From a bacterium (GTDB lineage: Bacteria; SZUA-79; Acidulodesulfobacterales; Acidulodesulfobacteraceae), in contig DAHVNW010000002.1 in NCBI GenBank assembly GCA_027319095.1, positions 1 through 64,000 on the forward strand: 64,000 nt of DNA. The letters run 5' to 3'. A program made the translations under genes and the position numbers. The notes beneath the pieces were generated by a model. The model was not told the origin of the DNA. It worked only from the letters and a program-made list of their open reading frames with translations, and searched no databases. Of the stretch, positions 1 through 64,000 are shown piece by piece (position 1 is the stretch's first letter; each line of letters opens with the position of its first letter).

Positions 1-2
1 CT

Positions 3-215
3 TTTATCGATAACATTACTAATAAAGTAAAAAATATGGCAGAAATTAAAGGGAATTTCCTTTCCAAATTTTTTAATATATTAACGCCCGTCCAAAGAAA
101 TAAATTTATTAATTTAATGGAGTTTAGGATAAAGAACAGGATAAAGCATTTGAAGATTATTGAAAAGATGCTTAATAGAAAAATAAATATTATGGAGGAA
201 AACCTGGCGCAATAA
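3..215 (+). CDS. Spy/CpxP-like LTXXQ-motif protein, C-terminal part
   Basis: The window opens inside this gene; only about 70 C-terminal residues are visible, open from base 3 to a TAA at 213-215. They are basic and helical and contain L-T-P-V-Q followed by R-N-K-F, which matches the LTXXQ motif of periplasmic Spy/CpxP-type chaperones and metal-resistance sensors. The family usually has 140-180 residues with an N-terminal signal peptide, which would lie outside the window. The next gene downstream is an exported lipoprotein, which fits an envelope role. The family call rests on one short motif and helix character, so it is tentative. Confidence 0.5.
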   Translation, partial: FIDNITNKVKNMAEIKGNFLSKFFNILTPVQRNKFINLMEFRIKNRIKHLKIIEKMLNRKINIMEENLAQ

Positions 216-332
216 ATAAATTTAAATTGGATACTTTTTATTACCTTTTTTACATAGCAAGATATGATATAATTAAAATAAAGTTTACTTATTGAAATTA
301 ATTTACATCAATTTCATTTAGGAGCTATTATT

Positions 333-1025
333 ATGAATAAAAAATTATTCGCGATATTGTTTGTTTTGGCAATCGGCGTCTTTTTAAGCGGCTGCGCGGC
401 TTATTATCCGGCGCCGGCTTATTCGTCCGGCTACGTTAGCGTTTCGACGCCTAATTTTGCCTTTTCGATAGGCGAAGGCGTAAACGCTTATTACGCGCCG
501 GCTTTTGGAACCTATATTTACGGATATAACGGTTACTATTACAGGTGGCTTAACGGCGGATGGTTTTACGCAAGCGTTAATTCTGGACCATGGTATTCCG
601 TTGGCCTGAATATTTATATTCCTACCCCTCTGCTTTACGGACCGCCGCCTCCAGTTTATAACTCCAGGCCTTATTTTACATGGTGGAGAACTAATATCGC
701 CCCGTGGTATAGAATGAATCATCCGGGTTGGTGGGGAAGGCATCATATGTTCATGCATCATTACAATATGTGGCAAAGGCATACAGGGCGGATTTATGAG
801 AACCATCCGTTTTATAGGGGAGGAATGAGGCAGAATTTTCAGCAGGGACCCCAACAACGCAACATGGTAAATCCAAATCAGGGAGGAATGAGGCAGAATT
901 TTCAGCAGGGACCCCAACAACGCAACATGGTAAACCCAAATCAGGGAGGAATGAGGCAGAATTTTAGACAAGGCCCAGGTCCCAACAGGCATGGTCCAAA
1001 TCAGCATCGGCACCATAAGCATTAG
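333..1025 (+). CDS. Tyr/Pro-rich lipoprotein with tandem C-terminal repeats
   Basis: This 230-residue protein begins with a lipoprotein signal: Lys3-Lys4, a hydrophobic core, then lipobox L-S-G-C with Cys21, so it is probably lipidated and held at an envelope membrane. Residues 22-130 are rich in Tyr, Trp, Gly and Pro. The C-terminus holds two near-identical 21-residue repeats (starting G-G-M-R-Q-N-F) plus part of a third, then a His/Asn/Pro-rich tail. A good ribosome-binding site (TAGGAG) lies about nine bases before the ATG. I do not recognise the family beyond short Tyr-rich lipoproteins of proteobacteria, and function is unknown. The His-rich tail could bind metal, which is inference. Confidence 0.75.
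   Translation: MNKKLFAILFVLAIGVFLSGCAAYYPAPAYSSGYVSVSTPNFAFSIGEGVNAYYAPAFGTYIYGYNGYYYRWLNGGWFYASVNSGPWYSVGLNIYIPTPLLYGPPPPVYNSRPYFTWWRTNIAPWYRMNHPGWWGRHHMFMHHYNMWQRHTGRIYENHPFYRGGMRQNFQQGPQQRNMVNPNQGGMRQNFQQGPQQRNMVNPNQGGMRQNFRQGPGPNRHGPNQHRHHKH
819..965 (+). repeat. 63-bp in-frame tandem repeat
   Basis: Two full 63-bp units (819-881 and 882-944) differ at a single base. A third unit begins at 945, keeps its first 21 bases and then diverges. The unit length is a multiple of three, so the repeat encodes 21-residue protein repeats without breaking the frame. Such near-identity suggests recent duplication by slippage or unequal exchange. Confidence 0.92.
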
Positions 1026-1080
1026 CATTATCCAAATTAAAATATTTGATTAATATAAAAAATCGTTGTATATTAAAGAA

Positions 1081-1599
1081 ATGGGAGCATTTGGAAAGAT
1101 TTTCTTTGCCTTTCTAATATACATAATTTTAGAAATATATGTATTTATTGAAGTCGCCGAAAGAATCGGCTTTCTTTCGGCGGCGGCGCTTTTGGTTTTT
1201 TTTAGCATAACGGGCTATATTATAACTAAGAGAATCAAATATATAGCTTTTCAAAATGTTGCGACAGATTATTATGCCGGAAAAAGCGTTAGTAAAAATC
1301 TTATAAAATCGGCAGCCTATTTCATATCCGGAGTATTGTTTTTTATTCCCGGATTTATAAGCGATTTTCTTGCGCTTTTCTTCTTAATACCGTTTATTAA
1401 TTATTATATAATTTATTTCCTGCTAAAACATTTAAAAAACAAATTTATAACAGGCGGTAACGGCGGATTTTATTACTATTCATCCGGCGCATATAATAAC
1501 GCGCATAACGAACCGGATAACAGCCGAAACGACGTAGGCGGCAAAGTTGAAGATGCCGGCAAAAAGAAAGAGGAAAAGCGGAAATTTCTCGAATTTTAG
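1081..1599 (+). CDS. fxsA: FxsA family cytoplasmic membrane protein
   Basis: This is an integral membrane protein of the FxsA family (known from E. coli as a suppressor of phage T7 exclusion by F plasmid; normal role unknown). After the start come membrane segments at about residues 5-22, 28-48 and 75-105. The pattern L-E-I-Y-V-F-I-E-V near the end of the first segment is typical. The C-terminal 60 residues are Gly/Asn-rich, then strongly charged (K-K-K-E-E-K-R). I chose ATG 1081 because it gives the usual short N-terminus; a TTG at 1066 is in frame and would add five residues. Neither has a strong ribosome-binding site. Confidence 0.8.
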   Translation: MGAFGKIFFAFLIYIILEIYVFIEVAERIGFLSAAALLVFFSITGYIITKRIKYIAFQNVATDYYAGKSVSKNLIKSAAYFISGVLFFIPGFISDFLALFFLIPFINYYIIYFLLKHLKNKFITGGNGGFYYYSSGAYNNAHNEPDNSRNDVGGKVEDAGKKKEEKRKFLEF

Positions 1600-1676
1600 G
1601 CAAAAAATATTTTAGAAAATATTTCTGAAATTAATGATAATTTTTTTAAATTTTTCAATATTTTAACGATGCCGTA

Positions 1677-2180
1677 ATGCTTTTAAATATGCTTAAAGAC
1701 AAGCTCGGTTTAATTGTAGAAAATTTAACTTACGAAACTAAAAGTTTTTATGAAGACAGGCTCGTTTCGCTTGCCATTTTCGGTTCCGTAGGCAGAGGAA
1801 CGCCTAATTGCGACTCCGATATAGATTTATTGATAATCGCCGATAATCTTCCAAACGGAAGAATGAAAAGGATTTCTGAGTTTAATTATATAGAAAATAA
1901 AATAGAACCAGTTACACAATCCCTTAAAAATTATAACATAAACACCCGTCTGTCGCCGGTTATAAAATCAAAAGAAGAAGCCTTATACGGCAGTCCCCTT
2001 TTTCTGGATATGGTTTCGGACGCCGTTATTTTATACGACAGGGATAATTTTTTAACGGATATTTTAAATAGCCTTAAGATTAAACTTGAAAAATTAGGCT
2101 CCAAGAAAATAATCCGTGGAAACGCTTGTTTCTGGGATTTAAAGCCTGATTTAAAACAAGGGGAAGATATAATTATATGA
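1677..2180 (+). CDS. MNT-type nucleotidyltransferase domain protein
   Basis: This minimal nucleotidyltransferase has 167 residues. The polymerase-beta-like motif is G-S-V-G-R-G at residues 36-41 followed by S-D-I-D with Asp48 and Asp50, the expected metal-binding carboxylates. It overlaps the next gene by four bases (ATGA), so the two are translationally coupled and form a classic MNT/HEPN pair. Members of such pairs can act as type VII toxin-antitoxin systems in which the MNT protein AMPylates its partner, or simply as two-subunit nucleotidyltransferases. Which applies here is not shown. No good ribosome-binding site precedes the ATG. Confidence 0.85.
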   Translation: MLLNMLKDKLGLIVENLTYETKSFYEDRLVSLAIFGSVGRGTPNCDSDIDLLIIADNLPNGRMKRISEFNYIENKIEPVTQSLKNYNINTRLSPVIKSKEEALYGSPLFLDMVSDAVILYDRDNFLTDILNSLKIKLEKLGSKKIIRGNACFWDLKPDLKQGEDIII

Positions 2181-2593
2181 CTTTTCAAAGCCTTGCCGAA
2201 AGTTATCTAAAAAAGTCTTTAGCAAGATTCGATACTCTGGATGTCCTTTTAAAAAAGGACGATTATTCGGACGTCATAAGGGAGGCGCAGGAAATAGTCG
2301 AACTTTGCCTTAAGGGAATGTTGCGCTATAAGGGGATTGAACCTCCTAAATATCATGACGTAAGCGGTTTTTTATTCGAATACAGGGATAAATTTAGCGA
2401 AATAAACGACGAAGACTTACGAAAAATTGCTTCCATATCTAAAAAGTTAAGAAAAGAAAGAGAGCTTTCTTTTTATGGAGATATCGACTTTATCCCTACC
2501 GAGAGCTATACTAAATCGGATGCGTCGGAAGCCATCGAAGACGCCCGGTTTGTCCTGGATGTCGCAGAAAAATTCATATCCAAAACTATTTAA
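2177..2593 (+). CDS. HEPN domain protein, partner of the MNT protein
   Basis: This 138-residue all-helical protein has the HEPN pattern of long amphipathic helices with E-L-C-L-K-G-M-L-R around residues 42-50 and P-P-K-Y-H-D-V at 56-62. The start overlaps the stop of the MNT gene. The R-X4-6-H motif that marks ribonuclease HEPN toxins is not present: His60 is the only histidine and the nearest upstream arginine (Arg50) is too far away. It therefore looks more like the substrate-binding HEPN class that accompanies nucleotidyltransferases than like an active HepT ribonuclease. That distinction is inference from motifs. Confidence 0.8.
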   Translation: MTFQSLAESYLKKSLARFDTLDVLLKKDDYSDVIREAQEIVELCLKGMLRYKGIEPPKYHDVSGFLFEYRDKFSEINDEDLRKIASISKKLRKERELSFYGDIDFIPTESYTKSDASEAIEDARFVLDVAEKFISKTI

Positions 2594-2666
2594 ATTTTAT
2601 ATAGTCTTTCCCGCTGTAATTGCGGCGGCGGCACAATAACCGGCAGACAATACCCCCCCCGATACG

Positions 2667-2696
2667 TTGACATTTGTTCAAAAATTGGTTTATAAT
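2667..2696 (+). promoter_or_regulatory. sigma-70-type promoter for crcB-DUF190
   Basis: A consensus TTGACA at 2667-2672 is followed after 18 bases by a consensus TATAAT at 2691-2696. Transcription would start near 2703, about 30 bases before the crcB start codon. The leader is therefore too short for a riboswitch. A run of eight C residues lies just upstream of the -35 box. Confidence 0.8.
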
Positions 2697-2732
2697 TATA
2701 AAAATGTGCTTTTTATTTAAATAAGAATTTTT

Positions 2733-3131
2733 ATGCTTAAATTACTATTTATCGCCTTGGGCGGAGCGGCTGGCACGCTTCTTCGTTATGGAATATCCGG
2801 AATAAGCTATGGATTTTCCGACGGTGTTTTTCCATTCGGCACCCTTGTGGTAAATCTTTCCGGAGCCTTTACGATAGGTTTTTTATGGGGTCTTTTCGAA
2901 GGGTCTAATATATCTTCGACGGTCAGGACGCCGATATTCGTGGGTATATTAGGAGGCTATACCACGTTTTCCACATATGCGTTGGAAAGTTTTAACCTTA
3001 TAAGAAACAAGGAATATAAAATAGCCTTAATTAATATTCTTGCCTCCAACATATTCGGCATTAGCCTTGTGTTTACAGGTTTTATAATCTCTAAACTGCT
3101 TATAGCAAATCTTAAGGGGGCGCAATATTAA
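2733..3131 (+). CDS. crcB: fluoride channel CrcB/Fluc
   Basis: This is a small (132 residues) four-helix membrane protein of the Fluc family, which forms dual-topology dimers that export fluoride across the inner membrane. Family signatures are the N-terminal G-G-A-A-G-T-L-L-R with Arg18, Asn41 in N-L-S-G-A-F, and G-G-Y-T-T-F-S-T at 74-81, which lines the pore with the Phe box and Thr/Ser track. Length is normal. The stop TAA overlaps by one base the ATG of the DUF190 gene, so both are one transcription unit behind the promoter at 2667-2696. Confidence 0.93.
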   Translation: MLKLLFIALGGAAGTLLRYGISGISYGFSDGVFPFGTLVVNLSGAFTIGFLWGLFEGSNISSTVRTPIFVGILGGYTTFSTYALESFNLIRNKEYKIALINILASNIFGISLVFTGFIISKLLIANLKGAQY

Positions 3132-3463
3132 TGAATATTCCCGAAGAAGGCATGCTTTTAAGAATATTTATCGGCGAATCGGACATGCATAAAGGGAAAG
3201 CTCTTTACGAGCAAATCGTTATCAAAGCCCGCGAACTCAACCTTGCGGGAGCAACAGTCATCCGCGGCGTTATGGGCTTCGGGGCGCACAGCAGGATGCA
3301 CACCGCTAAGTTATTGCGCCTTTCGGAAGACTTGCCCGTTATAGTGGAAATCGTAGATACCGAAGAAAAACTTAACTTGCTTCTCCCCTTCCTTGACGAA
3401 ATCGTAGAAGAAGGGCTGATCACGCTTGAAAAAGCGCGGGTAATCAGGTATCGGCACGGTTAA
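3131..3463 (+). CDS. DUF190 family protein
   Basis: This 110-residue soluble protein is of the DUF190 family. Typical are the opening G-M-L-L-R-I-F-I-G-E, G-A-T-V-I-R-G-V-M-G-F-G at about 40-51, and L-P-V-I-V-E-I-V-D near residue 70. The fold resembles PII-like signalling proteins. It is frequently encoded next to crcB, and here the start codon overlaps the crcB stop. A regulatory or accessory role for the fluoride channel is inferred from neighbourhood only; the biochemical function is not established. Confidence 0.88.
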   Translation: MNIPEEGMLLRIFIGESDMHKGKALYEQIVIKARELNLAGATVIRGVMGFGAHSRMHTAKLLRLSEDLPVIVEIVDTEEKLNLLLPFLDEIVEEGLITLEKARVIRYRHG

Positions 3464-3519
3464 TAGCCGGCCAAAACGTCCAAAACGTAAATAAGGCTCT
3501 ACCATTTACCCCAATTAAA

Positions 3520-3783
3520 CTAATTATCCCCCCAATTTTTATTTTTAATAAAAAATATATAAAGGTTATTTAGCTCAACGGCGTTAAGAAGATGTACCTT
3601 AACAAGCGAGCACAAAGCGGGAATATCGTTTAAAAGCGAATCCTTATCTGATATAACCATTAAAACGTCATCTTGTTTTAAAGTTTTAAGTTTTCGGACG
3701 ACCGTCCATACCGGCGGCCCTCAGCATAAACCTCTTATATCGAGAACTATACCGCCGTAGTTTGAACAAGATTTAATCTCCAT
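3520..3783 (-). CDS. TusA-like sulfurtransferase with in-frame UGA (probable selenoprotein)
   Basis: Reading from ATG at 3783-3781 to TAG at 3522-3520 gives 87 residues if TGA at 3723-3721 (codon 21) is read through. The sequence around it is L-D-I-R-G-L-C-U-G-P-P-V. In the TusA/SirA family the same place reads R-G-L-x-C-P-x-P, so the UGA falls on the catalytic persulfide cysteine. The frame stays TusA-like on both sides (later D-I-P-A-L). A strong ribosome-binding site (AAAGGAGG) sits eight to nine bases before the ATG. A hairpin suited to a bacterial SECIS follows the UGA (separate entry). TusA proteins relay sulfur; a Sec form would be more nucleophilic. It follows nusB by 72 bases on the same strand. 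The alternative is a pseudogene with a nonsense mutation. Ordinary gene callers would miss it. Confidence 0.75.
3695..3723 (-). promoter_or_regulatory. candidate bacterial SECIS hairpin just after UGA codon
   Basis: In the RNA, the UGA (3723-3721) is followed by 13 bases and then by the hairpin GGAC-GGUC-GUCC (3707-3696), extendable by one U-G pair at 3708/3695. The tetraloop begins 17 bases after the UGA and starts with G. Known bacterial SECIS rules ask for an apical loop about 16-37 bases from UGA with a G in the first two loop positions, so this fits at the short end. The stem is short, and a competing pairing of 3719-3715 with 3704-3700 is possible. Confidence 0.55.
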
Positions 3784-3855
3784 TTTTTCTTGCCTCCTTT
3801 TTTAAATTTGCAATAATTATCTATCAGTCTAATTCCCCGCTACTATATTGCAAAT

Positions 3856-4317
3856 TTATTTAGTTTTAACCGCCGCATCTAATATGCCGTTAATAAAAGC
3901 CGGAGACTCGTCGTTTCCGAATTTCTTTGCTATTTCTATTGCTTCATTGATAACTACGTTTCTGGGTGTTTCTGGAATAAACATAATTTCATAAACGGAT
4001 AATCGTAAAATGTTTCTATCAATTCTAGACATTCTTTCGATTGCCCAGTTTTTAGCCACCGATTTAATTACATCGTCTATTTTTTCTAAATTAGATAAAG
4101 TCCCCCTTACGATATTAAAAAAAAAATCAAAAATCTGGGAAACGTCTTTCTTTTTGTTTAAATCTTCTCTTATTTTTATAAACCCGTCTCTCATAAGGCT
4201 TTCTGCAGCAAAGTCGTCATAAAACCTGTTTATTTTATAGTCTAAATTGCTTATATCCCCGTCTTCTTCGTACAGAAACTGCAACGCAAGCTCTCTTGCC
4301 TTTCTTCTTTTAGTCAT
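3856..4317 (-). CDS. nusB: transcription antitermination factor NusB
   Basis: NusB is the small helical partner of NusE (S10) that binds boxA RNA in rRNA antitermination complexes. The 153-residue length is normal. The N-terminal R-R-K-A-R-E-L-A-L-Q-F-L-Y signature (residues 4-16) and the C-terminal P-R-N-V-V-I-N-E-A-I-E-I-A-K-K-F are diagnostic. The gene lies 18 bases after ribH, the usual position at the end of a riboflavin cluster. Confidence 0.95.
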   Translation of the reverse strand: MTKRRKARELALQFLYEEDGDISNLDYKINRFYDDFAAESLMRDGFIKIREDLNKKKDVSQIFDFFFNIVRGTLSNLEKIDDVIKSVAKNWAIERMSRIDRNILRLSVYEIMFIPETPRNVVINEAIEIAKKFGNDESPAFINGILDAAVKTK

Positions 4318-4335
4318 AAGTCGTATATTGTTTAT

Positions 4336-4815
4336 TCAGTTCTTTTTAATTTTTGAGTAAAGGCTTGCCATTTCTACTGCGGACATTGCGGCATCGAAGC
4401 CCTTGTTTCCCATCTTTGCGCCCGCCCGCGATATTGCCTGTTCTATGGAATCGGCGGTTATAATTCCGTAGCTGACCGGAACGTTATAATGAATAGAAAG
4501 TTCGGAAATTAATTTCGTAACCTGATTGGACAATAAATCGAAATGGGTCGTTTCGCCTCTTATTAGCGTTCCGAGACATATTATAGCATCGAATTTTTTA
4601 GTATCTAGAAGCATTTTTACAGCCATAGGAAGTTCAAACGCCCCTGGAACCTTAGCTACGGAAATGCTATCTTCGCTTGCGCCGGCTCTTTTAAGATAAT
4701 CCAATGCTCCGTCAAGCAATTTGCCGTTAATAAATTCGTTAAATCTCGATATAACAATGCCGAACTTAAACCCTGCCGCTTTAAGCTCGCCTTCTATGAA
4801 ATGAAAATTATCCAT
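4336..4815 (-). CDS. ribH: 6,7-dimethyl-8-ribityllumazine synthase
   Basis: RibH condenses 5-amino-6-ribitylaminouracil with 3,4-dihydroxybutanone 4-phosphate, the penultimate riboflavin step. Visible motifs are S-R-F-N-E-F-I (23-29), V-P-G-A-F-E-L-P (56-63) and L-I-R-G-E-T-T-H-F-D (84-93) with catalytic His91. Length 159 is normal for the icosahedral capsid-forming enzyme. It lies 48 bases after ribBA and just before nusB. Confidence 0.96.
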   Translation of the reverse strand: MDNFHFIEGELKAAGFKFGIVISRFNEFINGKLLDGALDYLKRAGASEDSISVAKVPGAFELPMAVKMLLDTKKFDAIICLGTLIRGETTHFDLLSNQVTKLISELSIHYNVPVSYGIITADSIEQAISRAGAKMGNKGFDAAMSAVEMASLYSKIKKN

Positions 4816-4863
4816 TTAAAGCTCCCGTCTTTTATTGGTTTTAATTTTTTTTATTATATTATT

Positions 4864-6069
4864 TTATTTTATCTTTAATAAATGGCCGAGCTTAGTTTTT
4901 TTAGTTTTTAGATAGTGTTTGTTTGTTTCGTTCGGACATATTTCTATCGGAACTCTTTCTATTATGCTCAGCCCGTATCCTTCCAGGCCTATAATTTTTT
5001 TAGGATTGTTAGTCATAAGTTTCATTTTGCCTACGCCAAGGTCTGCTAAAATCTGCGCGCCCACGCCGTATTCCCTCAAATCTGCCTTGAACCCAAGTTT
5101 TTCGTTGGCTTCCACCGTATCGTAGCCCTCGTCCTGAAGATTATACGCCTTTAATTTATTAACAAGCCCTATGCCCCTGCCTTCCTGCATCAGATAAAGT
5201 ATAACGCCCTTGCCTTCTTTATCTATCATCTCCATGGCAGTTTTTAGCTGGTCTCCGCAATCGCATCTAATTGACCCGAATATATCTCCGGTAAGGCATT
5301 GGGAATGCACTCTTACCAACACGGGCTCTTCTTTTTTAATCCGTCCCCTTACGAGGGCGATATGTTCTTTAAAATCTATATCGTTGGAATACACTACAAT
5401 TTTAAATTCTCCTGCAAATTCCGTCGGTATCTTCGACTCTACAAGCCGTTGGACGTGCTTTTCATGTTTAAGCCTGTAATTTATTAAATCTTTAATGGTT
5501 AAAATCTTTATGTCGAATTTCTTTGAAAATTTCTCTAAATCGGGCATTCTTGCCATAGTTCCGTCGTCGTGCATTATTTCGCATATAACTCCATAAGGCT
5601 TTAAACCGGCAATCCGCGCAATGTCGATAGAGCCTTCCGTCTGCCCCGTCCTCGTCAATACTCCTCCGTTTTTGCCCCTTAACGGAAAAATATGCCCTGG
5701 CCTTACTAAATCGGAAGGTTTTGCGTCGTTCTTTATTGCCGTCAATATGGTCTTTGCCCTGTCGTGAGCCGATATGCCGGTCGTAACGCCTTCTTTTGCT
5801 TCGATTGACACCGTAAACGCTGTGGTAAATTTAGATTCGTTGTTGGCAACCATCGGAGGAAGGTCTAAACTATCGGCTTTTTCTTCAGTAAGTGTCAAAC
5901 ATATAAGCCCTCTGGCATACTTTGTCATAAAATTTATAATTTCTGGCGTCGTATATTCCGCCGCTACGACTAAATCTCCCTCGTTTTCCCTATCTTCGTC
6001 GTCGACGAGAATAATCATTTTTCCTTTTTTTATATTTAATGCGGCCTCTTCGACCGTCGCTAAACTCAT
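4864..6069 (-). CDS. ribBA: bifunctional DHBP synthase / GTP cyclohydrolase II
   Basis: This is a two-domain riboflavin enzyme of 401 residues. The N-terminal half (about 1-203) is 3,4-dihydroxybutanone-4-phosphate synthase, with the acidic [10 protein letters not shown] loop at 23-32 and [10 protein letters not shown]. The C-terminal half is GTP cyclohydrolase II, with its zinc cysteines in [14 protein letters not shown] and the loop G-R-G-I-G-L. Both halves look intact. Together with ribE and ribH it supplies both branches of the pathway except for the RibD step, whose gene is absent here. Confidence 0.96.
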
Positions 6070-6127
6070 AATATTTACCTTCCTTTAGCTGTAATGAATT
6101 AATATTTATCCGTTTTGTTTTAATTTG

Positions 6128-6787
6128 TTAAGCAAACCCATTTTCTGCTAAAAATTGCATAGTTAATCTTGTTTTAATATTGACGCCGTCTTTTTCCGAT
6201 ATATCTTCCAAACGTTCCACGACAATTTTTTCTATAATGTCGGATTCTAAGTTCACGAAAGAACCGGCAGGTTTATATTTAAGATTTGTTTCTTCATACG
6301 TGTGCGGTATTATGCTTACTGAAAATTCCCCGTCTTTAGCGTCGTTTACCGTCAGGCTAATGCCGTCTATGCTTATAGAACCCTTTTTTACGATATATTT
6401 TTTAATATCGCCCTCAATCGAACTATTTATTTTTATCCCAATTACGACGGAATTTCCGGTCTTTTTTTTATTTATTATTTGACCTGTCCCGTCTATGTGC
6501 CCAAGAACAAAATGCCCGGAAATATCGGAATTAACGGAAAGCGCCGGTTCTATATTGACGCTTTCGCCGATTTTTAAATACTTTAGAGCTGACGCTCTAA
6601 ATGTTTCCGGCGTATAATCGAAAAATAAAGTTTTCCAGACAATTTTCCTTACTGTTAAACATATCCCGTTAACGGCTATGCTTTGCCCTATGTATGCGTC
6701 TTTTGCCGCTTTTTCGCAATAAACGGACAAAACGCCGTTACTTATGGATTTTATAATTCCCTGTTCTTTTATTATGCCGCTGAACAT
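6128..6787 (-). CDS. ribE: riboflavin synthase alpha chain
   Basis: RibE dismutates two ribityllumazines to riboflavin. The protein (219 residues) consists of two lumazine-binding repeats, about 1-97 and 98-196. The start M-F-S-G-I-I, G-H-F-V-L-G-H-I-D-G-T-G in the second repeat, and G-S-I-S-I-D-G-I-S-L-T-V are characteristic. A possible -10 (TATAAT on the minus strand) lies in the 76 bases upstream, but the -35 is weak. No FMN riboswitch is visible and the space is too small for one. Confidence 0.95.
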   Translation of the reverse strand: MFSGIIKEQGIIKSISNGVLSVYCEKAAKDAYIGQSIAVNGICLTVRKIVWKTLFFDYTPETFRASALKYLKIGESVNIEPALSVNSDISGHFVLGHIDGTGQIINKKKTGNSVVIGIKINSSIEGDIKKYIVKKGSISIDGISLTVNDAKDGEFSVSIIPHTYEETNLKYKPAGSFVNLESDIIEKIVVERLEDISEKDGVNIKTRLTMQFLAENGFA

Positions 6788-6863
6788 TTTAATTTTTTTA
6801 TCGGAATTAATTTAAACTCCCTTATATTATTATATAATACATCCAATATAATTGCACTTTTTT

Positions 6864-7325
6864 CTAATAAGCCTGTCTTTTTATTAGTTCGGAAACATTT
6901 TCGTACAGCTCGTTTATATCTTTGAAGGAAAGATATACGGAAGCAAAGCGGACATAGCTTATTGCATCGAGATTTTTTAATTTGTCCAAGACTCTTTTTC
7001 CTATATCCTCGCTTTTTATTTCTTTTAAATTAGTTTCTTCGATCCATTTTTCTATAGATTGAACTATTTCGTCTATATATAGATAGGGAACCGGCCTTTT
7101 CTCGCATGCTTTTATAAGGCCGTTAAGAAGTTTTTGCCTGTCGAAGGGTTCCCTTCTTCCGTCTTTTTTAATTATTAAGGGAGAAGAGGAAACAATGGTT
7201 TCCAAGGTAGTAAATCTTTTGCCGCAAACATTGCACTGTCTTTTTCTTTTAGTCGACCTGCCGTCTTTAGATATTCTAGAATCGACTACTTTATCGTCGT
7301 CGTTAAAACAAAATGGGCACTTCAT
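6864..7325 (-). CDS. nrdR: transcriptional repressor NrdR
   Basis: NrdR is the zinc-ribbon/ATP-cone repressor of ribonucleotide reductase genes. I take the start at 7325, where the protein begins M-K-C-P-F-C as in all NrdR; the frame stays open to a TTG at 7349 that overlaps the glyA stop, but the eight extra residues do not fit the family. Zinc cysteines are Cys3, Cys6, Cys31 and Cys34; the ATP-cone spans about 45-135. The final length of 153 is normal. No ribosome-binding site is obvious, so coupling to glyA is likely. Confidence 0.94.
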   Translation of the reverse strand: MKCPFCFNDDDKVVDSRISKDGRSTKRKRQCNVCGKRFTTLETIVSSSPLIIKKDGRREPFDRQKLLNGLIKACEKRPVPYLYIDEIVQSIEKWIEETNLKEIKSEDIGKRVLDKLKNLDAISYVRFASVYLSFKDINELYENVSELIKRQAY

Positions 7326-7345
7326 ATATATAATGCATAAAAATA

Positions 7346-8593
7346 TCAAATATTTCCGTATAACGGAAATTTATTGCATAAAAGTTTAACTTCCTTTTTT
7401 ACGATATTTTTTATTTCTTCGTTTTCTGGATTTTTCAGGATTTCTGCTATAAGTTCGCCTATTTTTACCATTTCCCTCTCTTTCATTCCCCTAGTCGTAA
7501 CCGCCGGAGTTCCTACTCTTATTCCGCTTGTAACAAAAGGAGACCTCTCGTCGTAAGGAATTTTGTTTTTATTGACGGTTATGCCGACTTCGTCAAGCAA
7601 AGCTTCCGCCTGCTTGCCGGTCATTTCGGATTTTCTGAAATCCACTAATATAAGATGATTGTCGGTGCCTCCCGATACCAGCGAAAATCGGTTATTCTTT
7701 AAAGTATTGGCAAGCGCCGCCGCATTAAAAACAACCTGCCTCTGGTAATTTTTAAAATTTTCTCCTAGCGCTTCTTTAAAGGCAACGGCTTTTGCGGCTA
7801 TTACATGCTCAAGCGGTCCTCCCTGAATTCCCGGAAATATGGCCGAATTCAATTCTTTTTCGTATTTAGCCTTTGCAAGTATAATGCCGCCCCTCGGCCC
7901 TCTAAGGGTTTTATGCGTGGTCGTCGTAACGAAATCGGCATACGGAACCGGGCTCGGATGGATATCGGCGGCTACAAGTCCGGCAATATGCGCCATATCT
8001 ACCATGAGATAGCATCCGGCCTCATCTGCTATATCCCTGAATTTTTTAAAATCTATAATCCTCGGATATGCGCTTGCGCCGGCAATTATCATCTTAGGCT
8101 TATTTTGAAGCGCAATTTTTCTTAGCTCCTCGTAATCTATAGTTTCGGTAGTTTTATTGACTCCGTAAGGAATTATATTAAAATATTTCCCCGAAAAATT
8201 TACCGGGCTTCCGTGCGTTAAATGTCCGCCGTGAGATAAGTCCATGCCCAGAACAGTATCGCCGGGTTTTAAAAATGCGTAAAAAATCGCCATATTGGCT
8301 TGCGAACCTGAATGGGGCTGAACGTTAGCATATTCGGCTTTAAATATCTCTTTAACTCTATCTATAGCAAGCTGTTCGATACTATCTATAAAACCGCATC
8401 CGCCGTAATACCTTTTTTTTGGATATCCTTCGGCATATTTATTAGTTAAAACCGAACCTTGCGCCTGCATAACGGCCGCCGAAACGAAATTTTCGGAAGC
8501 TATAAGCTCTATGGAATTTCTCTGTCTGTAAATTTCTTTTTCTATAAATTCGTAAACTTCGATATCAATTTCTTTTAAATCTTCGAAATTCAA
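7346..8593 (-). CDS. glyA: serine hydroxymethyltransferase
   Basis: GlyA is a PLP enzyme interconverting serine and glycine and feeding one-carbon units to folate. The 415-residue protein shows the full fold: Y-A-E-G-Y-P near 53-58, the cofactor region H-S-G-S-Q-A-N (94-100), and [14 protein letters not shown] with PLP lysine Lys228. It lies between rpiB and nrdR on the same strand with short gaps. Confidence 0.97.
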
Positions 8594-8624
8594 TTTATTT
8601 CACCCGAAATTTTAAATTTTAATA

Positions 8625-9095
8625 TTAATTTTTAACGGTTTTATCTACAGATTCTAATTTTTCGATGGAACTTATCTTCGAAATGCGGTTTTCATGCCTT
8701 CCGCTTTCATATTTCGACGACATAAATTTGTCTATATATCTAAAAGCTTCCGTAGATGTCGTCGTTCTCCCGCCAAGAGTTATTATATTGGCATTATTGT
8801 GCGCTTTTGCAAATTCGGCGGTATATTCGTCGTGTATTAAAGCCGCCCGTATGCCGTTAACCTTATTTGCCGATATTTCCATGCCAATACCTGTTCCGCA
8901 AACAAGTATGCCGAAAGAATTTTTGTCCGCATCGTTTTTTAATTCTGTAGCCACTTTAACGGCGTAATCTGGATAATCGACACTTTTTAAAGAATCAGTG
9001 CCCATATCGGCATATCGCATTCCTTTTTCTTTAAGATGTTCTTTAATAGATTCTTTCAATTCAAAACCGGCATGATCCGAACCTAAATAAACCAT
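8625..9095 (-). CDS. rpiB: ribose-5-phosphate isomerase B
   Basis: RpiB interconverts ribose 5-phosphate and ribulose 5-phosphate, the substrate RibBA needs in the neighbouring cluster. The N-terminal S-D-H-A-G-F-E-L-K (6-14) and the active-site loop C-G-T-G-I-G-M with Cys66 are present, plus H-N-N-A-N and the G-G-R-T loop. The protein has 156 residues; the last ten or so are a little longer than usual. The gene starts eight bases after the fabF stop. Confidence 0.95.
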   Translation of the reverse strand: MVYLGSDHAGFELKESIKEHLKEKGMRYADMGTDSLKSVDYPDYAVKVATELKNDADKNSFGILVCGTGIGMEISANKVNGIRAALIHDEYTAEFAKAHNNANIITLGGRTTTSTEAFRYIDKFMSSKYESGRHENRISKISSIEKLESVDKTVKN

Positions 9096-9103
9096 TTATA
9101 AAA

Positions 9104-10360
9104 TTAACCCTCCCATTTTTTAAAAACAAGCGTGGCATTAGTGCCGCCGAAACCGAAAGAATTCGACAAAGCATATTTTATATCGGCTTTTTGCGCGACA
9201 TTGGGTATATAATCCAAGTCGCATTCCGGATCCGGTTCTTCTAAATTTATAGTTGGAGGCATAATGCCGGTATCGACAGTTAAAACGGTCGCAACGGCTT
9301 CTATCCCTCCTGCAGCTCCAAGAGCATGGCCTATCATCGATTTTACCGAACTGATTTTAAGTTTTTTCGCCTTCTCTCCAAAAAGCTGTTTTACCGCTTT
9401 AGTTTCATTCAAATCGTTATAATAAGTGGATGTCCCGTGGGCATTTATATAATCGATATCGTCTTCTTTTATGCCGGCATCTCCTATTGCGTTTTTCATG
9501 CTATAGTATGCCCCTTTGGCTTCTGGATCCGGCGTAGATAAATGATATGCGTCCGAAGATACGCCGTACCCGACTATTTCGGCGTATATTTTTGCCCCTC
9601 TTCTTATAGCGCTATCCATTTCTTCCAATATTACGATACCGGAGCCTTCGCTCACCACAAAACCGTCCCTGTTTTTATCGAAAGGTCTCGACGCTTTTGC
9701 GGGCTCGTCGTTCCTCGTCGATAAAGCTTTCATAGCGTTAAAACCGGAAATGCACAAAGGCGATATGGTAGATTCCGCTCCTCCGGCGATCATAGCGTCG
9801 GCATCACCTCTTGCAATAATTTTATAAGCATCTCCTATGGAATTAGTGCCGGTAGAACAGGCGGAAACCGTGCTTGCATTCGGACCCTTAGCTCCGGTCA
9901 TTATGGATACCTGTCCCGGAGCAAGATTTATCAATAGCATCGGTATAAAAAACGGGGAGATTTTTTTAGGCCCTCCTTCCAAAAGCATAGAATGATATTT
10001 TTCTATGGTCATTAATCCGCCGATTCCGGCTCCTATCCATACGCCGACCATGTGGGCATTGGCCTCGGTAATGTCGAGCCCGGACATATCTAATGCCATT
10101 TTAGAACAGGCAATGGCATAATGTATGAATTGATCCATTTTTTTTACTTCTTTCTTTTCTATAAATTTTTCGGGATCGAATCCTTTAACTTCGCCTGCTA
10201 TCTTTGTGGCATAATCTTGGGCATCGAACCTTGTAATAGGCCCTATTCCGCTTTCTCCTTTAATCATCCTTCCCCAAGAAGTATCCGTATCGTTGCCGAG
10301 CGCGGTAATCATGGAATATCCGGTTACAACCACTCTTCTTTTACAATCTATCTTTTCCAT
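9104..10360 (-). CDS. fabF: beta-ketoacyl-ACP synthase II
   Basis: FabF is the elongating condensing enzyme of type II fatty-acid synthesis. The triad is Cys169 (S-A-C-S-T-G) plus the two histidines in N-A-H-G-T-S-T and K-S-M-I-G-H-A-L-G-A. I start at ATG 10360 (M-E-K-I-D-C-K-R-R-V-V-V-T-G), giving 418 residues, the usual length; an in-frame upstream start at 10429 would add 23 odd residues and run into acpP. No ribosome-binding site precedes the ATG, so it probably depends on translation of acpP just upstream. Confidence 0.96.
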   Translation of the reverse strand: MEKIDCKRRVVVTGYSMITALGNDTDTSWGRMIKGESGIGPITRFDAQDYATKIAGEVKGFDPEKFIEKKEVKKMDQFIHYAIACSKMALDMSGLDITEANAHMVGVWIGAGIGGLMTIEKYHSMLLEGGPKKISPFFIPMLLINLAPGQVSIMTGAKGPNASTVSACSTGTNSIGDAYKIIARGDADAMIAGGAESTISPLCISGFNAMKALSTRNDEPAKASRPFDKNRDGFVVSEGSGIVILEEMDSAIRRGAKIYAEIVGYGVSSDAYHLSTPDPEAKGAYYSMKNAIGDAGIKEDDIDYINAHGTSTYYNDLNETKAVKQLFGEKAKKLKISSVKSMIGHALGAAGGIEAVATVLTVDTGIMPPTINLEEPDPECDLDYIPNVAQKADIKYALSNSFGFGGTNATLVFKKWEG

Positions 10361-10394
10361 AATAAAAAAACAATAAAGATATTGAAATAAAAAA

Positions 10395-10628
10395 TTATTT
10401 TGCGTGTTCGTCGATATATGAAACCGCATCTTGAACAGTTTTTATTTTTTCGGCATCTTCATCGGATATTTCTATTCCGAATTCTTCCTCGAATGCCATA
10501 ACTAATTCTACGGTATCTAAAGAATCAGCTCCGAGGTCTTCAACGAATGACGCCTCGTTAGTAACCTCGTCCGGCGTAACCCCCAACTGCTCTATTATTA
10601 TTTCTTTAACTTTGCTTTCTACTGACAT
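10395..10628 (-). CDS. acpP: acyl carrier protein
   Basis: This is a 77-residue acidic helical carrier protein. Ser36 in L-G-A-D-S-L-D is the 4'-phosphopantetheine attachment site. A very strong ribosome-binding site (AAGGAGGGGGTG) precedes the ATG, in keeping with the high expression of ACP. It lies between fabG and fabF, the standard order. Confidence 0.98.
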
Positions 10629-10660
10629 TTAATTTCACCCCCTCCTTTTCATTATTTATT

Positions 10661-10687
10661 CGGGGACAGATTTAAAATCTGTCTCCG
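10661..10687. repeat. 27-bp near-perfect palindrome between fabG and acpP
   Basis: Arms of nine bases (GACAGATTT at 10665-10673 and its complement at 10675-10683) surround a single A at 10674; outside them three more positions pair after one mismatch. The GGGGACAG...CTGTCTCC form resembles REP-type palindromes mobilised by RAYT transposases, but it could also be an operator or an mRNA-stabilising hairpin ahead of acpP. I see no second copy of the palindrome in this window. Confidence 0.75.
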
Positions 10688-10696
10688 GTTTTTATA

Positions 10697-11449
10697 TTAC
10701 ATATACATTCCGCCGTTAACATTTAGAACGGTACCGGTTATATAAGCGGAAAGTTCAGAGCATAAAAACAATGCGGCATTTGCAATTTCCTCAGGTTCGG
10801 CTATCGTGCCAAGCGGAATTCCCTTTTTTATTGCATTTTTAACGTCTTCGGGGAGTCTATCGGTCATAACCGTCTTTATAAAACCGGGGGCTATAGCATT
10901 TGCAAGAATCCCTCTTGCCGCATATTCCTTTGCCACCGATTTCGTAAAGGCTATAATGCCGGCTTTAGACGCCGCATAATTTGCTTGCCCGGAATTGCCC
11001 ATTTCGCCTATAACAGAAGCTATATTTATTATCCTGCCCGATTTTGCTTTAATCATATGTCTTAAAGCGCTTTTCGTAATGTAAAAGGTTCCGTTTAAAT
11101 TAACGTTTATTACGTCGAGCCAATCTTCGTCACTCATTCTTATTAGTAATCCGTCCTTAACTATACCTGCATTATTAACTAAAATATCGATTTTAGATTC
11201 CTTATCGATAATTTTTTGGATCGTGTCCGATATTTTCATGGAATTTTTAATATCTAATTTATAAAAATCAAATTCCGGCGAAATTTTTTTAATTTCGTCT
11301 TGAACGCTTATAAATCTTTCTTCGTTCATACCTATTATTATAACTCTTGCACCGGCTTTAAGTAAAACCCGCGATATAGAAAGCCCTATTCCAGAATAGC
11401 CTCCCGTAACTACAGCCGTTTTACCTGTAAGTTCGATACAGACAGACAC
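10697..11449 (-). CDS. fabG: 3-oxoacyl-ACP reductase
   Basis: FabG is an NADPH-dependent short-chain dehydrogenase of 250 residues. The cofactor glycines are in G-G-Y-S-G-I-G (16-22), then N-N-A-G (92-95), and the catalytic Ser145, Tyr158 and Lys162. Its place directly before acpP and after fabD marks it as the fatty-acid enzyme rather than a stray SDR. Confidence 0.95.
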   Translation of the reverse strand: MSVCIELTGKTAVVTGGYSGIGLSISRVLLKAGARVIIIGMNEERFISVQDEIKKISPEFDFYKLDIKNSMKISDTIQKIIDKESKIDILVNNAGIVKDGLLIRMSDEDWLDVINVNLNGTFYITKSALRHMIKAKSGRIINIASVIGEMGNSGQANYAASKAGIIAFTKSVAKEYAARGILANAIAPGFIKTVMTDRLPEDVKNAIKKGIPLGTIAEPEEIANAALFLCSELSAYITGTVLNVNGGMYM

Positions 11450-11497
11450 ATTAAGCCTCCATTTTATGAGGCATCAGATTCCAAATCATGATGCCTT

Positions 11498-12457
11498 TCA
11501 ACATTGTTGCGCTAATTTTTTAATAGCGGCAACTGAATTTACAGAAACCGCATCCGCATTTTTATCTATTCTTTTAATAAGTCCGCTTAAAATGCCGGAT
11601 GGACCTATTTCGATAAATTTGGAAACTCCGAATATTTTTTCCATATTGATTATAATATGTTTCCACATAACCGGAGAAATTATCTGACCTAAAAGAAGCC
11701 TGACGACGTCTTCTTTTTTGGAATAATTAAACGAAGTTGCGTTGGAAAATATGTCGCATCCGGCGTCGTAAAACCAGTCTTGTTCAATATACGATTTAAG
11801 ATTTTCCATTGCGCTTTGCATAAAAGGGGTATGAAACGGGGCGCTGACCGGAAGAACAAAAGTCTTTTTAGCCCCCTTCTCTTTAAGAGCCGAACATGTT
11901 TCGTCGACAAAAGACGACAAACCCGATATTACGATTTGTAACTGCGAATTAAAATTAGCCATAAAAACGCCATGTTCTTTTTTTGAATTATTAATTTCGT
12001 CTAAAACCGATTTTATCGTATTTTCGTCAAGCCCGATTATGGCAGCCATTTTGCCGAATCCAACGGGACAGGCGGTCTGCATAAAAAATCCTCTTTTTTT
12101 GGCAATTAAAAGAGCATGTCCAAAATCTACAGTTCCGGCGAAAACGTTTGCGCTGTATTCGCCAAGACTGTGTCCCGAAACGCATGACGGTTTTAATCCT
12201 ATTTCATTTTCTATAACCCTTAGTATAGCTATGCTAACGGTCAAAAGGGCAGGCTGGGTATTTTCGGTCAGGTTTAGCGCCGCTTCGTCGTCTCCAAGAA
12301 TCAATTTTTTCATATTCAGTCCTAAAACATCGGAGGATTCTTCCAAAACCTGGCGGGCGCAGGCAAAATTTTCAAAAATATCTTTTCCCATGCCTGCATG
12401 CTGTGATCCCTGCCCGGGAAAAACATATGCAAGGTTTGAATTTGACGATTTTTCCAT
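11498..12457 (-). CDS. fabD: malonyl-CoA:ACP transacylase
   Basis: FabD loads malonate on ACP. Residues show F-P-G-Q-G-S-Q (13-19), the nucleophile elbow G-H-S-L-G-E with Ser97, and the partner histidine in S-A-P-F-H-T-P-F-M near 208. At 319 residues it is of normal length. The gene lies 74 bases after fabK and 48 before fabG. Confidence 0.95.
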   Translation of the reverse strand: MEKSSNSNLAYVFPGQGSQHAGMGKDIFENFACARQVLEESSDVLGLNMKKLILGDDEAALNLTENTQPALLTVSIAILRVIENEIGLKPSCVSGHSLGEYSANVFAGTVDFGHALLIAKKRGFFMQTACPVGFGKMAAIIGLDENTIKSVLDEINNSKKEHGVFMANFNSQLQIVISGLSSFVDETCSALKEKGAKKTFVLPVSAPFHTPFMQSAMENLKSYIEQDWFYDAGCDIFSNATSFNYSKKEDVVRLLLGQIISPVMWKHIIINMEKIFGVSKFIEIGPSGILSGLIKRIDKNADAVSVNSVAAIKKLAQQC

Positions 12458-12531
12458 TTATTTCTTTATGATTTTATATATTTTAATTTATAATTTTTAA
12501 TAAAATAATACTTTATATTGCGATATTTTAA

Positions 12532-13476
12532 TTATTTTACAAATTTATTGAAACTTTTAATAAATTCTTCGGTCTGCGAAACAATTTCATCTATAACTTC
12601 CTGAACGGTTTTTTCTTCTTTAATGAGACCGGCAATCTGTCCGCTCATTAAAGAACCCATTTCTACGTCTCCGTCGACGGAAGCCGCTTTTAGTTTGCCT
12701 GTTCCAAGTTTTTCGTATTCCAAAACAGGAGAACATTTTTCTTCTAATTCTAGAAATATCCTGGATAATTTGTTTTTTAAAACCCTTACCGGGTGTCCTG
12801 TAGGTCTTCCGGTAACTACGGTATCCCTATCCGAAGCCTTTAACACCATGTCTTTCCAATTTTGATGCACATGACATTCCTTAGTCGCAAGAAATCTGGT
12901 TCCCATCTGAATACCGCTTGCACCAAGGCATAAAGCAGCGGCAAACCCCCTGTAATCAGCAATCCCTCCAGCCGCTATAACCGGAATATTCACGGCATCC
13001 GCAACCTGCGGAACTATTACCATAGTAGTAAGTTCGCCTATATGGCCTCCTGATTCCGTTCCTTCTGCTATAACGGCATCAGCTCCGGCTTTTTCCATCC
13101 TTTTTGCTAAAGCCGTGGATGGAATTACCGGTATAACTTTTATTCCGGCATCGTGAAATTTTTTTACATAAGGCCCAGCATTGCCAGCGCCTGTCGTAAC
13201 GGCCGAAACGCCTTCTTTTATGACGGCATCCACAAGTTCGTCTATATAACTTAAATAAAGTATCAGGTTTACCCCGAAAGGCTTGTCGGTATTCTCTTTT
13301 GCTTTTTTAATTTCTTGAATAAGCATCTCGGGCGGCATCTGTCCGGCTCCTATTATACCCAGTCCACCGGCATTAGAAACGGCGCTTGCAAGTTTATAGT
13401 TAGACGCCCAAGCCATTCCGCCTTGAAAAATCGGATATTTAATGCCGAGCATTCCGCATATGCGCGATTCTATCAT
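12532..13476 (-). CDS. fabK: enoyl-ACP reductase II (FabK), FMN-dependent
   Basis: This is a TIM-barrel flavoprotein of the nitronate monooxygenase/FabK family (314 residues). Visible are the start K-Y-P-I-F-Q-G-G-M-A-W, A-E-G-T-E-S-G-G-H-I-G around 137-147, A-A-G-G-I-A-D and the phosphate-binding G-A-S-G-I-Q-M-G-T-R-F. Its position between fabH and fabD argues for the enoyl-ACP reductase role, the last step of each elongation cycle. No FabI is present in the window. FabK enzymes are known to be insensitive to triclosan. Confidence 0.88.
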   Translation of the reverse strand: MIESRICGMLGIKYPIFQGGMAWASNYKLASAVSNAGGLGIIGAGQMPPEMLIQEIKKAKENTDKPFGVNLILYLSYIDELVDAVIKEGVSAVTTGAGNAGPYVKKFHDAGIKVIPVIPSTALAKRMEKAGADAVIAEGTESGGHIGELTTMVIVPQVADAVNIPVIAAGGIADYRGFAAALCLGASGIQMGTRFLATKECHVHQNWKDMVLKASDRDTVVTGRPTGHPVRVLKNKLSRIFLELEEKCSPVLEYEKLGTGKLKAASVDGDVEMGSLMSGQIAGLIKEEKTVQEVIDEIVSQTEEFIKSFNKFVK

Positions 13477-13575
13477 TTCTTTTTTCCAGTTTTATTATAT
13501 ATTTCATAAAAACAATGATGTTACAATGTGTCCAAAATTGAATTCTGGTATCTATCTTTCTATAGCTGCAATATG

Positions 13576-14559
13576 TTACCATCTGATTATTGAAGATGCC
13601 CACGTCAAACCGGCGCCGATAGCGTCTATCAATACAAGGTCGCCTTCTTTTAAACGTCCTAACCTATAAGCCTCATCAAGGGCAATAGGTATCGAGCCGC
13701 TTGAAGTATTGCCGTATTTTTCGACGTTAATGAAGACCTTTTCCATAGGAAAACATAATTTTTTCGCCGTTGCTTCTATAATTCTGATATTTGCCTGATG
13801 AGGAACGAATAAATCTATATCTTCTGGTTTAAGATTGTTAAATTTTATGGCTTCTTCGGCTACGGCCTTAAGATAATTGACGGCATATCTAAAAAGTTCA
13901 GAGCCTTTCATTTTAATATAATGCTCGCGCGCATTAACGCTTTCAAGGCTTGCCGGCATTAAAGAACCACCGGCGTTTAGCATAAGAATATCGTCATGCC
14001 CTCCTTCAGAATGCATATGGGTAGACAAAATACCGCGGTTGTTCCACATATTTGCAGTAAGCACGACTGCTCCTCCGCCGTCTCCAAATAAAACGCATGT
14101 CGACCTGTCTTTATAATCGGTAATCCTCGAAAGCAGGTCCGCTCCGATAACTAAAACATTTTTATATTTGCCGGATTTAATAAAGCTGTCCGCTACCGAC
14201 AAGGAATATATAAAACCGCTGCATCCCGCGCTGATATCGAAAGCCGCCGCATTTTTAAGTCCTAATTTTTCCTGCACTATGCAGGAAGTCGAAGGGAAAA
14301 TCATATCCGGCGTAATAGTCCCTATAAGTATAAGTTCTATATCGGACGATTTTAACCCTGAAAGCTTAATCGCTTTTTTTGCGGCTTCCGCTGCTATATC
14401 CGAAGTGACGATTCCTTTTTCCGCAATTCTACGTTCTTTTATACCGGTTCGAGAAGTAATCCATTCATCCGACGTATCGACCATATTGCATAAATCATAG
14501 TTCGTCAGTATTGTTTCGGGGAAATAAGAGCCGATTCCTATTATTTTAGAATATATCAT
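13576..14559 (-). CDS. fabH: beta-ketoacyl-ACP synthase III
   Basis: FabH starts fatty-acid synthesis by condensing an acyl-CoA with malonyl-ACP. Catalytic Cys113 is in S-A-G-C-S-G-F, the histidine in P-H-Q-A-N-I-R, and the asparagine in Y-G-N-T-S-S-G-S. The length of 327 is normal. The stop codon of plsX lies three bases before the fabH start, so they are coupled. Confidence 0.97.
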   Translation of the reverse strand: MIYSKIIGIGSYFPETILTNYDLCNMVDTSDEWITSRTGIKERRIAEKGIVTSDIAAEAAKKAIKLSGLKSSDIELILIGTITPDMIFPSTSCIVQEKLGLKNAAAFDISAGCSGFIYSLSVADSFIKSGKYKNVLVIGADLLSRITDYKDRSTCVLFGDGGGAVVLTANMWNNRGILSTHMHSEGGHDDILMLNAGGSLMPASLESVNAREHYIKMKGSELFRYAVNYLKAVAEEAIKFNNLKPEDIDLFVPHQANIRIIEATAKKLCFPMEKVFINVEKYGNTSSGSIPIALDEAYRLGRLKEGDLVLIDAIGAGLTWASSIIRW

Positions 14560-14562
14560 AAT

Positions 14563-15576
14563 TTATTCGCAGATGTTTTTTGCGTTTGATTCTATTTTGT
14601 TGCTGATATTAACAATTATTCCCTTTTCCACAAAATGTTTTGCAACTAATATAGCGCTTGTTAAAGCTTTTGCGCTTGCTCCGCCGTGCGCTATAAAAAC
14701 CGGCCCGTTGACTCCTAGAAGCGGCGCTCCGCCGTATTCGTTATGATCGACAAGTTTTTTAAATTTTTTTAAAGACTTTCTTGCCATAAAAAAACCGAGT
14801 TTAGCCGTAAGACTCTTATTTATTTCTTCCTTCAGCAAATTAAAAATGGTTTCGGCTAATGTTTCTGCCGCCTTTAAAATTACGTTGCCCGTAAATCCGT
14901 CGCATACTACTACGTCAACCTTACCGTTAAATATCTCTCTCCCTTCCACATAGCCGTAAAAATTTAAATCCGTATTTTTAATTAATACAAAAGCCTCTCT
15001 CGTAAGGTCGTTTCCTTTCGACGATTCTTCGCCATTGCTCAATAATCCTACTTTTGGGTTATTTATGCCTTTCATAAAAGACGCATATTCGGCGCCCATT
15101 ATTGCAAATTCTGCAAGATGATAAGGCTTAACGTCCACGTTTGCTCCGGCGTCTATTAAAACGGTGTATCCCCCCATTGCCGGCATAATCGTCGCTATAG
15201 CGGGTCTGTCTATCCCCTTGATTCTTTTAAAAACAAACATCGCGATTGCTAAAGACGCTCCGCTGTTGCCTGCGCTTATAATTGCATCGGCTTCCCTATT
15301 TTTAACGAGTTCATAGGCAATGCGCATGGACGAATTCTTTTTGTTCCTTACAATAGAAGATGGAGAATCGTCCATCGTTATGCGTTCTGGCGCATTTACC
15401 ACTTTAATCCTCGAGCCGTTATAATTATTTTTTTTAATAGCGTTGTTTAAGACGGCTTCGTCCCCCGCAATAATAATCTCTAAATCGTCATTAGATTCGA
15501 CCGCCGATAAAGCCCCCATAACCTCCGGTTCCGGAGCACTATCTGAGCCGAAACCGTCCAATGCTATTCTAATCAT
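14563..15576 (-). CDS. plsX: phosphate acyltransferase PlsX
   Basis: PlsX converts acyl-ACP to acyl phosphate for phosphatidic acid synthesis by PlsY/PlsC at the membrane. The opening I-A-L-D-G-F-G-S-D-S-A-P (3-14), S-A-G-N-S-G-A near 101-107 and D-G-F-T-G-N-V-I-L-K are typical; 337 residues is normal. The canonical D-A-M-G-G-D opening of many PlsX reads D-G-F-G-S-D here. It sits between rpmF and fabH as in most bacteria. Confidence 0.94.
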   Translation of the reverse strand: MIRIALDGFGSDSAPEPEVMGALSAVESNDDLEIIIAGDEAVLNNAIKKNNYNGSRIKVVNAPERITMDDSPSSIVRNKKNSSMRIAYELVKNREADAIISAGNSGASLAIAMFVFKRIKGIDRPAIATIMPAMGGYTVLIDAGANVDVKPYHLAEFAIMGAEYASFMKGINNPKVGLLSNGEESSKGNDLTREAFVLIKNTDLNFYGYVEGREIFNGKVDVVVCDGFTGNVILKAAETLAETIFNLLKEEINKSLTAKLGFFMARKSLKKFKKLVDHNEYGGAPLLGVNGPVFIAHGGASAKALTSAILVAKHFVEKGIIVNISNKIESNAKNICE

Positions 15577-15596
15577 TAACGGACTCCAGATTTTTA

Positions 15597-15788
15597 TTAA
15601 GCCTGATCCTGCGCCTTTTCGACTATGATTTTTCTTCCCCTGTAAGTTTTACAGTTTGGACACATTCTGTGCGAAAGAATGGGTTCCCCGCAATTAGGAC
15701 ATTTTGAATAGTTTACGGGCGTAAGGCTGTCATGCGTTCTTCTTTTATCCCGCCTGCACCTTGAATGCCTTTTCTTTGGATTTGCCAT
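15597..15788 (-). CDS. rpmF: 50S ribosomal protein L32
   Basis: L32 is a 63-residue basic ribosomal protein starting M-A-N-P-K-K-R-H-S-R. It is the zinc-binding (C+) form: Cys30, Cys33, Cys43 and Cys46. The rpmF-plsX-fabH order is widespread. The DUF177 gene often found before rpmF is absent; valS lies upstream instead. Confidence 0.97.
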   Translation of the reverse strand: MANPKKRHSRCRRDKRRTHDSLTPVNYSKCPNCGEPILSHRMCPNCKTYRGRKIIVEKAQDQA

Positions 15789-15849
15789 TTAATTCTCCTT
15801 TATAAAAATATATGCTATATTATTAAATTAAAATTATAAAATGTCAATT

Positions 15850-18330
15850 TCATTTTTCTAAATGTATAAAAACATCGTCGTCCGCAGTTTTAAAATCGGC
15901 TTTATCTGAAAAAATAAGCCTATCCGCCCTGACCGCAGATTTTATGTCCGAAGATATTTCGTTTATAATATCTATATAATCCTGATTTAAAGTTTGAATT
16001 AGAATCTTGCTTACTTTATGATTTTGATGAAGGTTTAAATTTGTCCTTAATTTTCTGGAGGCTTCGAGAATATTTAGTAATATTGCGGAAATCTTTGCTG
16101 AACCGTTAAAAATCAATTCTTTTCTAAATTCAGGCCAGCTCGATAAGTGAATGCTTTTGTCTTTTTCGAATGTTTTATAAAAGGATAAATACAGTTCTTC
16201 GGTAATAAAAGGCAGGAACGGCGCAAAGACTTTCAAGATGTTTAACGATACGAAATACATAACGTTTAAAACGATTTTTTTTCTTTCGAAACTTTCTTTG
16301 CTTTCTTCCCAAAAAACGTTTTTTATGATTTCCAAATAGTTATCGCAGTAAACGTTATAAAAAAAATCCTGCGCGGTCCTTAAGCATATCGAATATTCAT
16401 AAACTTCCATAGCGTCTTCACATGTTTTTAAGGTATTTTCCAATTCGGTAAGCAGCCATTCGTCTATCCTGCTTAATTTAATGCCTGCGATATCTTTCCC
16501 GTAGGGGGTAAATTCAGGATAAACGTTGGCTATTAAAAATCTGGAGGCGTTCCATATTTTAATTAAAAGCCTTTTTCCGTTTGAAACGTCTTCTTCGCTA
16601 AAACGCAAATCCTGTCCGAGATTTGCTTTTGATGCCCAATATCTAAGGGCATCGGCGGAATATTTATCTATGATTTCTTCGGGGCCTACGAAATTTCCCA
16701 GACTTTTAGACATTTTTTTTCCGTTTTTATCTAGTCCCCAACCGCTTATCATTATATCTTTAAATGGAATGCCGCCGGTATGATAAACGGATTTAACAAC
16801 GGTATAAAACAGCCATGTCCTGATAATTTCCTGCGCCTGCGGACGCAAAACCATAGGGTAAATCATGTTAGAAAGTTTTTTTCCGCCTTTATCTTCGAAC
16901 GCCCATAACGAATTTATAAGCGGCGTCATCGAAGACGTCATCCATGTATCCATAACATCGACTTCCGGTAAAAACTTTGTTCCGCCGCATTTAGAACATT
17001 TCCCGGCACCAGGTAGACCAGCGGACGGATCGACCGGAAGTTCGCTTTCGACTGCCGTAACTACCTCGCCGCATTCCGAACAATACCACACCGGAAATGG
17101 AACTCCGTAAAACCTCTGCCTCGATATATTCCAATCCCATTTAAGGTTTTTAATCCATTCGTCGTAGCGCGTTTTCATAAATTCGGGGCGCCAATTCATT
17201 TGATCGCCTGCATTTATAAATTTATCTTTGTTTTCGAGGATTTTTATAAACCACTGCTCTGCAAGAATAAACTCCACCGGGGTCGAACATCTGTCGTGGA
17301 CTCCTACGTTGTGAATAAGAGATTTTTCGCCTTTTATTAAAGATAACTGCTTTAAATCGGATATGATATTCTTTTTTGCTTCTTTAACGCTTAAACCGCT
17401 GTATGTTCCGGATAATTCGTTTAATTTGCCTGCTTTATCTATTATAATCGCCGTATCTAATTTATGTTCCTTCCATTTTTTTACGTCTTCGGCGTCCCCC
17501 CAGGTGCAAACCATCATGAGCCCCGTTCCATAATTCATATCGACGGATTCGTCGAATTTAACCGGAACTTCTTTATTATATAGAGGCGTTTTAACGTTTT
17601 TTCCTTTTAAATACTTATATCTTTCGTCGGCAGGGTTGGCATAAACCGCAACGCACCCTCCGAGAAGTTCCGGACGCGTCGTAGAAATTATAAGCCTTTC
17701 TCCAGCTGGCGACTGAAATTCCAGGTCATACAAAACTCCATTAAATTCTTCTATAACCACGTCCGCTTGCGCAAGCGAAGTCCTGCATTGAGGACACCAT
17801 AATATAGGTTCGTTTCGCCTTTCTATGAGTCCTTTTTTATAAAGGTCTATAAACGACTTCTGCGATGTCTTGCGGCATCTGTCGTCTATGGTTGAATACG
17901 ACAGGGTATAATCTGCGCTTATTCCGGCAGATTTCCAAAGCGATTTATAAATTTCAATGCCTGTTTTCGTTTCTTTAAGGCATAAATCTATAAATTCTTC
18001 CCTTGTTATCTTAGCTTTATTTATTTTATATTTTTTTTCGACATAGCGTTCGGTCGGAAGACCGTTATCGTCGAAACCCATAGGATAGAAAACGTTAAAT
18101 CCCTTCATCCTTTTATATCTGACGATAAATTCGGCTTGAGAATAGCTCATGATGTGCCCTACATGAAGATGTGCCGAAGAAACATAAGGCGGCGGGGTAT
18201 CGACTGAATAAACGTTTTTTTTTTCGTCGCCGGCTTCAAATTTATAAATGCCGTTGTCCTCCCAGTATTGGGATATTTTTTTCTCTACGGCTTTATAATC
18301 GTAATTTTTATTAATGCCTTCTTTTTGCAT
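15850..18330 (-). CDS. valS: valyl-tRNA synthetase, archaeal-type
   Basis: This is a class I synthetase of 826 residues. The HIGH motif is H-V-G-H at 56-59 preceded by P-P-P-Y-V-S-S, and K-M-S-K-S lies near residue 540 in G-W-G-L-D-K-N-G-K-K-M-S-K-S. N-G-L-P-T-E-R (after F-D-D), the editing-domain S-T-T-R-P-E-L, and M-D-T-W-M-T-S-S identify ValRS rather than LeuRS or IleRS, and they match the archaeal-like ValRS subgroup, which also occurs in some bacteria (for example Rickettsia). It is shorter than the usual 880-950-residue bacterial ValRS and seems to lack the long C-terminal coiled coil. Confidence 0.88.
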   Translation of the reverse strand: MQKEGINKNYDYKAVEKKISQYWEDNGIYKFEAGDEKKNVYSVDTPPPYVSSAHLHVGHIMSYSQAEFIVRYKRMKGFNVFYPMGFDDNGLPTERYVEKKYKINKAKITREEFIDLCLKETKTGIEIYKSLWKSAGISADYTLSYSTIDDRCRKTSQKSFIDLYKKGLIERRNEPILWCPQCRTSLAQADVVIEEFNGVLYDLEFQSPAGERLIISTTRPELLGGCVAVYANPADERYKYLKGKNVKTPLYNKEVPVKFDESVDMNYGTGLMMVCTWGDAEDVKKWKEHKLDTAIIIDKAGKLNELSGTYSGLSVKEAKKNIISDLKQLSLIKGEKSLIHNVGVHDRCSTPVEFILAEQWFIKILENKDKFINAGDQMNWRPEFMKTRYDEWIKNLKWDWNISRQRFYGVPFPVWYCSECGEVVTAVESELPVDPSAGLPGAGKCSKCGGTKFLPEVDVMDTWMTSSMTPLINSLWAFEDKGGKKLSNMIYPMVLRPQAQEIIRTWLFYTVVKSVYHTGGIPFKDIMISGWGLDKNGKKMSKSLGNFVGPEEIIDKYSADALRYWASKANLGQDLRFSEEDVSNGKRLLIKIWNASRFLIANVYPEFTPYGKDIAGIKLSRIDEWLLTELENTLKTCEDAMEVYEYSICLRTAQDFFYNVYCDNYLEIIKNVFWEESKESFERKKIVLNVMYFVSLNILKVFAPFLPFITEELYLSFYKTFEKDKSIHLSSWPEFRKELIFNGSAKISAILLNILEASRKLRTNLNLHQNHKVSKILIQTLNQDYIDIINEISSDIKSAVRADRLIFSDKADFKTADDDVFIHLEK

Positions 18331-18439
18331 AACTTATCAAGTTTAGCAATTTTTTATTTAAAAATCAAATTAGGTGTCACTTGGTTTGCGCTTGAAGAAA
18401 AGTAATAAGGAAGGAAAAAGACTTCTGAATTTTTTTAAC

Positions 18440-18464
18440 ATTATACCCGGGGGGGTTACAACCC
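18440..18464 (-). promoter_or_regulatory. possible valS promoter region with inverted repeat
   Basis: On the minus strand a TATAAT (18445-18440) lies just downstream of a small inverted repeat (arms GGGTT/AACCC, 18453-18464) and a C-rich run. I find no convincing -35. The element would give valS a leader of about 110 bases, in which I recognise no T-box or other riboswitch. The remaining bases of the 282-base valS-dnaX gap hold only the dnaX promoter. Confidence 0.3.
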
Positions 18465-18575
18465 AGCGAAACTATCTATAATGTGTCAGGTTTATTTTTA
18501 TTTTCAGGCAATTACTCATGATAAAAAGTATAAAATATCGTCTGAAAATATATAAATATGAAACATTATCCCGAC

Positions 18576-18606
18576 TTGCAAAATTTATTCCGTTGTATGT
18601 TATAAT
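18576..18606 (+). promoter_or_regulatory. dnaX promoter, predicted leaderless start
   Basis: TTGCAA (18576-18581) and a consensus TATAAT (18601-18606) are 19 bases apart. The expected transcription start, seven bases after the -10 box, is 18613, the A of the dnaX ATG. No ribosome-binding site is present between box and start codon, which fits leaderless translation. Confidence 0.6.
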
Positions 18607-18612
18607 AAAAAA

Positions 18613-20190
18613 ATGTATCAGGTACTGGCAAGAAAATACAGACCAAAAATTTTCGATGAAATAATCGGGCAGGACTCTATTATCCAAACCTTAAAGAATG
18701 CCGTTGTAAACGACAGGGTATCTCATGCCTACATCTTTACGGGAACAAGAGGCGTAGGAAAAACTTCCATTGCGAGAATACTTGCAAAATCCATAAATTG
18801 CTTTGAAGGCCCCACGATAAATCCCTGCGGAGCCTGTCCGGCATGTATTCAAATTCAAAACGGAAATTCCGTGGACGTTTTGGAAATCGACGGTGCATCC
18901 AACACAGGCGTAGATTCTATAAGAGATTTAAAGGAAAATATATTATATCTTCCTCAAAGCCTAAGATTTAAAATTTATATAATAGACGAAGTCCATATGC
19001 TTTCTAACAGCGCATTTAACGCGCTGTTAAAGACACTCGAAGAGCCGCCGCCACATGCAAAATTTATATTAGCCACCACGGAGATTCACAAAGTTCCGGA
19101 AACCATTCTTTCGAGGTGCCAAAGATTTAACTTTAAAAGAATACCCACCGGAATTATTTTAAATAAACTAAAAGAGATAGCGCATATCGAGGAAATTTCC
19201 GTATCAGGCGAAAATCTTGCGGTTATAGCGTCGTTGGCAGACGGTTCCCTAAGAGATTCTCTTTCCATTTTCGACACTGCCATATCTTATTTCGGAAAAG
19301 ATATAAAAGAAGACGTCTCCCCGGTTCTTGGATTGACGACAAAACCTCTTGTATTTAAACTGGTAGGGTCGGCGTTTAAAAAAGATTACGAAGGCGGTAT
19401 AAAAACGATAAGGGAGATATACGAATCCGGCGCGGATTTAAGGCAATTCATGAAACAAACGGCTCTTTTTATTCGGAACCTCTTAGTAATAAAATTAAAC
19501 TATAAAAGCTTAGAGTACGATTTAACCGAAGAAGAAATTAATGCCTTAATCCCGTTTGCGAAACAAAAATCGGCGGACGAACTTTTAGATATGATGGACA
19601 TAATTATTAACGCCGATGCAAAATACCAGAGGATTTCATCGCCGCTACTCATGCTAGAATTAACTTTCTTCAAGCTTTTCGGAATACCGGGGAAAAAAGA
19701 CGTACGGGAACTTATCGGCAAAATAGATGAAATAGCAACAATAATCAAAGCCGAAACAGGCAAAACATACGAGACGGATGGAACAGGCGGGATAAACAGG
19801 GCAGATATATCAGGAAAAACGGACGAAATATACGAAACCGACAATCGCAGCAAACTTATCGAAAAAAACGAACAATTGGAAAGTACAGACTCGTCTTTAG
19901 ATCATAAAAAAATTTTCGAACATTTCACAAAAATGGACGAAAAATTAGACGAATTAGACAAACTCTCGAAACCCGGGGCAAAATATAGCCGACTTGAAAA
20001 CGAAAATCCGGAGATAAAAAGCGAAGCCGAAAACAAAAATTTTAAAAATAACGCAAGGCAAAACGAAGATTCGGCAAACGATAATAGCCTCAAAAAAATA
20101 AACATAAATATAAAAAAAGAGTCTTATGGTATTATAGAAAATATTAGAGAAATATTCGGCGGCGATATCGAAAGAATAGAAAAAAATTAA
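18613..20190 (+). CDS. dnaX: DNA polymerase III subunit tau/gamma
   Basis: DnaX is the clamp-loader ATPase. Walker A is G-T-R-G-V-G-K-T (44-51); the zinc cysteines are Cys63, Cys72, Cys75 and Cys78; Walker B is I-I-D-E-V-H-M-L near 120. Domains I-III end at about residue 365, followed by a low-complexity acidic/Lys linker rich in E, K, N and D. At 525 residues it lacks the long tau-specific C-terminal domains of E. coli. The start M-Y-Q-V-L-A-R-K-Y-R-P is diagnostic. It heads the dnaX-ybaB-recR cluster. Confidence 0.95.
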   Translation: MYQVLARKYRPKIFDEIIGQDSIIQTLKNAVVNDRVSHAYIFTGTRGVGKTSIARILAKSINCFEGPTINPCGACPACIQIQNGNSVDVLEIDGASNTGVDSIRDLKENILYLPQSLRFKIYIIDEVHMLSNSAFNALLKTLEEPPPHAKFILATTEIHKVPETILSRCQRFNFKRIPTGIILNKLKEIAHIEEISVSGENLAVIASLADGSLRDSLSIFDTAISYFGKDIKEDVSPVLGLTTKPLVFKLVGSAFKKDYEGGIKTIREIYESGADLRQFMKQTALFIRNLLVIKLNYKSLEYDLTEEEINALIPFAKQKSADELLDMMDIIINADAKYQRISSPLLMLELTFFKLFGIPGKKDVRELIGKIDEIATIIKAETGKTYETDGTGGINRADISGKTDEIYETDNRSKLIEKNEQLESTDSSLDHKKIFEHFTKMDEKLDELDKLSKPGAKYSRLENENPEIKSEAENKNFKNNARQNEDSANDNSLKKININIKKESYGIIENIREIFGGDIERIEKN

Positions 20191-20255
20191 AAACTTTGTT
20201 TGCAAAAAAATAAAAAATCAAATAAAATAAAATAAAAAGTCGGAGGCTAAATAAA

Positions 20256-20570
20256 ATGTCGAAAAATATTGCCGGAATGTTAAAACAAGCTCAAAAACTC
20301 CAATCTGATATGCTTAAAATGCAGGAAGAATTAGGTTCTAAGGTAATCGAGGCAAGTGCCGGCGGCGGAATGGTAACAGCAAAAGTGAATGGAAAACAGG
20401 AACTGACAGAAGTGAAAATAGACAAGGCCGTCGTCAATCCGGACGACGTAGAAATGCTGCAGGACCTTATAATTGCCTCTATAAACGAAGCGCTTAACAA
20501 ATCTAAAGATATGGTAACCGGAGAAATGTCTAAATTAACAGGCGGGCTGAATATACCGGGTCTTTTTTAA
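20256..20570 (+). CDS. ybaB: nucleoid-associated protein YbaB/EbfC
   Basis: This is a 104-residue dimeric DNA-binding protein of the YbaB/EbfC family, nearly always found between dnaX and recR. Features are the N-terminal coiled-coil helix (M-L-K-Q-A-Q-K-L-Q, then M-Q-E-E-L), the central A-S-A-G-G-G-M-V-T-A-K-V-N-G, and the C-terminal helix ending in L-P/I-P-G-L-F. A good ribosome-binding site (CGGAGG) precedes it. Confidence 0.96.
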   Translation: MSKNIAGMLKQAQKLQSDMLKMQEELGSKVIEASAGGGMVTAKVNGKQELTEVKIDKAVVNPDDVEMLQDLIIASINEALNKSKDMVTGEMSKLTGGLNIPGLF

Positions 20571-20579
20571 AGCGGTTTT

Positions 20580-21185
20580 ATGTCGATAAATCATTCCGAT
20601 TATATTAAAGATATTGTCTTTGCATTTAAAAAACTGCCTGGAATAGGAGAAAGGTCTGCAAGAAGGCTTGCTTTTTATCTGTTATCTCAAAACGAATCCG
20701 TAGCCTTCAATTTGGCAGACGCAATAAAAAATGCAAAACAAAATATCAAGCTCTGCAAGAATTGCTTCAATCTCGCCTCGGACGATTTATGCCCCATATG
20801 CGGTAATCGGTCCCGAAATCATAAACTACTTTGCATTGTGGAAAATCCGGAAATAATTTATGTTTTCGAAAAAAGCGGCACTTACAACGGTTATTATCAT
20901 GTCCTGCACGGCTCTATTAATCCTCTTGAAGGCGTTATGCCATCAGACCTTAAATTAAAAGAACTTGTCGAAAGGGTAGAAAACGGCGCATTCGAAGAAA
21001 TTATACTTGCTCTTAATCCCAATTCTAACGGTGAAGCTACCTCTATTTACATAAAAAAAATTTTATCCCCTTTCGATTTGCATATAACGGCCCTTGCGCG
21101 CGGAGTACCGATAGGTTCGGACTTAGAATACGTCGATAAAGACACTTTATCCGAAGCAATTAATTATAGAAAAAGCTTTGATTAA
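20580..21185 (+). CDS. recR: recombination protein RecR
   Basis: RecR works with RecF and RecO in loading RecA on gapped DNA. The 201-residue protein has the N-terminal helix-hairpin-helix (K-L-P-G-I-G-E-R-S-A), a C4 zinc finger at about 58-75 (C-K-N-C ... C-P-I-C) and a TOPRIM domain with I-V-E-N-P. It follows ybaB by nine bases. Confidence 0.97.
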   Translation: MSINHSDYIKDIVFAFKKLPGIGERSARRLAFYLLSQNESVAFNLADAIKNAKQNIKLCKNCFNLASDDLCPICGNRSRNHKLLCIVENPEIIYVFEKSGTYNGYYHVLHGSINPLEGVMPSDLKLKELVERVENGAFEEIILALNPNSNGEATSIYIKKILSPFDLHITALARGVPIGSDLEYVDKDTLSEAINYRKSFD

Positions 21186-21197
21186 TTGTATGTTTTT

Positions 21198-22724
21198 ATG
21201 CATTTAAAAATAATCGTCTTCATTTTTTTTATATTGTTTATTTGTGCAGGAACGGTTTACGCCGGCATAAATCGCAAATCCTATTATATTACCGTTAATA
21301 AGAACTTCCCTAAAACTATCCATCTGTATCTAAAAAAGAAAAATATCCTTACTTCTTTTGCCAATACCGGTGTTTTAGTATCGCCCACATACAGCGGGAA
21401 ATATTTTGTTGACCTGCGTTATTTTGAAGCTACTATGTCTGGAAAAACTCCCTGGAAAAAACGTTATGAAGACAAAGATATCCCTTTTATAAATTATTTT
21501 AACAGAGGCGAAGCCATTCACGGATTTCCAAGGGCGATATACGGAATAAACAGAAGCCTCGGGTGCGTGGAATTGCCTTTAAGGAATGCCTGGATGTTTT
21601 GGAAAAGGCTCGGTTTAAAAACCCTTGTTTTTATAGAAAAAGATAAACACGAAAAACCGGCTTATATGCAAAAAAATCATTTGCGGCCGCACATAAAAGA
21701 CATCGTTTCATATAAAAATCATGTAACGTTTTTTAAACAATCCGCCGCAAAAATGCAGCGTAAATTTAAGTTTATTTATAACGATTACGGCTCGTCTTTT
21801 AAGGACATACCTCTTACGTCCTTAGTTTATGACAGCTTCAACATTCTGAGTATTAAAGGCAAATATAAAATAAAATTTAAAAGAAAGGTATTATTGACGG
21901 GCGGCATCGCTATAGGAAGTAAAATCGGAACATTAACGTATATCGCAAAACAGAATAAGTTTTTTTTTACAGACATAAGCAGTTTAAAAGGTACTTATAT
22001 AAGAAGTATTTATTCCGCAAAAATAGAAGGAAAAGAATTAGACGTAAAAAAATATTTCACGTTGAATAAAAAAAATACCGGCATTCTTAGCAATATTACA
22101 TTCGATAAAAAAAACAATTCGCTATGGGCGGTTTTATATTCTTATTCTTATTCTAATAAATCTTTTAAAAATTATTTATGCGAGATTTCCCCTAAGATTC
22201 CATTAGCTTTAGATAAAAAAATACTACTAAAAAAATATGCAACATATTTATGTTTCGATAATGCCGGTAATCTGTGGCTCAGCGGTTATAAATTTAAAAA
22301 TAATAAATTAACAGACTATATAGAAAAAATTAAATCTAAATTTTTGAACGGTTATCTAACCAATAAACATATTAAAACAATTTATACCTTTAAAAACCGC
22401 TTTGCAGCCGCTATTCCAATCATACCCGGCATCGATAATACGGTGTATGCCCTCACGCATTCTTATGCCGGAGGAAATGTTTATAATAATATTGTAATAT
22501 TAGGCCGTCGAAATATACAAAGCGTTTCGTTAAGAGGGTACGTAAAAAACATTATAAAAAGCGGCAATAATATTTTTTTTATCGACAATATATTAAAACA
22601 TGGCATTTTTTATAAAACATTATATGCCTTGAATTTTGATTCCAACCCAACCGTTCCTGTAAAACTAATTAGGTTTTACGGAAAACTCAACGGCGTAGCC
22701 GGAGGTTTTGTTTTAATCCAATAA
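21198..22724 (+). CDS. exported L,D-transpeptidase-like protein with repeat domain
   Basis: From ATG 21198 the protein has 508 residues, beginning with a signal peptide (basic start, hydrophobic stretch, cut probably after V-Y-A). Residues about 30-155 resemble a YkuD L,D-transpeptidase: I-H-G-F-P ... R-S-L-G-C-V-E-L gives the catalytic His and Cys, in the order expected for peptidoglycan cross-linking enzymes. The remaining 330 residues show repeated S-L-W-A-V-L / N-L-W-L-S-G strands suggesting a beta-propeller. A TTG at 21186 directly abutting the recR stop is an alternative start. Codon use is more AT-rich than recR. The role in the periplasm is inferred. Confidence 0.7.
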   Translation: MHLKIIVFIFFILFICAGTVYAGINRKSYYITVNKNFPKTIHLYLKKKNILTSFANTGVLVSPTYSGKYFVDLRYFEATMSGKTPWKKRYEDKDIPFINYFNRGEAIHGFPRAIYGINRSLGCVELPLRNAWMFWKRLGLKTLVFIEKDKHEKPAYMQKNHLRPHIKDIVSYKNHVTFFKQSAAKMQRKFKFIYNDYGSSFKDIPLTSLVYDSFNILSIKGKYKIKFKRKVLLTGGIAIGSKIGTLTYIAKQNKFFFTDISSLKGTYIRSIYSAKIEGKELDVKKYFTLNKKNTGILSNITFDKKNNSLWAVLYSYSYSNKSFKNYLCEISPKIPLALDKKILLKKYATYLCFDNAGNLWLSGYKFKNNKLTDYIEKIKSKFLNGYLTNKHIKTIYTFKNRFAAAIPIIPGIDNTVYALTHSYAGGNVYNNIVILGRRNIQSVSLRGYVKNIIKSGNNIFFIDNILKHGIFYKTLYALNFDSNPTVPVKLIRFYGKLNGVAGGFVLIQ

Positions 22725-22778
22725 GTTAAACAAATACCAGATATTTCTACTTTTCCCTGACATTGCCTTGACTACATA

Positions 22779-22807
22779 TTGACATATATATGAAAAAATA
22801 ATAAAAT
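22779..22807 (+). promoter_or_regulatory. sigma-70-type promoter upstream of ffh
   Basis: A consensus TTGACA (22779-22784) and TAAAAT (22802-22807) are separated by 17 bases. Transcription would begin near 22814, leaving an AT-rich leader of about 95 bases before the ffh ATG. It would drive the ffh-rpsP-rimM-trmD-rplS run. I recognise no structured element in the leader. Confidence 0.7.
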
Positions 22808-22908
22808 ATCAGTTTTCATCTATATTGTAATCAATATTGGATATTATTATTAATTATAAATATAATTAATTTATTTGTATTTCTTTTTAACGTTTAAGCC
22901 ATAAAATT

Positions 22909-24285
22909 ATGTTCGACGGATTAAGTTCTAAACTTGAAAAAGTTTTTAAAAACCTTAAGGGATACGGAAAGCTGTCAGAAAAAAACATCGAAGACAGCCT
23001 TAAAGAAGTCAGGCTGTCTTTGCTCGAAGCCGACGTAAATTACCTTATAGTAAAGGAATTCATTGAATCCGTAAAAAATAAGGCTATAGGCGAAAAAGTG
23101 GCCGAAAGCCTGACGCCTGCCCAGCAGATTATAAAAATAATAAGGGCCGAACTGGTAGATTTGCTTGGAAACTACGAACCTCTCAATATTAAAGCAAAAC
23201 CTCCCGTCATTATAATGCTTATAGGACTTCAAGGTTCGGGTAAAACCACTACGGCAGGCAAACTTGCCCTGTATCTTCAAAGATTGAAACGCATGGTATA
23301 TCTCGTCCCGGCCGACGTGTACAGACCGGCGGCAATACTCCAGCTGAAAAAAATAGGTTCGAGCATTAATATTCCCGTCTACGAAACTCGGGAAGAAAAT
23401 GGAAAAGTTTTGCAAAAACCGGACGAAATATTAAAGAATGCTGTAGATATTGCCGAAAAACAGGCTTACGATACGATAATCGTAGATACGGCAGGAAGGC
23501 TAGAAATTGACGAATCTTTAATGGACGAATTAAAACTTCTTAAAAACAAGTTTAATCCTAACGAAATTCTGCTCGTCGCGGATTCCATGCTTGGTCAAAG
23601 CGCCGTAACGGTGGCCGAAACATTCAACAAAAATCTTGGTATATCAGGCGTCGTTTTGACTAAAGTCGACGGCGACGCACGAGGAGGAGCTGCTCTTTCT
23701 ATTAAAAAAACCGTAAATAAGCCTATAAAATTCATCGGCATCGGCGAAAAGCTAGGCGATTTCGAAGTTTTTTACGGCGACAGGATAGCCGACAGAATAC
23801 TTGGAATGGGCGATATTTTAACCCTGATTGAAAAAGCCCAGGAATCTATCGACGAAAAATCTGCTAAATCCATAGGGGAATCGCTTAACAAAAAAGATTT
23901 TACGGTAAAAGATTTTGCCGAACAGCTTAAAATGATGTCAAAAATCGGGGGGGTTGCGCAAATTGCCGGCATGATTCCCGGCTTTTCTAAAATCAAAGAC
24001 AAGTTTAATTCGGAAGCGGCAGAAAAAGAAATCATAAAAATTAAAGCAATAATTAATTCGATGACCGAAAAAGAACGAATAAACCCAGATATTCTAAACG
24101 GCGGCAGACGCAAAAGAATCGCTCTGGGTAGCGGTACTACCGTTAATGACGTAAATATTTTTATAAACAAATTCGAAGAAGTTAAGAAAATAATGAAGTC
24201 GTTTAAAAAAAATAAATTAGGGTCTTTAAAAAATATAAATAACATTAAAAGCATGTTTAACAAAGGAGATTTCAAGTGGCGGTAA
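22909..24285 (+). CDS. ffh: signal recognition particle protein Ffh
   Basis: Ffh is the SRP GTPase that binds signal peptides and 4.5S RNA. The N-domain is at 1-90, the G-domain at 95-295 with P-loop G-L-Q-G-S-G-K-T-T-T and D-T-A-G-R, and the Met-rich M-domain from about 325 (K-M-M-S-K-I-G-G, A-G-M-I-P-G-F). The 458-residue length is normal. Its last ten bases overlap the start of rpsP. No clear ribosome-binding site precedes the ATG. Confidence 0.97.
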   Translation: MFDGLSSKLEKVFKNLKGYGKLSEKNIEDSLKEVRLSLLEADVNYLIVKEFIESVKNKAIGEKVAESLTPAQQIIKIIRAELVDLLGNYEPLNIKAKPPVIIMLIGLQGSGKTTTAGKLALYLQRLKRMVYLVPADVYRPAAILQLKKIGSSINIPVYETREENGKVLQKPDEILKNAVDIAEKQAYDTIIVDTAGRLEIDESLMDELKLLKNKFNPNEILLVADSMLGQSAVTVAETFNKNLGISGVVLTKVDGDARGGAALSIKKTVNKPIKFIGIGEKLGDFEVFYGDRIADRILGMGDILTLIEKAQESIDEKSAKSIGESLNKKDFTVKDFAEQLKMMSKIGGVAQIAGMIPGFSKIKDKFNSEAAEKEIIKIKAIINSMTEKERINPDILNGGRRKRIALGSGTTVNDVNIFINKFEEVKKIMKSFKKNKLGSLKNINNIKSMFNKGDFKWR

Positions 24286-24515
24286 AAATCAGGCTTTCAA
24301 GAACCGGTTCTCACAAAAAACCTTTTTACAGAGTTGTTGCGGCTTCAGGCGAAAAAGCCGTTCAAAAAAAATTCATAGAAATACTAGGGACGTATAATCC
24401 ATGCTCCAACACACGGCAATTTATTATAGATAAGGATAAGTTCGACAAATGGATAAGCTTGGGGGCAAAACCGAGCAATACGGTTATGTCTTTAGTAAAA
24501 AAACAAGCTGAATGA
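24276..24515 (+). CDS. rpsP: 30S ribosomal protein S16
   Basis: S16 is a 79-residue ribosomal protein starting (GTG) M-A-V-K-I-R-L-S-R, with K-K-P-F-Y-R-V-V-A and the expected G-x-Y-N-P. The ribosome-binding site AAAGGAG lies inside the end of ffh, and the coding frames overlap by ten bases, which suggests translational coupling. The KH-domain gene (khpA) that often follows rpsP is missing; rimM comes next. Confidence 0.97.
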   Translation: MAVKIRLSRTGSHKKPFYRVVAASGEKAVQKKFIEILGTYNPCSNTRQFIIDKDKFDKWISLGAKPSNTVMSLVKKQAE

Positions 24516-25012
24516 GCGAAGTCATCAGTATTGGGGAATTTATCAAGCCTCATGGAATTCATGGCGAGCTTTTACTTTTGCTTTACAATCCCCTCTCAGA
24601 TGCCTTAAATCATGATATCGAACTGCTTATCAAAGAAAATGAAGGGTTTAGACGGCTTAAAGTCAAAAGAATAAGGCCTGCAAACAAGGGTTTTTTAATA
24701 AAACTTTACGGTGTTGATTCCATAGAGCAAGCAGAAAAATTTAAAAAAATTCATATATTTATAAAAAAAACGGATTTGATTTTAAAGGACGGCGAATATT
24801 TAATTTCGGACTTAATAGGCTTAAATTGTTTTAACGAAAAAAATAAAAAATTAGGAGCGGTTTCTGATATTTATTCCGGCGAAACGGATATAATGGAAAT
24901 AAAATCGGGGAATGGAATTTATTTAGTTCCTATGACAGAAAATAACGTTACTTTAATCGATGCTAAAAATTTTAAGATTTGCATAAAAAACGAAGAAAAT
25001 TATAAAATATGA
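24512..25012 (+). CDS. rimM: ribosome maturation factor RimM
   Basis: RimM assists assembly of the 30S head and binds S19. The 166-residue protein has the N-terminal barrel (I-G-E-F-I-K-P-H-G-I-H-G-E) and a C-terminal PRC-barrel (D-L-I-G-L ... G-A-V-S-D-I-Y, then Y-L-V-P-M). The start overlaps the rpsP stop by four bases and the end overlaps trmD by four bases. Confidence 0.94.
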   Translation: MSEVISIGEFIKPHGIHGELLLLLYNPLSDALNHDIELLIKENEGFRRLKVKRIRPANKGFLIKLYGVDSIEQAEKFKKIHIFIKKTDLILKDGEYLISDLIGLNCFNEKNKKLGAVSDIYSGETDIMEIKSGNGIYLVPMTENNVTLIDAKNFKICIKNEENYKI

Positions 25013-25743
25013 GCCGTCAAATCAACGAAGAAGAAGAAAAAAAAGTCATCGACGTAATTTCTATAATGCCGGAATATTTCGGTTCGTTTCTTGAGACCGG
25101 AATTATCGAAAGGGCTATAAAAGCCGGACTTGTAGAAGTAAATATAATTAATCCGAGAGGTTTTTCTGCCGATAAGCATAAAAAAGTTGACGACAAGATT
25201 TACGGCGGCGGCGCAGGCCGGCTTTTAATGGCGGAACCTGTCATTAAAGCTTATGAATATTCTTTATCTAATTATGAAAATAAAAAACATATAACCGTCA
25301 TTATGTCCGCCTCGGGAAAATTGCTTAATTCGAAAATAGCGGAAGATATTTCTAATTATAGCCATATAATAATAATTTGCGGAAGATACGAAGGAATAGA
25401 CGCCAGGGTGGCTGAAATTACCGGCGGCGTCGAAATATCCATAGGCGATTATATTTTATCAGGCGGAGAAATTGCCTCTATAGTATTCATAGAAACAGTA
25501 GGAAGATACTTTAAAGGTTTTCTCGGAAACCCAGATTCGCTTAAAGAAGAAAGCTTTTCCGGCAATTTCGGCGAAATACTCGAATATCCGCAATATACAA
25601 AACCTAAAGTCGTTAAGAACATTTCCGTCCCAGATGTATTGACGGGAGGCAACCATAAACTGATAAACGAATGGAGAATTAAAAAGGCGCTGAAAAAAAC
25701 CGCTGAAAATAGGCCGAATTTATGTTATAAAAATAATAAATAA
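25009..25743 (+). CDS. trmD: tRNA (guanine37-N1)-methyltransferase
   Basis: TrmD makes m1G37 and prevents frameshifting. Its deep trefoil-knot SAM site is visible in I-I-C-G-R-Y-E-G-I-D-A-R and S-I-G-D-Y-I-L-S-G-G-E, and P-Q-Y-T-K-P lies in the C-terminal domain. The N-terminus carries about ten extra charged residues (E-E-E-E-K-K) before the usual V-I-S-I-M-P-E-Y-F. Length 244 is normal. Confidence 0.96.
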   Translation: MSRQINEEEEKKVIDVISIMPEYFGSFLETGIIERAIKAGLVEVNIINPRGFSADKHKKVDDKIYGGGAGRLLMAEPVIKAYEYSLSNYENKKHITVIMSASGKLLNSKIAEDISNYSHIIIICGRYEGIDARVAEITGGVEISIGDYILSGGEIASIVFIETVGRYFKGFLGNPDSLKEESFSGNFGEILEYPQYTKPKVVKNISVPDVLTGGNHKLINEWRIKKALKKTAENRPNLCYKNNK

Positions 25744-25775
25744 CATATTAATTAAAACATGTAAAGGAGATACAA

Positions 25776-26138
25776 ATGAACATCGTCGAAAAAATCGAAA
25801 ATTCATCTTTAAAAACCGATATTCCTCAATTCAAATCTGGAGATACCGTTAAGGTATATCAAAGGATAAAAGAAGGGGATAAAGAAAGAATTCAGGTTTA
25901 CGAAGGAGTTGTTATAGCTAGAAAAGGAAGAGGTTTGCGGTCTGCTTTTACCGTCAGAAAAAATTCTTACGGCGTAGGAGTAGAAAAAACTTTTTTAATA
26001 AACTCCCCTTTAATCGATAAGGTCGAACTTCTTTATAGAGGAAAGGTCAGAAGGGCTAAATTGTATTATTTAAGAAAGAAAAAAGGCAAGGAAGCAAAAA
26101 TAGAAAGGCTCGATATGGCTCAACCAATAATAAAATAA
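25776..26138 (+). CDS. rplS: 50S ribosomal protein L19
   Basis: L19 lies at the 30S-50S interface. The 120-residue protein shows [25 protein letters not shown] and Y-Y-L-R-K-K-K-G-K. It has an excellent ribosome-binding site (AAAGGAG) and ends the ffh-rplS block. Confidence 0.97.
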
Positions 26139-26239
26139 AAAAAGAAAAAATTATGGGCGCATCTTTTGCGAATATTAATGGTATAATTTAATTAATTTCT
26201 ATTAAAAGCTATATTCATTATTTTTTCAAAGGAGGAATT

Positions 26240-26614
26240 ATGGAAAACCAAAAAACTACACTTGATAAATTTGCCGAATTTATAGGTACGGTTCTCGGCG
26301 TTACGGAAGATAGATTTCAGAAAATTCTCGACGAATTTATAGTAAATCAGGATTATGGCAAAAAAGAAGCCGAAGATTTTTCCAATAAAATGAAGAGTAT
26401 TTACGATACCAATAAAACTAAACTATTATCGTTAGTCGACGAATCGGTAAAAAAAACCCTTAGCAAAGTCGATATAGCGCGGGTTTCCGAAATTAAAGAA
26501 TTGGAAGAGAAAATAAAAACGCTCGAAGAAAAATTAAATGCTCATACTCATGTCCATAGCGGCGCACATATGCACGCGGAACGTAAAACGCGAAACTGTC
26601 GTCATAAAAAATAA
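26240..26614 (+). CDS. small coiled-coil protein with His-rich tail
   Basis: This 124-residue soluble protein has a strong ribosome-binding site (AAAGGAGG). Residues 1-75 form amphipathic helices of the phasin-like/poly-hydroxyalkanoate granule-regulator type. About 80-98 is a heptad coiled coil (E-L-E-E-K-I-K-T-L-E-E-K-L). The end is H-T-H-V-H-S-G-A-H-M-H followed by a Lys/Arg cluster with one Cys. The His cluster could bind Ni, Zn or Cu. I do not recognise a specific family; it is probably oligomeric. It is expressed from its own region behind rplS. Confidence 0.7.
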   Translation: MENQKTTLDKFAEFIGTVLGVTEDRFQKILDEFIVNQDYGKKEAEDFSNKMKSIYDTNKTKLLSLVDESVKKTLSKVDIARVSEIKELEEKIKTLEEKLNAHTHVHSGAHMHAERKTRNCRHKK

Positions 26615-26653
26615 AATAGCAGGTTAGCGTATATATGTATATATAGTATTATT

Positions 26654-26929
26654 ATGGTAAAATCTTACATGGTTATAATAAAGGGAATCGTTCAGGGCGT
26701 AAATTTTCGTAATTTTACCAAACTTGAGGCAGAAAGAATAGGTATTAAGGGTTATGTTATAAATACGCATGACGGTCATGTAGAAGCGTTTTTCGAGGGT
26801 GAAGAAGACCAAGTCAAGGAAATGATAGCCTCGGTTCATGTAGGGCCACCCCATTCCCAAGTAAAAGAAGTAAAACTTTATGAACAGGACAAACCATCTA
26901 ACTTTAAAGATTTTAAAATTATAAAATAG
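26654..26929 (+). CDS. acyP: acylphosphatase
   Basis: This 91-residue alpha/beta protein hydrolyses acyl phosphates. The signature G-I-V-Q-G-V-N-F-R carries catalytic Arg19, and Y-V-I-N-T-H-D-G carries catalytic Asn37. No ribosome-binding site is visible; a TATAGT lies six bases before the ATG, hinting at another leaderless start, but without a -35 box. The gene converges on rsmI with a 14-base gap. Confidence 0.92.
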   Translation: MVKSYMVIIKGIVQGVNFRNFTKLEAERIGIKGYVINTHDGHVEAFFEGEEDQVKEMIASVHVGPPHSQVKEVKLYEQDKPSNFKDFKIIK

Positions 26930-26943
26930 GAACGGCATTATTA

Positions 26944-27639
26944 CTAATCGACGGTATCGGGGTTAACATGACTAATCGCAAGAACAATCTCCCCCTTTAT
27001 AAGTGCCGGCTTTAATTTAATTTCTTCTATAAAGGTTTTTAAACTTTTTGTTCCTATAAATTCATAAATTTTGGTCAATTCTTTTGCATAGCAAATTTTT
27101 ACGTTTCCGAAAATTTCGTATATATCCGAAAGAAGCTTCTCTACGTTTCTTCCTGGTTCAAACAATATAAAAGTTCTTTTTTCTTCTTTTAGCTTTAAAA
27201 GCTCTTTTTTCCTTTTACCCGGTTTTCTGGGCAAAAATCCGATAAACGTAAATTCGGACGTATCTAATCCAGATGCCGAAAGAGCAGCGAGGACGCTCGA
27301 CGGACCGGGAACGGGTATGACTTTGATTCCTTTTTCCACGCATAATCTTACCAAATATGAACCAGGGTCAGATATTAGCGGCGTACCGGCTTCGCTCACG
27401 AGCGCGACATTTTTATCTTTTGTTATAATGTTTGCAATAATTCCGTCTGCCGAGGATTTTTTATTGTATTCGTGATATGGAATCAGGCGGGTTCTTATAT
27501 GATAGCGTGAAGTTAATATCCTCGTTTTCCTGGTATCTTCACACGCAATAAAATCTGCAGATCTCAATATCTTAAGCGCTCTTATCGTAATATCTTCGAG
27601 GTTGCCAATCGGAGTCGCAACTACATACAAAGCCGCCAT
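26944..27639 (-). CDS. rsmI: 16S rRNA (cytidine1402-2'-O)-methyltransferase
   Basis: RsmI belongs to the SAM tetrapyrrole-methylase fold. Diagnostic are V-V-A-T-P-I-G-N-L-E-D-I-T (6-18), C-E-D-T-R-K-T near 33-39, and S-E-A-G-T-P-L-I-S-D-P-G. At 231 residues it lacks the C-terminal extension that some longer homologues carry. It ends the minus-strand rnhB-yraN-nadE run. Confidence 0.95.
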   Translation of the reverse strand: MAALYVVATPIGNLEDITIRALKILRSADFIACEDTRKTRILTSRYHIRTRLIPYHEYNKKSSADGIIANIITKDKNVALVSEAGTPLISDPGSYLVRLCVEKGIKVIPVPGPSSVLAALSASGLDTSEFTFIGFLPRKPGKRKKELLKLKEEKRTFILFEPGRNVEKLLSDIYEIFGNVKICYAKELTKIYEFIGTKSLKTFIEEIKLKPALIKGEIVLAISHVNPDTVD

Positions 27640-27643
27640 CGAC

Positions 27644-28507
27644 TTAAACCCAGTCCCTTAAATATCTAAAATCTATATTTATCGTGCGCTCGGAAATTTT
27701 AGCTATTAAAGGCATGCGCCTTTTATATTGCGATTTTTTTATTTTTTCGTATATTTTATATACGAGGTTCTTGTCGCAACCGATAGATACCGCTACATCA
27801 GGTTTATACATCTTGTCTATTAATAAATACATTATAGTATCGGCGGCCTCATAAGTAAAACCGAGTTCTTTTTCATCGGATTGTCCAGCCCATAAATCTG
27901 CCGAAGGGGGTTTATTTATAATGCTTTCGGGAATACGGAGCAGTTTTGCAAGCTGGTATATCTGTGTTTTATAGATGTCGCCTATCGGGTTTAATGCCGA
28001 GGCCATGTCCCCATAAAGCGTTCCATAACCCAAAAGAAGTTCCGATTTATTGCTTGTACCTAAAACTAAAGAATTTAGTTTATACGAATAATCGTATAAT
28101 ATAGACATTCTTTCCCGCGCCATTTTATTTCCTTTTCTAACCTTTATTCCGTCTGACCCGATTCCGCTGTTTTTATTTGAAAAATATTCGTTAATTTGTT
28201 TCGTAATGTCTATTATATAATAATTAATGCCGAGCGCTTTGACTACCTTTAGTGCATCTTCCAGGCTTGACGCCGCGCTTTTTTCATAAGGCATAATTAG
28301 AGCGGCAACCCCGTCCTTGCCGAGAGCATTTGCAGCTAAATAACAGGCAACGGCAGAATCTATACCTCCGGATAATCCGAGCACAACCTTGTTTACCCCT
28401 GCTTTTGCGACTTCTATTTTAATAAAATTTAAAAGATGCTTATATACGATAGGAAAATTATAACAGTCTATTTTTGGAAGTTCTTTTTTCATTTTTTTTA
28501 TTTTCAT
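27644..28507 (-). CDS. nadE: NAD synthase, synthetase domain
   Basis: NadE adenylates and amidates deamido-NAD. The ATP-pyrophosphatase loop L-G-L-S-G-G-I-D-S-A-V is clear, with G-T-S-N-K-S-E-L-L-L-G and P-S-A-D-L-W further on. I start at ATG 28507; a TTG at 28516 is possible. The upstream gene, two bases from that TTG, is a nitrilase-fold amidase, so the two together look like a glutamine-dependent NAD synthase split in two polypeptides. Length 287 fits the synthetase domain alone. Confidence 0.9.
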   Translation of the reverse strand: MKIKKMKKELPKIDCYNFPIVYKHLLNFIKIEVAKAGVNKVVLGLSGGIDSAVACYLAANALGKDGVAALIMPYEKSAASSLEDALKVVKALGINYYIIDITKQINEYFSNKNSGIGSDGIKVRKGNKMARERMSILYDYSYKLNSLVLGTSNKSELLLGYGTLYGDMASALNPIGDIYKTQIYQLAKLLRIPESIINKPPSADLWAGQSDEKELGFTYEAADTIMYLLIDKMYKPDVAVSIGCDKNLVYKIYEKIKKSQYKRRMPLIAKISERTINIDFRYLRDWV

Positions 28508-28517
28508 TAAACGCAAT

Positions 28518-29390
28518 TTAAGATTTTAAAATACCTTCGATTTCTTTTAATGTGAGGTTTAAATTCTCGTCTCTAATAAGAGGAGTTTTAAATCTTTCGT
28601 TATTTAAAAGATCTAAATTTATTTCCGCAACCGTCATGCCTTCATCTAAATAATCGAGCTTATTTTCAATCTCGCCGGACGGATTAAAAACGGACGAACC
28701 GCCGGAAAAACCTATGCCGTCTTCAAAACCGACCCTGTTAACGTATATTACGTAGCTTCTGTAGTAAAACGCTATTACGGAAAGCAATTCCTCCCACATA
28801 TTTATCGAATTAAATTTATTAAGGCCGGCTGTAATGCCTCTTGCCGGAGATGCAGAATTAACTATTATAATGTGCGCCCCTTTATTTACTGCTATGTAAG
28901 ATGATGAAAGATGCCATGCGTCTTCGCAAGTTAAAACCGAAAACTTAACGCCTTCCAAATCAAATATTCCAAAGCCTTTGCCAGGTTTAAAATACCTCAA
29001 TTCTTCGAACATTCCGTATGTAGGCAGATAAACTTTTCTATGAACGTCGATTAATCTACCCTTAGATATGCAAAAAGACGAATTGTAAAAATTAAAATCG
29101 ACGTCTTTTTCGACAAAACCTGCAATAACCGAAACGCCCATATCTTCGGTAATTTTATAAATATCCCTAAAAACAGCCGATTCATCCGTGTAAATATTTA
29201 TCCCCATATCATAAACGCCGTCCTTTAAAAAATAACCGGTCAAAGAAAGCTCGGGAAAAACAATAATACTTGCCTTTTTATTTTTCGCCGCAGAAATTAT
29301 TTTAAGATGAGTTTCAATATTTTTCTTTAAATTGCCTGTTTCGGGATTTATCTGCGCAAGACAGATTTTTATAACATTATTTTTTTTCAT
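28518..29390 (-). CDS. nitrilase-family amidase, probable glutaminase subunit of NAD synthase
   Basis: This carbon-nitrogen hydrolase has the full Glu-Lys-Cys triad: Glu47 in F-P-E-L-S, Lys119 in H-R-K-V-Y-L-P and Cys155 in L-T-C-E-D-A-W. The motifs match the N-terminal domain of glutamine-dependent NadE (Y-G-M-F-E-E-L-R-Y-F). Lying directly before nadE, it most likely releases ammonia for NAD synthesis. Its stop is eight bases from the nadE ATG, and its start overlaps the yraN stop. Fusion of the two is usual in other bacteria; here they are separate. Confidence 0.85.
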   Translation of the reverse strand: MKKNNVIKICLAQINPETGNLKKNIETHLKIISAAKNKKASIIVFPELSLTGYFLKDGVYDMGINIYTDESAVFRDIYKITEDMGVSVIAGFVEKDVDFNFYNSSFCISKGRLIDVHRKVYLPTYGMFEELRYFKPGKGFGIFDLEGVKFSVLTCEDAWHLSSSYIAVNKGAHIIIVNSASPARGITAGLNKFNSINMWEELLSVIAFYYRSYVIYVNRVGFEDGIGFSGGSSVFNPSGEIENKLDYLDEGMTVAEINLDLLNNERFKTPLIRDENLNLTLKEIEGILKS

Positions 29391-29782
29391 TCTAAAATAT
29401 TTTCAAAAAAAATTAATTTAATAGAACGGTGTTCTATATATTCAATCGAAATAATTCCGTAATTTATTAATCTTTTTTCTCTGTCGATATTTGAGTTAAT
29501 TAAAAAAAAATTTGAAACGTCTATTATTTTTTTTAGCTTTTTTTTGTCGACAGCCTCGTAAGGCTTGCCGAACATCCTTTCAAATCTCGTCTTTACTTCT
29601 ATAAAATTTAAACTTCCGCAGCCGCTTTCCGCTATAATATCTATTTCATTCCTTCCTTTTCTGAATTTCTTTTTTATAATTTTATACCCTATTTTTTCCA
29701 AAAAATCGGCGGCTATTATTTCTCCTTCGTCTCCCTTTGCTTTATTTAAAGACTTTGGATTTATCAAGTTATTTTTATTCAT
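29387..29782 (-). CDS. yraN: UPF0102/YraN family endonuclease-fold protein
   Basis: This 131-residue protein has the YraN signature: G-D-E-G-E-I-I-A-A-D-F-L, then K-G-R-N-E-I-D-I-I-A-E and F-I-E-V-K-T-R. The E, D and E-x-K residues form a restriction-endonuclease-like site; the cellular role is unknown. It follows rnhB by 25 bases, a common pairing, and overlaps the next gene by four bases. Confidence 0.92.
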   Translation of the reverse strand: MNKNNLINPKSLNKAKGDEGEIIAADFLEKIGYKIIKKKFRKGRNEIDIIAESGCGSLNFIEVKTRFERMFGKPYEAVDKKKLKKIIDVSNFFLINSNIDREKRLINYGIISIEYIEHRSIKLIFFENILE

Positions 29783-29807
29783 TTATAATTTGTCCAAAAT
29801 TATAAAA

Positions 29808-30371
29808 TTAAAATTTAAACGTTTTTCTATGGATACCGCTTAATCCAAATTTCGTAAGGTTTCTCTTATGTTCGTCTGTAGCATAACCCTTATGCCTTTT
29901 AAAACCGTAATCCGGATATTTCCCGTCTAAAGAAACCATTAGTTCGTCCCTGAAAACTTTAGCGATAACCGAAGCGCATGAGACAATCTTAACCCTGTCG
30001 TCTCCTTTAACGACCGGAATGACTTTTAATCCTTTAACGTTATTTAAGCCTTCCGGTATGAACGGCCCGTCTATAATTACAACGTCCGGCTTTACCGACA
30101 ATCCTTCGAACGCCCTTTGCATAGAAAGCATAGCGGCTTTCAAAATATTAATTTCGTCAATTTCTACATTGGATGCCGTACCTATAGAATAAGAAACGGC
30201 ATTCGAAATAACCGTTTTATAATATTCGTTTCTTTTCGCTTCCGATAACTGCTTGGAATCCTTAATGCCGTAAGGAATTTTGCGTTTATCTATGACTATA
30301 GCCGCCGATACCACCGGACCTGCAAGACTCCCTCTGCCCGCCTCGTCTATTCCGCATATTCTTAATAACAT
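29808..30371 (-). CDS. rnhB: ribonuclease HII
   Basis: RNase HII removes ribonucleotides and RNA primers from DNA. The N-terminal C-G-I-D-E-A-G-R-G supplies the catalytic Asp9 and Glu10, followed by the D-S-K-Q-L-S motif and an Asp in I-I-D-G-P. G-Y-A-T-D-E-H is near the C-terminus. The 187-residue length is normal. Confidence 0.95.
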   Translation of the reverse strand: MLLRICGIDEAGRGSLAGPVVSAAIVIDKRKIPYGIKDSKQLSEAKRNEYYKTVISNAVSYSIGTASNVEIDEINILKAAMLSMQRAFEGLSVKPDVVIIDGPFIPEGLNNVKGLKVIPVVKGDDRVKIVSCASVIAKVFRDELMVSLDGKYPDYGFKRHKGYATDEHKRNLTKFGLSGIHRKTFKF

Positions 30372-30538
30372 AAAATTATAAAGGTAAAAATCAAAAATAT
30401 TGTGTTAAAATGGTTCTTAAAGTATTTCCTTAACTCATCTTTAAAAACTTATTTTATGGATGAGCATCTTTGCTTGCTAAAAAACAATGTTTTTTAAAGC
30501 ATGTAAATAAAGATATAATGTACTTGGCGAATCAATCT

Positions 30539-32077
30539 TTAAACCTTATAGCGGTTAGTTAAAATATTTATACAATCGCTAAATTTTTCTATTCTTTGAA
30601 TGCATCGTTCCTTGCCGAGAGCAAATATAATTTCGTATAAGGGGGGGGAAACTTTTTCGCCGGTAAAAGCCAGTCTTATTATCATAGCTTTTTCTTTCAT
30701 CGTCCAACTATTTTTAGATAAAAAAAGATTAAATTCGTTTTTTATAGACTCTATAGAATTTTTTAAGGATTCAAGGGCATTTTTTTTGGACGCTTCGTCG
30801 GAAGCATTTACGCCCGCAAAATAAAAAATTTCATCGTTTAAACCCCCGATAAACTCACCGAACGATTTAAAAAACTTAAGTTCGTTCTCGTTAACATTAA
30901 ACTCCTTTAAAATTTCTTCGTCATAATGTATATCTTCTTCGGTAAAAAACTTCAGTTTAAGACGGAGTTCTGCAAGAGTTTTAACCCGCGTTTTAAGTGA
31001 TTCAACTAGAGCGGCGGTTTTTATATCAGCTTTAAGCGGGCCTTGTAAGTTGCCGTAATTATTGCTATTGCCTAAATTTTCGAATATGCCGTTCACAGCG
31101 TTTATCAAGATAAACGGGTCTTTCTGCTTAATATAATGCGAGTTTAACCATAACAGTTTTTCGATATTAAACACGGCGGCAGACTTGCCGATATTTATTA
31201 AATTAAAATATTTTATCATGTCGTCCATCGAAAGTATTTCGTCATTTCCGTGAGACCAGCCGAGCCTTATTAAATAATTAACTAAAGCCTCGGGTAAATA
31301 ACCTTCGCACTTATATTGATTTACGGACGATGCGCCATGCCGTTTAGAAAGCCTTTTGCCGTCTGTGCCCAGAATCATCGAAACATGAGCAAACTCTGGC
31401 ATATTAAAGCCGAGAGCCTTATAAAGCATTATCTGTTTAGGAGTATTGCTTAAATGGTCGTCACCCCTTAAAATATGCGTTATTCCCATTAGAGCGTCGT
31501 CTATGACTACCGCAAAATTATAAGTAGGCATTCCGTCTTCCCTGACTATCACAAAATCGTCTATCTCATCGTTATTTACGTTTATATACTGATTTCTTAT
31601 TAAATCCTTAAAACCGGTGGCTACCCCTGAGTTTCTATCCACCCTGAATCTGATTACGTGGGGAGTTTTTAACAAGGCCTCGTCAGGTTTTAATTCGCGG
31701 CATCTTCCGGAATACATAGGCTTTTTATTTTCGGCAATCAGTTTATTCCTGTCTTCTTCCAGAAGCTCTTTAGAACAAAAACAGCGGTAAGCCTTTTCCT
31801 CGTTTAAAAGTTTATCCGCATAAAACTTATAAATACTTAAGCGTTTGGATTGAAATATGACCTCTTCGTCTGGAATAATAGAAAGCCACTTAAGGCTTTC
31901 TATTATATCTTCTTCAAATTTTTTTTCGGAGCGTTCGAAGTCTGTATCTTCTATTCTTAAGACAAATTTACCGCCGTAATGTTTAGCGAAAACATAGTTA
32001 AAAAGCGCGGTTCTTGCCCCTCCAATATGCAAATATCCAGTGGGGCTCGGAGCAAATCTCGTTTTTATATTTTCCAT
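30539..32077 (-). CDS. gltX: glutamyl-tRNA synthetase
   Basis: GltX is a class I synthetase of 512 residues. F-A-P-S-P-T-G-Y-L-H-I-G-G carries the HIGH motif near 17-20, and K-R-L-S-K-R-H-G is the KMSKS counterpart. The anticodon-binding helical domain follows; the C-terminus ends in a basic stretch. A 167-base gap before rnhB contains an A/T-rich hairpin (around 30471-30505) without other features. Confidence 0.96.
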   Translation of the reverse strand: MENIKTRFAPSPTGYLHIGGARTALFNYVFAKHYGGKFVLRIEDTDFERSEKKFEEDIIESLKWLSIIPDEEVIFQSKRLSIYKFYADKLLNEEKAYRCFCSKELLEEDRNKLIAENKKPMYSGRCRELKPDEALLKTPHVIRFRVDRNSGVATGFKDLIRNQYINVNNDEIDDFVIVREDGMPTYNFAVVIDDALMGITHILRGDDHLSNTPKQIMLYKALGFNMPEFAHVSMILGTDGKRLSKRHGASSVNQYKCEGYLPEALVNYLIRLGWSHGNDEILSMDDMIKYFNLINIGKSAAVFNIEKLLWLNSHYIKQKDPFILINAVNGIFENLGNSNNYGNLQGPLKADIKTAALVESLKTRVKTLAELRLKLKFFTEEDIHYDEEILKEFNVNENELKFFKSFGEFIGGLNDEIFYFAGVNASDEASKKNALESLKNSIESIKNEFNLFLSKNSWTMKEKAMIIRLAFTGEKVSPPLYEIIFALGKERCIQRIEKFSDCINILTNRYKV

Positions 32078-32134
32078 TGATATTAAATGCTTACAATATA
32101 AATTCTATAATTATATTATTTATTATTATATATT

Positions 32135-32950
32135 TTAATATATGACAATAGAAGAATATCCTACGACGCTGGAATAGTCGCCCGTAACGTCGCCGGAATT
32201 GGTATAGCCGATTAACTCAGATTTTGTGCGACCCGCCATTTTGGCAACGTTAAGCATTATGGATGCCGGAATAAAACCGCACATAGTAATATCGTGTTCA
32301 ATAACTTTATCGTATAAACCGCGCGGATTTAAATCTAATATTTCCTTAATGGCAATATCGTCTTTAAATTTAGCGGATTCTGCAGGCTCGTAATGAGTCA
32401 TATCCGAACTTGCAACTATCAAAACATCGCCAAGCAGGTTTAACTTTTTCAAGGCATTAAATATGGCTTTTGCGGCTTCCAACACGTCTTTGTAACTTAT
32501 GAAAGAAACTACTATAGGAACAATCTTAAAATCTTGTTTTAAATTGAATATAAGAGGAATCTGAACTTCTACGGAATGCTCTTTTATATGCGCAAGTTCA
32601 TCGGAAACAAACGGACTGCCGTTTTCTTTAATTATGGCGTTTGCCAATTCGGCATTAACTAAAACGGAAAAATCCATAAAGTCGTATTTTCCGTTGTCCA
32701 TTACCGAATAACCTGCTCCCATACCTGTGTGATTAGGCCCTATAATAATTATATTATTTTTAATATTAACGCGGGCAAAGCCAGCATAAGCCGTTTTTCC
32801 GGAATAGACGTATCCGGCATGCGGAGATATAATTCCAAAAGCGTCGATTTTCTCTTTTGGCGCAGTTACATTAAACGAATGAATTAAATCTTGTATATTG
32901 TTAAATCCTTCTGGGTAAAAATAACCTATTGCGACAGGTTTTCTAATCAA
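32135..32950 (-). CDS. AmmeMemoRadiSam system protein B (Memo-like)
   Basis: The 271-residue protein is a Memo homologue, related to class III extradiol dioxygenases. Visible are S-P-H-A-G-Y-V-Y-S-G near 43-52 and G-P-N-H-T-G-M-G, which place metal-ligand histidines, plus H-S-V-E-V-Q-I-P and S-S-D-M-T-H-Y. In many bacteria it belongs to a three-part set with AMMECR1 and a radical SAM protein; those partners are not adjacent here (a different radical SAM gene lies at 58.5 kb). Human Memo handles copper/iron; the bacterial role is not settled. Confidence 0.88.
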   Translation of the reverse strand: MIRKPVAIGYFYPEGFNNIQDLIHSFNVTAPKEKIDAFGIISPHAGYVYSGKTAYAGFARVNIKNNIIIIGPNHTGMGAGYSVMDNGKYDFMDFSVLVNAELANAIIKENGSPFVSDELAHIKEHSVEVQIPLIFNLKQDFKIVPIVVSFISYKDVLEAAKAIFNALKKLNLLGDVLIVASSDMTHYEPAESAKFKDDIAIKEILDLNPRGLYDKVIEHDITMCGFIPASIMLNVAKMAGRTKSELIGYTNSGDVTGDYSSVVGYSSIVIY

Positions 32951-32999
32951 TTAGTTCACCTTCTTTGCCTCTTTGCGATATTATTAATTATATCACAAA

Positions 33000-34907
33000 T
33001 CAAGCATTGCATACCTCTACGTAAATTAAAGTTTCATCGGGATTTACGTTGTCGCCTTCTTTTATATAGATATCTTTTACTATACCGTCTATAGGCGTAT
33101 GTATTTCGTTTTCCATTTTCATGGCTTCGACTATTAAAATTGTATCGCCGGCTTTTACGGAATCGTCTATTTTGACCATAATTTTAGAAATTTTACCGGG
33201 CATAGGAGCATAAACGTCCCCGTCTCTTTTGGGAGACGGTCTTTTTGACCTCGCAATATTTTCTCCGACTATTTCGCCTCCAGCGCTTGGAACTATTTCA
33301 GTCAACGATTCTATTACTATTTCTTCCATAATTCCATCGACATTGATAAAAAACGGTCTTTTTTGATCAGATTTATGTCCAACGCCTGCAATTTTAATTT
33401 TATAGGTTTCTCCATGAACGGTAACGTTAAACTCGCTAGGAGCAAGACCGCCGTCTTTTCCGTCCGCCAATCCGCCTGTAATATTTTCCGATTGATTCTG
33501 CGATATAGATCTCAAAAAAGTATTTTCGCTTTCGGCGTTAGAATAGTCCGGAAGCTTGCCTTCCTTCCGGTCTTTAAAAAAATCTTCGGCAATTTTAGGA
33601 AATAAGACATATGTTATCAAGTCTTCATCCGATAAAATATTTTCCTTTATGGCGCCTAAATCCTTATTAAGCTCCGGCTCAAGCAAATCCGCTGGTCTTA
33701 CCGTAATGACCTCTTCGTCGCCCAAAACTTTTTTCTGAACTTCTTTATTTACTTCGGCCGGCGGTTTTCCGTAATATCCTTTTAAATAGTTTTTAGTTTC
33801 GCTTGTAATAACTTTATATTTCTCTCCAGTTATCACGTTTAGCGCCGCCTGCGTCCCGACAATCTGGGAAGACGGCGTTACAAGCGGGGGGAAACCAAAG
33901 TCTTCCCTGACCTGCGGCACTTCGTAAAGCACCTCGTCCATTTTGTCTAATGCGTTTTGCTCTTTAAGCTGGCTTGCAAGGTTAGACATCATGCCGCCGG
34001 GTACTTGAGTAACAATCATATCGGTATTTATACTTGTATATTCGCTTTCGAAAGCGGCATATTTTTTCCGCACTTTCCTGAAATAATCGGCTGCTTCTTT
34101 TAATTTTTCGTGATCAAGGTCTAAATCGTAGCCCATTTCTTGAAGCGTAAAAACCATAGACTCTGTAGGCGGATGAGAGGTGCCGCCGGCTAAAGACGAT
34201 ATAGCGGTATCTATTATGTCGGCTCCGGCCTCAACTGCTTTAAGAAGCGACATAGAAGCAAAACCGCAAGTTGAATGAGAATGTATATGGATTGGAATAC
34301 CGACCTTTTTCTTTATCATTGCAACAAGATCATAAGCATTGGATGGCGATAAAAGTCCTGCCATATCCTTTATGGCAATAGTATCCGAACCCATTTCTTC
34401 GAGCTCAACCGCCATATCCAAGAATAATTCGTTGGTATGCACAGGGCTTGTGGTGTAACATATGGTTCCTTCAACGGCCTTCTTCTTCTTTTTGGCAATT
34501 TCGACAGCCTTCCTAATATTCCTGAAATCGTTAAGGGAATCAAATATCCTAAAGACGTCTATACCGTTGTCGGCGCTTAAAGAAACGAATTTTTCTACTA
34601 CGTCGTCAGCATAATGACGATAACCGACTAAGTTTTGGCCCCTAAGAAGCATCTGGAGTCTTGAATTCTTATAAGCTTTTCTTATTCTTCTAAGTCTTTC
34701 CCATGGATCCTCTTTTAGAAATCTTAAGCAGGAATCGAATGTCGCTCCGCCCCAGACCTCTAACGACCAAAACCCTATATTGTCCAATACATTAGAAATA
34801 TCAAGTATGTCTGGAGTAGTCATTCTGGTAGCCAGTAGAGACTGATGTGCATCCCTCAATGCTGTTTCCATAACACCAACTTTTCTTATGTATATTTTTT
34901 CTTCCAT
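33000..34907 (-). CDS. pycB: pyruvate carboxylase subunit B (biotinylated carboxyltransferase)
   Basis: This is the carboxyltransferase subunit that moves CO2 from biotin to pyruvate (or the reverse as oxaloacetate decarboxylase alpha). Residues 1-300 hold the DRE-TIM barrel (E-T-A-L-R-D-A-H-Q-S-L-L-A-T-R-M), then the PYC/OADA domain, a charged Gly-rich linker and the biotinyl domain with V-E-A-M-K-M-E-N. I start at ATG 34907, which has AGAGG at proper spacing; the frame is open to 34979. PycA lies directly upstream. No decarboxylase beta or gamma subunit is nearby, which supports pyruvate carboxylation. Confidence 0.9.
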   Translation of the reverse strand: MEEKIYIRKVGVMETALRDAHQSLLATRMTTPDILDISNVLDNIGFWSLEVWGGATFDSCLRFLKEDPWERLRRIRKAYKNSRLQMLLRGQNLVGYRHYADDVVEKFVSLSADNGIDVFRIFDSLNDFRNIRKAVEIAKKKKKAVEGTICYTTSPVHTNELFLDMAVELEEMGSDTIAIKDMAGLLSPSNAYDLVAMIKKKVGIPIHIHSHSTCGFASMSLLKAVEAGADIIDTAISSLAGGTSHPPTESMVFTLQEMGYDLDLDHEKLKEAADYFRKVRKKYAAFESEYTSINTDMIVTQVPGGMMSNLASQLKEQNALDKMDEVLYEVPQVREDFGFPPLVTPSSQIVGTQAALNVITGEKYKVITSETKNYLKGYYGKPPAEVNKEVQKKVLGDEEVITVRPADLLEPELNKDLGAIKENILSDEDLITYVLFPKIAEDFFKDRKEGKLPDYSNAESENTFLRSISQNQSENITGGLADGKDGGLAPSEFNVTVHGETYKIKIAGVGHKSDQKRPFFINVDGIMEEIVIESLTEIVPSAGGEIVGENIARSKRPSPKRDGDVYAPMPGKISKIMVKIDDSVKAGDTILIVEAMKMENEIHTPIDGIVKDIYIKEGDNVNPDETLIYVEVCNA

Positions 34908-35021
34908 ATGCATTACCTCTTTTCGATTTATATATTTTTTGTTTATTTTATCCAATAATGATCCGGTAAGGCAATCCAATAAAACAATCTGAAGTAATCA
35001 ATCCGACGATTTCGGACAATA

Positions 35022-36446
35022 TCAAATTCCGTAATAAGCGGAAATAGCGGCAGAGATAGCCAGTATTCTGTCAAAAGGATCCCTTTGGGATTTATAGTCT
35101 TTTAAATCCGGCCTCTCCTCTATGAAATTAGTATCGAAATTGCCTTTAATAAAATCTTTGTCTTGCAGTATTTTAAGCTGAAACGGAATAGTAGTTCTCA
35201 CGCCTTTTACGACAAATTCGTCCATTGCCCTCTGTGCCCTTCTCACCGTTTCTTCCCAAGTTCTTCCGCTAACGGTAAGCTTTGCAATCATAGAGTCGAA
35301 ATACGGCTCTATCACATAATCTTTATAAACGGCGCCGTCTATCCTGACGCCTATCCCGCCCGGAGAATAATAAGCGGTAATTTTGCCAGTGCTAGGAATA
35401 AAATCTTTTCTTGGATTTTCGGCATTTATACGACATTCTATTGCAAATCCCCTCATTACAATATCTTCCTGCTTAATATCGAGCGATTTGCCCATAGCAA
35501 TTTGAATCTGCTCTCCCACTATGTCTATGCCCGTTACTATTTCTGTAACCGGATGCTCGACCTGTATGCGGGTATTCATTTCCATAAAATAATAGTTCCC
35601 GTTTCTGTCCACTATATACTCTATTGTACCGGCGTTTCTATAATTACAGGCTTTGGCCGCTTTAATAGAGGATTCGCCCATCTTTTGCCTCATTTCTTCC
35701 GTAAGTATCAAAGACGGAGCAATTTCTATGAGTTTTTGATGCCTTCTTTGAATTGAGCAGTCCCTTTCGCCAAGATGTATAATATTTCCATAATTATCGG
35801 CAAGTATTTGAAATTCTATATGATGAGGTTTTTCTATATATTTTTCTATAAAAACTTCAGGGTTTCCAAATGCTTTCCCTGCTTCCACCTGCGATAGTGA
35901 AAAGTTTTTAATAAGTTCCGAATCGTTATGACAAATTCTGATTCCTTTCCCTCCTCCGCCTGCCGAAGCCTTTATCATAACCGGATAGTCGATTTTATTC
36001 GCAATTTCTTTTGCTTCTTCTTCCGTTTCTACTCCGCCTTCCGAACCCTCGACAACAGGAACGCCTACCGACCTCATAAGCCTTTTAGATTCTATTTTGT
36101 CCCCCATCATAGCGATAGACTTTGCCGACGGCCCTATAAACGTTACGCCTCTTTTTTCGCAAACTTCCGGAAATTTTGGATTTTCCGATAAAAAACCGTA
36201 TCCCGGATGTATAGCATCTGCTCCAGTATTAACGGCAAGGTCAACTATCCTGTTGATATTAAGATAGCCGGAAATTTGACCCGGCCCAACTAGATATGCT
36301 TCATCGGCTTTTTTTACATATAACGCCTGAGCATCCGCCTCGGCGTAAATTGCGACGGTTTTAATACCCAGCTCTTTACACGCCCTTATAATTCTGGAAG
36401 CGATTTCTCCTCTATTGGCTATTAAAACTTTTTTGAATTGTTTCAT
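35022..36446 (-). CDS. pycA: biotin carboxylase subunit (pyruvate carboxylase subunit A)
   Basis: This ATP-grasp biotin carboxylase has 474 residues. Signatures are K-V-L-I-A-N-R-G-E-I-A-S-R (6-18), the glycine-rich K-A-S-A-G-G-G-G-K-G, and M-N-T-R-I-Q-V-E-H-P. It lies upstream of the biotinylated carboxyltransferase subunit, so it is the A subunit of a two-subunit pyruvate carboxylase; it could also serve acetyl-CoA carboxylase, since no other accC is visible in the window. Confidence 0.9.
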   Translation of the reverse strand: MKQFKKVLIANRGEIASRIIRACKELGIKTVAIYAEADAQALYVKKADEAYLVGPGQISGYLNINRIVDLAVNTGADAIHPGYGFLSENPKFPEVCEKRGVTFIGPSAKSIAMMGDKIESKRLMRSVGVPVVEGSEGGVETEEEAKEIANKIDYPVMIKASAGGGGKGIRICHNDSELIKNFSLSQVEAGKAFGNPEVFIEKYIEKPHHIEFQILADNYGNIIHLGERDCSIQRRHQKLIEIAPSLILTEEMRQKMGESSIKAAKACNYRNAGTIEYIVDRNGNYYFMEMNTRIQVEHPVTEIVTGIDIVGEQIQIAMGKSLDIKQEDIVMRGFAIECRINAENPRKDFIPSTGKITAYYSPGGIGVRIDGAVYKDYVIEPYFDSMIAKLTVSGRTWEETVRRAQRAMDEFVVKGVRTTIPFQLKILQDKDFIKGNFDTNFIEERPDLKDYKSQRDPFDRILAISAAISAYYGI

Positions 36447-36592
36447 AAAATTATCAGGACTTGCTTATAATATTTTTAAAAGGTTGTTGCAATACAGAAT
36501 TTTCAATAAAAGCGGTCGATGATTAATTTTAAACCATTATTTTAAAAAAGTCAATCGGATAAAGCAGGCGTGATAAAGCAGGCATTTTGTCT

Positions 36593-37981
36593 TTATTGCT
36601 TTAAATACTTAATCGCTTCTTCGGCGGTAACCAACATTTCCATTCTCGTTTTGAGATTTTTCAAAGAAAGTTTGCGTTCGGAGAATTCTTTTTCGCCTAT
36701 TACGGCAAAATATTCTATTCCTTTTTTGTCGGCATATTTAATTTCTTTGCCTATATTCGGTTCTTTAGAAACGGATAATTCCGTGTTTATCCCGTTTAAG
36801 CGCAAAAACTTTGCCGTTTGCAATGCAAACGTCCTTTCGTTTTCGCTTAAATAAGCCATATAAAGTCTTACCGGCAAAGCAATTGCTTTTAATATGTCTT
36901 TGTTCTTTTTTGCGATAATATCTATTATTCTTTCCACGCCGAAAGATATTCCGCAGGCTCCTTCTGGACGTGCGCCGTAAAGTTCAACTAAGTTGTCGTA
37001 TCTGCCTCCTGCGGCAAAACTCCCGATAGCAACGTCTTTAGATTTTATCTCGAAAATAGGTCCGGTATAATAGCCTAGACCTCTGACTAAAAACGGGTCG
37101 AATTTTACAGTATCCCCGGCTTTCAAACAAGTGTCAACCACTTCCGTGTCAACTGCCTCGCCCCCTACGGTTTCGGCTATTTTAAAGTTTTTTATTATGG
37201 ACAAAAGTTCTTCGATGCCTTCGTTTGTTTTATTTTTAACCGTTTCGTCTTTTACGGATTCGTTTATCCTCTCTTTTAATTTGCTCAATTTTTTTTCGTC
37301 GTCCAACGAAATATCGAAATCTATCAGCCTCATAAAAGAGCGGTAGTTTTCTTCGCCGATACAGTTTTCTTTAAATTCTTTAATTACCCCGCCTTCTCCA
37401 ATTTTTGCCGCTTTATCTAATGCCCTTAATGCAGCGTCCTTTTTGCTTTCGTCTATTCCCGCGGCATTTATTATCCCGTCAAGTATTTTCCTGCTATTTA
37501 AAACGATTTCGTAATTTTCCATTCCTAATTTTTCAAGAGTAAAAAAAGCAAGGTCGAGCAGTTCGTTTTCCACGTTCATAGAATAAGAACCTATTATATC
37601 GGCATCGGCTTGATAAAATTCCCTGTATCTTCCCGCCTGTGTATTTTCGTATCTGTAAACCTTGCCTATTATGTATCTTTTAAAAGGCTTGGTAAGCTTT
37701 TCTGCATTGGTAGCGTAATAACGCCCGAGAGGCGAAGTGAATTCAAACCTTAAGCCTAATTTCCTTTTCGCCTTATCCTCGAAAATATATATTTCTTTTT
37801 CTATTTCGCTTCCGCATTTCCTCGAAAGCAGTTCAAAATATTCGAAAACCGGAGAATCTATTTCTACGAAACCATAAAGGGCAAAACATTCCCGTATTGT
37901 TTCCATAACCTTTCTTCTTAATATCATGTCTTCAGGAAGAAAATCCCTGGTTCCTTTAGGCGGCTGTATGAGTTTACTCAT
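36593..37981 (-). CDS. hisS: histidyl-tRNA synthetase
   Basis: HisS is a class II synthetase of 462 residues. P-P-K-G-T-R-D-F-L-P opens it, motif 2 is Y-R-Y-E-N-T-Q-A-G-R-Y-R-E-F, and motif 3 is G-I-S-F-G-V-E-R. The histidine-binding loop reads R-G-L-G-Y-Y-T-G near residue 300, with Gly where most bacterial enzymes have Asp. A charged insertion near 215-265 is longer than in E. coli. The gene starts 13 bases after the DsrE gene stops. Confidence 0.93.
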   Translation of the reverse strand: MSKLIQPPKGTRDFLPEDMILRRKVMETIRECFALYGFVEIDSPVFEYFELLSRKCGSEIEKEIYIFEDKAKRKLGLRFEFTSPLGRYYATNAEKLTKPFKRYIIGKVYRYENTQAGRYREFYQADADIIGSYSMNVENELLDLAFFTLEKLGMENYEIVLNSRKILDGIINAAGIDESKKDAALRALDKAAKIGEGGVIKEFKENCIGEENYRSFMRLIDFDISLDDEKKLSKLKERINESVKDETVKNKTNEGIEELLSIIKNFKIAETVGGEAVDTEVVDTCLKAGDTVKFDPFLVRGLGYYTGPIFEIKSKDVAIGSFAAGGRYDNLVELYGARPEGACGISFGVERIIDIIAKKNKDILKAIALPVRLYMAYLSENERTFALQTAKFLRLNGINTELSVSKEPNIGKEIKYADKKGIEYFAVIGEKEFSERKLSLKNLKTRMEMLVTAEEAIKYLKQ

Positions 37982-37994
37982 ATTTTATCGAAGA

Positions 37995-38324
37995 TTAAAG
38001 AGCGATATATGCGCATCCCTCTTTTGAAAGCTTTGCTATTTTTTCAACGCCGGCAGGCACTATTTTAGCATAATCGGGAATGTCGCCGTCTTTAAGCTCG
38101 AACATATTCATAGCGTTTCGGCATACGAAAATATTTACTTTATCGGTAATAACGCCCCTTAACTGTTCTTTAAGCTGCGAATGATGCAGCAAGGATACTA
38201 CGGCAGGACCGAATAAAACTACGTTAATTTCTTCCGTCTCGCTTATAGCGCCGATATTTTTAATAACGTTCATTAAGAGCCCTGGATTAATAGTCCCGTT
38301 GGACATTTGAATAGCGTATTTCAT
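37995..38324 (-). CDS. DsrE/DsrF-like family protein
   Basis: This 109-residue protein has the DsrE/YchN fold: I-N-V-V-L-F-G-P-A-V in the centre and I-F-V-C-R-N-A-M with a Cys at the position used for sulfur binding in this family. A strong ribosome-binding site (AAGGAGG) precedes the ATG. DsrE-type proteins work with TusA in sulfur relay; the TusA-like gene at 3.5 kb is far away. The exact partner is unknown. Confidence 0.82.
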   Translation of the reverse strand: MKYAIQMSNGTINPGLLMNVIKNIGAISETEEINVVLFGPAVVSLLHHSQLKEQLRGVITDKVNIFVCRNAMNMFELKDGDIPDYAKIVPAGVEKIAKLSKEGCAYIAL

Positions 38325-38400
38325 AATGATACCTCCTTATTTCGCTTTATCTTAAATTTTATTATTTTACGTATCTGAATTAAATCTATAACACCTCTTT

Positions 38401-39183
38401 TTATTCTAAGGCAAGTTTAAATATATTGGAAAAAACCTGCGGGTCCAAACTTGCGCCACCTACTAAAACTCCGTCTATATGCGGCTTGGACATAAGCTCT
38501 TTAATATTTGCTTCCGTAACGCTTCCGCCATATATAACGCTTAACTCGCCGATAGAAAATTCCGATTTAAGATAATCGCGTATAAATTTATGCATCGCCT
38601 CACCGTCGTCCGCTTTTATAGGCATCCCTGTTCCAATAGCCCATACCGGTTCGTAAGCCGCTATTAAAGACGAAACGGTTTTTCCTTTAATAGATTTAAG
38701 TCCAATCGATAGTTGGTTTTCGACGAATTTTTCCTGAGAGTTTTGTGTTTTTATTTCCATATTTTCGCCCACGCATAATATCGGCGTTAACCCGCCGTCA
38801 TTATAAACCGTTTCGATTTTTTTGCTTATCAGTTCGTCGCTTTCCTTAAATATATTCCTTCTTTCCGAATGTCCCAAAATAGCATATTTACAGCCGCAAC
38901 ATTTAACCATATCGATAGAAATTTCTCCGGTATAGGCTCCGCTTTCTTCAAAGTAAATATTTTGCGAAGATAATTTTATAAAATCGAAGTAGGGCTTTAT
39001 AATTTCATTGGTTTCGCAAAGAGACGTAAAAGGAGGAGAAAATATAAGTTCTGCGTCTAAACCGTTAAAAGACCCTTTGTTTTTTAATCCGTTGATGTTG
39101 TCTAGGAAAATAGCGAAATATTTTTTAATATCGCTGCCGGTTTTATTCATTTTAAAATTTGCCGCTATTATTTTTTTTTTCAT
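38401..39183 (-). CDS. tpiA: triosephosphate isomerase
   Basis: TpiA interconverts dihydroxyacetone phosphate and glyceraldehyde 3-phosphate. I start at ATG 39183 (M-K-K-K-I-I-A-A-N-F-K-M-N), giving 260 residues, the normal size; the open frame extends 37 codons upstream without homology. Catalytic residues are Lys11, the His in I-L-G-H-S-E-R-R and the Glu in A-Y-E-P-V-W-A-I-G-T-G. Confidence 0.96.
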   Translation of the reverse strand: MKKKIIAANFKMNKTGSDIKKYFAIFLDNINGLKNKGSFNGLDAELIFSPPFTSLCETNEIIKPYFDFIKLSSQNIYFEESGAYTGEISIDMVKCCGCKYAILGHSERRNIFKESDELISKKIETVYNDGGLTPILCVGENMEIKTQNSQEKFVENQLSIGLKSIKGKTVSSLIAAYEPVWAIGTGMPIKADDGEAMHKFIRDYLKSEFSIGELSVIYGGSVTEANIKELMSKPHIDGVLVGGASLDPQVFSNIFKLALE

Positions 39184-39241
39184 TTCGACAATATTTTGAA
39201 TTAAATGAATTAATAAATTATCCGCATTTGAAATTTCTAGA

Positions 39242-42037
39242 TTAAGTTCCCGAAATGACGTCGTAACACCTGTCGCAAATATCGGGATGGTCATCGTGCT
39301 TTCCGACGCTTGTATCGTATTTCCAGCATCTTAAGCATTTTTCTCCCGAAGCTCTTTGGACTTCGGCTTTAGTTATGTCGATCTCGGAGGGTTCCTTTTT
39401 TTCTAAGACTAATTCGGAGACTATAAAAAAATCTTTAAGCGAGTCTTCATTTATAGAATTTAAAAAGGCATAATCTTCATCGCTTGCCTTTAAAATTAAT
39501 TTTGCCTCCAAAGAACTTCCGATAATTTTATCCTTAGTCCTTGCGTCTTCCAACGCCGACAGCGCAATAGTTCTAATCTCGATTAATTTATCTATTTTTT
39601 CTTCAACTTCGAAATTTTCAAATAACGGATTTGCTTCTTCGAAATTTTCTAAGAAAACGCTTTCCGGTTTTGCAAGTTTTTTAAAATATCCCCATGTTTC
39701 GGAAGCGCTAAAAGGTATAACCGGAACGAGAAATTTGATAAATATGTTCAAAGCATAATGAAAAACGGTTTGCACCGAACGCCTTTTTACCGAATTTTTC
39801 CCCCCTGCATAAAGCGCATCTTTAACTATATCTAAATAAAAAGAAGAAAATTCTATTAAAAATTTATAAATTCCCTGATAAACAAGATGAAAATCGAAAT
39901 TTTCGTAATGCCTTAAAATATCCTGCGAAATAAGAGTTATTTCATGCAATGCGTATTTGTCTAATTCGGCAAGATTTTCATATTGGACGGAATCTTGTTT
40001 TTCGTCGAAATCATATAAATTTCCCAGCATAAACCGCAAAGTATTTCTTATTTTTCTATACCCTTCGGAAAGCCTGAGTATAATTTCCTGGGATATTCTC
40101 ATATCGTTTTTGTAGTCTTCCGATGCCGCCCATAGCCTTAAGATATCCGCTCCGTATTTACTGATTATTTCGTCGGGGCTCATAACGTTGCCGAGTGATT
40201 TAGACATTTTTTTTCCGGAACTGTCAACCACAAATCCGTGTGTTAGAACGGTTTTATATGGCGTTCCGTCTTCCGTACCGACGCCTATAAGAAGGCTGGA
40301 ATGAAACCAGCCTCTATGCTGGTCGGACCCCTCGAGGTACAAATCCGCAGGGAAGCCGACTGATTTAATCTCTTTGTCGCTTTTCAGGACACAGTAATAA
40401 CTCACGCCGCTGTCAAACCAAACGTCTAATATATCTTCCTCTTTTTCGAAATCTTTGGAAGCACATTTTCCGCATTTTACCTCTTTTTCTCCTAAATTCA
40501 TAAAATATTCCGCCGGCTTGTCGAACCACACGTCGGCTCCATATTTTTCGAACTCATCGGCAATTTTAAGGGTAAGCCTGTAATCTATATAAGCCTCTCC
40601 GCAGTTTTTACAATAAAATGCCGTTATTGGAACCCCCCACGACCTCTGCCTCGATACGCACCAGTCCGGTCTCGTCTCGAGCATCCCGGATATTCTGTCT
40701 CTACCCCATTTTGGAATCCACTTAACTTTTTCGAGAGCATCCAAAGATTTTTCCCTCAAATTATTTATTCCCATAGAAATAAACCACTGTTTAGTCGATC
40801 TTAAAATTACCGGATTTTTACATCTCCAGCAATGAGGATAAGAATGCTCTATTTTTTCTTCGAGAACTAATGCCCCTGCTTCTTTGAGTTTTTTTATTAC
40901 GTAAGGATTCGATTCGAAGACGTGCATGCCCGCAAACGTATCGATATCCTTCAAAAACTTTCCTTCGTTATTTATAGGAGCATAAGCGGGGAGATTATAT
41001 TTCAACCCTACGGCATAATCGTCGTCTCCGTGTCCGGGCGCAGTATGGACGAGTCCGGTTCCGGCATCTTTTTTAACGTGAGAACCTAGCACTAACAAGG
41101 AATCTCTATCAATAAAAGGATGATGCGCAAGTTTGTTTTCCAGATTTTTTCCGTTTGTTTTTCCTAAAACTTTATATTCTCCGTAGCCGAATTTTTTCAT
41201 AAGCTCTTCGGCAAGGCTTTCTTCCAATATAAAAATTTCTTTTCCATTATCTACAAAAGCATACTCGAAATCGGGATTTAAAGAAATAGCAAGATTCGAG
41301 GGAATAGTCCATGGCGTAGTCGTCCAAATTACGGCAAAAATATCCTTATCTCCCATCTTAGAATAATCTATAATATCCGAAATATCCGACTTTATTCCAA
41401 ATTTTACAAAAATAGACTGGGACGACTTTTCGGCATATTCTACTTCCGCTTCCGCGAGGGCAGTTTTACACGACGAACACCAGTATATAGGCTTGTTTGC
41501 CCTGTAAAGACCTCCGTTTTTTATAAAATCCGCCAATTTTCTTACAGTATTGGCTTCATAAGTATAATTCATAGTAAGATAAGGTTCTTCATATCTTCCT
41601 ATGCTTCCGAGTCTTTTAAACTCCTGCCTCTGAATATCGACAAATTTGTGCGCATATTCGCGGCAAAGTTTTCTTTTTTCGCTTTTTGAAATCGAGTCCT
41701 TGGATTTTAATGTTTTATCAACGTTGTGTTCTATAGGAAGTCCGTGGCAATCCCAACCTGGAATGAAAGGGGTATAATATCCCGACATAAGTTTAAAGCG
41801 GATAATTATATCCTTTAGTATTTTATTTAAAGCGGTACCAAGATGGATGTGTCCATTGGCATAAGGAGGCCCGTCGTGAAGTATAAAAGTTTTAGAACTG
41901 CTTTTTGCCTTTTCTATTATATTTCTATAAAGCCCCGTCTCTTCCCATTCCTTTAGAAATTTTTCCTCCGTGTTTTTTAAATTTGCTTTCATCGGAAAGT
42001 CGGTTTTCGGAAGATTCAAAGTATCCTTATAGTCCAT
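39242..42037 (-). CDS. ileS: isoleucyl-tRNA synthetase
   Basis: IleS has 931 residues with all domains: P-P-Y-A-N-G-H-I-H-L-G-T (HIGH variant, H-L-G-T), the CP1 editing domain with W-T-T-T-P-W-T-I-P, G-K-K-M-S-K-S-L-G-N, and the C-terminal zinc site C-L-R-C ... C-D-R-C. It is the bacterial type. The neighbour downstream is tpiA instead of the common lspA. Confidence 0.97.
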   Translation of the reverse strand: MDYKDTLNLPKTDFPMKANLKNTEEKFLKEWEETGLYRNIIEKAKSSSKTFILHDGPPYANGHIHLGTALNKILKDIIIRFKLMSGYYTPFIPGWDCHGLPIEHNVDKTLKSKDSISKSEKRKLCREYAHKFVDIQRQEFKRLGSIGRYEEPYLTMNYTYEANTVRKLADFIKNGGLYRANKPIYWCSSCKTALAEAEVEYAEKSSQSIFVKFGIKSDISDIIDYSKMGDKDIFAVIWTTTPWTIPSNLAISLNPDFEYAFVDNGKEIFILEESLAEELMKKFGYGEYKVLGKTNGKNLENKLAHHPFIDRDSLLVLGSHVKKDAGTGLVHTAPGHGDDDYAVGLKYNLPAYAPINNEGKFLKDIDTFAGMHVFESNPYVIKKLKEAGALVLEEKIEHSYPHCWRCKNPVILRSTKQWFISMGINNLREKSLDALEKVKWIPKWGRDRISGMLETRPDWCVSRQRSWGVPITAFYCKNCGEAYIDYRLTLKIADEFEKYGADVWFDKPAEYFMNLGEKEVKCGKCASKDFEKEEDILDVWFDSGVSYYCVLKSDKEIKSVGFPADLYLEGSDQHRGWFHSSLLIGVGTEDGTPYKTVLTHGFVVDSSGKKMSKSLGNVMSPDEIISKYGADILRLWAASEDYKNDMRISQEIILRLSEGYRKIRNTLRFMLGNLYDFDEKQDSVQYENLAELDKYALHEITLISQDILRHYENFDFHLVYQGIYKFLIEFSSFYLDIVKDALYAGGKNSVKRRSVQTVFHYALNIFIKFLVPVIPFSASETWGYFKKLAKPESVFLENFEEANPLFENFEVEEKIDKLIEIRTIALSALEDARTKDKIIGSSLEAKLILKASDEDYAFLNSINEDSLKDFFIVSELVLEKKEPSEIDITKAEVQRASGEKCLRCWKYDTSVGKHDDHPDICDRCYDVISGT

Positions 42038-42078
42038 ATCGGTTTGGTTTTTCCTTTATTTGATTTTTGTTTATTTAA

Positions 42079-43077
42079 TTAATTTGATTTGTCTTGATTT
42101 GAATATAATTCATTTTTGTTGACGCAATTATTTAAACTTACGTTATTAATCCATTCGTTTATATTTTGGGCGCATATGCGTGAAATATCGGCAATAGATT
42201 CGTATGTAGCGCCGCCTATATGCGGCGTCGCTATTACGTTGAAATGAAATATTTCGTCGCTTATATGAATAGGCTCTTCCCAGAATACGTCAAGCCCGGC
42301 GCCTTTTATTTTACCGCTTTTTAATCCCTTTATAAGCGAATCTTTATTAATTAAGCCGGCTCTTCCGACGTTTATTACGCATGCGCCGCCTTTCATCAAG
42401 GCAACGGCTTCGTCCCCGATTAAGCCCTCGGTATTTTTAGCCAAAGGAACGGCAAGTATAACGTAGTCGGCTACAGGTAAAACTTTTTTAAAATCTTCGT
42501 CCACCGTTCCCGCAAATTTAATTCCGAGTTTTTCCGCATATCCGTTCTCAGGCTTGCTATGTTTTAAACCGTATATTTCAAGCATAAACGGCTTAAGTAA
42601 TTTAATTAATTCCAATCCAATTCCGCCAAGCCCGGCGATAAGGATTTTTTTTCCCGAAACGCTATACCCGACAGGTTGATTTGCGATACCGTGATTTATG
42701 GAATTTACGCATCCGTTATAATCCCTTGCAAGGGCAAGCATAAAAAATAAAGACAGTTCGGCAACCGAAACAGCATTGAAAGTTCCGGCCGTGGGCGCGT
42801 TAAATACCGGAATGCCCCTTTTAGAAGCATAATCCAAATCAACGTTTTCATAACCTATGCCGAATTGCTGGACCAATTTAATATTCGCAAAGGATAAAAT
42901 ATCTTCGCCTATAAGAATTCCCGCATTAACTATTAAGGCTAAATCTTCATTTGTTTCTTTTTTAATTTCTATTAAAAAATCTTCCTTGCTCGTAAAATGC
43001 ATAACGCTATGGCCTTCGAGAAAAGGCTTTAAAACGGCAAACATCTCTCTTGACCTTAATATTACGGCTATATTCAT
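42079..43077 (-). CDS. D-isomer-specific 2-hydroxyacid dehydrogenase
   Basis: This NAD-dependent dehydrogenase of 332 residues resembles phosphoglycerate/glyoxylate reductases. The dinucleotide loop is I-A-G-L-G-G-I-G-L-E; catalytic Arg is in N-V-G-R-A-G-L, Glu in D-V-F-W-E-E-P and His in T-P-H-I-G-G-A-T. It lacks an ACT domain, so it is not a full SerA. Substrate cannot be told from sequence. Confidence 0.88.
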   Translation of the reverse strand: MNIAVILRSREMFAVLKPFLEGHSVMHFTSKEDFLIEIKKETNEDLALIVNAGILIGEDILSFANIKLVQQFGIGYENVDLDYASKRGIPVFNAPTAGTFNAVSVAELSLFFMLALARDYNGCVNSINHGIANQPVGYSVSGKKILIAGLGGIGLELIKLLKPFMLEIYGLKHSKPENGYAEKLGIKFAGTVDEDFKKVLPVADYVILAVPLAKNTEGLIGDEAVALMKGGACVINVGRAGLINKDSLIKGLKSGKIKGAGLDVFWEEPIHISDEIFHFNVIATPHIGGATYESIADISRICAQNINEWINNVSLNNCVNKNELYSNQDKSN

Positions 43078-43099
43078 TTTAGCAATTTATTTTTTGTTT

Positions 43100-43504
43100 T
43101 TAACTTTTCTTTATTATTTTTAAATTAGTTTTAGATTTTTCGATAGTCTTTTTTAGGGCTTTAAGAGGAATTATTGCCTTGACGGCTTTGACGGCAGGTT
43201 GGGCCGTACTGCCTTTTAAAGAGCCTTCTCCCGTGCATAACTGAATTTTTTTAGAGTATGCATATTTACTCGGACATATATATACGTGATTTTTCCCTTC
43301 AAATACATTTATTTTGGTAGCAGGTATTGCATTATATCCTTTTAAACCGCCATTGCCGACGCAAAGCTGTACTTTCTGACTGTAGGAATAACCCAGCGGG
43401 CAATAGAATGCGGCAAAAGATGCCTTGGAAAAAAAAGATACTATGAGAGCGGCGGCAAAGACGAACAGCAATGCCTTAAACGCTGAATATTTAAAGCTCT
43501 TCAT
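43100..43504 (-). CDS. small secreted protein with two Cys-containing repeats
   Basis: This 134-residue protein has a signal peptide (basic start, then A-L-L-F-V-F-A-A-A-L-I-V, cut near S-F-A-A). Two repeats follow, each with the pattern C-P-x-x-Y-x-Y-S-x-K-x-Q-L-C-x-G-x-G-x-L-K-G, about residues 35-56 and 76-97. The paired Cys could form disulfides in each repeat. The end is Lys/Ile-rich. A promoter TTCACA-17-TATAAT (minus strand) and AGGGGG precede it. I recognise no family; it lies next to a prepilin. Confidence 0.7.
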   Translation of the reverse strand: MKSFKYSAFKALLFVFAAALIVSFFSKASFAAFYCPLGYSYSQKVQLCVGNGGLKGYNAIPATKINVFEGKNHVYICPSKYAYSKKIQLCTGEGSLKGSTAQPAVKAVKAIIPLKALKKTIEKSKTNLKIIKKS

Positions 43505-43612
43505 AAATTAAAACCCCCCTAATTTTAAAATTAATTTTAATTATTATAACATCAAAGGTATGATTTGTGAATATTTTAAAAAACATATTTTAGAATATTT
43601 TTTTAAAAATAC

Positions 43613-44188
43613 CTATAAAGAACTGTTATAGCTTACAAGCCCGGTTACCGGATATAAATAAAAAGTCAGTTGGGATGGGAAAGTTCCGAAAGATAAAGAT
43701 ATAGGGGCATTACCGGTATTAAGCTGAGATGTACAAGGATTCGCGTTATTGCTGAACGTTCCCGGTTCGCCCTGCGAATTAAAGATAATATAGTTTGTCG
43801 CTAATCCCTGCACGCCGTAACTGATGCCATAGTTCATAGAAACATAAAAATTATCGGCGGTTTGGGCCAACGGATTGACGAGGGGTTGAAGCGAAGTGCC
43901 GTTACAGGCGCATACGGCATAGCCGGAATAAGGCGGACTATCTTTACCCAAGATACATGAAGGACTTGAACCTGTCTGCGAAAATACGACTGAGGTATAA
44001 GTAAAATGGCTCATGGCATAATTTTGCGCATATCTTATTGCAGACTGGAGTTGTCTTTCGTACATTCCCCTGTCGCTCGAAACTGCCGAATTTAGCCCTA
44101 TAGTCCCTATAATACCCAGAACGCCCATAAGTATTATGACCATTATTATTTCGACTAAAGTAAAACCGCTTATGCCTGTCCGATTCAT
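43613..44188 (-). CDS. type IV prepilin-like / GspH-type pseudopilin
   Basis: The N-terminus is a class III signal: a short leader ending in Gly8, then F-T-L-V-E with Glu at +5, followed by a hydrophobic helix (I-I-M-V-I-I-L-M-G-V-L-G). The globular part (192 residues in all with the leader) resembles minor pilins/GspH, with G-M-Y-E-R-Q-L-Q-S-A-I-R-Y-A-Q-N-Y-A. Several Cys (C-I-L, C-A-C) may form a disulfide. No other pilus gene is in the window, so it is an orphan pilin. Confidence 0.85.
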   Translation of the reverse strand: MNRTGISGFTLVEIIMVIILMGVLGIIGTIGLNSAVSSDRGMYERQLQSAIRYAQNYAMSHFTYTSVVFSQTGSSPSCILGKDSPPYSGYAVCACNGTSLQPLVNPLAQTADNFYVSMNYGISYGVQGLATNYIIFNSQGEPGTFSNNANPCTSQLNTGNAPISLSFGTFPSQLTFYLYPVTGLVSYNSSL

Positions 44189-44387
44189 CTATTTTCGGTC
44201 GCGATACTTTTATTTTTATATCGATTAATTTTTATTACTTATTGCTGTTTTATTTGCATTTTAAATTATATCATTATTCTTTAAATTTTACCCTCATTGA
44301 AATTATTTAGTTAATGGAATATAATTTAATTAATTAAATTATAAATTTATCTTTAACGTCAAATCGAATTAAATAGGATTTTTTTAA

Positions 44388-44771
44388 ATGAAATTTATAC
44401 ATTGCGCCGTAAAAACCGCCGATTTAAACAAATCGATAAATTTTTACTCGGATATTTTCGGATTTGAAATAAGAGAAAAACGTTATATAGATGCCCATAA
44501 AACTACGCTGGTTTTTTTAAAAAAACCGGATGGCGGTTTCGAAATAGAGCTTATAGCCCCGGATGACGCCAAAACTTTAGGCCGCTGCGAAAATTCATTT
44601 GCCCATCTGGCATTTCAAACGGATAATATAGACATGGACGCTAAAAGAATAAAAGAAAGCGGCATAAATTTTTTAAGGGAGCCTTTTTATTCTATCGATA
44701 AAAGCATGAAAATAGCCTTTCTCGACGACCCTAACGGCATCATGATAGAAATTATAGAATATCTAAGATAA
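44388..44771 (+). CDS. VOC (glyoxalase/bleomycin-resistance) family protein
   Basis: This 127-residue VOC protein starts M-K-F-I-H-C-A-V-K-T, with the first metal ligand His5, and ends N-G-I-M-I-E-I-I-E-Y with the Glu ligand. E-I-E-L and H-L-A-F-Q supply further candidates. It could be a lactoylglutathione lyase (GloA) or another single-domain VOC enzyme; the substrate is not determined by sequence. It is alone on the plus strand in a 200-base-flanked spot. Confidence 0.78.
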   Translation: MKFIHCAVKTADLNKSINFYSDIFGFEIREKRYIDAHKTTLVFLKKPDGGFEIELIAPDDAKTLGRCENSFAHLAFQTDNIDMDAKRIKESGINFLREPFYSIDKSMKIAFLDDPNGIMIEIIEYLR

Positions 44772-44779
44772 CTTTGATG

Positions 44780-45145
44780 CTATCTGTCGCCGCTTGGAAT
44801 TGAACAGGAATTTTCAGACATAAGCCCCATAAATATCTTATCGCAATAAATTGCAAGCTCATCCAACCTGTCAGTCGTGTTTTTTTCGGTTAGATAAGGT
44901 TCTAATTCATCAAGTAATGTTTTTAAGCCGTATTCGTCGTTTAAATTTTCCGTCAAGCCTTTTGCGCCGTCGAAATTACCTTTTTTTATCGAATTGGATA
45001 ATTCGTCTAATATCATGCCGATAAAGGAAATTGTGCCGGAAGCTTCGTCTTTTTTATCCAAAATTACGGCATCGTCTTTTATTTTATCTAAACGAACCTT
45101 TAAATTTCCAAAAATCTCTTCGGATTTCAATTGTTTAATCTCCAA
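44780..45145 (-). CDS. hypothetical protein, helical
   Basis: This 121-residue soluble, acidic protein has no recognisable domain. It is largely helical (E-I-F-G-N-L-K-V-R-L-D-K-I-K-D, then I-G-M-I-L-D-E-L-S). The end (M-S-E-N-S-C-S-I-P-S-G-D-R) has one Cys. It converges on the VOC gene with eight bases between. Composition and codon use match neighbours, so I take it as real. Confidence 0.55.
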   Translation of the reverse strand: MEIKQLKSEEIFGNLKVRLDKIKDDAVILDKKDEASGTISFIGMILDELSNSIKKGNFDGAKGLTENLNDEYGLKTLLDELEPYLTEKNTTDRLDELAIYCDKIFMGLMSENSCSIPSGDR

Positions 45146-45214
45146 ATATTATTGGCATAATATTATTTTAATGTCATTTTTTTGGAAAGTCAAAATTTAA
45201 AAGTTGAAATAAAA

Positions 45215-47491
45215 TTAAAATGGCTGATTCAAGCCGAAATAATATCTTACGCCGTATTCCGAACTAACGCCGTTCCCGAAAGCTTTTGCCGCATAAATGC
45301 TTATCATTTCTGGATATATCCCTAAAAAATATGTTTTGAAATGAACGCCTAATCCGGTAAAACTATATATATTTCCCCTGCCTATAACGCCGGACACGGT
45401 GCCTCCAAGCTTGCCGGCTCCACCTATTATATCGCCGGTAACGGCTTTTATATCGATAAGGTTATTGAGTAAATTTAAGTTTAAGCCCCTATAGATATTT
45501 CTTTCATAATCGGCCGAGACGATAATAGTATCGCTGTTAATAAAAGGAAGGCTTGCCGGTACTCCCATTATGCCGTTAATTCCACCAAAATAATAATCCA
45601 TAGAGGTGGGGACTTTTCCATCCGCCAAAACGCCTGTGCCTCTTACAGCTATTATATCGCCGGAATTAACCTCAAAATTCTTGACGTATTTTATAATGAA
45701 CTGGCTGAATGAAAAAGGAGATAAAATATTAGAATTAGCAATATTATAAGAAAAATTAAACGAAGACCCGTACTCTGGATTAATATTATAATCCATGCTA
45801 TTAAAACTATAGCCCATGCCGAATTCGACCAATCTTTCCGTATTTTGATAAATAATGGAATCTCCCGATGCTTCGGGATTTATTTCCATTAAATTCGCCG
45901 TCCCAAAAACCGACTGCTTGTATGTCTGCGAAATAGGGAAAAATCTTCCTATCTGCTTAGAAAATCCTATACCTATGCCCTTATAGTAATAATTTTTAAA
46001 TATATTAAATAAAATGCCGTTTCTATAACTGTGTTTTTTCGTCAGGGTAAAATTCAGAAAACCCTCTGTTCTTCCGCTGTTAGGACTTATATTGCCGCCT
46101 GCACCGCTTAAAAAAAGGGTATAATAATCGTTCTTCTTTCGATTTAAAATCTCCTCTTTTATTTTTTTATAACCGATAAGGTTCAAATCGTTATCGTAAT
46201 AGTAAACGCCGTTTTTCAGCCTGTGGGTATGCGGAAAACCGGTAAAATAAATATATGATAACGGAAATACGGGATAATTTATAACCGTATTTACGCCTTG
46301 TATAAAATTAATTTTTTTAATAAGATTTTTTATATCGGGATTCTTTTTTATATATAATTTTAGAAATTTTTTAAATGCCGCAATAGAAATTTTCCTTAAT
46401 TCTTCTGAATAAAAAAACCTGTTGCCCCTTATCGATTCCAGAATTATTTTTTTAGAGTTGATCGTATTCAAATAAATTAATCCTTTAATAACGTTTAATT
46501 TTTGGTAAATATAAAAATTAGGAAAAACGCCGCCGAAACGCGTGTTAACCGGCAAACCGACCGAATATAAAGGGGGCTTCAACCACAGGCTTCTTCTTAT
46601 GTGGACATAAACTATGTTTAAACGTTTGGCTTTTACCATATGAAATTTATTCAATAAAACAAACGCCTTATAGATTTTTTCATTTTTAGCACTAGTTTGC
46701 CGGCCTGGTTGAAAAAATTTTAACGACAAACTTTTATTTCCATATTTATTTATTTTAAACCTTTTAGTAAGAATCAAAGATATAAAATTCGTTTTTTTTG
46801 AAACCGCCAACGAGCGTTTATAAATCTTTCCGTCAAAAAAAGCCTCGTACCCTTTTTTAATTTTCAGCTTTAACTTGAAACCGATACTTGCTTCGGGATT
46901 GAAATCTTTTCCGGCGGAAATATAAGGATAAAAGGGGGCGTTCAACGTTATTTCCTTCTTAAAATGCCCGAAATTACCGAATGCTTGGGGAATTTTAGTT
47001 TTAAAGCTGTTTGTAACGATATATAATTTGTAAAAATCGCGGGTAACGGTTTCTTCCGATAAATTTTTTACCGATATAAAACCTTTATCGAATCCGTAAG
47101 GATACAACTGATGAAAATCGAAATCTTTTATGTTTTTAGGTTTGACGGACAGGCTGTTTGGATAAAGCATTAAATATAAGCCGGCTCCGATATTTATATT
47201 CAATCCGTTGAAATTTTGAAATTTATCGCCTATATATTTAATTTTATATCTTATGCCTTTTTCTTTCTTTTGCTTTTCTTTATAACCTTTATAGTATTTT
47301 ATATAGCGAATCGTTTCCGAACCGGTTATCGTCCAATTTGCAGGATTGATAAGAGCATTTATTGTAATAGTTTGAACCGGGTGGGGCGTATGTAGGGGAT
47401 TCAATTTTGCATCTGCCATAACGGTAAAAATAATTATGTAAAAAGCCGACCAAATAATACATAACGATATTATTTGCAAAAACCGTTTCAT
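45215..47491 (-). CDS. outer-membrane beta-barrel protein, BamA/Omp85-like C-terminus
   Basis: The protein has 758 residues. A signal peptide (residues 1-28) precedes an N-terminal beta-rich part with W-T-I-T-G-S-E-T-I-R-Y, which resembles the N-domain of M1 aminopeptidases. No HExxH zinc motif follows. The last 300 residues alternate aromatic and Gly strands and end in ...Q-P-F with a terminal Phe, as outer-membrane barrels do (surface-antigen D15 style, G-G-I-N-G-I-M-G-V). It probably sits in the outer membrane; cargo or ligand is unknown. The N-domain call is weak. Confidence 0.62.
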   Translation of the reverse strand: MKRFLQIISLCIIWSAFYIIIFTVMADAKLNPLHTPHPVQTITINALINPANWTITGSETIRYIKYYKGYKEKQKKEKGIRYKIKYIGDKFQNFNGLNINIGAGLYLMLYPNSLSVKPKNIKDFDFHQLYPYGFDKGFISVKNLSEETVTRDFYKLYIVTNSFKTKIPQAFGNFGHFKKEITLNAPFYPYISAGKDFNPEASIGFKLKLKIKKGYEAFFDGKIYKRSLAVSKKTNFISLILTKRFKINKYGNKSLSLKFFQPGRQTSAKNEKIYKAFVLLNKFHMVKAKRLNIVYVHIRRSLWLKPPLYSVGLPVNTRFGGVFPNFYIYQKLNVIKGLIYLNTINSKKIILESIRGNRFFYSEELRKISIAAFKKFLKLYIKKNPDIKNLIKKINFIQGVNTVINYPVFPLSYIYFTGFPHTHRLKNGVYYYDNDLNLIGYKKIKEEILNRKKNDYYTLFLSGAGGNISPNSGRTEGFLNFTLTKKHSYRNGILFNIFKNYYYKGIGIGFSKQIGRFFPISQTYKQSVFGTANLMEINPEASGDSIIYQNTERLVEFGMGYSFNSMDYNINPEYGSSFNFSYNIANSNILSPFSFSQFIIKYVKNFEVNSGDIIAVRGTGVLADGKVPTSMDYYFGGINGIMGVPASLPFINSDTIIVSADYERNIYRGLNLNLLNNLIDIKAVTGDIIGGAGKLGGTVSGVIGRGNIYSFTGLGVHFKTYFLGIYPEMISIYAAKAFGNGVSSEYGVRYYFGLNQPF

Positions 47492-47597
47492 ATAAATTTA
47501 TATAAATTTTATTGATTCTAAACTAAAACTTAAATATAATAAGCATCAATATATTATAATTTTATCCTAAAAACTTAAAAAATAAAGATTAAATATT

Positions 47598-48083
47598 ATG
47601 GACATTTCTTTTAAGCTAACCGATAGCATTAAAGGCGTATCGGTCAAAGACATCAAGAAATACGTCGATGAAAGAGGCTGGTTGGCAGAACTCTATAGGA
47701 GCGATGAAATAGAAGAATCGATATTCCCTCAAATGTCTTACGTTTCTTTAACTATGCCCGGAATTATAAGGGGTCCGCACGAACATAAATATCAAACCGA
47801 CTATTTCTGTTTTTTAGGTCCTTCGGATTTTAAAATTATTTTATGGGACAATCGAAAGGATTCGCCGACTTATCTCTATAAAACGATACTTTTTCTCGGA
47901 GAAAACAACCCCGCCTCGCTTATAGTACCGCCGGGAGTAGTTCACGCATATAAAAACGCCGGCTGTAAAAAGGGTTTGGTTATAAATGCCGCAAATAAAT
48001 TATTCGCCGGAAAAATGAAAAAAGAACAAATCGACGAGGTCCGTTATGAAAACGACCCTGGAACTATTTTCGTTTTTGCCTGA
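47598..48083 (+). CDS. RmlC-like cupin, dTDP-4-dehydrorhamnose 3,5-epimerase-related
   Basis: This 161-residue cupin resembles dTDP-6-deoxy-sugar 3,5-epimerases. R-G-P-H-E-H-K-Y-Q has the metal/substrate histidine, and V-P-P-G-V-V-H-A-Y is the second cupin motif. D-E-R-G-W-L-A-E-L-Y near 27-36 is typical. No other sugar-nucleotide gene is adjacent, so it may be a 3,5-epimerase of a distant pathway or a different cupin epimerase. Confidence 0.78.
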   Translation: MDISFKLTDSIKGVSVKDIKKYVDERGWLAELYRSDEIEESIFPQMSYVSLTMPGIIRGPHEHKYQTDYFCFLGPSDFKIILWDNRKDSPTYLYKTILFLGENNPASLIVPPGVVHAYKNAGCKKGLVINAANKLFAGKMKKEQIDEVRYENDPGTIFVFA

Positions 48084-48105
48084 TTAGTTATAAATTAGAT
48101 ATAAT

Positions 48106-49683
48106 TCATACCCTGAGTGATTTCGTATTTTTGTAATTTAAAGCCTCGAGAACCGAGTCCTCGTCTATACCGTCTTTTTGATCTAAATCGGCTATGGTTC
48201 TGGAAACTTTCAGGATTCTATAGTATCCCCTTGATGAAATATTTAATTTTTTAACTGCGCTTTTAACCAACTCTAATGCCGATTTAGAAATATTAAAATA
48301 TTTTTCTATATCTGAGCTCTTTATCCTTGCATTAAATCTTATTCCGGCATTTTGAAACCTTTTTAGTTGAACCCGCCTCGTTCTTTCGATTAATTCCTTA
48401 ATTTCCGCCGAGTTTGCCGTTTTTCCGCCTGCGGTAAGTTCGTCCAAATACGGCGGATAAACTTCGATAAATATGTCGAATCTGTCGAGAATAGGACCTG
48501 ACAATTTTGTATAAAACCTGTATATTTCCGAACTGGAACATTTACATTCATGATTAGCATCTCCGTAATAACCGCAAGGACATGGATTCATTGCCGCTAC
48601 AAGCATAAAATCGCACGGGAGAACTATCGAAAATCGGCTTCTCGAAAGGTTTATCGATTTGTCTTCCATAGGCTGTCTTAAACTGTCTAAAGTTTTTTTG
48701 CTCAATTCGGAAAATTCGTCGATGAACAAAACCCCGTTATGCGCAAGGCTGATGTCTCCCGGAAGAGGATTCGAGGCACCTCCTCCTATTAGACCAGCAA
48801 CCGAAACGGTATGATGCACCAGAATAAAAGGCCGCCTCAAAATAAGTCCCGCCATGCGGGCCTTTTTGTTTGAAAAACTGTAAATATTTGAAGTTTCGAT
48901 TGATTCTTCAAGCGATAAATTTGGTTGAATACCCGCTATGCTTTGGGCAAGCATAGTCTTGCCGCTTCCCGGAGGACCAATCATTAAAATATTATGATGC
49001 CCCGAAACGGCAGTCAAAATTGCTCTTTTTGCTAAAACCTGCCCCTTGATATCCGAAAAATCTGGGTATTTTTCTTCGTCTGCGCTTCTATTATTATTGT
49101 TATTTTCGGCTATCAAGATTTCGCTGAAAAATAATTTTTTATTATCCGTATTTTCAGCAGGATGTTTTATTTTAGCCATTCCTGAAATAAATGCACATAC
49201 GTCTTTTAGCCTGGCGAAACCAAAAAATTCTACTTCCAAAAACTTTACTGAACTAATATCTTCGTATGAAATTATAAGTTTTTTTCCAAGTTTTTTAGCA
49301 AGTATGCCCAGAGCTATTATACCGTTTACCTTTTTTATCTTGCCGTCTAAGGAAAGTTCTCCGGCAATTATATAATCATCAAGATTTAAAAGGCATTTAA
49401 GTAAGCCTGCGGCAATTAAAATACCTAAAGCAAGAGGGAGGTCAAACAGCGGGCCTTCTTTTTTTAAATCCGCAGGGGCTAAATTTATTGTAATTTTTTT
49501 AACCGGATATTCGAAACCTGAATTTTTTATGGCGGCTTTAACCCTGTCTTTAGCCTCTTTGGTGGAAATATCCGGCAGCCCTACAATCATGACGCCGGGT
49601 ATTCCGTTGGTTATAAACACTTCGACGTTCACCAAAACGGCTTCGATGCCTATAAATGTAGCGCTATTAAGCGCGGTAATCAT
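48106..49683 (-). CDS. comM: YifB/ComM family Mg-chelatase-like AAA+ ATPase
   Basis: This 525-residue ATPase belongs to the YifB/ComM group, known as a branch-migration helicase in natural transformation of some bacteria. The N-terminal lon-like domain has G-L-P-D-I-S-T-K-E; Walker A is G-P-P-G-S-G-K-T, Walker B L-F-I-D-E-F-S, and the sensor M-N-P-C-P-C-G-Y. A Cys cluster (C-P-C-G, C-K-C) follows. The ribosome-binding site AAGGAG follows a hairpin (49704-49730). Confidence 0.92.
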   Translation of the reverse strand: MITALNSATFIGIEAVLVNVEVFITNGIPGVMIVGLPDISTKEAKDRVKAAIKNSGFEYPVKKITINLAPADLKKEGPLFDLPLALGILIAAGLLKCLLNLDDYIIAGELSLDGKIKKVNGIIALGILAKKLGKKLIISYEDISSVKFLEVEFFGFARLKDVCAFISGMAKIKHPAENTDNKKLFFSEILIAENNNNNRSADEEKYPDFSDIKGQVLAKRAILTAVSGHHNILMIGPPGSGKTMLAQSIAGIQPNLSLEESIETSNIYSFSNKKARMAGLILRRPFILVHHTVSVAGLIGGGASNPLPGDISLAHNGVLFIDEFSELSKKTLDSLRQPMEDKSINLSRSRFSIVLPCDFMLVAAMNPCPCGYYGDANHECKCSSSEIYRFYTKLSGPILDRFDIFIEVYPPYLDELTAGGKTANSAEIKELIERTRRVQLKRFQNAGIRFNARIKSSDIEKYFNISKSALELVKSAVKKLNISSRGYYRILKVSRTIADLDQKDGIDEDSVLEALNYKNTKSLRV

Positions 49684-49703
49684 AAAATAATCTCCTTTAT
49701 AAT

Positions 49704-49730
49704 AGGTACCAGAATTTAATCCGGGTACCT
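49704..49730 (-). repeat. inverted repeat in comM leader
   Basis: AGGTACC (49704-49710) and GGTACCT (49724-49730) are perfect complements with 13 bases between, in the mRNA leader of comM, about 20 bases before its ribosome-binding site. It may be a hairpin or a protein-binding site. The rest of the 210-base gap is AT-rich without an evident feature. Confidence 0.6.
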
Positions 49731-49893
49731 CACAACTTTATATAAAAAATTATCTTATTTATATTATAAAAAGAAATTATTTCAGGATTATGAAGTAAAT
49801 ATTACAATTCGGTTAATTTTTTGTTACATTTAAGTGACTTTATACCCTCCAGCCTTTATTCGGCACAAGTTTGCTTAGCTCCAAAAAACGTCT

Positions 49894-51246
49894 TCAGAAA
49901 AAATATGCAAAGATAGTTTTTTCTGCCACCCCGCCTCCTTCTATGCTCCATAATGGCTTTTCTACGACGAGAGAAGATAATGCAATTTCCTTTCCTTTGC
50001 TTTCTCCGAACCCTGCAAACCATTGATATAATCCTGCAGGATCGTTTCCGGAAATAGTTCCCGTTTTGCCGCCGGTAGCGACTCCTGGCAGCATATACCT
50101 GTTCGACCTGCTGTAAAAATCGGAATGCGCTACGCCATTAACAATAGTAGCTATCATCATACGTTTTAAGATAAACGCGGTTTTTTTAGTTATGGGAGAT
50201 GTTAAAATTTTGGTATTTTTATGTATATAGACGACTTTGCCGTAAGAATTTATAATTTCTTTTATTATGTACGGTTTAACTAACTTTCCGCCGTTTATCG
50301 CCGCGGCGGCAATCAATGCGGCTTGAACAGGCGTAATTTCGACATTTTCGAACCCGGCGCCGGTAAGTTCCAATTGATAAAACCTTTTTGGAATATATGC
50401 CTTGCTTTCCCTTAGGTTTAACGCAAAAGGTATCTTTTTATTGAAATAAAATTTATTAAAATAACGGATCAGTAGATTTCTTCCAACGTAATATCCGGCG
50501 ACCTTGCCGAAAGCAACGTCACATGATTTCGCAAAAGCTTCCTTGAAAGATATGTCGTTGGAACCGGTGCCTATATTTTCTTCCCAATTCGTTTTATTCG
50601 TACCGTAAAGAGTTCCGTTAAAACATATATTTAATTGCGGATAGAAGCCTTTCGACTCTATTGCGGCCGAAGCCGTTATTATTTTGGCTAACGAACCTGG
50701 CGGGTATGCGATTAAGGGGGATATTTCGCTTGCTTTGTTTTTATTTTGCGCGTATGACTCAAAACCCAACACCGCTCCGGTTTCCGGATTAACCGCAGCA
50801 AGAACTCCGAAAGGCACCGAATATTTCTTAAAAATTTTTTCAGCTTCCTCCTGAACTACAGGATCGACGGTATAAACAACTATATAATTTCCTATTTTTT
50901 GTATGTACCTGCCGTCCTTAATTACTTTGAAAAGCGGGGGATTGCGTTTGAAATATTTTTTTAAAGAATTAAGGGATTTTATATTTTCCGGAACAAAATT
51001 AGAAATTTTTTCGATACGTTTTTTTTTAACAAAAGATATGGGTCGAATCCCTGTTCCATAGACTTTCTTGTTTGCCGAAACAAAAATAGATTTGCCGTAA
51101 AAATAAATCTTAAAAGAACCGTAAAAAAATAAAACTATAAAAACAAACAATACGAAATATTTTATAACTTCTATAAATCTATTTTTTTTATATTTTCTTC
51201 TGTTTAATATTTTTTGATACGATTTCCAGTCTTTTATTCTTTCCAT
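49894..51246 (-). CDS. penicillin-binding protein, class B-like transpeptidase
   Basis: The 450-residue protein has a cytoplasmic basic start, one membrane helix (about 27-48) and a periplasmic transpeptidase domain: S-L-A-K in P-P-G-S-L-A-K (nucleophile Ser), S-C-D as the second motif, and G-G-K-T-G-T. The usual PBP dimerisation domain is missing or very reduced, so it is shorter than FtsI/MrdA. It resembles the short PbpA/D-type proteins of other phyla. The stop lies 13 bases before the region upstream of comM's leader. tldD is upstream. Confidence 0.85.
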   Translation of the reverse strand: MERIKDWKSYQKILNRRKYKKNRFIEVIKYFVLFVFIVLFFYGSFKIYFYGKSIFVSANKKVYGTGIRPISFVKKKRIEKISNFVPENIKSLNSLKKYFKRNPPLFKVIKDGRYIQKIGNYIVVYTVDPVVQEEAEKIFKKYSVPFGVLAAVNPETGAVLGFESYAQNKNKASEISPLIAYPPGSLAKIITASAAIESKGFYPQLNICFNGTLYGTNKTNWEENIGTGSNDISFKEAFAKSCDVAFGKVAGYYVGRNLLIRYFNKFYFNKKIPFALNLRESKAYIPKRFYQLELTGAGFENVEITPVQAALIAAAAINGGKLVKPYIIKEIINSYGKVVYIHKNTKILTSPITKKTAFILKRMMIATIVNGVAHSDFYSRSNRYMLPGVATGGKTGTISGNDPAGLYQWFAGFGESKGKEIALSSLVVEKPLWSIEGGGVAEKTIFAYFF

Positions 51247-51258
51247 CCTTTTTTTTCT

Positions 51259-52677
51259 TCATTTCAAATTTTTACCGCCTACTATTATAGACGGGATTCT
51301 TAAAGTAGGCTGAGCATCGGCAACAGGAACTCCTTGTCCGTCTTTTCCGCAAGTGCCGATTCCGAATCCTAAATCGTTTCCCACCATGTCGATGTTTTTT
51401 AGTATTTCTGGACCGTTTCCCATAAGAGTCGCTCCGCTGACAGCCTCCCCGGCAATGCCTCCTTTTATAACATAGCCTTCCATAACATCGAATACGAAAT
51501 CTCCGGTAACCGTATTCACCTGGCCGCCGCCCATTTTCTTAACAAGTATGCCGTCGTTTACGCTTTTAATAATATCTTCGGGATTTGATTTTCCCGGCGC
51601 TATCATCGTATTGGACATTCTGACTATAGGAACATGCTCGTAAGACTGCCTCCTGCCATTTCCAGTAAGCCCGTAACCGTATTTTATATGCGAAAGCCTG
51701 TCTGACATATATTTTTTTAGAATGCCGCCTTCGACTAAAACGTTTCTGCCCGAATACGTTCCCTCGTCGTCAAACCTGTAAAAACCGCGTTTGCCAGGTA
51801 GCGAAGAATCGTCGATAACAGTTATTAAATTAGAGGCGACCTGCTCGCCTATTTTATCGGAATATACGCTTAAACCGTTTCCGGCAATATCGGCTTCAAG
51901 TCCATGTCCTATTGCCTCGTGTATCATAGTGCCGCCTGCTTCGCTCGACAATACGACGGCCATAGTCCCGGAAGGAGCGTCCGGGGCATCAAGCTGGGTC
52001 AATGCTCTTTTTAAGGCTTTTTCGGCAATATCCTGCGGAATATTTTTATCGAAAAACTCAAAACCTGCAAATTCACCAGCCGAATCATAGCCGACTTCCA
52101 GCCTCTTGCCGTTTGAAACTACCACATGAGCGAGAAATGCAAGGTTCTCCCTGCAGTCTTTTATAAATTCGCCAAGAGAATTTACTATAAGAACATTTTG
52201 CCTGTAGTCCGAATAAGTTATATTTACCTGAACGACCTTCTTATCGTAACCCCATGAATAATCCACGACTGGAGCGACTATTTTTAACTTTTCGTCTATC
52301 GAAATGCCGGTAACATCTTTAATAATACTGAAATTTATTTTTGGCTTTTTTTCGTTAAAATTTAATGGATTAAAAATACCGTTTTCCCCGCAGTTATTAA
52401 CGGCGCAGGAAGAGTATGCGGCTTGCCTTAATTCAGCAGCAATTTTTTTCAAATTATTTTCTTCGAGATTATTGGTATAGGCATAATATGTTTTTTTATT
52501 TGAAATAAGCCTGAGTCCAGCTCCCTGAATCACGCCGTTGACAGCTTTTTCAAGCCTTTTGCCTTCGTTCGACAACAAAGTCGAAATTTTAGTTTCGACA
52601 AAAATATCCACGAAATCTTCCTCGCTGATTTTTGCATTATCTATAACGGCGTTAAAATTTATATTTTCTAAATTCAT
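51259..52677 (-). CDS. tldD: TldD metalloprotease
   Basis: TldD is the zinc peptidase of the TldD/TldE pair, which trims peptides such as microcins and antitoxins. The HExxxH motif is H-E-A-I-G-H-G-L-E near residue 258; G-T-C-G-K-D-G-Q-G-V-P lies at the C-terminus. The 472-residue length is normal. The TldE (PmbA) partner is not in this window. Confidence 0.93.
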   Translation of the reverse strand: MNLENINFNAVIDNAKISEEDFVDIFVETKISTLLSNEGKRLEKAVNGVIQGAGLRLISNKKTYYAYTNNLEENNLKKIAAELRQAAYSSCAVNNCGENGIFNPLNFNEKKPKINFSIIKDVTGISIDEKLKIVAPVVDYSWGYDKKVVQVNITYSDYRQNVLIVNSLGEFIKDCRENLAFLAHVVVSNGKRLEVGYDSAGEFAGFEFFDKNIPQDIAEKALKRALTQLDAPDAPSGTMAVVLSSEAGGTMIHEAIGHGLEADIAGNGLSVYSDKIGEQVASNLITVIDDSSLPGKRGFYRFDDEGTYSGRNVLVEGGILKKYMSDRLSHIKYGYGLTGNGRRQSYEHVPIVRMSNTMIAPGKSNPEDIIKSVNDGILVKKMGGGQVNTVTGDFVFDVMEGYVIKGGIAGEAVSGATLMGNGPEILKNIDMVGNDLGFGIGTCGKDGQGVPVADAQPTLRIPSIIVGGKNLK

Positions 52678-52777
52678 TTTTTCTCCATGTTAATATATTT
52701 ATATCACATTCAACCTTAAATATGATATCAAAAACTATGCTTTCAAACAAGCAAAGAATATGCAGGGCATTCTAAAA

Positions 52778-52806
52778 TTGACTTTCTGCCTAATTTTACA
52801 TAAAAT
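52778..52806 (+). promoter_or_regulatory. alr promoter, predicted leaderless start
   Basis: TTGACT (52778-52783) and TAAAAT (52801-52806) are 17 bases apart. The start of transcription is expected at 52813, the first base of the alr ATG. No ribosome-binding site is present, so the message would be leaderless, as predicted for dnaX. Confidence 0.65.
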
Positions 52807-52812
52807 AAATTT

Positions 52813-53967
52813 ATGAACGATACATCTGCCGTTTTATACGTAAATCTCCAGAATCTTAAAAACAATCTATATTTTCTTAAATCGCTAAAATCTACGCAAA
52901 ATAAAACGATTATAGCGATTATAAAATCCGATGCTTACGGCCATGGACTTATTCCGGTCGCCGAAATGCTTTTTAAAAACGGAATAGATTTTTTCGGAAT
53001 AATAAATATAAATGAAGCGGAATCTATTTTGGAAAAAATTCCAAAAGCTAAACTTCTTATGCTTAAAGGAGTAAATATAGACGATATAAAAGAAGCAGCC
53101 CGTCTTAATTTAAAAATAGGAATATTCAGTTTAGATTATCTGCAAATGCTTCTGTATAAAGCAAAATCAGCTGGCTTGAATAAGCCGATAGACATTCATT
53201 TAAAATTAGATTCCGGTATGAACCGGCTAGGCTTAAACGAAAAAGAGATAAAAACTGCAGCTGAAATTATTAACGCAAACAAAAGATATTTCAACGCCGA
53301 AGGGTTGTTCAGCCATCTATCATCGGCAGGAAGCGATTTAACTTACGCAAACTTTCAGATGGATAACTTTAAAAATATAATATCGCTGCTGGCTAAAAGC
53401 GGCATAAAACCCTCATATATACACATAAGCGCCAGTTCATCGCTTTTAAACGAACAAATTTCCGAAGATTATTCGAATGCCGTCCGGCCGGGGATATCCC
53501 TTTACGGATTCAATCCGAATTTAAACATAAACGAATTAAAAAGCGATATTAAAAATAATAACGCAGGGCTTAAACCGCTTATGACCTTAAAATCAAGGAT
53601 TTTACAGATTAAAAAAGTTAAAAAAGATGCCTTTGTTTCTTACGACAACACATTTAGAGCGCCGCGCGACATTATTGCCGCAATTGTTTCTGCAGGTTAT
53701 GATAACGGAATCCCGAGACTTTTATCCAACAAAGGAAAATTTTTAATTAACGGAAGATTTGCTCCTATAATAGGTATAGTATCAATGAATCTGACGGTGG
53801 TAGATATTACGGAAATAGAAGAAGCGTTGCCGGGAGATGAAGTAATAATCGCCGGAAAAAGCGGCTCGAACGAAATTACTATAAATGAAATAGCCTCTAT
53901 AGCTCAAACAATTCCCTACGAAATATGCCTAAATTTCGGAAAATCCAATAAAAGATTATATTTATAA
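52813..53967 (+). CDS. alr: alanine racemase
   Basis: Alr makes D-alanine for peptidoglycan. The PLP lysine is Lys38 in I-I-K-S-D-A-Y-G-H-G; S-G-M-N-R-L-G follows, and the second-half catalytic Tyr is in G-Y-D-N-G-I-P-R. The protein has 384 residues, normal. A terminator-like hairpin follows at 53988. Confidence 0.95.
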   Translation: MNDTSAVLYVNLQNLKNNLYFLKSLKSTQNKTIIAIIKSDAYGHGLIPVAEMLFKNGIDFFGIININEAESILEKIPKAKLLMLKGVNIDDIKEAARLNLKIGIFSLDYLQMLLYKAKSAGLNKPIDIHLKLDSGMNRLGLNEKEIKTAAEIINANKRYFNAEGLFSHLSSAGSDLTYANFQMDNFKNIISLLAKSGIKPSYIHISASSSLLNEQISEDYSNAVRPGISLYGFNPNLNINELKSDIKNNNAGLKPLMTLKSRILQIKKVKKDAFVSYDNTFRAPRDIIAAIVSAGYDNGIPRLLSNKGKFLINGRFAPIIGIVSMNLTVVDITEIEEALPGDEVIIAGKSGSNEITINEIASIAQTIPYEICLNFGKSNKRLYL

Positions 53968-53987
53968 TTTGCGGCGCATCGTATCGG

Positions 53988-54006
53988 AAAGCCTTAGGCT
54001 TTTATA
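53988..54006 (+). terminator. rho-independent terminator of alr
   Basis: AAAGCC (53988-53993) and GGCTTT (53997-54002) form a six-pair hairpin with a TTA loop, followed by TTATATT. It lies 20 bases after the alr stop. The U-tract is short, so efficiency is uncertain. Confidence 0.55.
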
Positions 54007-54014
54007 TTATATCT

Positions 54015-54037
54015 GCCTCCGCCCGGAAAGCGGAGGC
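54015..54037. repeat. GC-rich hairpin between alr and nifU-like gene
   Basis: GCCTCCGC (54015-54022) and GCGGAGGC (54030-54037) are perfect eight-base complements with a seven-base loop. It lies between convergent genes and may serve as part of a bidirectional terminator. The first arm is also found near greA (see findings). Confidence 0.65.
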
Positions 54038-54064
54038 ATAAAGGCGTAGTTAACCGGCTTAAAT

Positions 54065-54295
54065 TTAAACTGCGTTTACTTCTTTGACCCCGGGAATGCG
54101 TTCCTTCAGAAGACGCTCTATTCCACCCTTAAGAGTCATTATAGACCCCATGCAATGCGCACAGGCTCCTTTAAGCCTGACATCGACAGTACCGTCGTCG
54201 TGTATATTTACCAATTCGACATCCCCTCCGTCATATTGCAGTGAAGGCCTGATTTCATCTATAACTTTTGATACCTGAGCTTTATCTAACGCCAT
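54065..54295 (-). CDS. NifU C-terminal domain (Fe-S scaffold) protein
   Basis: This 76-residue protein is a stand-alone NifU-C domain. The cluster cysteines are Cys45 and Cys48 in G-A-C-A-H-C-M-G-S; D-G-G-D-V-E-L (22-28) is the other family motif. It transfers [4Fe-4S] clusters to apo-proteins. No IscS or IscU gene is nearby. It follows greA by 59 bases. Confidence 0.92.
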   Translation of the reverse strand: MALDKAQVSKVIDEIRPSLQYDGGDVELVNIHDDGTVDVRLKGACAHCMGSIMTLKGGIERLLKERIPGVKEVNAV

Positions 54296-54354
54296 AAAAC
54301 CTCCTCTATATTTTTATATATTAAAATTAAATTGTTATATTTTTATTATACCTT

Positions 54355-54849
54355 TTATATGTATTTAATGTCAATGATTTCAAATTCCTTTACTCCGTTT
54401 GGAACGTTTATCCTTGCTTCATCACCAATGCATTTTCCGATTAAAGCCTTTGCAATAGGTGAATTTATTGAAATTTTTCCCTGTTTTATATCCGATTCCG
54501 TATCGCCTACTATTTTATATGCAACCTCTTTGTCCGCATTTAAATCCAATAACGTTACGGTTGCGCCAAATACTATTTTTTCTTCGCAGATTTTAGACAC
54601 GTCGATAACCTGCGCCCTCGCTATTTTATCTTCGAGTTCCATAATTTTACCGTTAATAAACCCCTGTTTATCCTTCGCATACTGATATTCCGCATTTTCC
54701 GACAGGTCTCCGTGCGCCCTGGCTTCTTCTATAGCTTTAATATTTGCCGGTCTTTCAACCGATTTTAAACGTTTTAATTCTTTAACTAAATTTTCATGCC
54801 CCTCTTTTGTAATATAAAAAGCTTTTTCGTTTACCGCCAAAATAATCAC
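54355..54849 (-). CDS. greA: transcription elongation factor GreA
   Basis: GreA rescues backtracked RNA polymerase. The N-terminal coiled coil has the acidic tip A-R-A-H-G-D-L-S-E-N-A-E-Y (about 46-58); the C-terminal FKBP-like domain ends in F-E-I-I-D-I-K-Y. The 164-residue length is normal. The first residues I-I-L-A-V-N-E-K are slightly longer than the common M-x-x-Y-I-T. Confidence 0.95.
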   Translation of the reverse strand: MIILAVNEKAFYITKEGHENLVKELKRLKSVERPANIKAIEEARAHGDLSENAEYQYAKDKQGFINGKIMELEDKIARAQVIDVSKICEEKIVFGATVTLLDLNADKEVAYKIVGDTESDIKQGKISINSPIAKALIGKCIGDEARINVPNGVKEFEIIDIKYI

Positions 54850-54939
54850 CTCCGTGCGTAAAAATTATATATAAAACCAAAATACCGATAGAAAACTATT
54901 TTTTACGCATAAACGGCACTTCGGCTGACATAACGCTTC

Positions 54940-54979
54940 GGCTGACATAAAAGCCTTTGGCTTTTATAAACCGTCAGCC
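54940..54979. repeat. complex hairpin between carB and greA
   Basis: GGCTGAC-ATAAAAGCC (54940-54955) and GGCTTTTAT (54959-54967) plus GTCAGCC (54973-54979) form a long stem with a five-base bulge on one side. A direct copy of TCGGCTGACATAA lies just before it (54921-54933). The 283-base gap between carB and greA holds this and AT-rich sequence only. It may end carB transcription or be a REP-like repeat. Confidence 0.7.
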
Positions 54980-55132
54980 TCCGCAATTTGGCTTTATGTC
55001 TGCCTAAAATAGTTTGCCTTTATAAACGCCTGCCTGCGTATGTTTATAATTTCTGAAGCTATTTTAAACGTTTCTACCGTAATTTTGGGTATTAATATTA
55101 ATCAAATATCTGACAAATAAATAAAGCATTAA

Positions 55133-58100
55133 TTATAAACATTTGTAATAATCCTGCAATGCTTTTACCGATATATTATTTTCTTTAAGCGCTTTAATCG
55201 CCATACAGGCAGCTTTTGCACCCCTTATAGTCGTATAATAAGGAAGAGAAAACTCTATGGCGCTTCTTCTTATAACATATGAATCTTCAAGCGATTTTTG
55301 TCCGCGAGGGGTATTAAACATCATCGAAATTTCCTTATTTTTAAGGGCGTCTATTATATGCGGCCTGCCTTCTTTTACTTTATTTATTCTTTGATTTTTA
55401 ATGCCTATCCCTGTTAAATATTCGGACGTGCCTTTAGTTGCAAGTATATTCAATCCGGAGCTTTCGAGCGATTCGCCAAGTTCCTTAAGATATTTTTTAT
55501 CTTCGTCCTTTACGCTTATAAGCACGTTGCCCGATAGCGGCAAATTCTGCCCCGCGGCAATCTGCGATTTTGCGTAAGCCATTCCGAAATTAACGTCTAT
55601 TCCCATAACTTCGCCCGTGGAACGCATTTCCGGACCCAGCATGGGATCGACGTTTGAAAATTTAGAGAATGGAAATACCGCTTCTTTTACGCAGTAATAA
55701 TTGATATCGAAAGATCTGCGCAGACCGAAATCTTTAAGTTTTTTCCCCAGGATAATATTCGTCGCGAGCTTGGCAATCTGGACTCCGGTAGCTTTGCCTA
55801 TAAACGGAACCGTACGGGATGCTCTCGGGTTGACTTCTATTATGAATATTTCGTTATTTTTTACCGCATACTGGATATTTACTAATCCTTTAACGCGAAA
55901 TTCACTGCATATAAGTTCGGTAATATCTTTTATTTTTTCGACTGTGTCTCCGTTTAAAGAAAATGCAGGCAAAGAACATGCGCTGTCGCCGGAATGGACG
56001 CCCGCTTCTTCTATATGTTCCATTATCCCGGCTACATAAACCGATTCGGAATCGCTTAAGGCATCTACGTCCACCTCTATGGCGTCTTCCAAAAATTTGT
56101 CTATCAAGATCGGAAAGGAAATATCCTGTTGAAATATTTTTTTAATATACGCCGCCAAACCGCTCTCATTGTAAATAATCTCCATCGCCCTGCCGCCGAG
56201 AACATAAGACGGCCTCAATAAAACCGGAAAACCGATAGCTTTAGCCCTTTCGTATATCTCCTCCCCGTTAAACGCCATTGCGCTTTCCGGTTGAATTAGA
56301 TTAAGCCTGCCGATAATATTTTTAAACTTTTCCCTGTCCTCCGCAATATCTATATATTTAAATGGCGTGCCAAGAATCTCGATTCCTTTAGAATCGAATT
56401 TTTTAGCAAGCTTTAACGGCGTCTGACCGCCGAATTGGAGTATAACGGGCGGATTATTTTCGGCTTCGCAAATTGCAGCGGCATCTTCGAACGTCAAAGG
56501 TTCGAAATAAAGCCTCGAAGACGTGTCGTAATCGGTAGATACCGTTTCCGGATTGCAATTCAACATTATGGACGAATAATTATTTTCTTTCAAAGCTAAC
56601 GAACAATGAACGCAGCAATAGTCAAATTCTATGCCCTGTCCTATCCTGTTGGGTCCGCTTCCCAATATTATAACCTTTTTGTCTTCGATAGGCTTAATTT
56701 CGTTAAATTTGTCGTAAGTGGAATACATATAAGGGGTTGCGGCTTCAAATTCGGCGGCGCAAGTATCTACTTTTTTAAATACTCTCGCTATATTGCCCGA
56801 CTTTAACGCGTCATCCACTAACTTTTCGTTTTTTTCTATTAAATAAATAACTTCGGGGTCTTTTTTAAGATATTCTTGAGGCAAAATATGCCTGCCGTCA
56901 TCTTTTCTCGTTATTAATTTTGCAATAATTCTGTTAGAAAAACCTAATTCTTTCGATTCTTTTAAAAGTTCCGTATTTTTTAACGGGCGCTCGTCTAAAA
57001 ACAGTTTTTTTTCCTGTTCCACAATTAGTTTAATCTGGTTTAAAAACCACTTGTCTATTTTAGAAAATTCGTTAATTTCCTCTACGGTAAAACCTGCCCT
57101 TAAAGCGTCGGTTATCAGGAAGAATCTTCTGTAATCGTTATTTCTTAGAAGCGATCTGATTTCTTCCTTAATAATTTCTATATTTTTATCGTTTTCGCGG
57201 TCGTTTTCCAGTGCATCGTAAGATAAATCGAGACCGTAAAGCGATTCAATCCCGAAATAACCGTTTTCCAAAGACCTGACGGCTTTTTGAAACGATTCGC
57301 AAAACGTCCTGCCTATAGCCATAACTTCTCCTACCGATTTCATATACGTCGTAAGAGTGCTGTCCGTCTGGGGAAATTTTTCGAATGTAAATCGCGGTAT
57401 TTTAGTAACCACGTAATCTATCGACGGTTCGAAACAAGCAAGCGTCTTTTTAGTAATATCGTTCGTAATTTCGTCTAAGGTATATCCTACAGCAAGTTTG
57501 GCGGCAATTTTAGCTATGGCGAAACCGGTAGCTTTGGACGCAAGGCTCGAACTTCTCGAAACTCTAGGATTCATTTCTATAACATAAACCTCGTCGGAAT
57601 AAGGGTCTAACGCAAACTGAATATTCGAGCCGCCCGTTTCTACTCCTATCTCATTCATTATTTTTATAGAATAATCCCTTATTTTCTGCAAATCACGGTC
57701 GTTTAACGTCTGGACTGGAGCAATCGTAATTGAATCTCCGGTATGAATTCCCATGGGATCTAAATTTTCTATCGAACATATTATTATGGTATTCCTGTTT
57801 TTATCCGTCATGACCTCCAGCTCGACTTCCTTAAAGCCTATAACCGACTTTTCTATAAGTATCTCGTTTATAGGGCTCAAATTTATCCCTTTTAAAGCAA
57901 TTTCTTCTAACTCATAAATATTATAAGCTATACCTCCGCCGCTTCCGCCCAACGTAAAAGACGGCCTTATGATAACGGGAAAACCGATATTTTTCTGGAC
58001 TTCATAGACTTCGTCGATGTTTCTTGCAAAACCGCCCTGCAAAACCGGAACGCCTATTTTCTCCATGCTCTTCTTAAAATATTCCCTGTCTTCCGCTTTC

Positions 58101-58471
58101 CTAATGGCATCTATATTTGCTCCTAGAATTTTTAAGCCGTATTTTTGTATAATTCCTGCGTCGGACAATTGTATAGCTATGTTAAGCGCCGTCTGCCCTC
58201 CGAGCGTAGGAAGAATGCTGTCAGGTCTTTCCTTTTCTATTATCTTTTCTACGAAATCTTTAGTAAGAGGTTCTATGTAAGTTTTATAGGCATAGTCGGG
58301 ATCTGTCATAATGGTAGCTGGATTTGAATTGACAAGTATAACTTCATACCCTTCTTCTGATAAAGCTTTTGCTCCCTGCGTCCCGGAATAATCGAATTCG
58401 GCAGCCTGCCCGATAACTATCGGACCCGAACCTATAATTAAAATTCTTTTTATATCGTTTCTTCTTGGCAT
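55133..58471 (-). CDS. carB: carbamoyl-phosphate synthase large chain
   Basis: CarB (1112 residues) has both ATP-grasp synthetase halves (about 1-400 and 560-950), each with a G-Q-A-A-E-F-D-Y or G-I-E-F-D-Y opening and N-P-R-x-S-R, an oligomerisation segment between, and the C-terminal MGS-like allosteric domain with T-R-G/T-I-R-G-A-K. It makes carbamoyl phosphate with CarA for pyrimidine and arginine. The radical SAM gene at 58.5 kb separates it from carA. Confidence 0.97.
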
Positions 58472-58508
58472 TTTTTTAATTTATAAAGTTTAACTTAATT
58501 AATTTATT

Positions 58509-59453
58509 TTATACGGCATCTACATATTCCGCACTGTCTAAATATAATTCTATATCGGGATATTTTTCGCTTTGAAAAAAACCGGTCAAATTCCTTTCCG
58601 TCAACTCCATAACCGCATAGCAGTATTCGCTTTCGGTAATACTCCTGCCGATTAGAGCGTCGTATGACGCTTTATAAGCCGGAAAATATTGGCTCATAAT
58701 GCTTACCGGAACATTTTCGCCCAGTTCTTCGGCAATAAATTTAAAAGAGTCTTTAGAACCGCTGATGCCTCCAGGCAAAACAAGATGCCTTATCAAGAGA
58801 CCGGAAACGGCTATTCCATCTTTATTAACTTTAAAATCTCCTGCATGCTCGTACATAATTTTCAGCGCCTTTCTGTTAGTTTCGACATAATCTTTTACAC
58901 CGGAATATTTTAAGGCGTATTTATTATCCGAATATTTTATATCCGGCAAGTATATGTCTATTATTTTATCTATCAGGGACAGGAGTTTTGCGTCCTCATA
59001 CCCCGAACTGTTGTAAACAACAGGAATTTTTAACCCTCTTTTTTTGGCAAGATATAAAGATTCCGCTATAAAAGGCATGTAGTGCGAAGACGTAACGAGG
59101 TTAATATTGTTGGCGCCTTTTTCTTGTAATTTAAGCATATTTTCGGCTAACTCAACAGTATCGTAATATCCTCCGGCACAATATCTGCTTATGGGATAAT
59201 TCTGGCAAAATTTGCATTTCAAAGAACAGCCGCTGAAAAATATGGTTCCCGAACCGCTTAACCCCGATATAGGAGGCTCTTCTCCGTAATGCAGATTAAT
59301 GCTTGCTATTTTTAGTTTATCGTCAGCGCCGCAAATCCCTTTTTCTCCCTCAAGCCTCTTTGCGCCGCACTTTCTTGGGCATAATGCGCATTCTTCGATT
59401 AATTCGTAAAGACCGTCGATTTTTGAAATAAAATCGGAGTTAGAAATATTCAT
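58509..59453 (-). CDS. PflX-type radical SAM protein
   Basis: This 314-residue radical SAM protein belongs to the PflX/COG1313 group. The SAM cluster is C-S-L-K-C-K-F-C-Q-N (Cys76, Cys80, Cys83), preceded by G-S-G-T-I-F-F-S-G. The N-terminus has a second set, Cys22, Cys25, Cys29 and Cys41 (C-A-L-C-P-R-K-C-G), which may hold another cluster. The function of PflX is not known. It lies between carA and carB with gaps of 14 and 37 bases, an unusual place. Confidence 0.85.
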   Translation of the reverse strand: MNISNSDFISKIDGLYELIEECALCPRKCGAKRLEGEKGICGADDKLKIASINLHYGEEPPISGLSGSGTIFFSGCSLKCKFCQNYPISRYCAGGYYDTVELAENMLKLQEKGANNINLVTSSHYMPFIAESLYLAKKRGLKIPVVYNSSGYEDAKLLSLIDKIIDIYLPDIKYSDNKYALKYSGVKDYVETNRKALKIMYEHAGDFKVNKDGIAVSGLLIRHLVLPGGISGSKDSFKFIAEELGENVPVSIMSQYFPAYKASYDALIGRSITESEYCYAVMELTERNLTGFFQSEKYPDIELYLDSAEYVDAV

Positions 59454-59467
59454 TTTTGTTGCTCTTG

Positions 59468-60580
59468 TTATTTATCATTTAAGCACAATTCTTTAAATTC
59501 GGTAAAAAGATATCTTGAATCACGCGGACCCGGCGAACTTTCCGGATGGTATTGGACCGAAAATGCTTTAAGAAAATCGTTTTTAATGCCTTCGACGGTA
59601 TTATCGTTTAGATTTAAATAGGTAAGTATAGTATTGTTTTTATTCGTATTACCAGCGCCGCTTTTCAAATCGACGCAAAAACCGTGGTTTTGGGAAGTAA
59701 TTTCTATTTTTCCGGTTTTAAGGTTTTTAACCGGCTGGTTTATGCCGTGATGCCCAAATTTCAATTTATAGGTATCGAAACCGAGGGCCAAAGACAGCAG
59801 CTGATGTCCCAGGCATATACCAAAAATAGGTTTCTCCCCAAGAATACTTCTTAAAGTCTCAATCTCCGACTCCATGGATTTAGGATCGCCGGGACCATTC
59901 GATAGAAGTATTCCGTCAGGTTCGGTATTTAAAATTTCTTTTTTTGAAAAATTATGCGGAACTACCGTAACGTCGGCTTTAATATCATTCAAGCACCTTA
60001 AAGTATTAAATTTAACTCCGTAGTCTATAACCGTAACCCTTAATTCGGAAATATCGACCTTATTTTCGTAAACGTATTTAGTAGAAACGTTCGAAACTAA
60101 GTTCAACCCCTCCATTTTCGGCAATAAATCTAACTTATTTTTAATATACTCTAATCCCGCTTCTTTAGGGGCTATATAAACGTTAAACTGGCCTCCGTCT
60201 CTTAATAAAATAGTCAGATGCCTCGTATCTATACCGGATATAACCGGATAACCGTAAGAGTTAATAAACTCTGCAAGGCTTTTGGATGAGTTATGATGAG
60301 AAAAATTGCCAACGTAATTTTTTGTTACTAATCCGGATATCCATACTTTTCTAGATTCAAAATCTATGTCGTTTATTCCGTAATTACCGGCCATAGGATA
60401 AGTCGTTACGACGACCTGCCCGTTATATGAAGGATCGGTTATGAGTTCCTGATAGCCGTTCATGGCCGTATTAAAAATCGCTTCTCCTCCTGACTCTGCC
60501 GGCTCGCCCTCATAAAACCCTTCGTAATAATTTCCGCCTTCGAGCATTAATACCGCTTTTTCTTTTTTAAAATTTCTCAT
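59468..60580 (-). CDS. carA: carbamoyl-phosphate synthase small chain
   Basis: CarA is the glutaminase subunit: the N-terminal domain has G-E-A-I-F-N-T-A-M-N-G-Y-Q-E, and the class I GATase has the nucleophile in F-G-I-C-L-G-H-Q with the His-Glu pair Q-Y-H-P-E. Length 370 is normal. Its start overlaps the pyrC stop by four bases. Confidence 0.97.
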   Translation of the reverse strand: MRNFKKEKAVLMLEGGNYYEGFYEGEPAESGGEAIFNTAMNGYQELITDPSYNGQVVVTTYPMAGNYGINDIDFESRKVWISGLVTKNYVGNFSHHNSSKSLAEFINSYGYPVISGIDTRHLTILLRDGGQFNVYIAPKEAGLEYIKNKLDLLPKMEGLNLVSNVSTKYVYENKVDISELRVTVIDYGVKFNTLRCLNDIKADVTVVPHNFSKKEILNTEPDGILLSNGPGDPKSMESEIETLRSILGEKPIFGICLGHQLLSLALGFDTYKLKFGHHGINQPVKNLKTGKIEITSQNHGFCVDLKSGAGNTNKNNTILTYLNLNDNTVEGIKNDFLKAFSVQYHPESSPGPRDSRYLFTEFKELCLNDK

Positions 60581-61848
60581 AAAATCTTTCCCTGTACCAT
60601 TACGGCAGAAGCGATTCCTTTAAACTTTTCGCCTATAAAAGGAGAATTTTTACTCAAGGATTTAATAGAGCTCCCGGTAAATTTCCATTCTTTCCTTATA
60701 TCAGCTATAGTAATATCCGCTATATACCCGCTCTTCAAAGAACCTCTTTTGCTTAGATTTAAAATGTTTGCCGGATTAAAAGACATAAGTTCCGCAATCC
60801 GCATTAATGAAATTCTTTTATCGTAAAAAAGTCTAAGGGTTAAAGGCAAAGACGTCTGCAATCCTATAATTCCAAAAGGAGCCGCGTCCAAAGTAGTGTC
60901 TTTTTCGTCCTTGCTGTGCGGAGCATGGTCGGAAGCGATAGCGTCGATAGTTCCATCGTTCAATGCTTCTATTATAGCCTCAACGTCTTTTCCAGTCCTT
61001 AAAGGAGGATTAATTTTCGCATCGGTATTATAATCTAATAAAGATTTTTCGGTGAGCGAGAAATAGTGTGGGCAGGTTTCGCAGGTAACATTAATTCCGT
61101 TCCGTTTAGCCCGCCTTATAATATCGACCGAACCTCTCGTGGAAACATGGGCTATATGAATTTTTGCGCCGTAATATCCAGCAAGCATAATATCCCTCGC
61201 CACGCCTATTTCTTCCGCAATAGCCGGTATTCCGACTACTCCAAGGCGTTCAGACACAATACCTTCGTTAATTACCCCTTTTCCACGCAGTTTTAAATCC
61301 TCGCTATGCGATATTATCGGCAAGTCAAAGGTTCGGGCATATAATAACGCCCTCCCCATAAGAGCCGCATCTTCGACCGGATTGCCATCGTCACTCAAAC
61401 CGACCGCACCGGATTCCTTTAATTCGCCTATATCCGCAAGGGAATTTCCTTTAAGTCCTTTAGAAATAGCGCCTATAGGGAATAAGTTTATTAAATTCAA
61501 TCTTTTTGCTTTATCGAGCAAAAAAGCGGTTACCGGCTTAGAATCGTTTACCGGATCGGTGTTTGGCATGCAGCAGATTGAAGTAAAACCGCCGGCTATT
61601 GCCGCTTCCATCCCAGATTTTATCGTTTCTTTGTATTCAAATCCCGGCTCTCTTAAATGAACGTGCATATCTATTAATCCCGGAAATATTATAGACCCTT
61701 CGGCGTCTATAATATTGTCCTCGCAATTGTTTTTTTGTTTCCTGGGAATGTCTTTTATTATGCCGCCTTCGATATAAATATCCCTTTTGACTTCCGTCTT
61801 CGTCAAAGGGTCAACCACTATGCCGTTTTTTATTAAAATCTTATCCAT
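60577..61848 (-). CDS. pyrC: dihydroorotase
   Basis: PyrC closes carbamoyl-aspartate to dihydroorotate. It is the class I (423 residues) enzyme with zinc ligands His62 and His64 in M-H-V-H-L-R-E-P-G, H-S-E-D, H-V-S-T and the Asp in A-S-D-H-A-P-H-S. It starts eight bases after the pyrB stop. Confidence 0.96.
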   Translation of the reverse strand: MDKILIKNGIVVDPLTKTEVKRDIYIEGGIIKDIPRKQKNNCEDNIIDAEGSIIFPGLIDMHVHLREPGFEYKETIKSGMEAAIAGGFTSICCMPNTDPVNDSKPVTAFLLDKAKRLNLINLFPIGAISKGLKGNSLADIGELKESGAVGLSDDGNPVEDAALMGRALLYARTFDLPIISHSEDLKLRGKGVINEGIVSERLGVVGIPAIAEEIGVARDIMLAGYYGAKIHIAHVSTRGSVDIIRRAKRNGINVTCETCPHYFSLTEKSLLDYNTDAKINPPLRTGKDVEAIIEALNDGTIDAIASDHAPHSKDEKDTTLDAAPFGIIGLQTSLPLTLRLFYDKRISLMRIAELMSFNPANILNLSKRGSLKSGYIADITIADIRKEWKFTGSSIKSLSKNSPFIGEKFKGIASAVMVQGKIL

Positions 61849-61856
61849 ATTATTCG

Positions 61857-62795
61857 CTATTTATTTTTATTCTTTTTTTGAAATCTTAGCAAAATATAAA
61901 GGCAAGCCATTCTAACGGCTATGCCGTTTTCAACCTGCTTAAATATACGGGTTTTATCCGCGTTTATTATGCTCCCGGCTATTTCTACGTCCCTGTTAAC
62001 CGGTCCGGGATGTAGGACCATAACACCGGCAGAAGCCTTAGACAGAAGTTCGGGGGTTAGTTGAAAAAATTTTCTATATTCTTCGATCGACGGTATAAAA
62101 TAAAAACTTGCCCTTTCCTTTTGAATCCTTAGCATTATAATAATATCTGCATTTTTAACGGCTTCCTCCATGTTTTTTGCAATCTTTACATTCTTAAGCT
62201 CAATCAGTCTGGGCAAAAGCGAATGGGGCGCATACAAATAAATATCGGCTCCAAGTTTAGAAAATCCGTAAATATCAGACCTTGCCACCCTCGAGTGACA
62301 AATATCTCCTATTATTGCCACTTTAAGCGACTTAATCTCTTTTTTTTCTTCCATGACAGTCATAATGTCCAAAAGACACTGCGTAGGATGTTCGTTTATT
62401 CCGTCGCCGGCATTTATAACGGATGCTTTGGTCCACTTGGATATAAAATTGGCGGCGCCGGACTCGGAATGCCTTATAACGAAAGCATCCGGATTCATTG
62501 CTTCCAAATTGAGTATCGTATCTTTGAGGCTTTCGCCTTTTACGACCGAACTTTGAGAAACGGAAATACTTAAGGAATCCGCGCTCAACCTTTTTTGAGC
62601 GATTTCAAACGAAGACCTTGTCCTGGTAGAAGGTTCGTAAAAAATATTAACTACTGTTCTGCCCCTTAGGGTCGGAACTTTTTTTATGTCTTTCAGCGAT
62701 ATTTTTTTAAATTCTTTTGCCGTTTCTATAAAATAATTAATGTCCGATGCAGAAAGGTCTTTAATGGAAATGAGGTCTTTTTTATCAAAAGTCAT
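61857..62795 (-). CDS. pyrB: aspartate carbamoyltransferase catalytic subunit
   Basis: PyrB joins carbamoyl phosphate and aspartate. S-T-R-T-R (56-60) binds carbamoyl phosphate and H-P-T-Q is the second site; H-P-G-P-V-N-R is the C-terminal aspartate loop. The 312-residue length is normal. Its start overlaps pyrR by four bases. No PyrI is adjacent. Confidence 0.97.
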   Translation of the reverse strand: MTFDKKDLISIKDLSASDINYFIETAKEFKKISLKDIKKVPTLRGRTVVNIFYEPSTRTRSSFEIAQKRLSADSLSISVSQSSVVKGESLKDTILNLEAMNPDAFVIRHSESGAANFISKWTKASVINAGDGINEHPTQCLLDIMTVMEEKKEIKSLKVAIIGDICHSRVARSDIYGFSKLGADIYLYAPHSLLPRLIELKNVKIAKNMEEAVKNADIIIMLRIQKERASFYFIPSIEEYRKFFQLTPELLSKASAGVMVLHPGPVNRDVEIAGSIINADKTRIFKQVENGIAVRMACLYILLRFQKKNKNK

Positions 62796-63307
62796 ATTTT
62801 TTCTACGAATTTTTTTTTGCTTAAAACATTTACATTAATTATCTCTTTTTTATCAGCTTTTACTTTTTTACCTGTAAAATCTGGACATATTGGCAATTCT
62901 CTTCCCCCTTTGTCGATAAAAACCGCAAGTTTTATTTTTCCGGGTCTTCCAAAATCAAAAATCTCGTCTATCGAAGCTCTTACCGTTCTGCCGCTGTTTA
63001 TAACGTCGTCGACGAGTATAACCTCTTTATCGTCGATATCGAAGGCAAGTTCGGTAGATTCTCCCGATTTCTTTACCGAAAAAGGGTCGTCCCTATAAAG
63101 GGTCATATCGATATAGCCTATTTTGCAATCTATATTAAAACGCTCCCGAACGGCCTTTTTAATCAAACCGGCTATAGGTACTCCGCCGTTTTTTATGCCT
63201 ATTATAACGGCGTTGTCGAATTTAATCCCTGAATTTAAAATACCGCTTATAAAATTGTTTAAAATTAAAGCCGTCTCTTTATCGTCGAAAATAATTTTTT
63301 TCTTCAA
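62792..63307 (-). CDS. pyrR: PyrR bifunctional regulator / uracil phosphoribosyltransferase
   Basis: PyrR binds pyr mRNA when UMP is abundant and also has uracil phosphoribosyltransferase activity. The PRPP loop V-I-L-V-D-D-V-I-N-S-G-R-T lies near 94-106. Length 171 is normal. It starts eight bases after the lepB stop, so no attenuator hairpin fits between these two genes; any PyrR target must be upstream of lepB or inside the genes. Confidence 0.93.
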   Translation of the reverse strand: MKKKIIFDDKETALILNNFISGILNSGIKFDNAVIIGIKNGGVPIAGLIKKAVRERFNIDCKIGYIDMTLYRDDPFSVKKSGESTELAFDIDDKEVILVDDVINSGRTVRASIDEIFDFGRPGKIKLAVFIDKGGRELPICPDFTGKKVKADKKEIINVNVLSKKKFVEKI

Positions 63308-63315
63308 TGCAATAG

Positions 63316-63966
63316 TTACCCTGTATTTTTATTAAAAGAACATTCCGGGACGGTTTTAAAAAAACGATGCCAGTGAATATCTAAATGGTTTTTGGGGTTC
63401 CACGAGAAATAAATGATAAACGCCTGCCCGACTATATCTTTATAAGGAACAAAACCCCAGTATCTGGAATCAAAACTATTGTCCCTGTTATCCCCCATAA
63501 CGAAAAGTTCGTTTTTAGGAACTTTAACCGGACCATAATTATCCCTTGGAGAATTATAAGCCGGTAAAATCGTTCTTGATACCCATCTTGCATGCTTACA
63601 ATTAAAAATACGATTATTTATATAAACTTTATTGTTTATAATCTGAATTTTGTCGCCGGGCGTCCCCACGACTCTTTTAATAAAATCTATTCCCGGATGT
63701 AAATTATATTTGCCAGCATAAGGAAATTTAAAAACTATAACCTGTCCAGTTTTTGGATGCGATACCGGAATCACCGCATTGGTAAAAGGAACATGAATGC
63801 CGTAAATAAATTTATTAACCAATATATGGTCGCCCGGTATTAAAGTCGGCTCCATGGAACCGGACGGTATTTTAAACGCCTGCACGACAAACGTCCTAAA
63901 TATTAAGGCAATAATTATAGCAATAATTATTGCCTTAAAATAATCCCATATGGTATGTTTGCTCAT
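63316..63966 (-). CDS. lepB: signal peptidase I
   Basis: LepB removes signal peptides in the periplasm. The membrane anchor spans about 10-30; catalytic Ser37 is in P-S-G-S-M-E-P and Lys97 in F-I-K-R-V-V-G. The box G-D-N-R-D-N-S-F-D-S-R follows. The 216-residue length is normal. It heads the pyr block; its promoter may be outside the window. Confidence 0.95.
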   Translation of the reverse strand: MSKHTIWDYFKAIIIAIIIALIFRTFVVQAFKIPSGSMEPTLIPGDHILVNKFIYGIHVPFTNAVIPVSHPKTGQVIVFKFPYAGKYNLHPGIDFIKRVVGTPGDKIQIINNKVYINNRIFNCKHARWVSRTILPAYNSPRDNYGPVKVPKNELFVMGDNRDNSFDSRYWGFVPYKDIVGQAFIIYFSWNPKNHLDIHWHRFFKTVPECSFNKNTG

Positions 63967-64000
63967 ATTTTATTAATTCCATTAATAAATTAAATAATTA

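Follow-up and report, generated by a model that had tools for sequence, protein, structure and literature searches.

A UGA-containing TusA-fold gene of Candidatus Acidulodesulfobacteriota is a probable selenoprotein gene of a previously unlisted family

What is the meaning of a single TGA codon within an otherwise continuous TusA-like reading frame? The frame lies near one end of the window, the 64,000-nucleotide stretch of DNA analyzed here, which belongs to a metagenome-assembled genome (MAG) of Candidatus Acidulodesulfobacteriota (GTDB SZUA-79; 1.78 Mb, 97% complete). A preliminary description made from the sequence had placed the frame at positions 3520 to 3783, and those coordinates are correct, but it had not given the strand, which is minus. 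Read from 3783 to 3520, the frame contains an ATG, 20 sense codons, TGA (3723 to 3721), 66 sense codons, and TAG, and the read-through product would be MEIKSCSNYGGIVLDIRGLC-U-GPPVWTVV...WGDN*, with one TGA, at codon 21. The features of the gene are as follows.

3520..3783, minus strand: coding sequence of the predicted TusA-fold selenoprotein, 87 residues including Sec21, with the TAG stop at 3522-3520 and 27 orthologues that have the same TGA
3721..3723, minus strand: UGA, codon 21, predicted selenocysteine (Sec), aligned with the catalytic Cys of TusA
3724..3726, minus strand: Cys20 codon, an extra Cys directly 5′ of Sec that is unchanged across the Sec and the Cys-Cys forms
3610..3612, minus strand: Cys58 codon, invariant in the Sec-TusA family and also common in other TusA proteins
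3793..3799, minus strand: Shine-Dalgarno sequence AAGGAGG, 9 nt upstream of the ATG

The read-through protein scored 42 bits against the Pfam TusA profile (PF01206; cut-off, 28.6 bits), and the segments on either side of the UGA fell within one TusA domain, in agreement with the earlier view that both are TusA-like. In alignments, Sec21 fell on the active-site Cys of E. coli TusA (CPxP) and on that of the TusA paralogues of the same genome, and the UGA is thus where the preliminary description had put it, at the catalytic position. The CPxP site itself reads UGPP, with Sec for Cys and Gly for Pro, and is not canonical. Moreover, the TusA equivalog profile (NCBIfam NF001423) gave 43 bits, below its curated cut-off of 78, and the YedF profile (TIGR03527/NF008242) gave 22 bits versus a cut-off of 79, the protein being 87 amino acids of TusA domain only, without DsrE. 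An AlphaFold2 model, computed with C for U, had a pLDDT of 85; its best PDB match was E. coli TusA bound to IscS (Foldseek TM, 0.74 to 0.83; rank 1), it also matched the TusA-like domain of TsuB, and it put Sec21 just before helix 1 (residues 23 to 33). The predicted fold is therefore of the TusA type. We conclude that membership of the TusA/SirA superfamily (PF01206) rests on the profile score and the fold (3lvj/1dcj match), and we do not propose that the protein is a canonical TusA. TusA domains occur at ten places in the host genome, and only the gene at 3520-3783 has a TGA inside. No other credible TGA-spanning frame was found within the 64-kb window, an Rfam scan of the gene region and window returned nothing relevant, and a plasmid tblastn search gave no match.

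Orthologues were found in 27 of the 30 family genomes, at 55 to 85% identity, and codon 21 was TGA in 27/27 and TAA, TAG, or Cys in none. The relatives are mostly MAGs and include, in the GTDB genome scan, an SZUA-79 bin and Candidatus Acididesulfobacter diazotrophicus; all 27 that bear the TGA were assembled separately. The alignment of homologues that the preliminary description had called for thus returned UGA in all 27 orthologues and Cys at codon 21 of the paralogues. The median dN/dS 3′ of the UGA was about 0.1, which indicates purifying selection on a C-terminal frame that has not decayed. Three family genomes lacked a detected orthologue (MAGs, 81 to 92% complete) and five lacked a detected tRNA-Sec, and both are probably MAG gaps. 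A broader set of 386 genomes, about 356 of which represent other groups within the domain, showed Sec forms only in the family among the matches listed.

Contig C77 of the host genome encodes SelA (563 bits) and SelD (351 bits), contig C113 encodes SelB (292 bits), and contig C33 carries tRNA-Sec (selC; 68 bits). All four components for which a search had been advised are therefore present, and tRNA-Sec was detected in 25 of the 30 family genomes. We note that the host SelD gene (L050, G000:C77) has an in-frame TGA of its own, in the context SAHG-U-GCK, and is itself likely to encode a selenoprotein. TGA also ends 9 of the 32 long frames in the window, and because it serves as an ordinary stop elsewhere, the genetic code is not changed.

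Decoding of UGA as Sec in bacteria calls attention to the RNA just 3′ of the codon, where a candidate hairpin is located.

3695..3708, minus strand: SECIS-type hairpin UGGAC-GGUC-GUCCG, loop at 3703-3700, supported by covariation, RNAalifold, and frozen synonymous sites

The preliminary description had reported a loop starting with G 17 bases past the UGA, and the loop indeed begins exactly 17 nt 3′ of it; in E. coli fdhF, GGTC lies 18 nt after the UGA. Folding of the single sequence did not give a significant hairpin (z about −1), and the evidence therefore rests on conservation and covariation. Across the orthologues, 97.5% of stem cells pair, with both sides changed in 14 cells, and the GGUC loop is invariant. 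None of 500 shuffles, which keep relatedness, reached the covariation score of the stem, and slid controls scored 0 to 0.11 versus 0.36; weight is also given to these slid controls and to the recurrence of the same pair types (UA, CG, and UG; GC, UG, and UA). RNAalifold recovered the same stem de novo. Moreover, the three codons over the top of the hairpin, which encode A-V-V, are GCG-GTC-GTC in essentially all orthologues, and in the rest of these genes GTC accounts for 16 of 170 Val codons. We conclude that overlap with the hairpin freezes the synonymous sites of these three codons.

The TGA could instead have arisen by misassembly, be the stop of a pseudogene, or reflect a code change in which UGA specifies Trp or another residue. 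The nonsignificant fold of the single sequence is consistent with such explanations, but they conflict with the 27 separately assembled TGA-bearing relatives, the low dN/dS, the full Sec machinery, the covarying SECIS, and the ordinary use of UGA as a stop codon elsewhere in the genome, and we regard them as extremely improbable. Pseudogene, sequencing error, and code change were rejected as candidates on the grounds of conservation, selection, and stop usage. The preliminary description had named three observations that would speak against a selenoprotein (a genome without selA, selB, or selC; relatives with neither Cys nor UGA at the site; a decayed C-terminal frame in close strains), and none of them holds. 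We conclude from these sequence comparisons that the locus is very probably a real selenoprotein gene for a single-domain TusA-fold protein, here called Sec-TusA, in which UGA codon 21 is decoded as Sec. SelB and tRNA-Sec would decode the UGA as directed by the SECIS hairpin, which is inside the coding sequence.

Sec-TusA has relatives with Cys in place of Sec. Cys-Cys TusA paralogues (GMCCSVP, GLCCSxP, and GICCAQP) occur in family genomes G010, G019, G022, and G023 and in outside genome G093, and they share a signature of the SDKxSMxNDIPAFC type. Judged by alignment, these paralogues and ordinary TusA supply the Cys/Sec pair at position 21. Cys20 is present in every Sec and Cys-Cys form and absent from ordinary TusA paralogues. 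Three more Sec forms (G061, G093, and G076) were among the matches listed for another set of 396 genomes, comprising the phylum that contains an NCBI-labelled Nitrospirae genome and its relatives, and rarer or more divergent Sec forms may exist elsewhere. The G061 form is near that of the family (59% identity 3′ of the UGA), and the G093 and G076 proteins represent a distinct CUGDP (LCUGDP) form.

L096:5778-6041, minus strand, and L098:557-877, plus strand: members of the divergent Sec-TusA clade, from genomes G093 and G076

The CUGDP genes have a hairpin-like sequence of the CUCAA-GGUCU-UUGAG type at the same spacing from the UGA, as judged by visual inspection; a shortened segment gave a weak fold. 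tRNA-Sec was detected in G061 and G076 and was not detected in G093, a carrier of the second Sec form. In a phylogenetic tree, Sec and Cys-Cys forms grouped together with modest support (94/68; 76 columns), the 28 family-type Sec forms, including that of G061, formed a clade (100/99), and the two CUGDP forms formed a separate one (100/100). The CUGDP clade may represent an independent Cys-to-Sec conversion. We note that the G061 sequence (L074/L095) is nested among those of Acidulodesulfobacteriota in the tree, even though its bin is labelled Nitrospirae. Misbinning was considered and is not obvious, as the GC content of its contig (53%) matches that of another contig of the bin (55%) and differs from that of Acidulodesulfobacteriota loci (32 to 42%). 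Lateral transfer or older ancestry may account for the G061 copy.

The surroundings of the gene were compared, with nusB, RNase PH, and other genes named by Pfam and the rib genes named from sequence.

3856..4317, minus strand: nusB, directly upstream in the same operon-like run (Pfam NusB, 122 bits)

The order nusB-tusA(Sec) was found in every Acidulodesulfobacteriota locus examined, as part of ribD-ribE-ribBA-ribH-nusB-tusA(Sec), and rph (RNase PH) is usually the next gene. In the window, tusA(Sec) has no adjoining rph; the position that rph occupies in most relatives is taken here by a CrcB-like gene of the fluoride channel family and a DUF190 gene that it overlaps (2733-3463, plus strand), a pair convergent with the selenoprotein gene. 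Farther along, a nucleotidyltransferase (MNT) gene is directly followed by a HEPN-domain gene (1677-2593, plus strand), an arrangement typical of HEPN-MNT toxin-antitoxin systems. The Sec forms of G093 and G076 precede a response regulator and a sensor kinase (two-component system). The Cys-Cys paralogues (loci L102, L101, L100, L099, and L097) have nitroreductase and TetR-like genes as neighbors in several genomes of Acidulodesulfobacteriota, and that of G093 adjoins a gene with an FmdE domain as well as thioredoxin-like and Crp-type genes; the names TetR, thioredoxin-like, and Crp-type were read from sequence. No sulfur operon (dsr, tus, or hdr) was found near the tusA(Sec) loci examined. 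We conclude that the neighborhood is uninformative with respect to substrate, because it offers housekeeping genes only and no sulfur operon.

What might a Sec residue do in a TusA fold? Sec would occupy the TusA catalytic position at the N terminus of helix 1, and the subfamily-specific Cys before it would create a vicinal C-U-G motif. Sec21 could attack a persulfide, polysulfide, or disulfide, and Cys20 would resolve the product in a vicinal selenenylsulfide cycle. Behind this scheme is the chemistry of vicinal Cys-Sec pairs, for which thioredoxin reductase is an analogy and not a homologue. We infer, tentatively and with slightly less than even confidence, that Sec-TusA is a fast redox or persulfide-reducing form of TusA that cycles through a Cys20-Sec21 selenenylsulfide and is not a storage-type sulfur carrier. 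The lack of Cys20 in ordinary TusA paralogues and the presence of Gly instead of Pro at the second position of CPxP count toward that step, and the rib, nusB, and rph neighbors, which suggest no substrate, count against it.

Sec21 might, on the other hand, merely replace the persulfide Cys of a sulfur carrier, which would take up sulfur from IscS-like donors as RSe-SH or RSe-S-R and pass it to tRNA thiolation or the Dsr pathway. The TusA fold, with TusA of the IscS complex as the best structural match, is consistent with sulfur carriage, as are the adjoining RNA-related genes nusB and rph. So is the lineage, whose members are facultative anaerobes of acid mine drainage with reductive dsrAB, dsrEFH, and dsrL (PMC6776010). 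A carrier has no need of a vicinal Cys, yet Cys20 is invariant; several Cys-containing TusA paralogues in the genome could do the carrying; CPxP is altered to UGPP; and the gene is outside any dsr, tus, or hdr operon. We consider sulfur carriage rather unlikely, and we favor a redox-active Cys-Sec pair over a plain persulfide carrier because Cys20 is kept in all Sec and Cys-Cys forms.

Two further roles seem improbable. Selenium might be carried as RSe-Se or RSe-S-Se to SelD or to the tRNA selenouridine synthase, similar to the role proposed for YedF, in which TusA is fused to DsrE and for which a link to selenium metabolism has been described (PMC2432076, PMC5322559). Sec-TusA, however, has no DsrE domain, and its gene is apart from selA, selB, and selD (contigs C77 and C113). 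Moreover, MnmH/SelU was found at threshold in none of the 18 genomes checked; Sec therefore appears to be the main use of selenium, and donation to tRNA selenouridine was rejected. The Cys-Sec pair might alternatively be a binding site for soft metals or organometals (Hg, As), a role that has been suggested for other selenoproteins with a CU motif. Such motifs recur in HgcA, SaoL, and SaoC (PMC13188914, Table 1), and the host habitat is metal-rich acid drainage, but the gene has housekeeping synteny and no metal resistance neighbors. By analogy with known Cys-Sec pairs, a redox or persulfide-reducing role would rank first, ahead of sulfur carriage and then of selenium carriage and metal binding. 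A broader proposal, which we hold with more reserve than the redox role itself, is that Sec-TusA is a phylum-wide, dedicated persulfide/polysulfide (or disulfide) reductase, that it represents a catalytic redox function new to the TusA fold, and that the second Sec clade, in another lineage, may be an independent Cys-to-Sec conversion.

TusA is a central sulfur-trafficking fold, and the current prokaryotic selenoprotein list has no Sec form of it. The 119 prokaryotic selenoprotein families inventoried in 2026, among them those of Haft and Tolstoy 2025 and Haft and Gwadz 2023, include no TusA/SirA entry (PMC13188914, Table 1). Likewise, no TusA/SirA selenoprotein was found by word search in the main texts of a 2022 list (PMC9312934), the GOS survey (PMC2398784), deep-Sep (PMC12013277), and an Asgard survey (PMC11227280), and SirA-like/YedF was mentioned solely for its association with the use of selenium (PMC2432076, PMC5322559). 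The preliminary description had treated SirA/TusA-like Sec proteins as already known; this finds no support, and the finding is newer than was assumed there, because the 119-family inventory is without a TusA domain. We conclude that Sec-TusA is a new, previously unlisted selenoprotein family, of which an earlier unindexed mention may exist. Its members are likely missing from protein databases because standard annotation drops or splits the gene. In 27 of 30 family genomes, Sec is fixed at the sulfur-handling residue, across a phylum of acid mine sulfate reducers, and the lineage also contains Cys-Cys and ordinary Cys paralogues, so that the contribution of selenium to persulfide chemistry could be tested directly.

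Sec-TusA shares with E. coli TusA (YhhP; PF01206, COG0425) the fold, a Pfam TusA score above cut-off, and the placement of residue 21 at the active Cys, and differs from it in the UGA-encoded Sec, UGPP for CPxP, the extra Cys20, and synteny. YedF also has a TusA-type domain and is linked to selenium-using organisms, but it uses Cys and includes DsrE, whereas Sec-TusA holds Sec itself and lacks DsrE. Rhodanese-like and DsrE-like selenoproteins (PF00581, PF02635) are likewise sulfur transfer folds, in which Sec is placed at the reactive Cys or close to it (PMC13188914, Table 1), although their folds are unrelated to TusA. Adjacent Cys and Sec residues as in Sec-TusA are found in the CU-motif selenoproteins (HgcA, SaoL, SaoC, and KCU-star) and in the Gly-Cys-Sec-Gly motif of mammalian thioredoxin reductase, a likeness of analogy and not of homology: the reductase carries its motif in a C-terminal tail, whereas that of Sec-TusA is at the start of helix 1.
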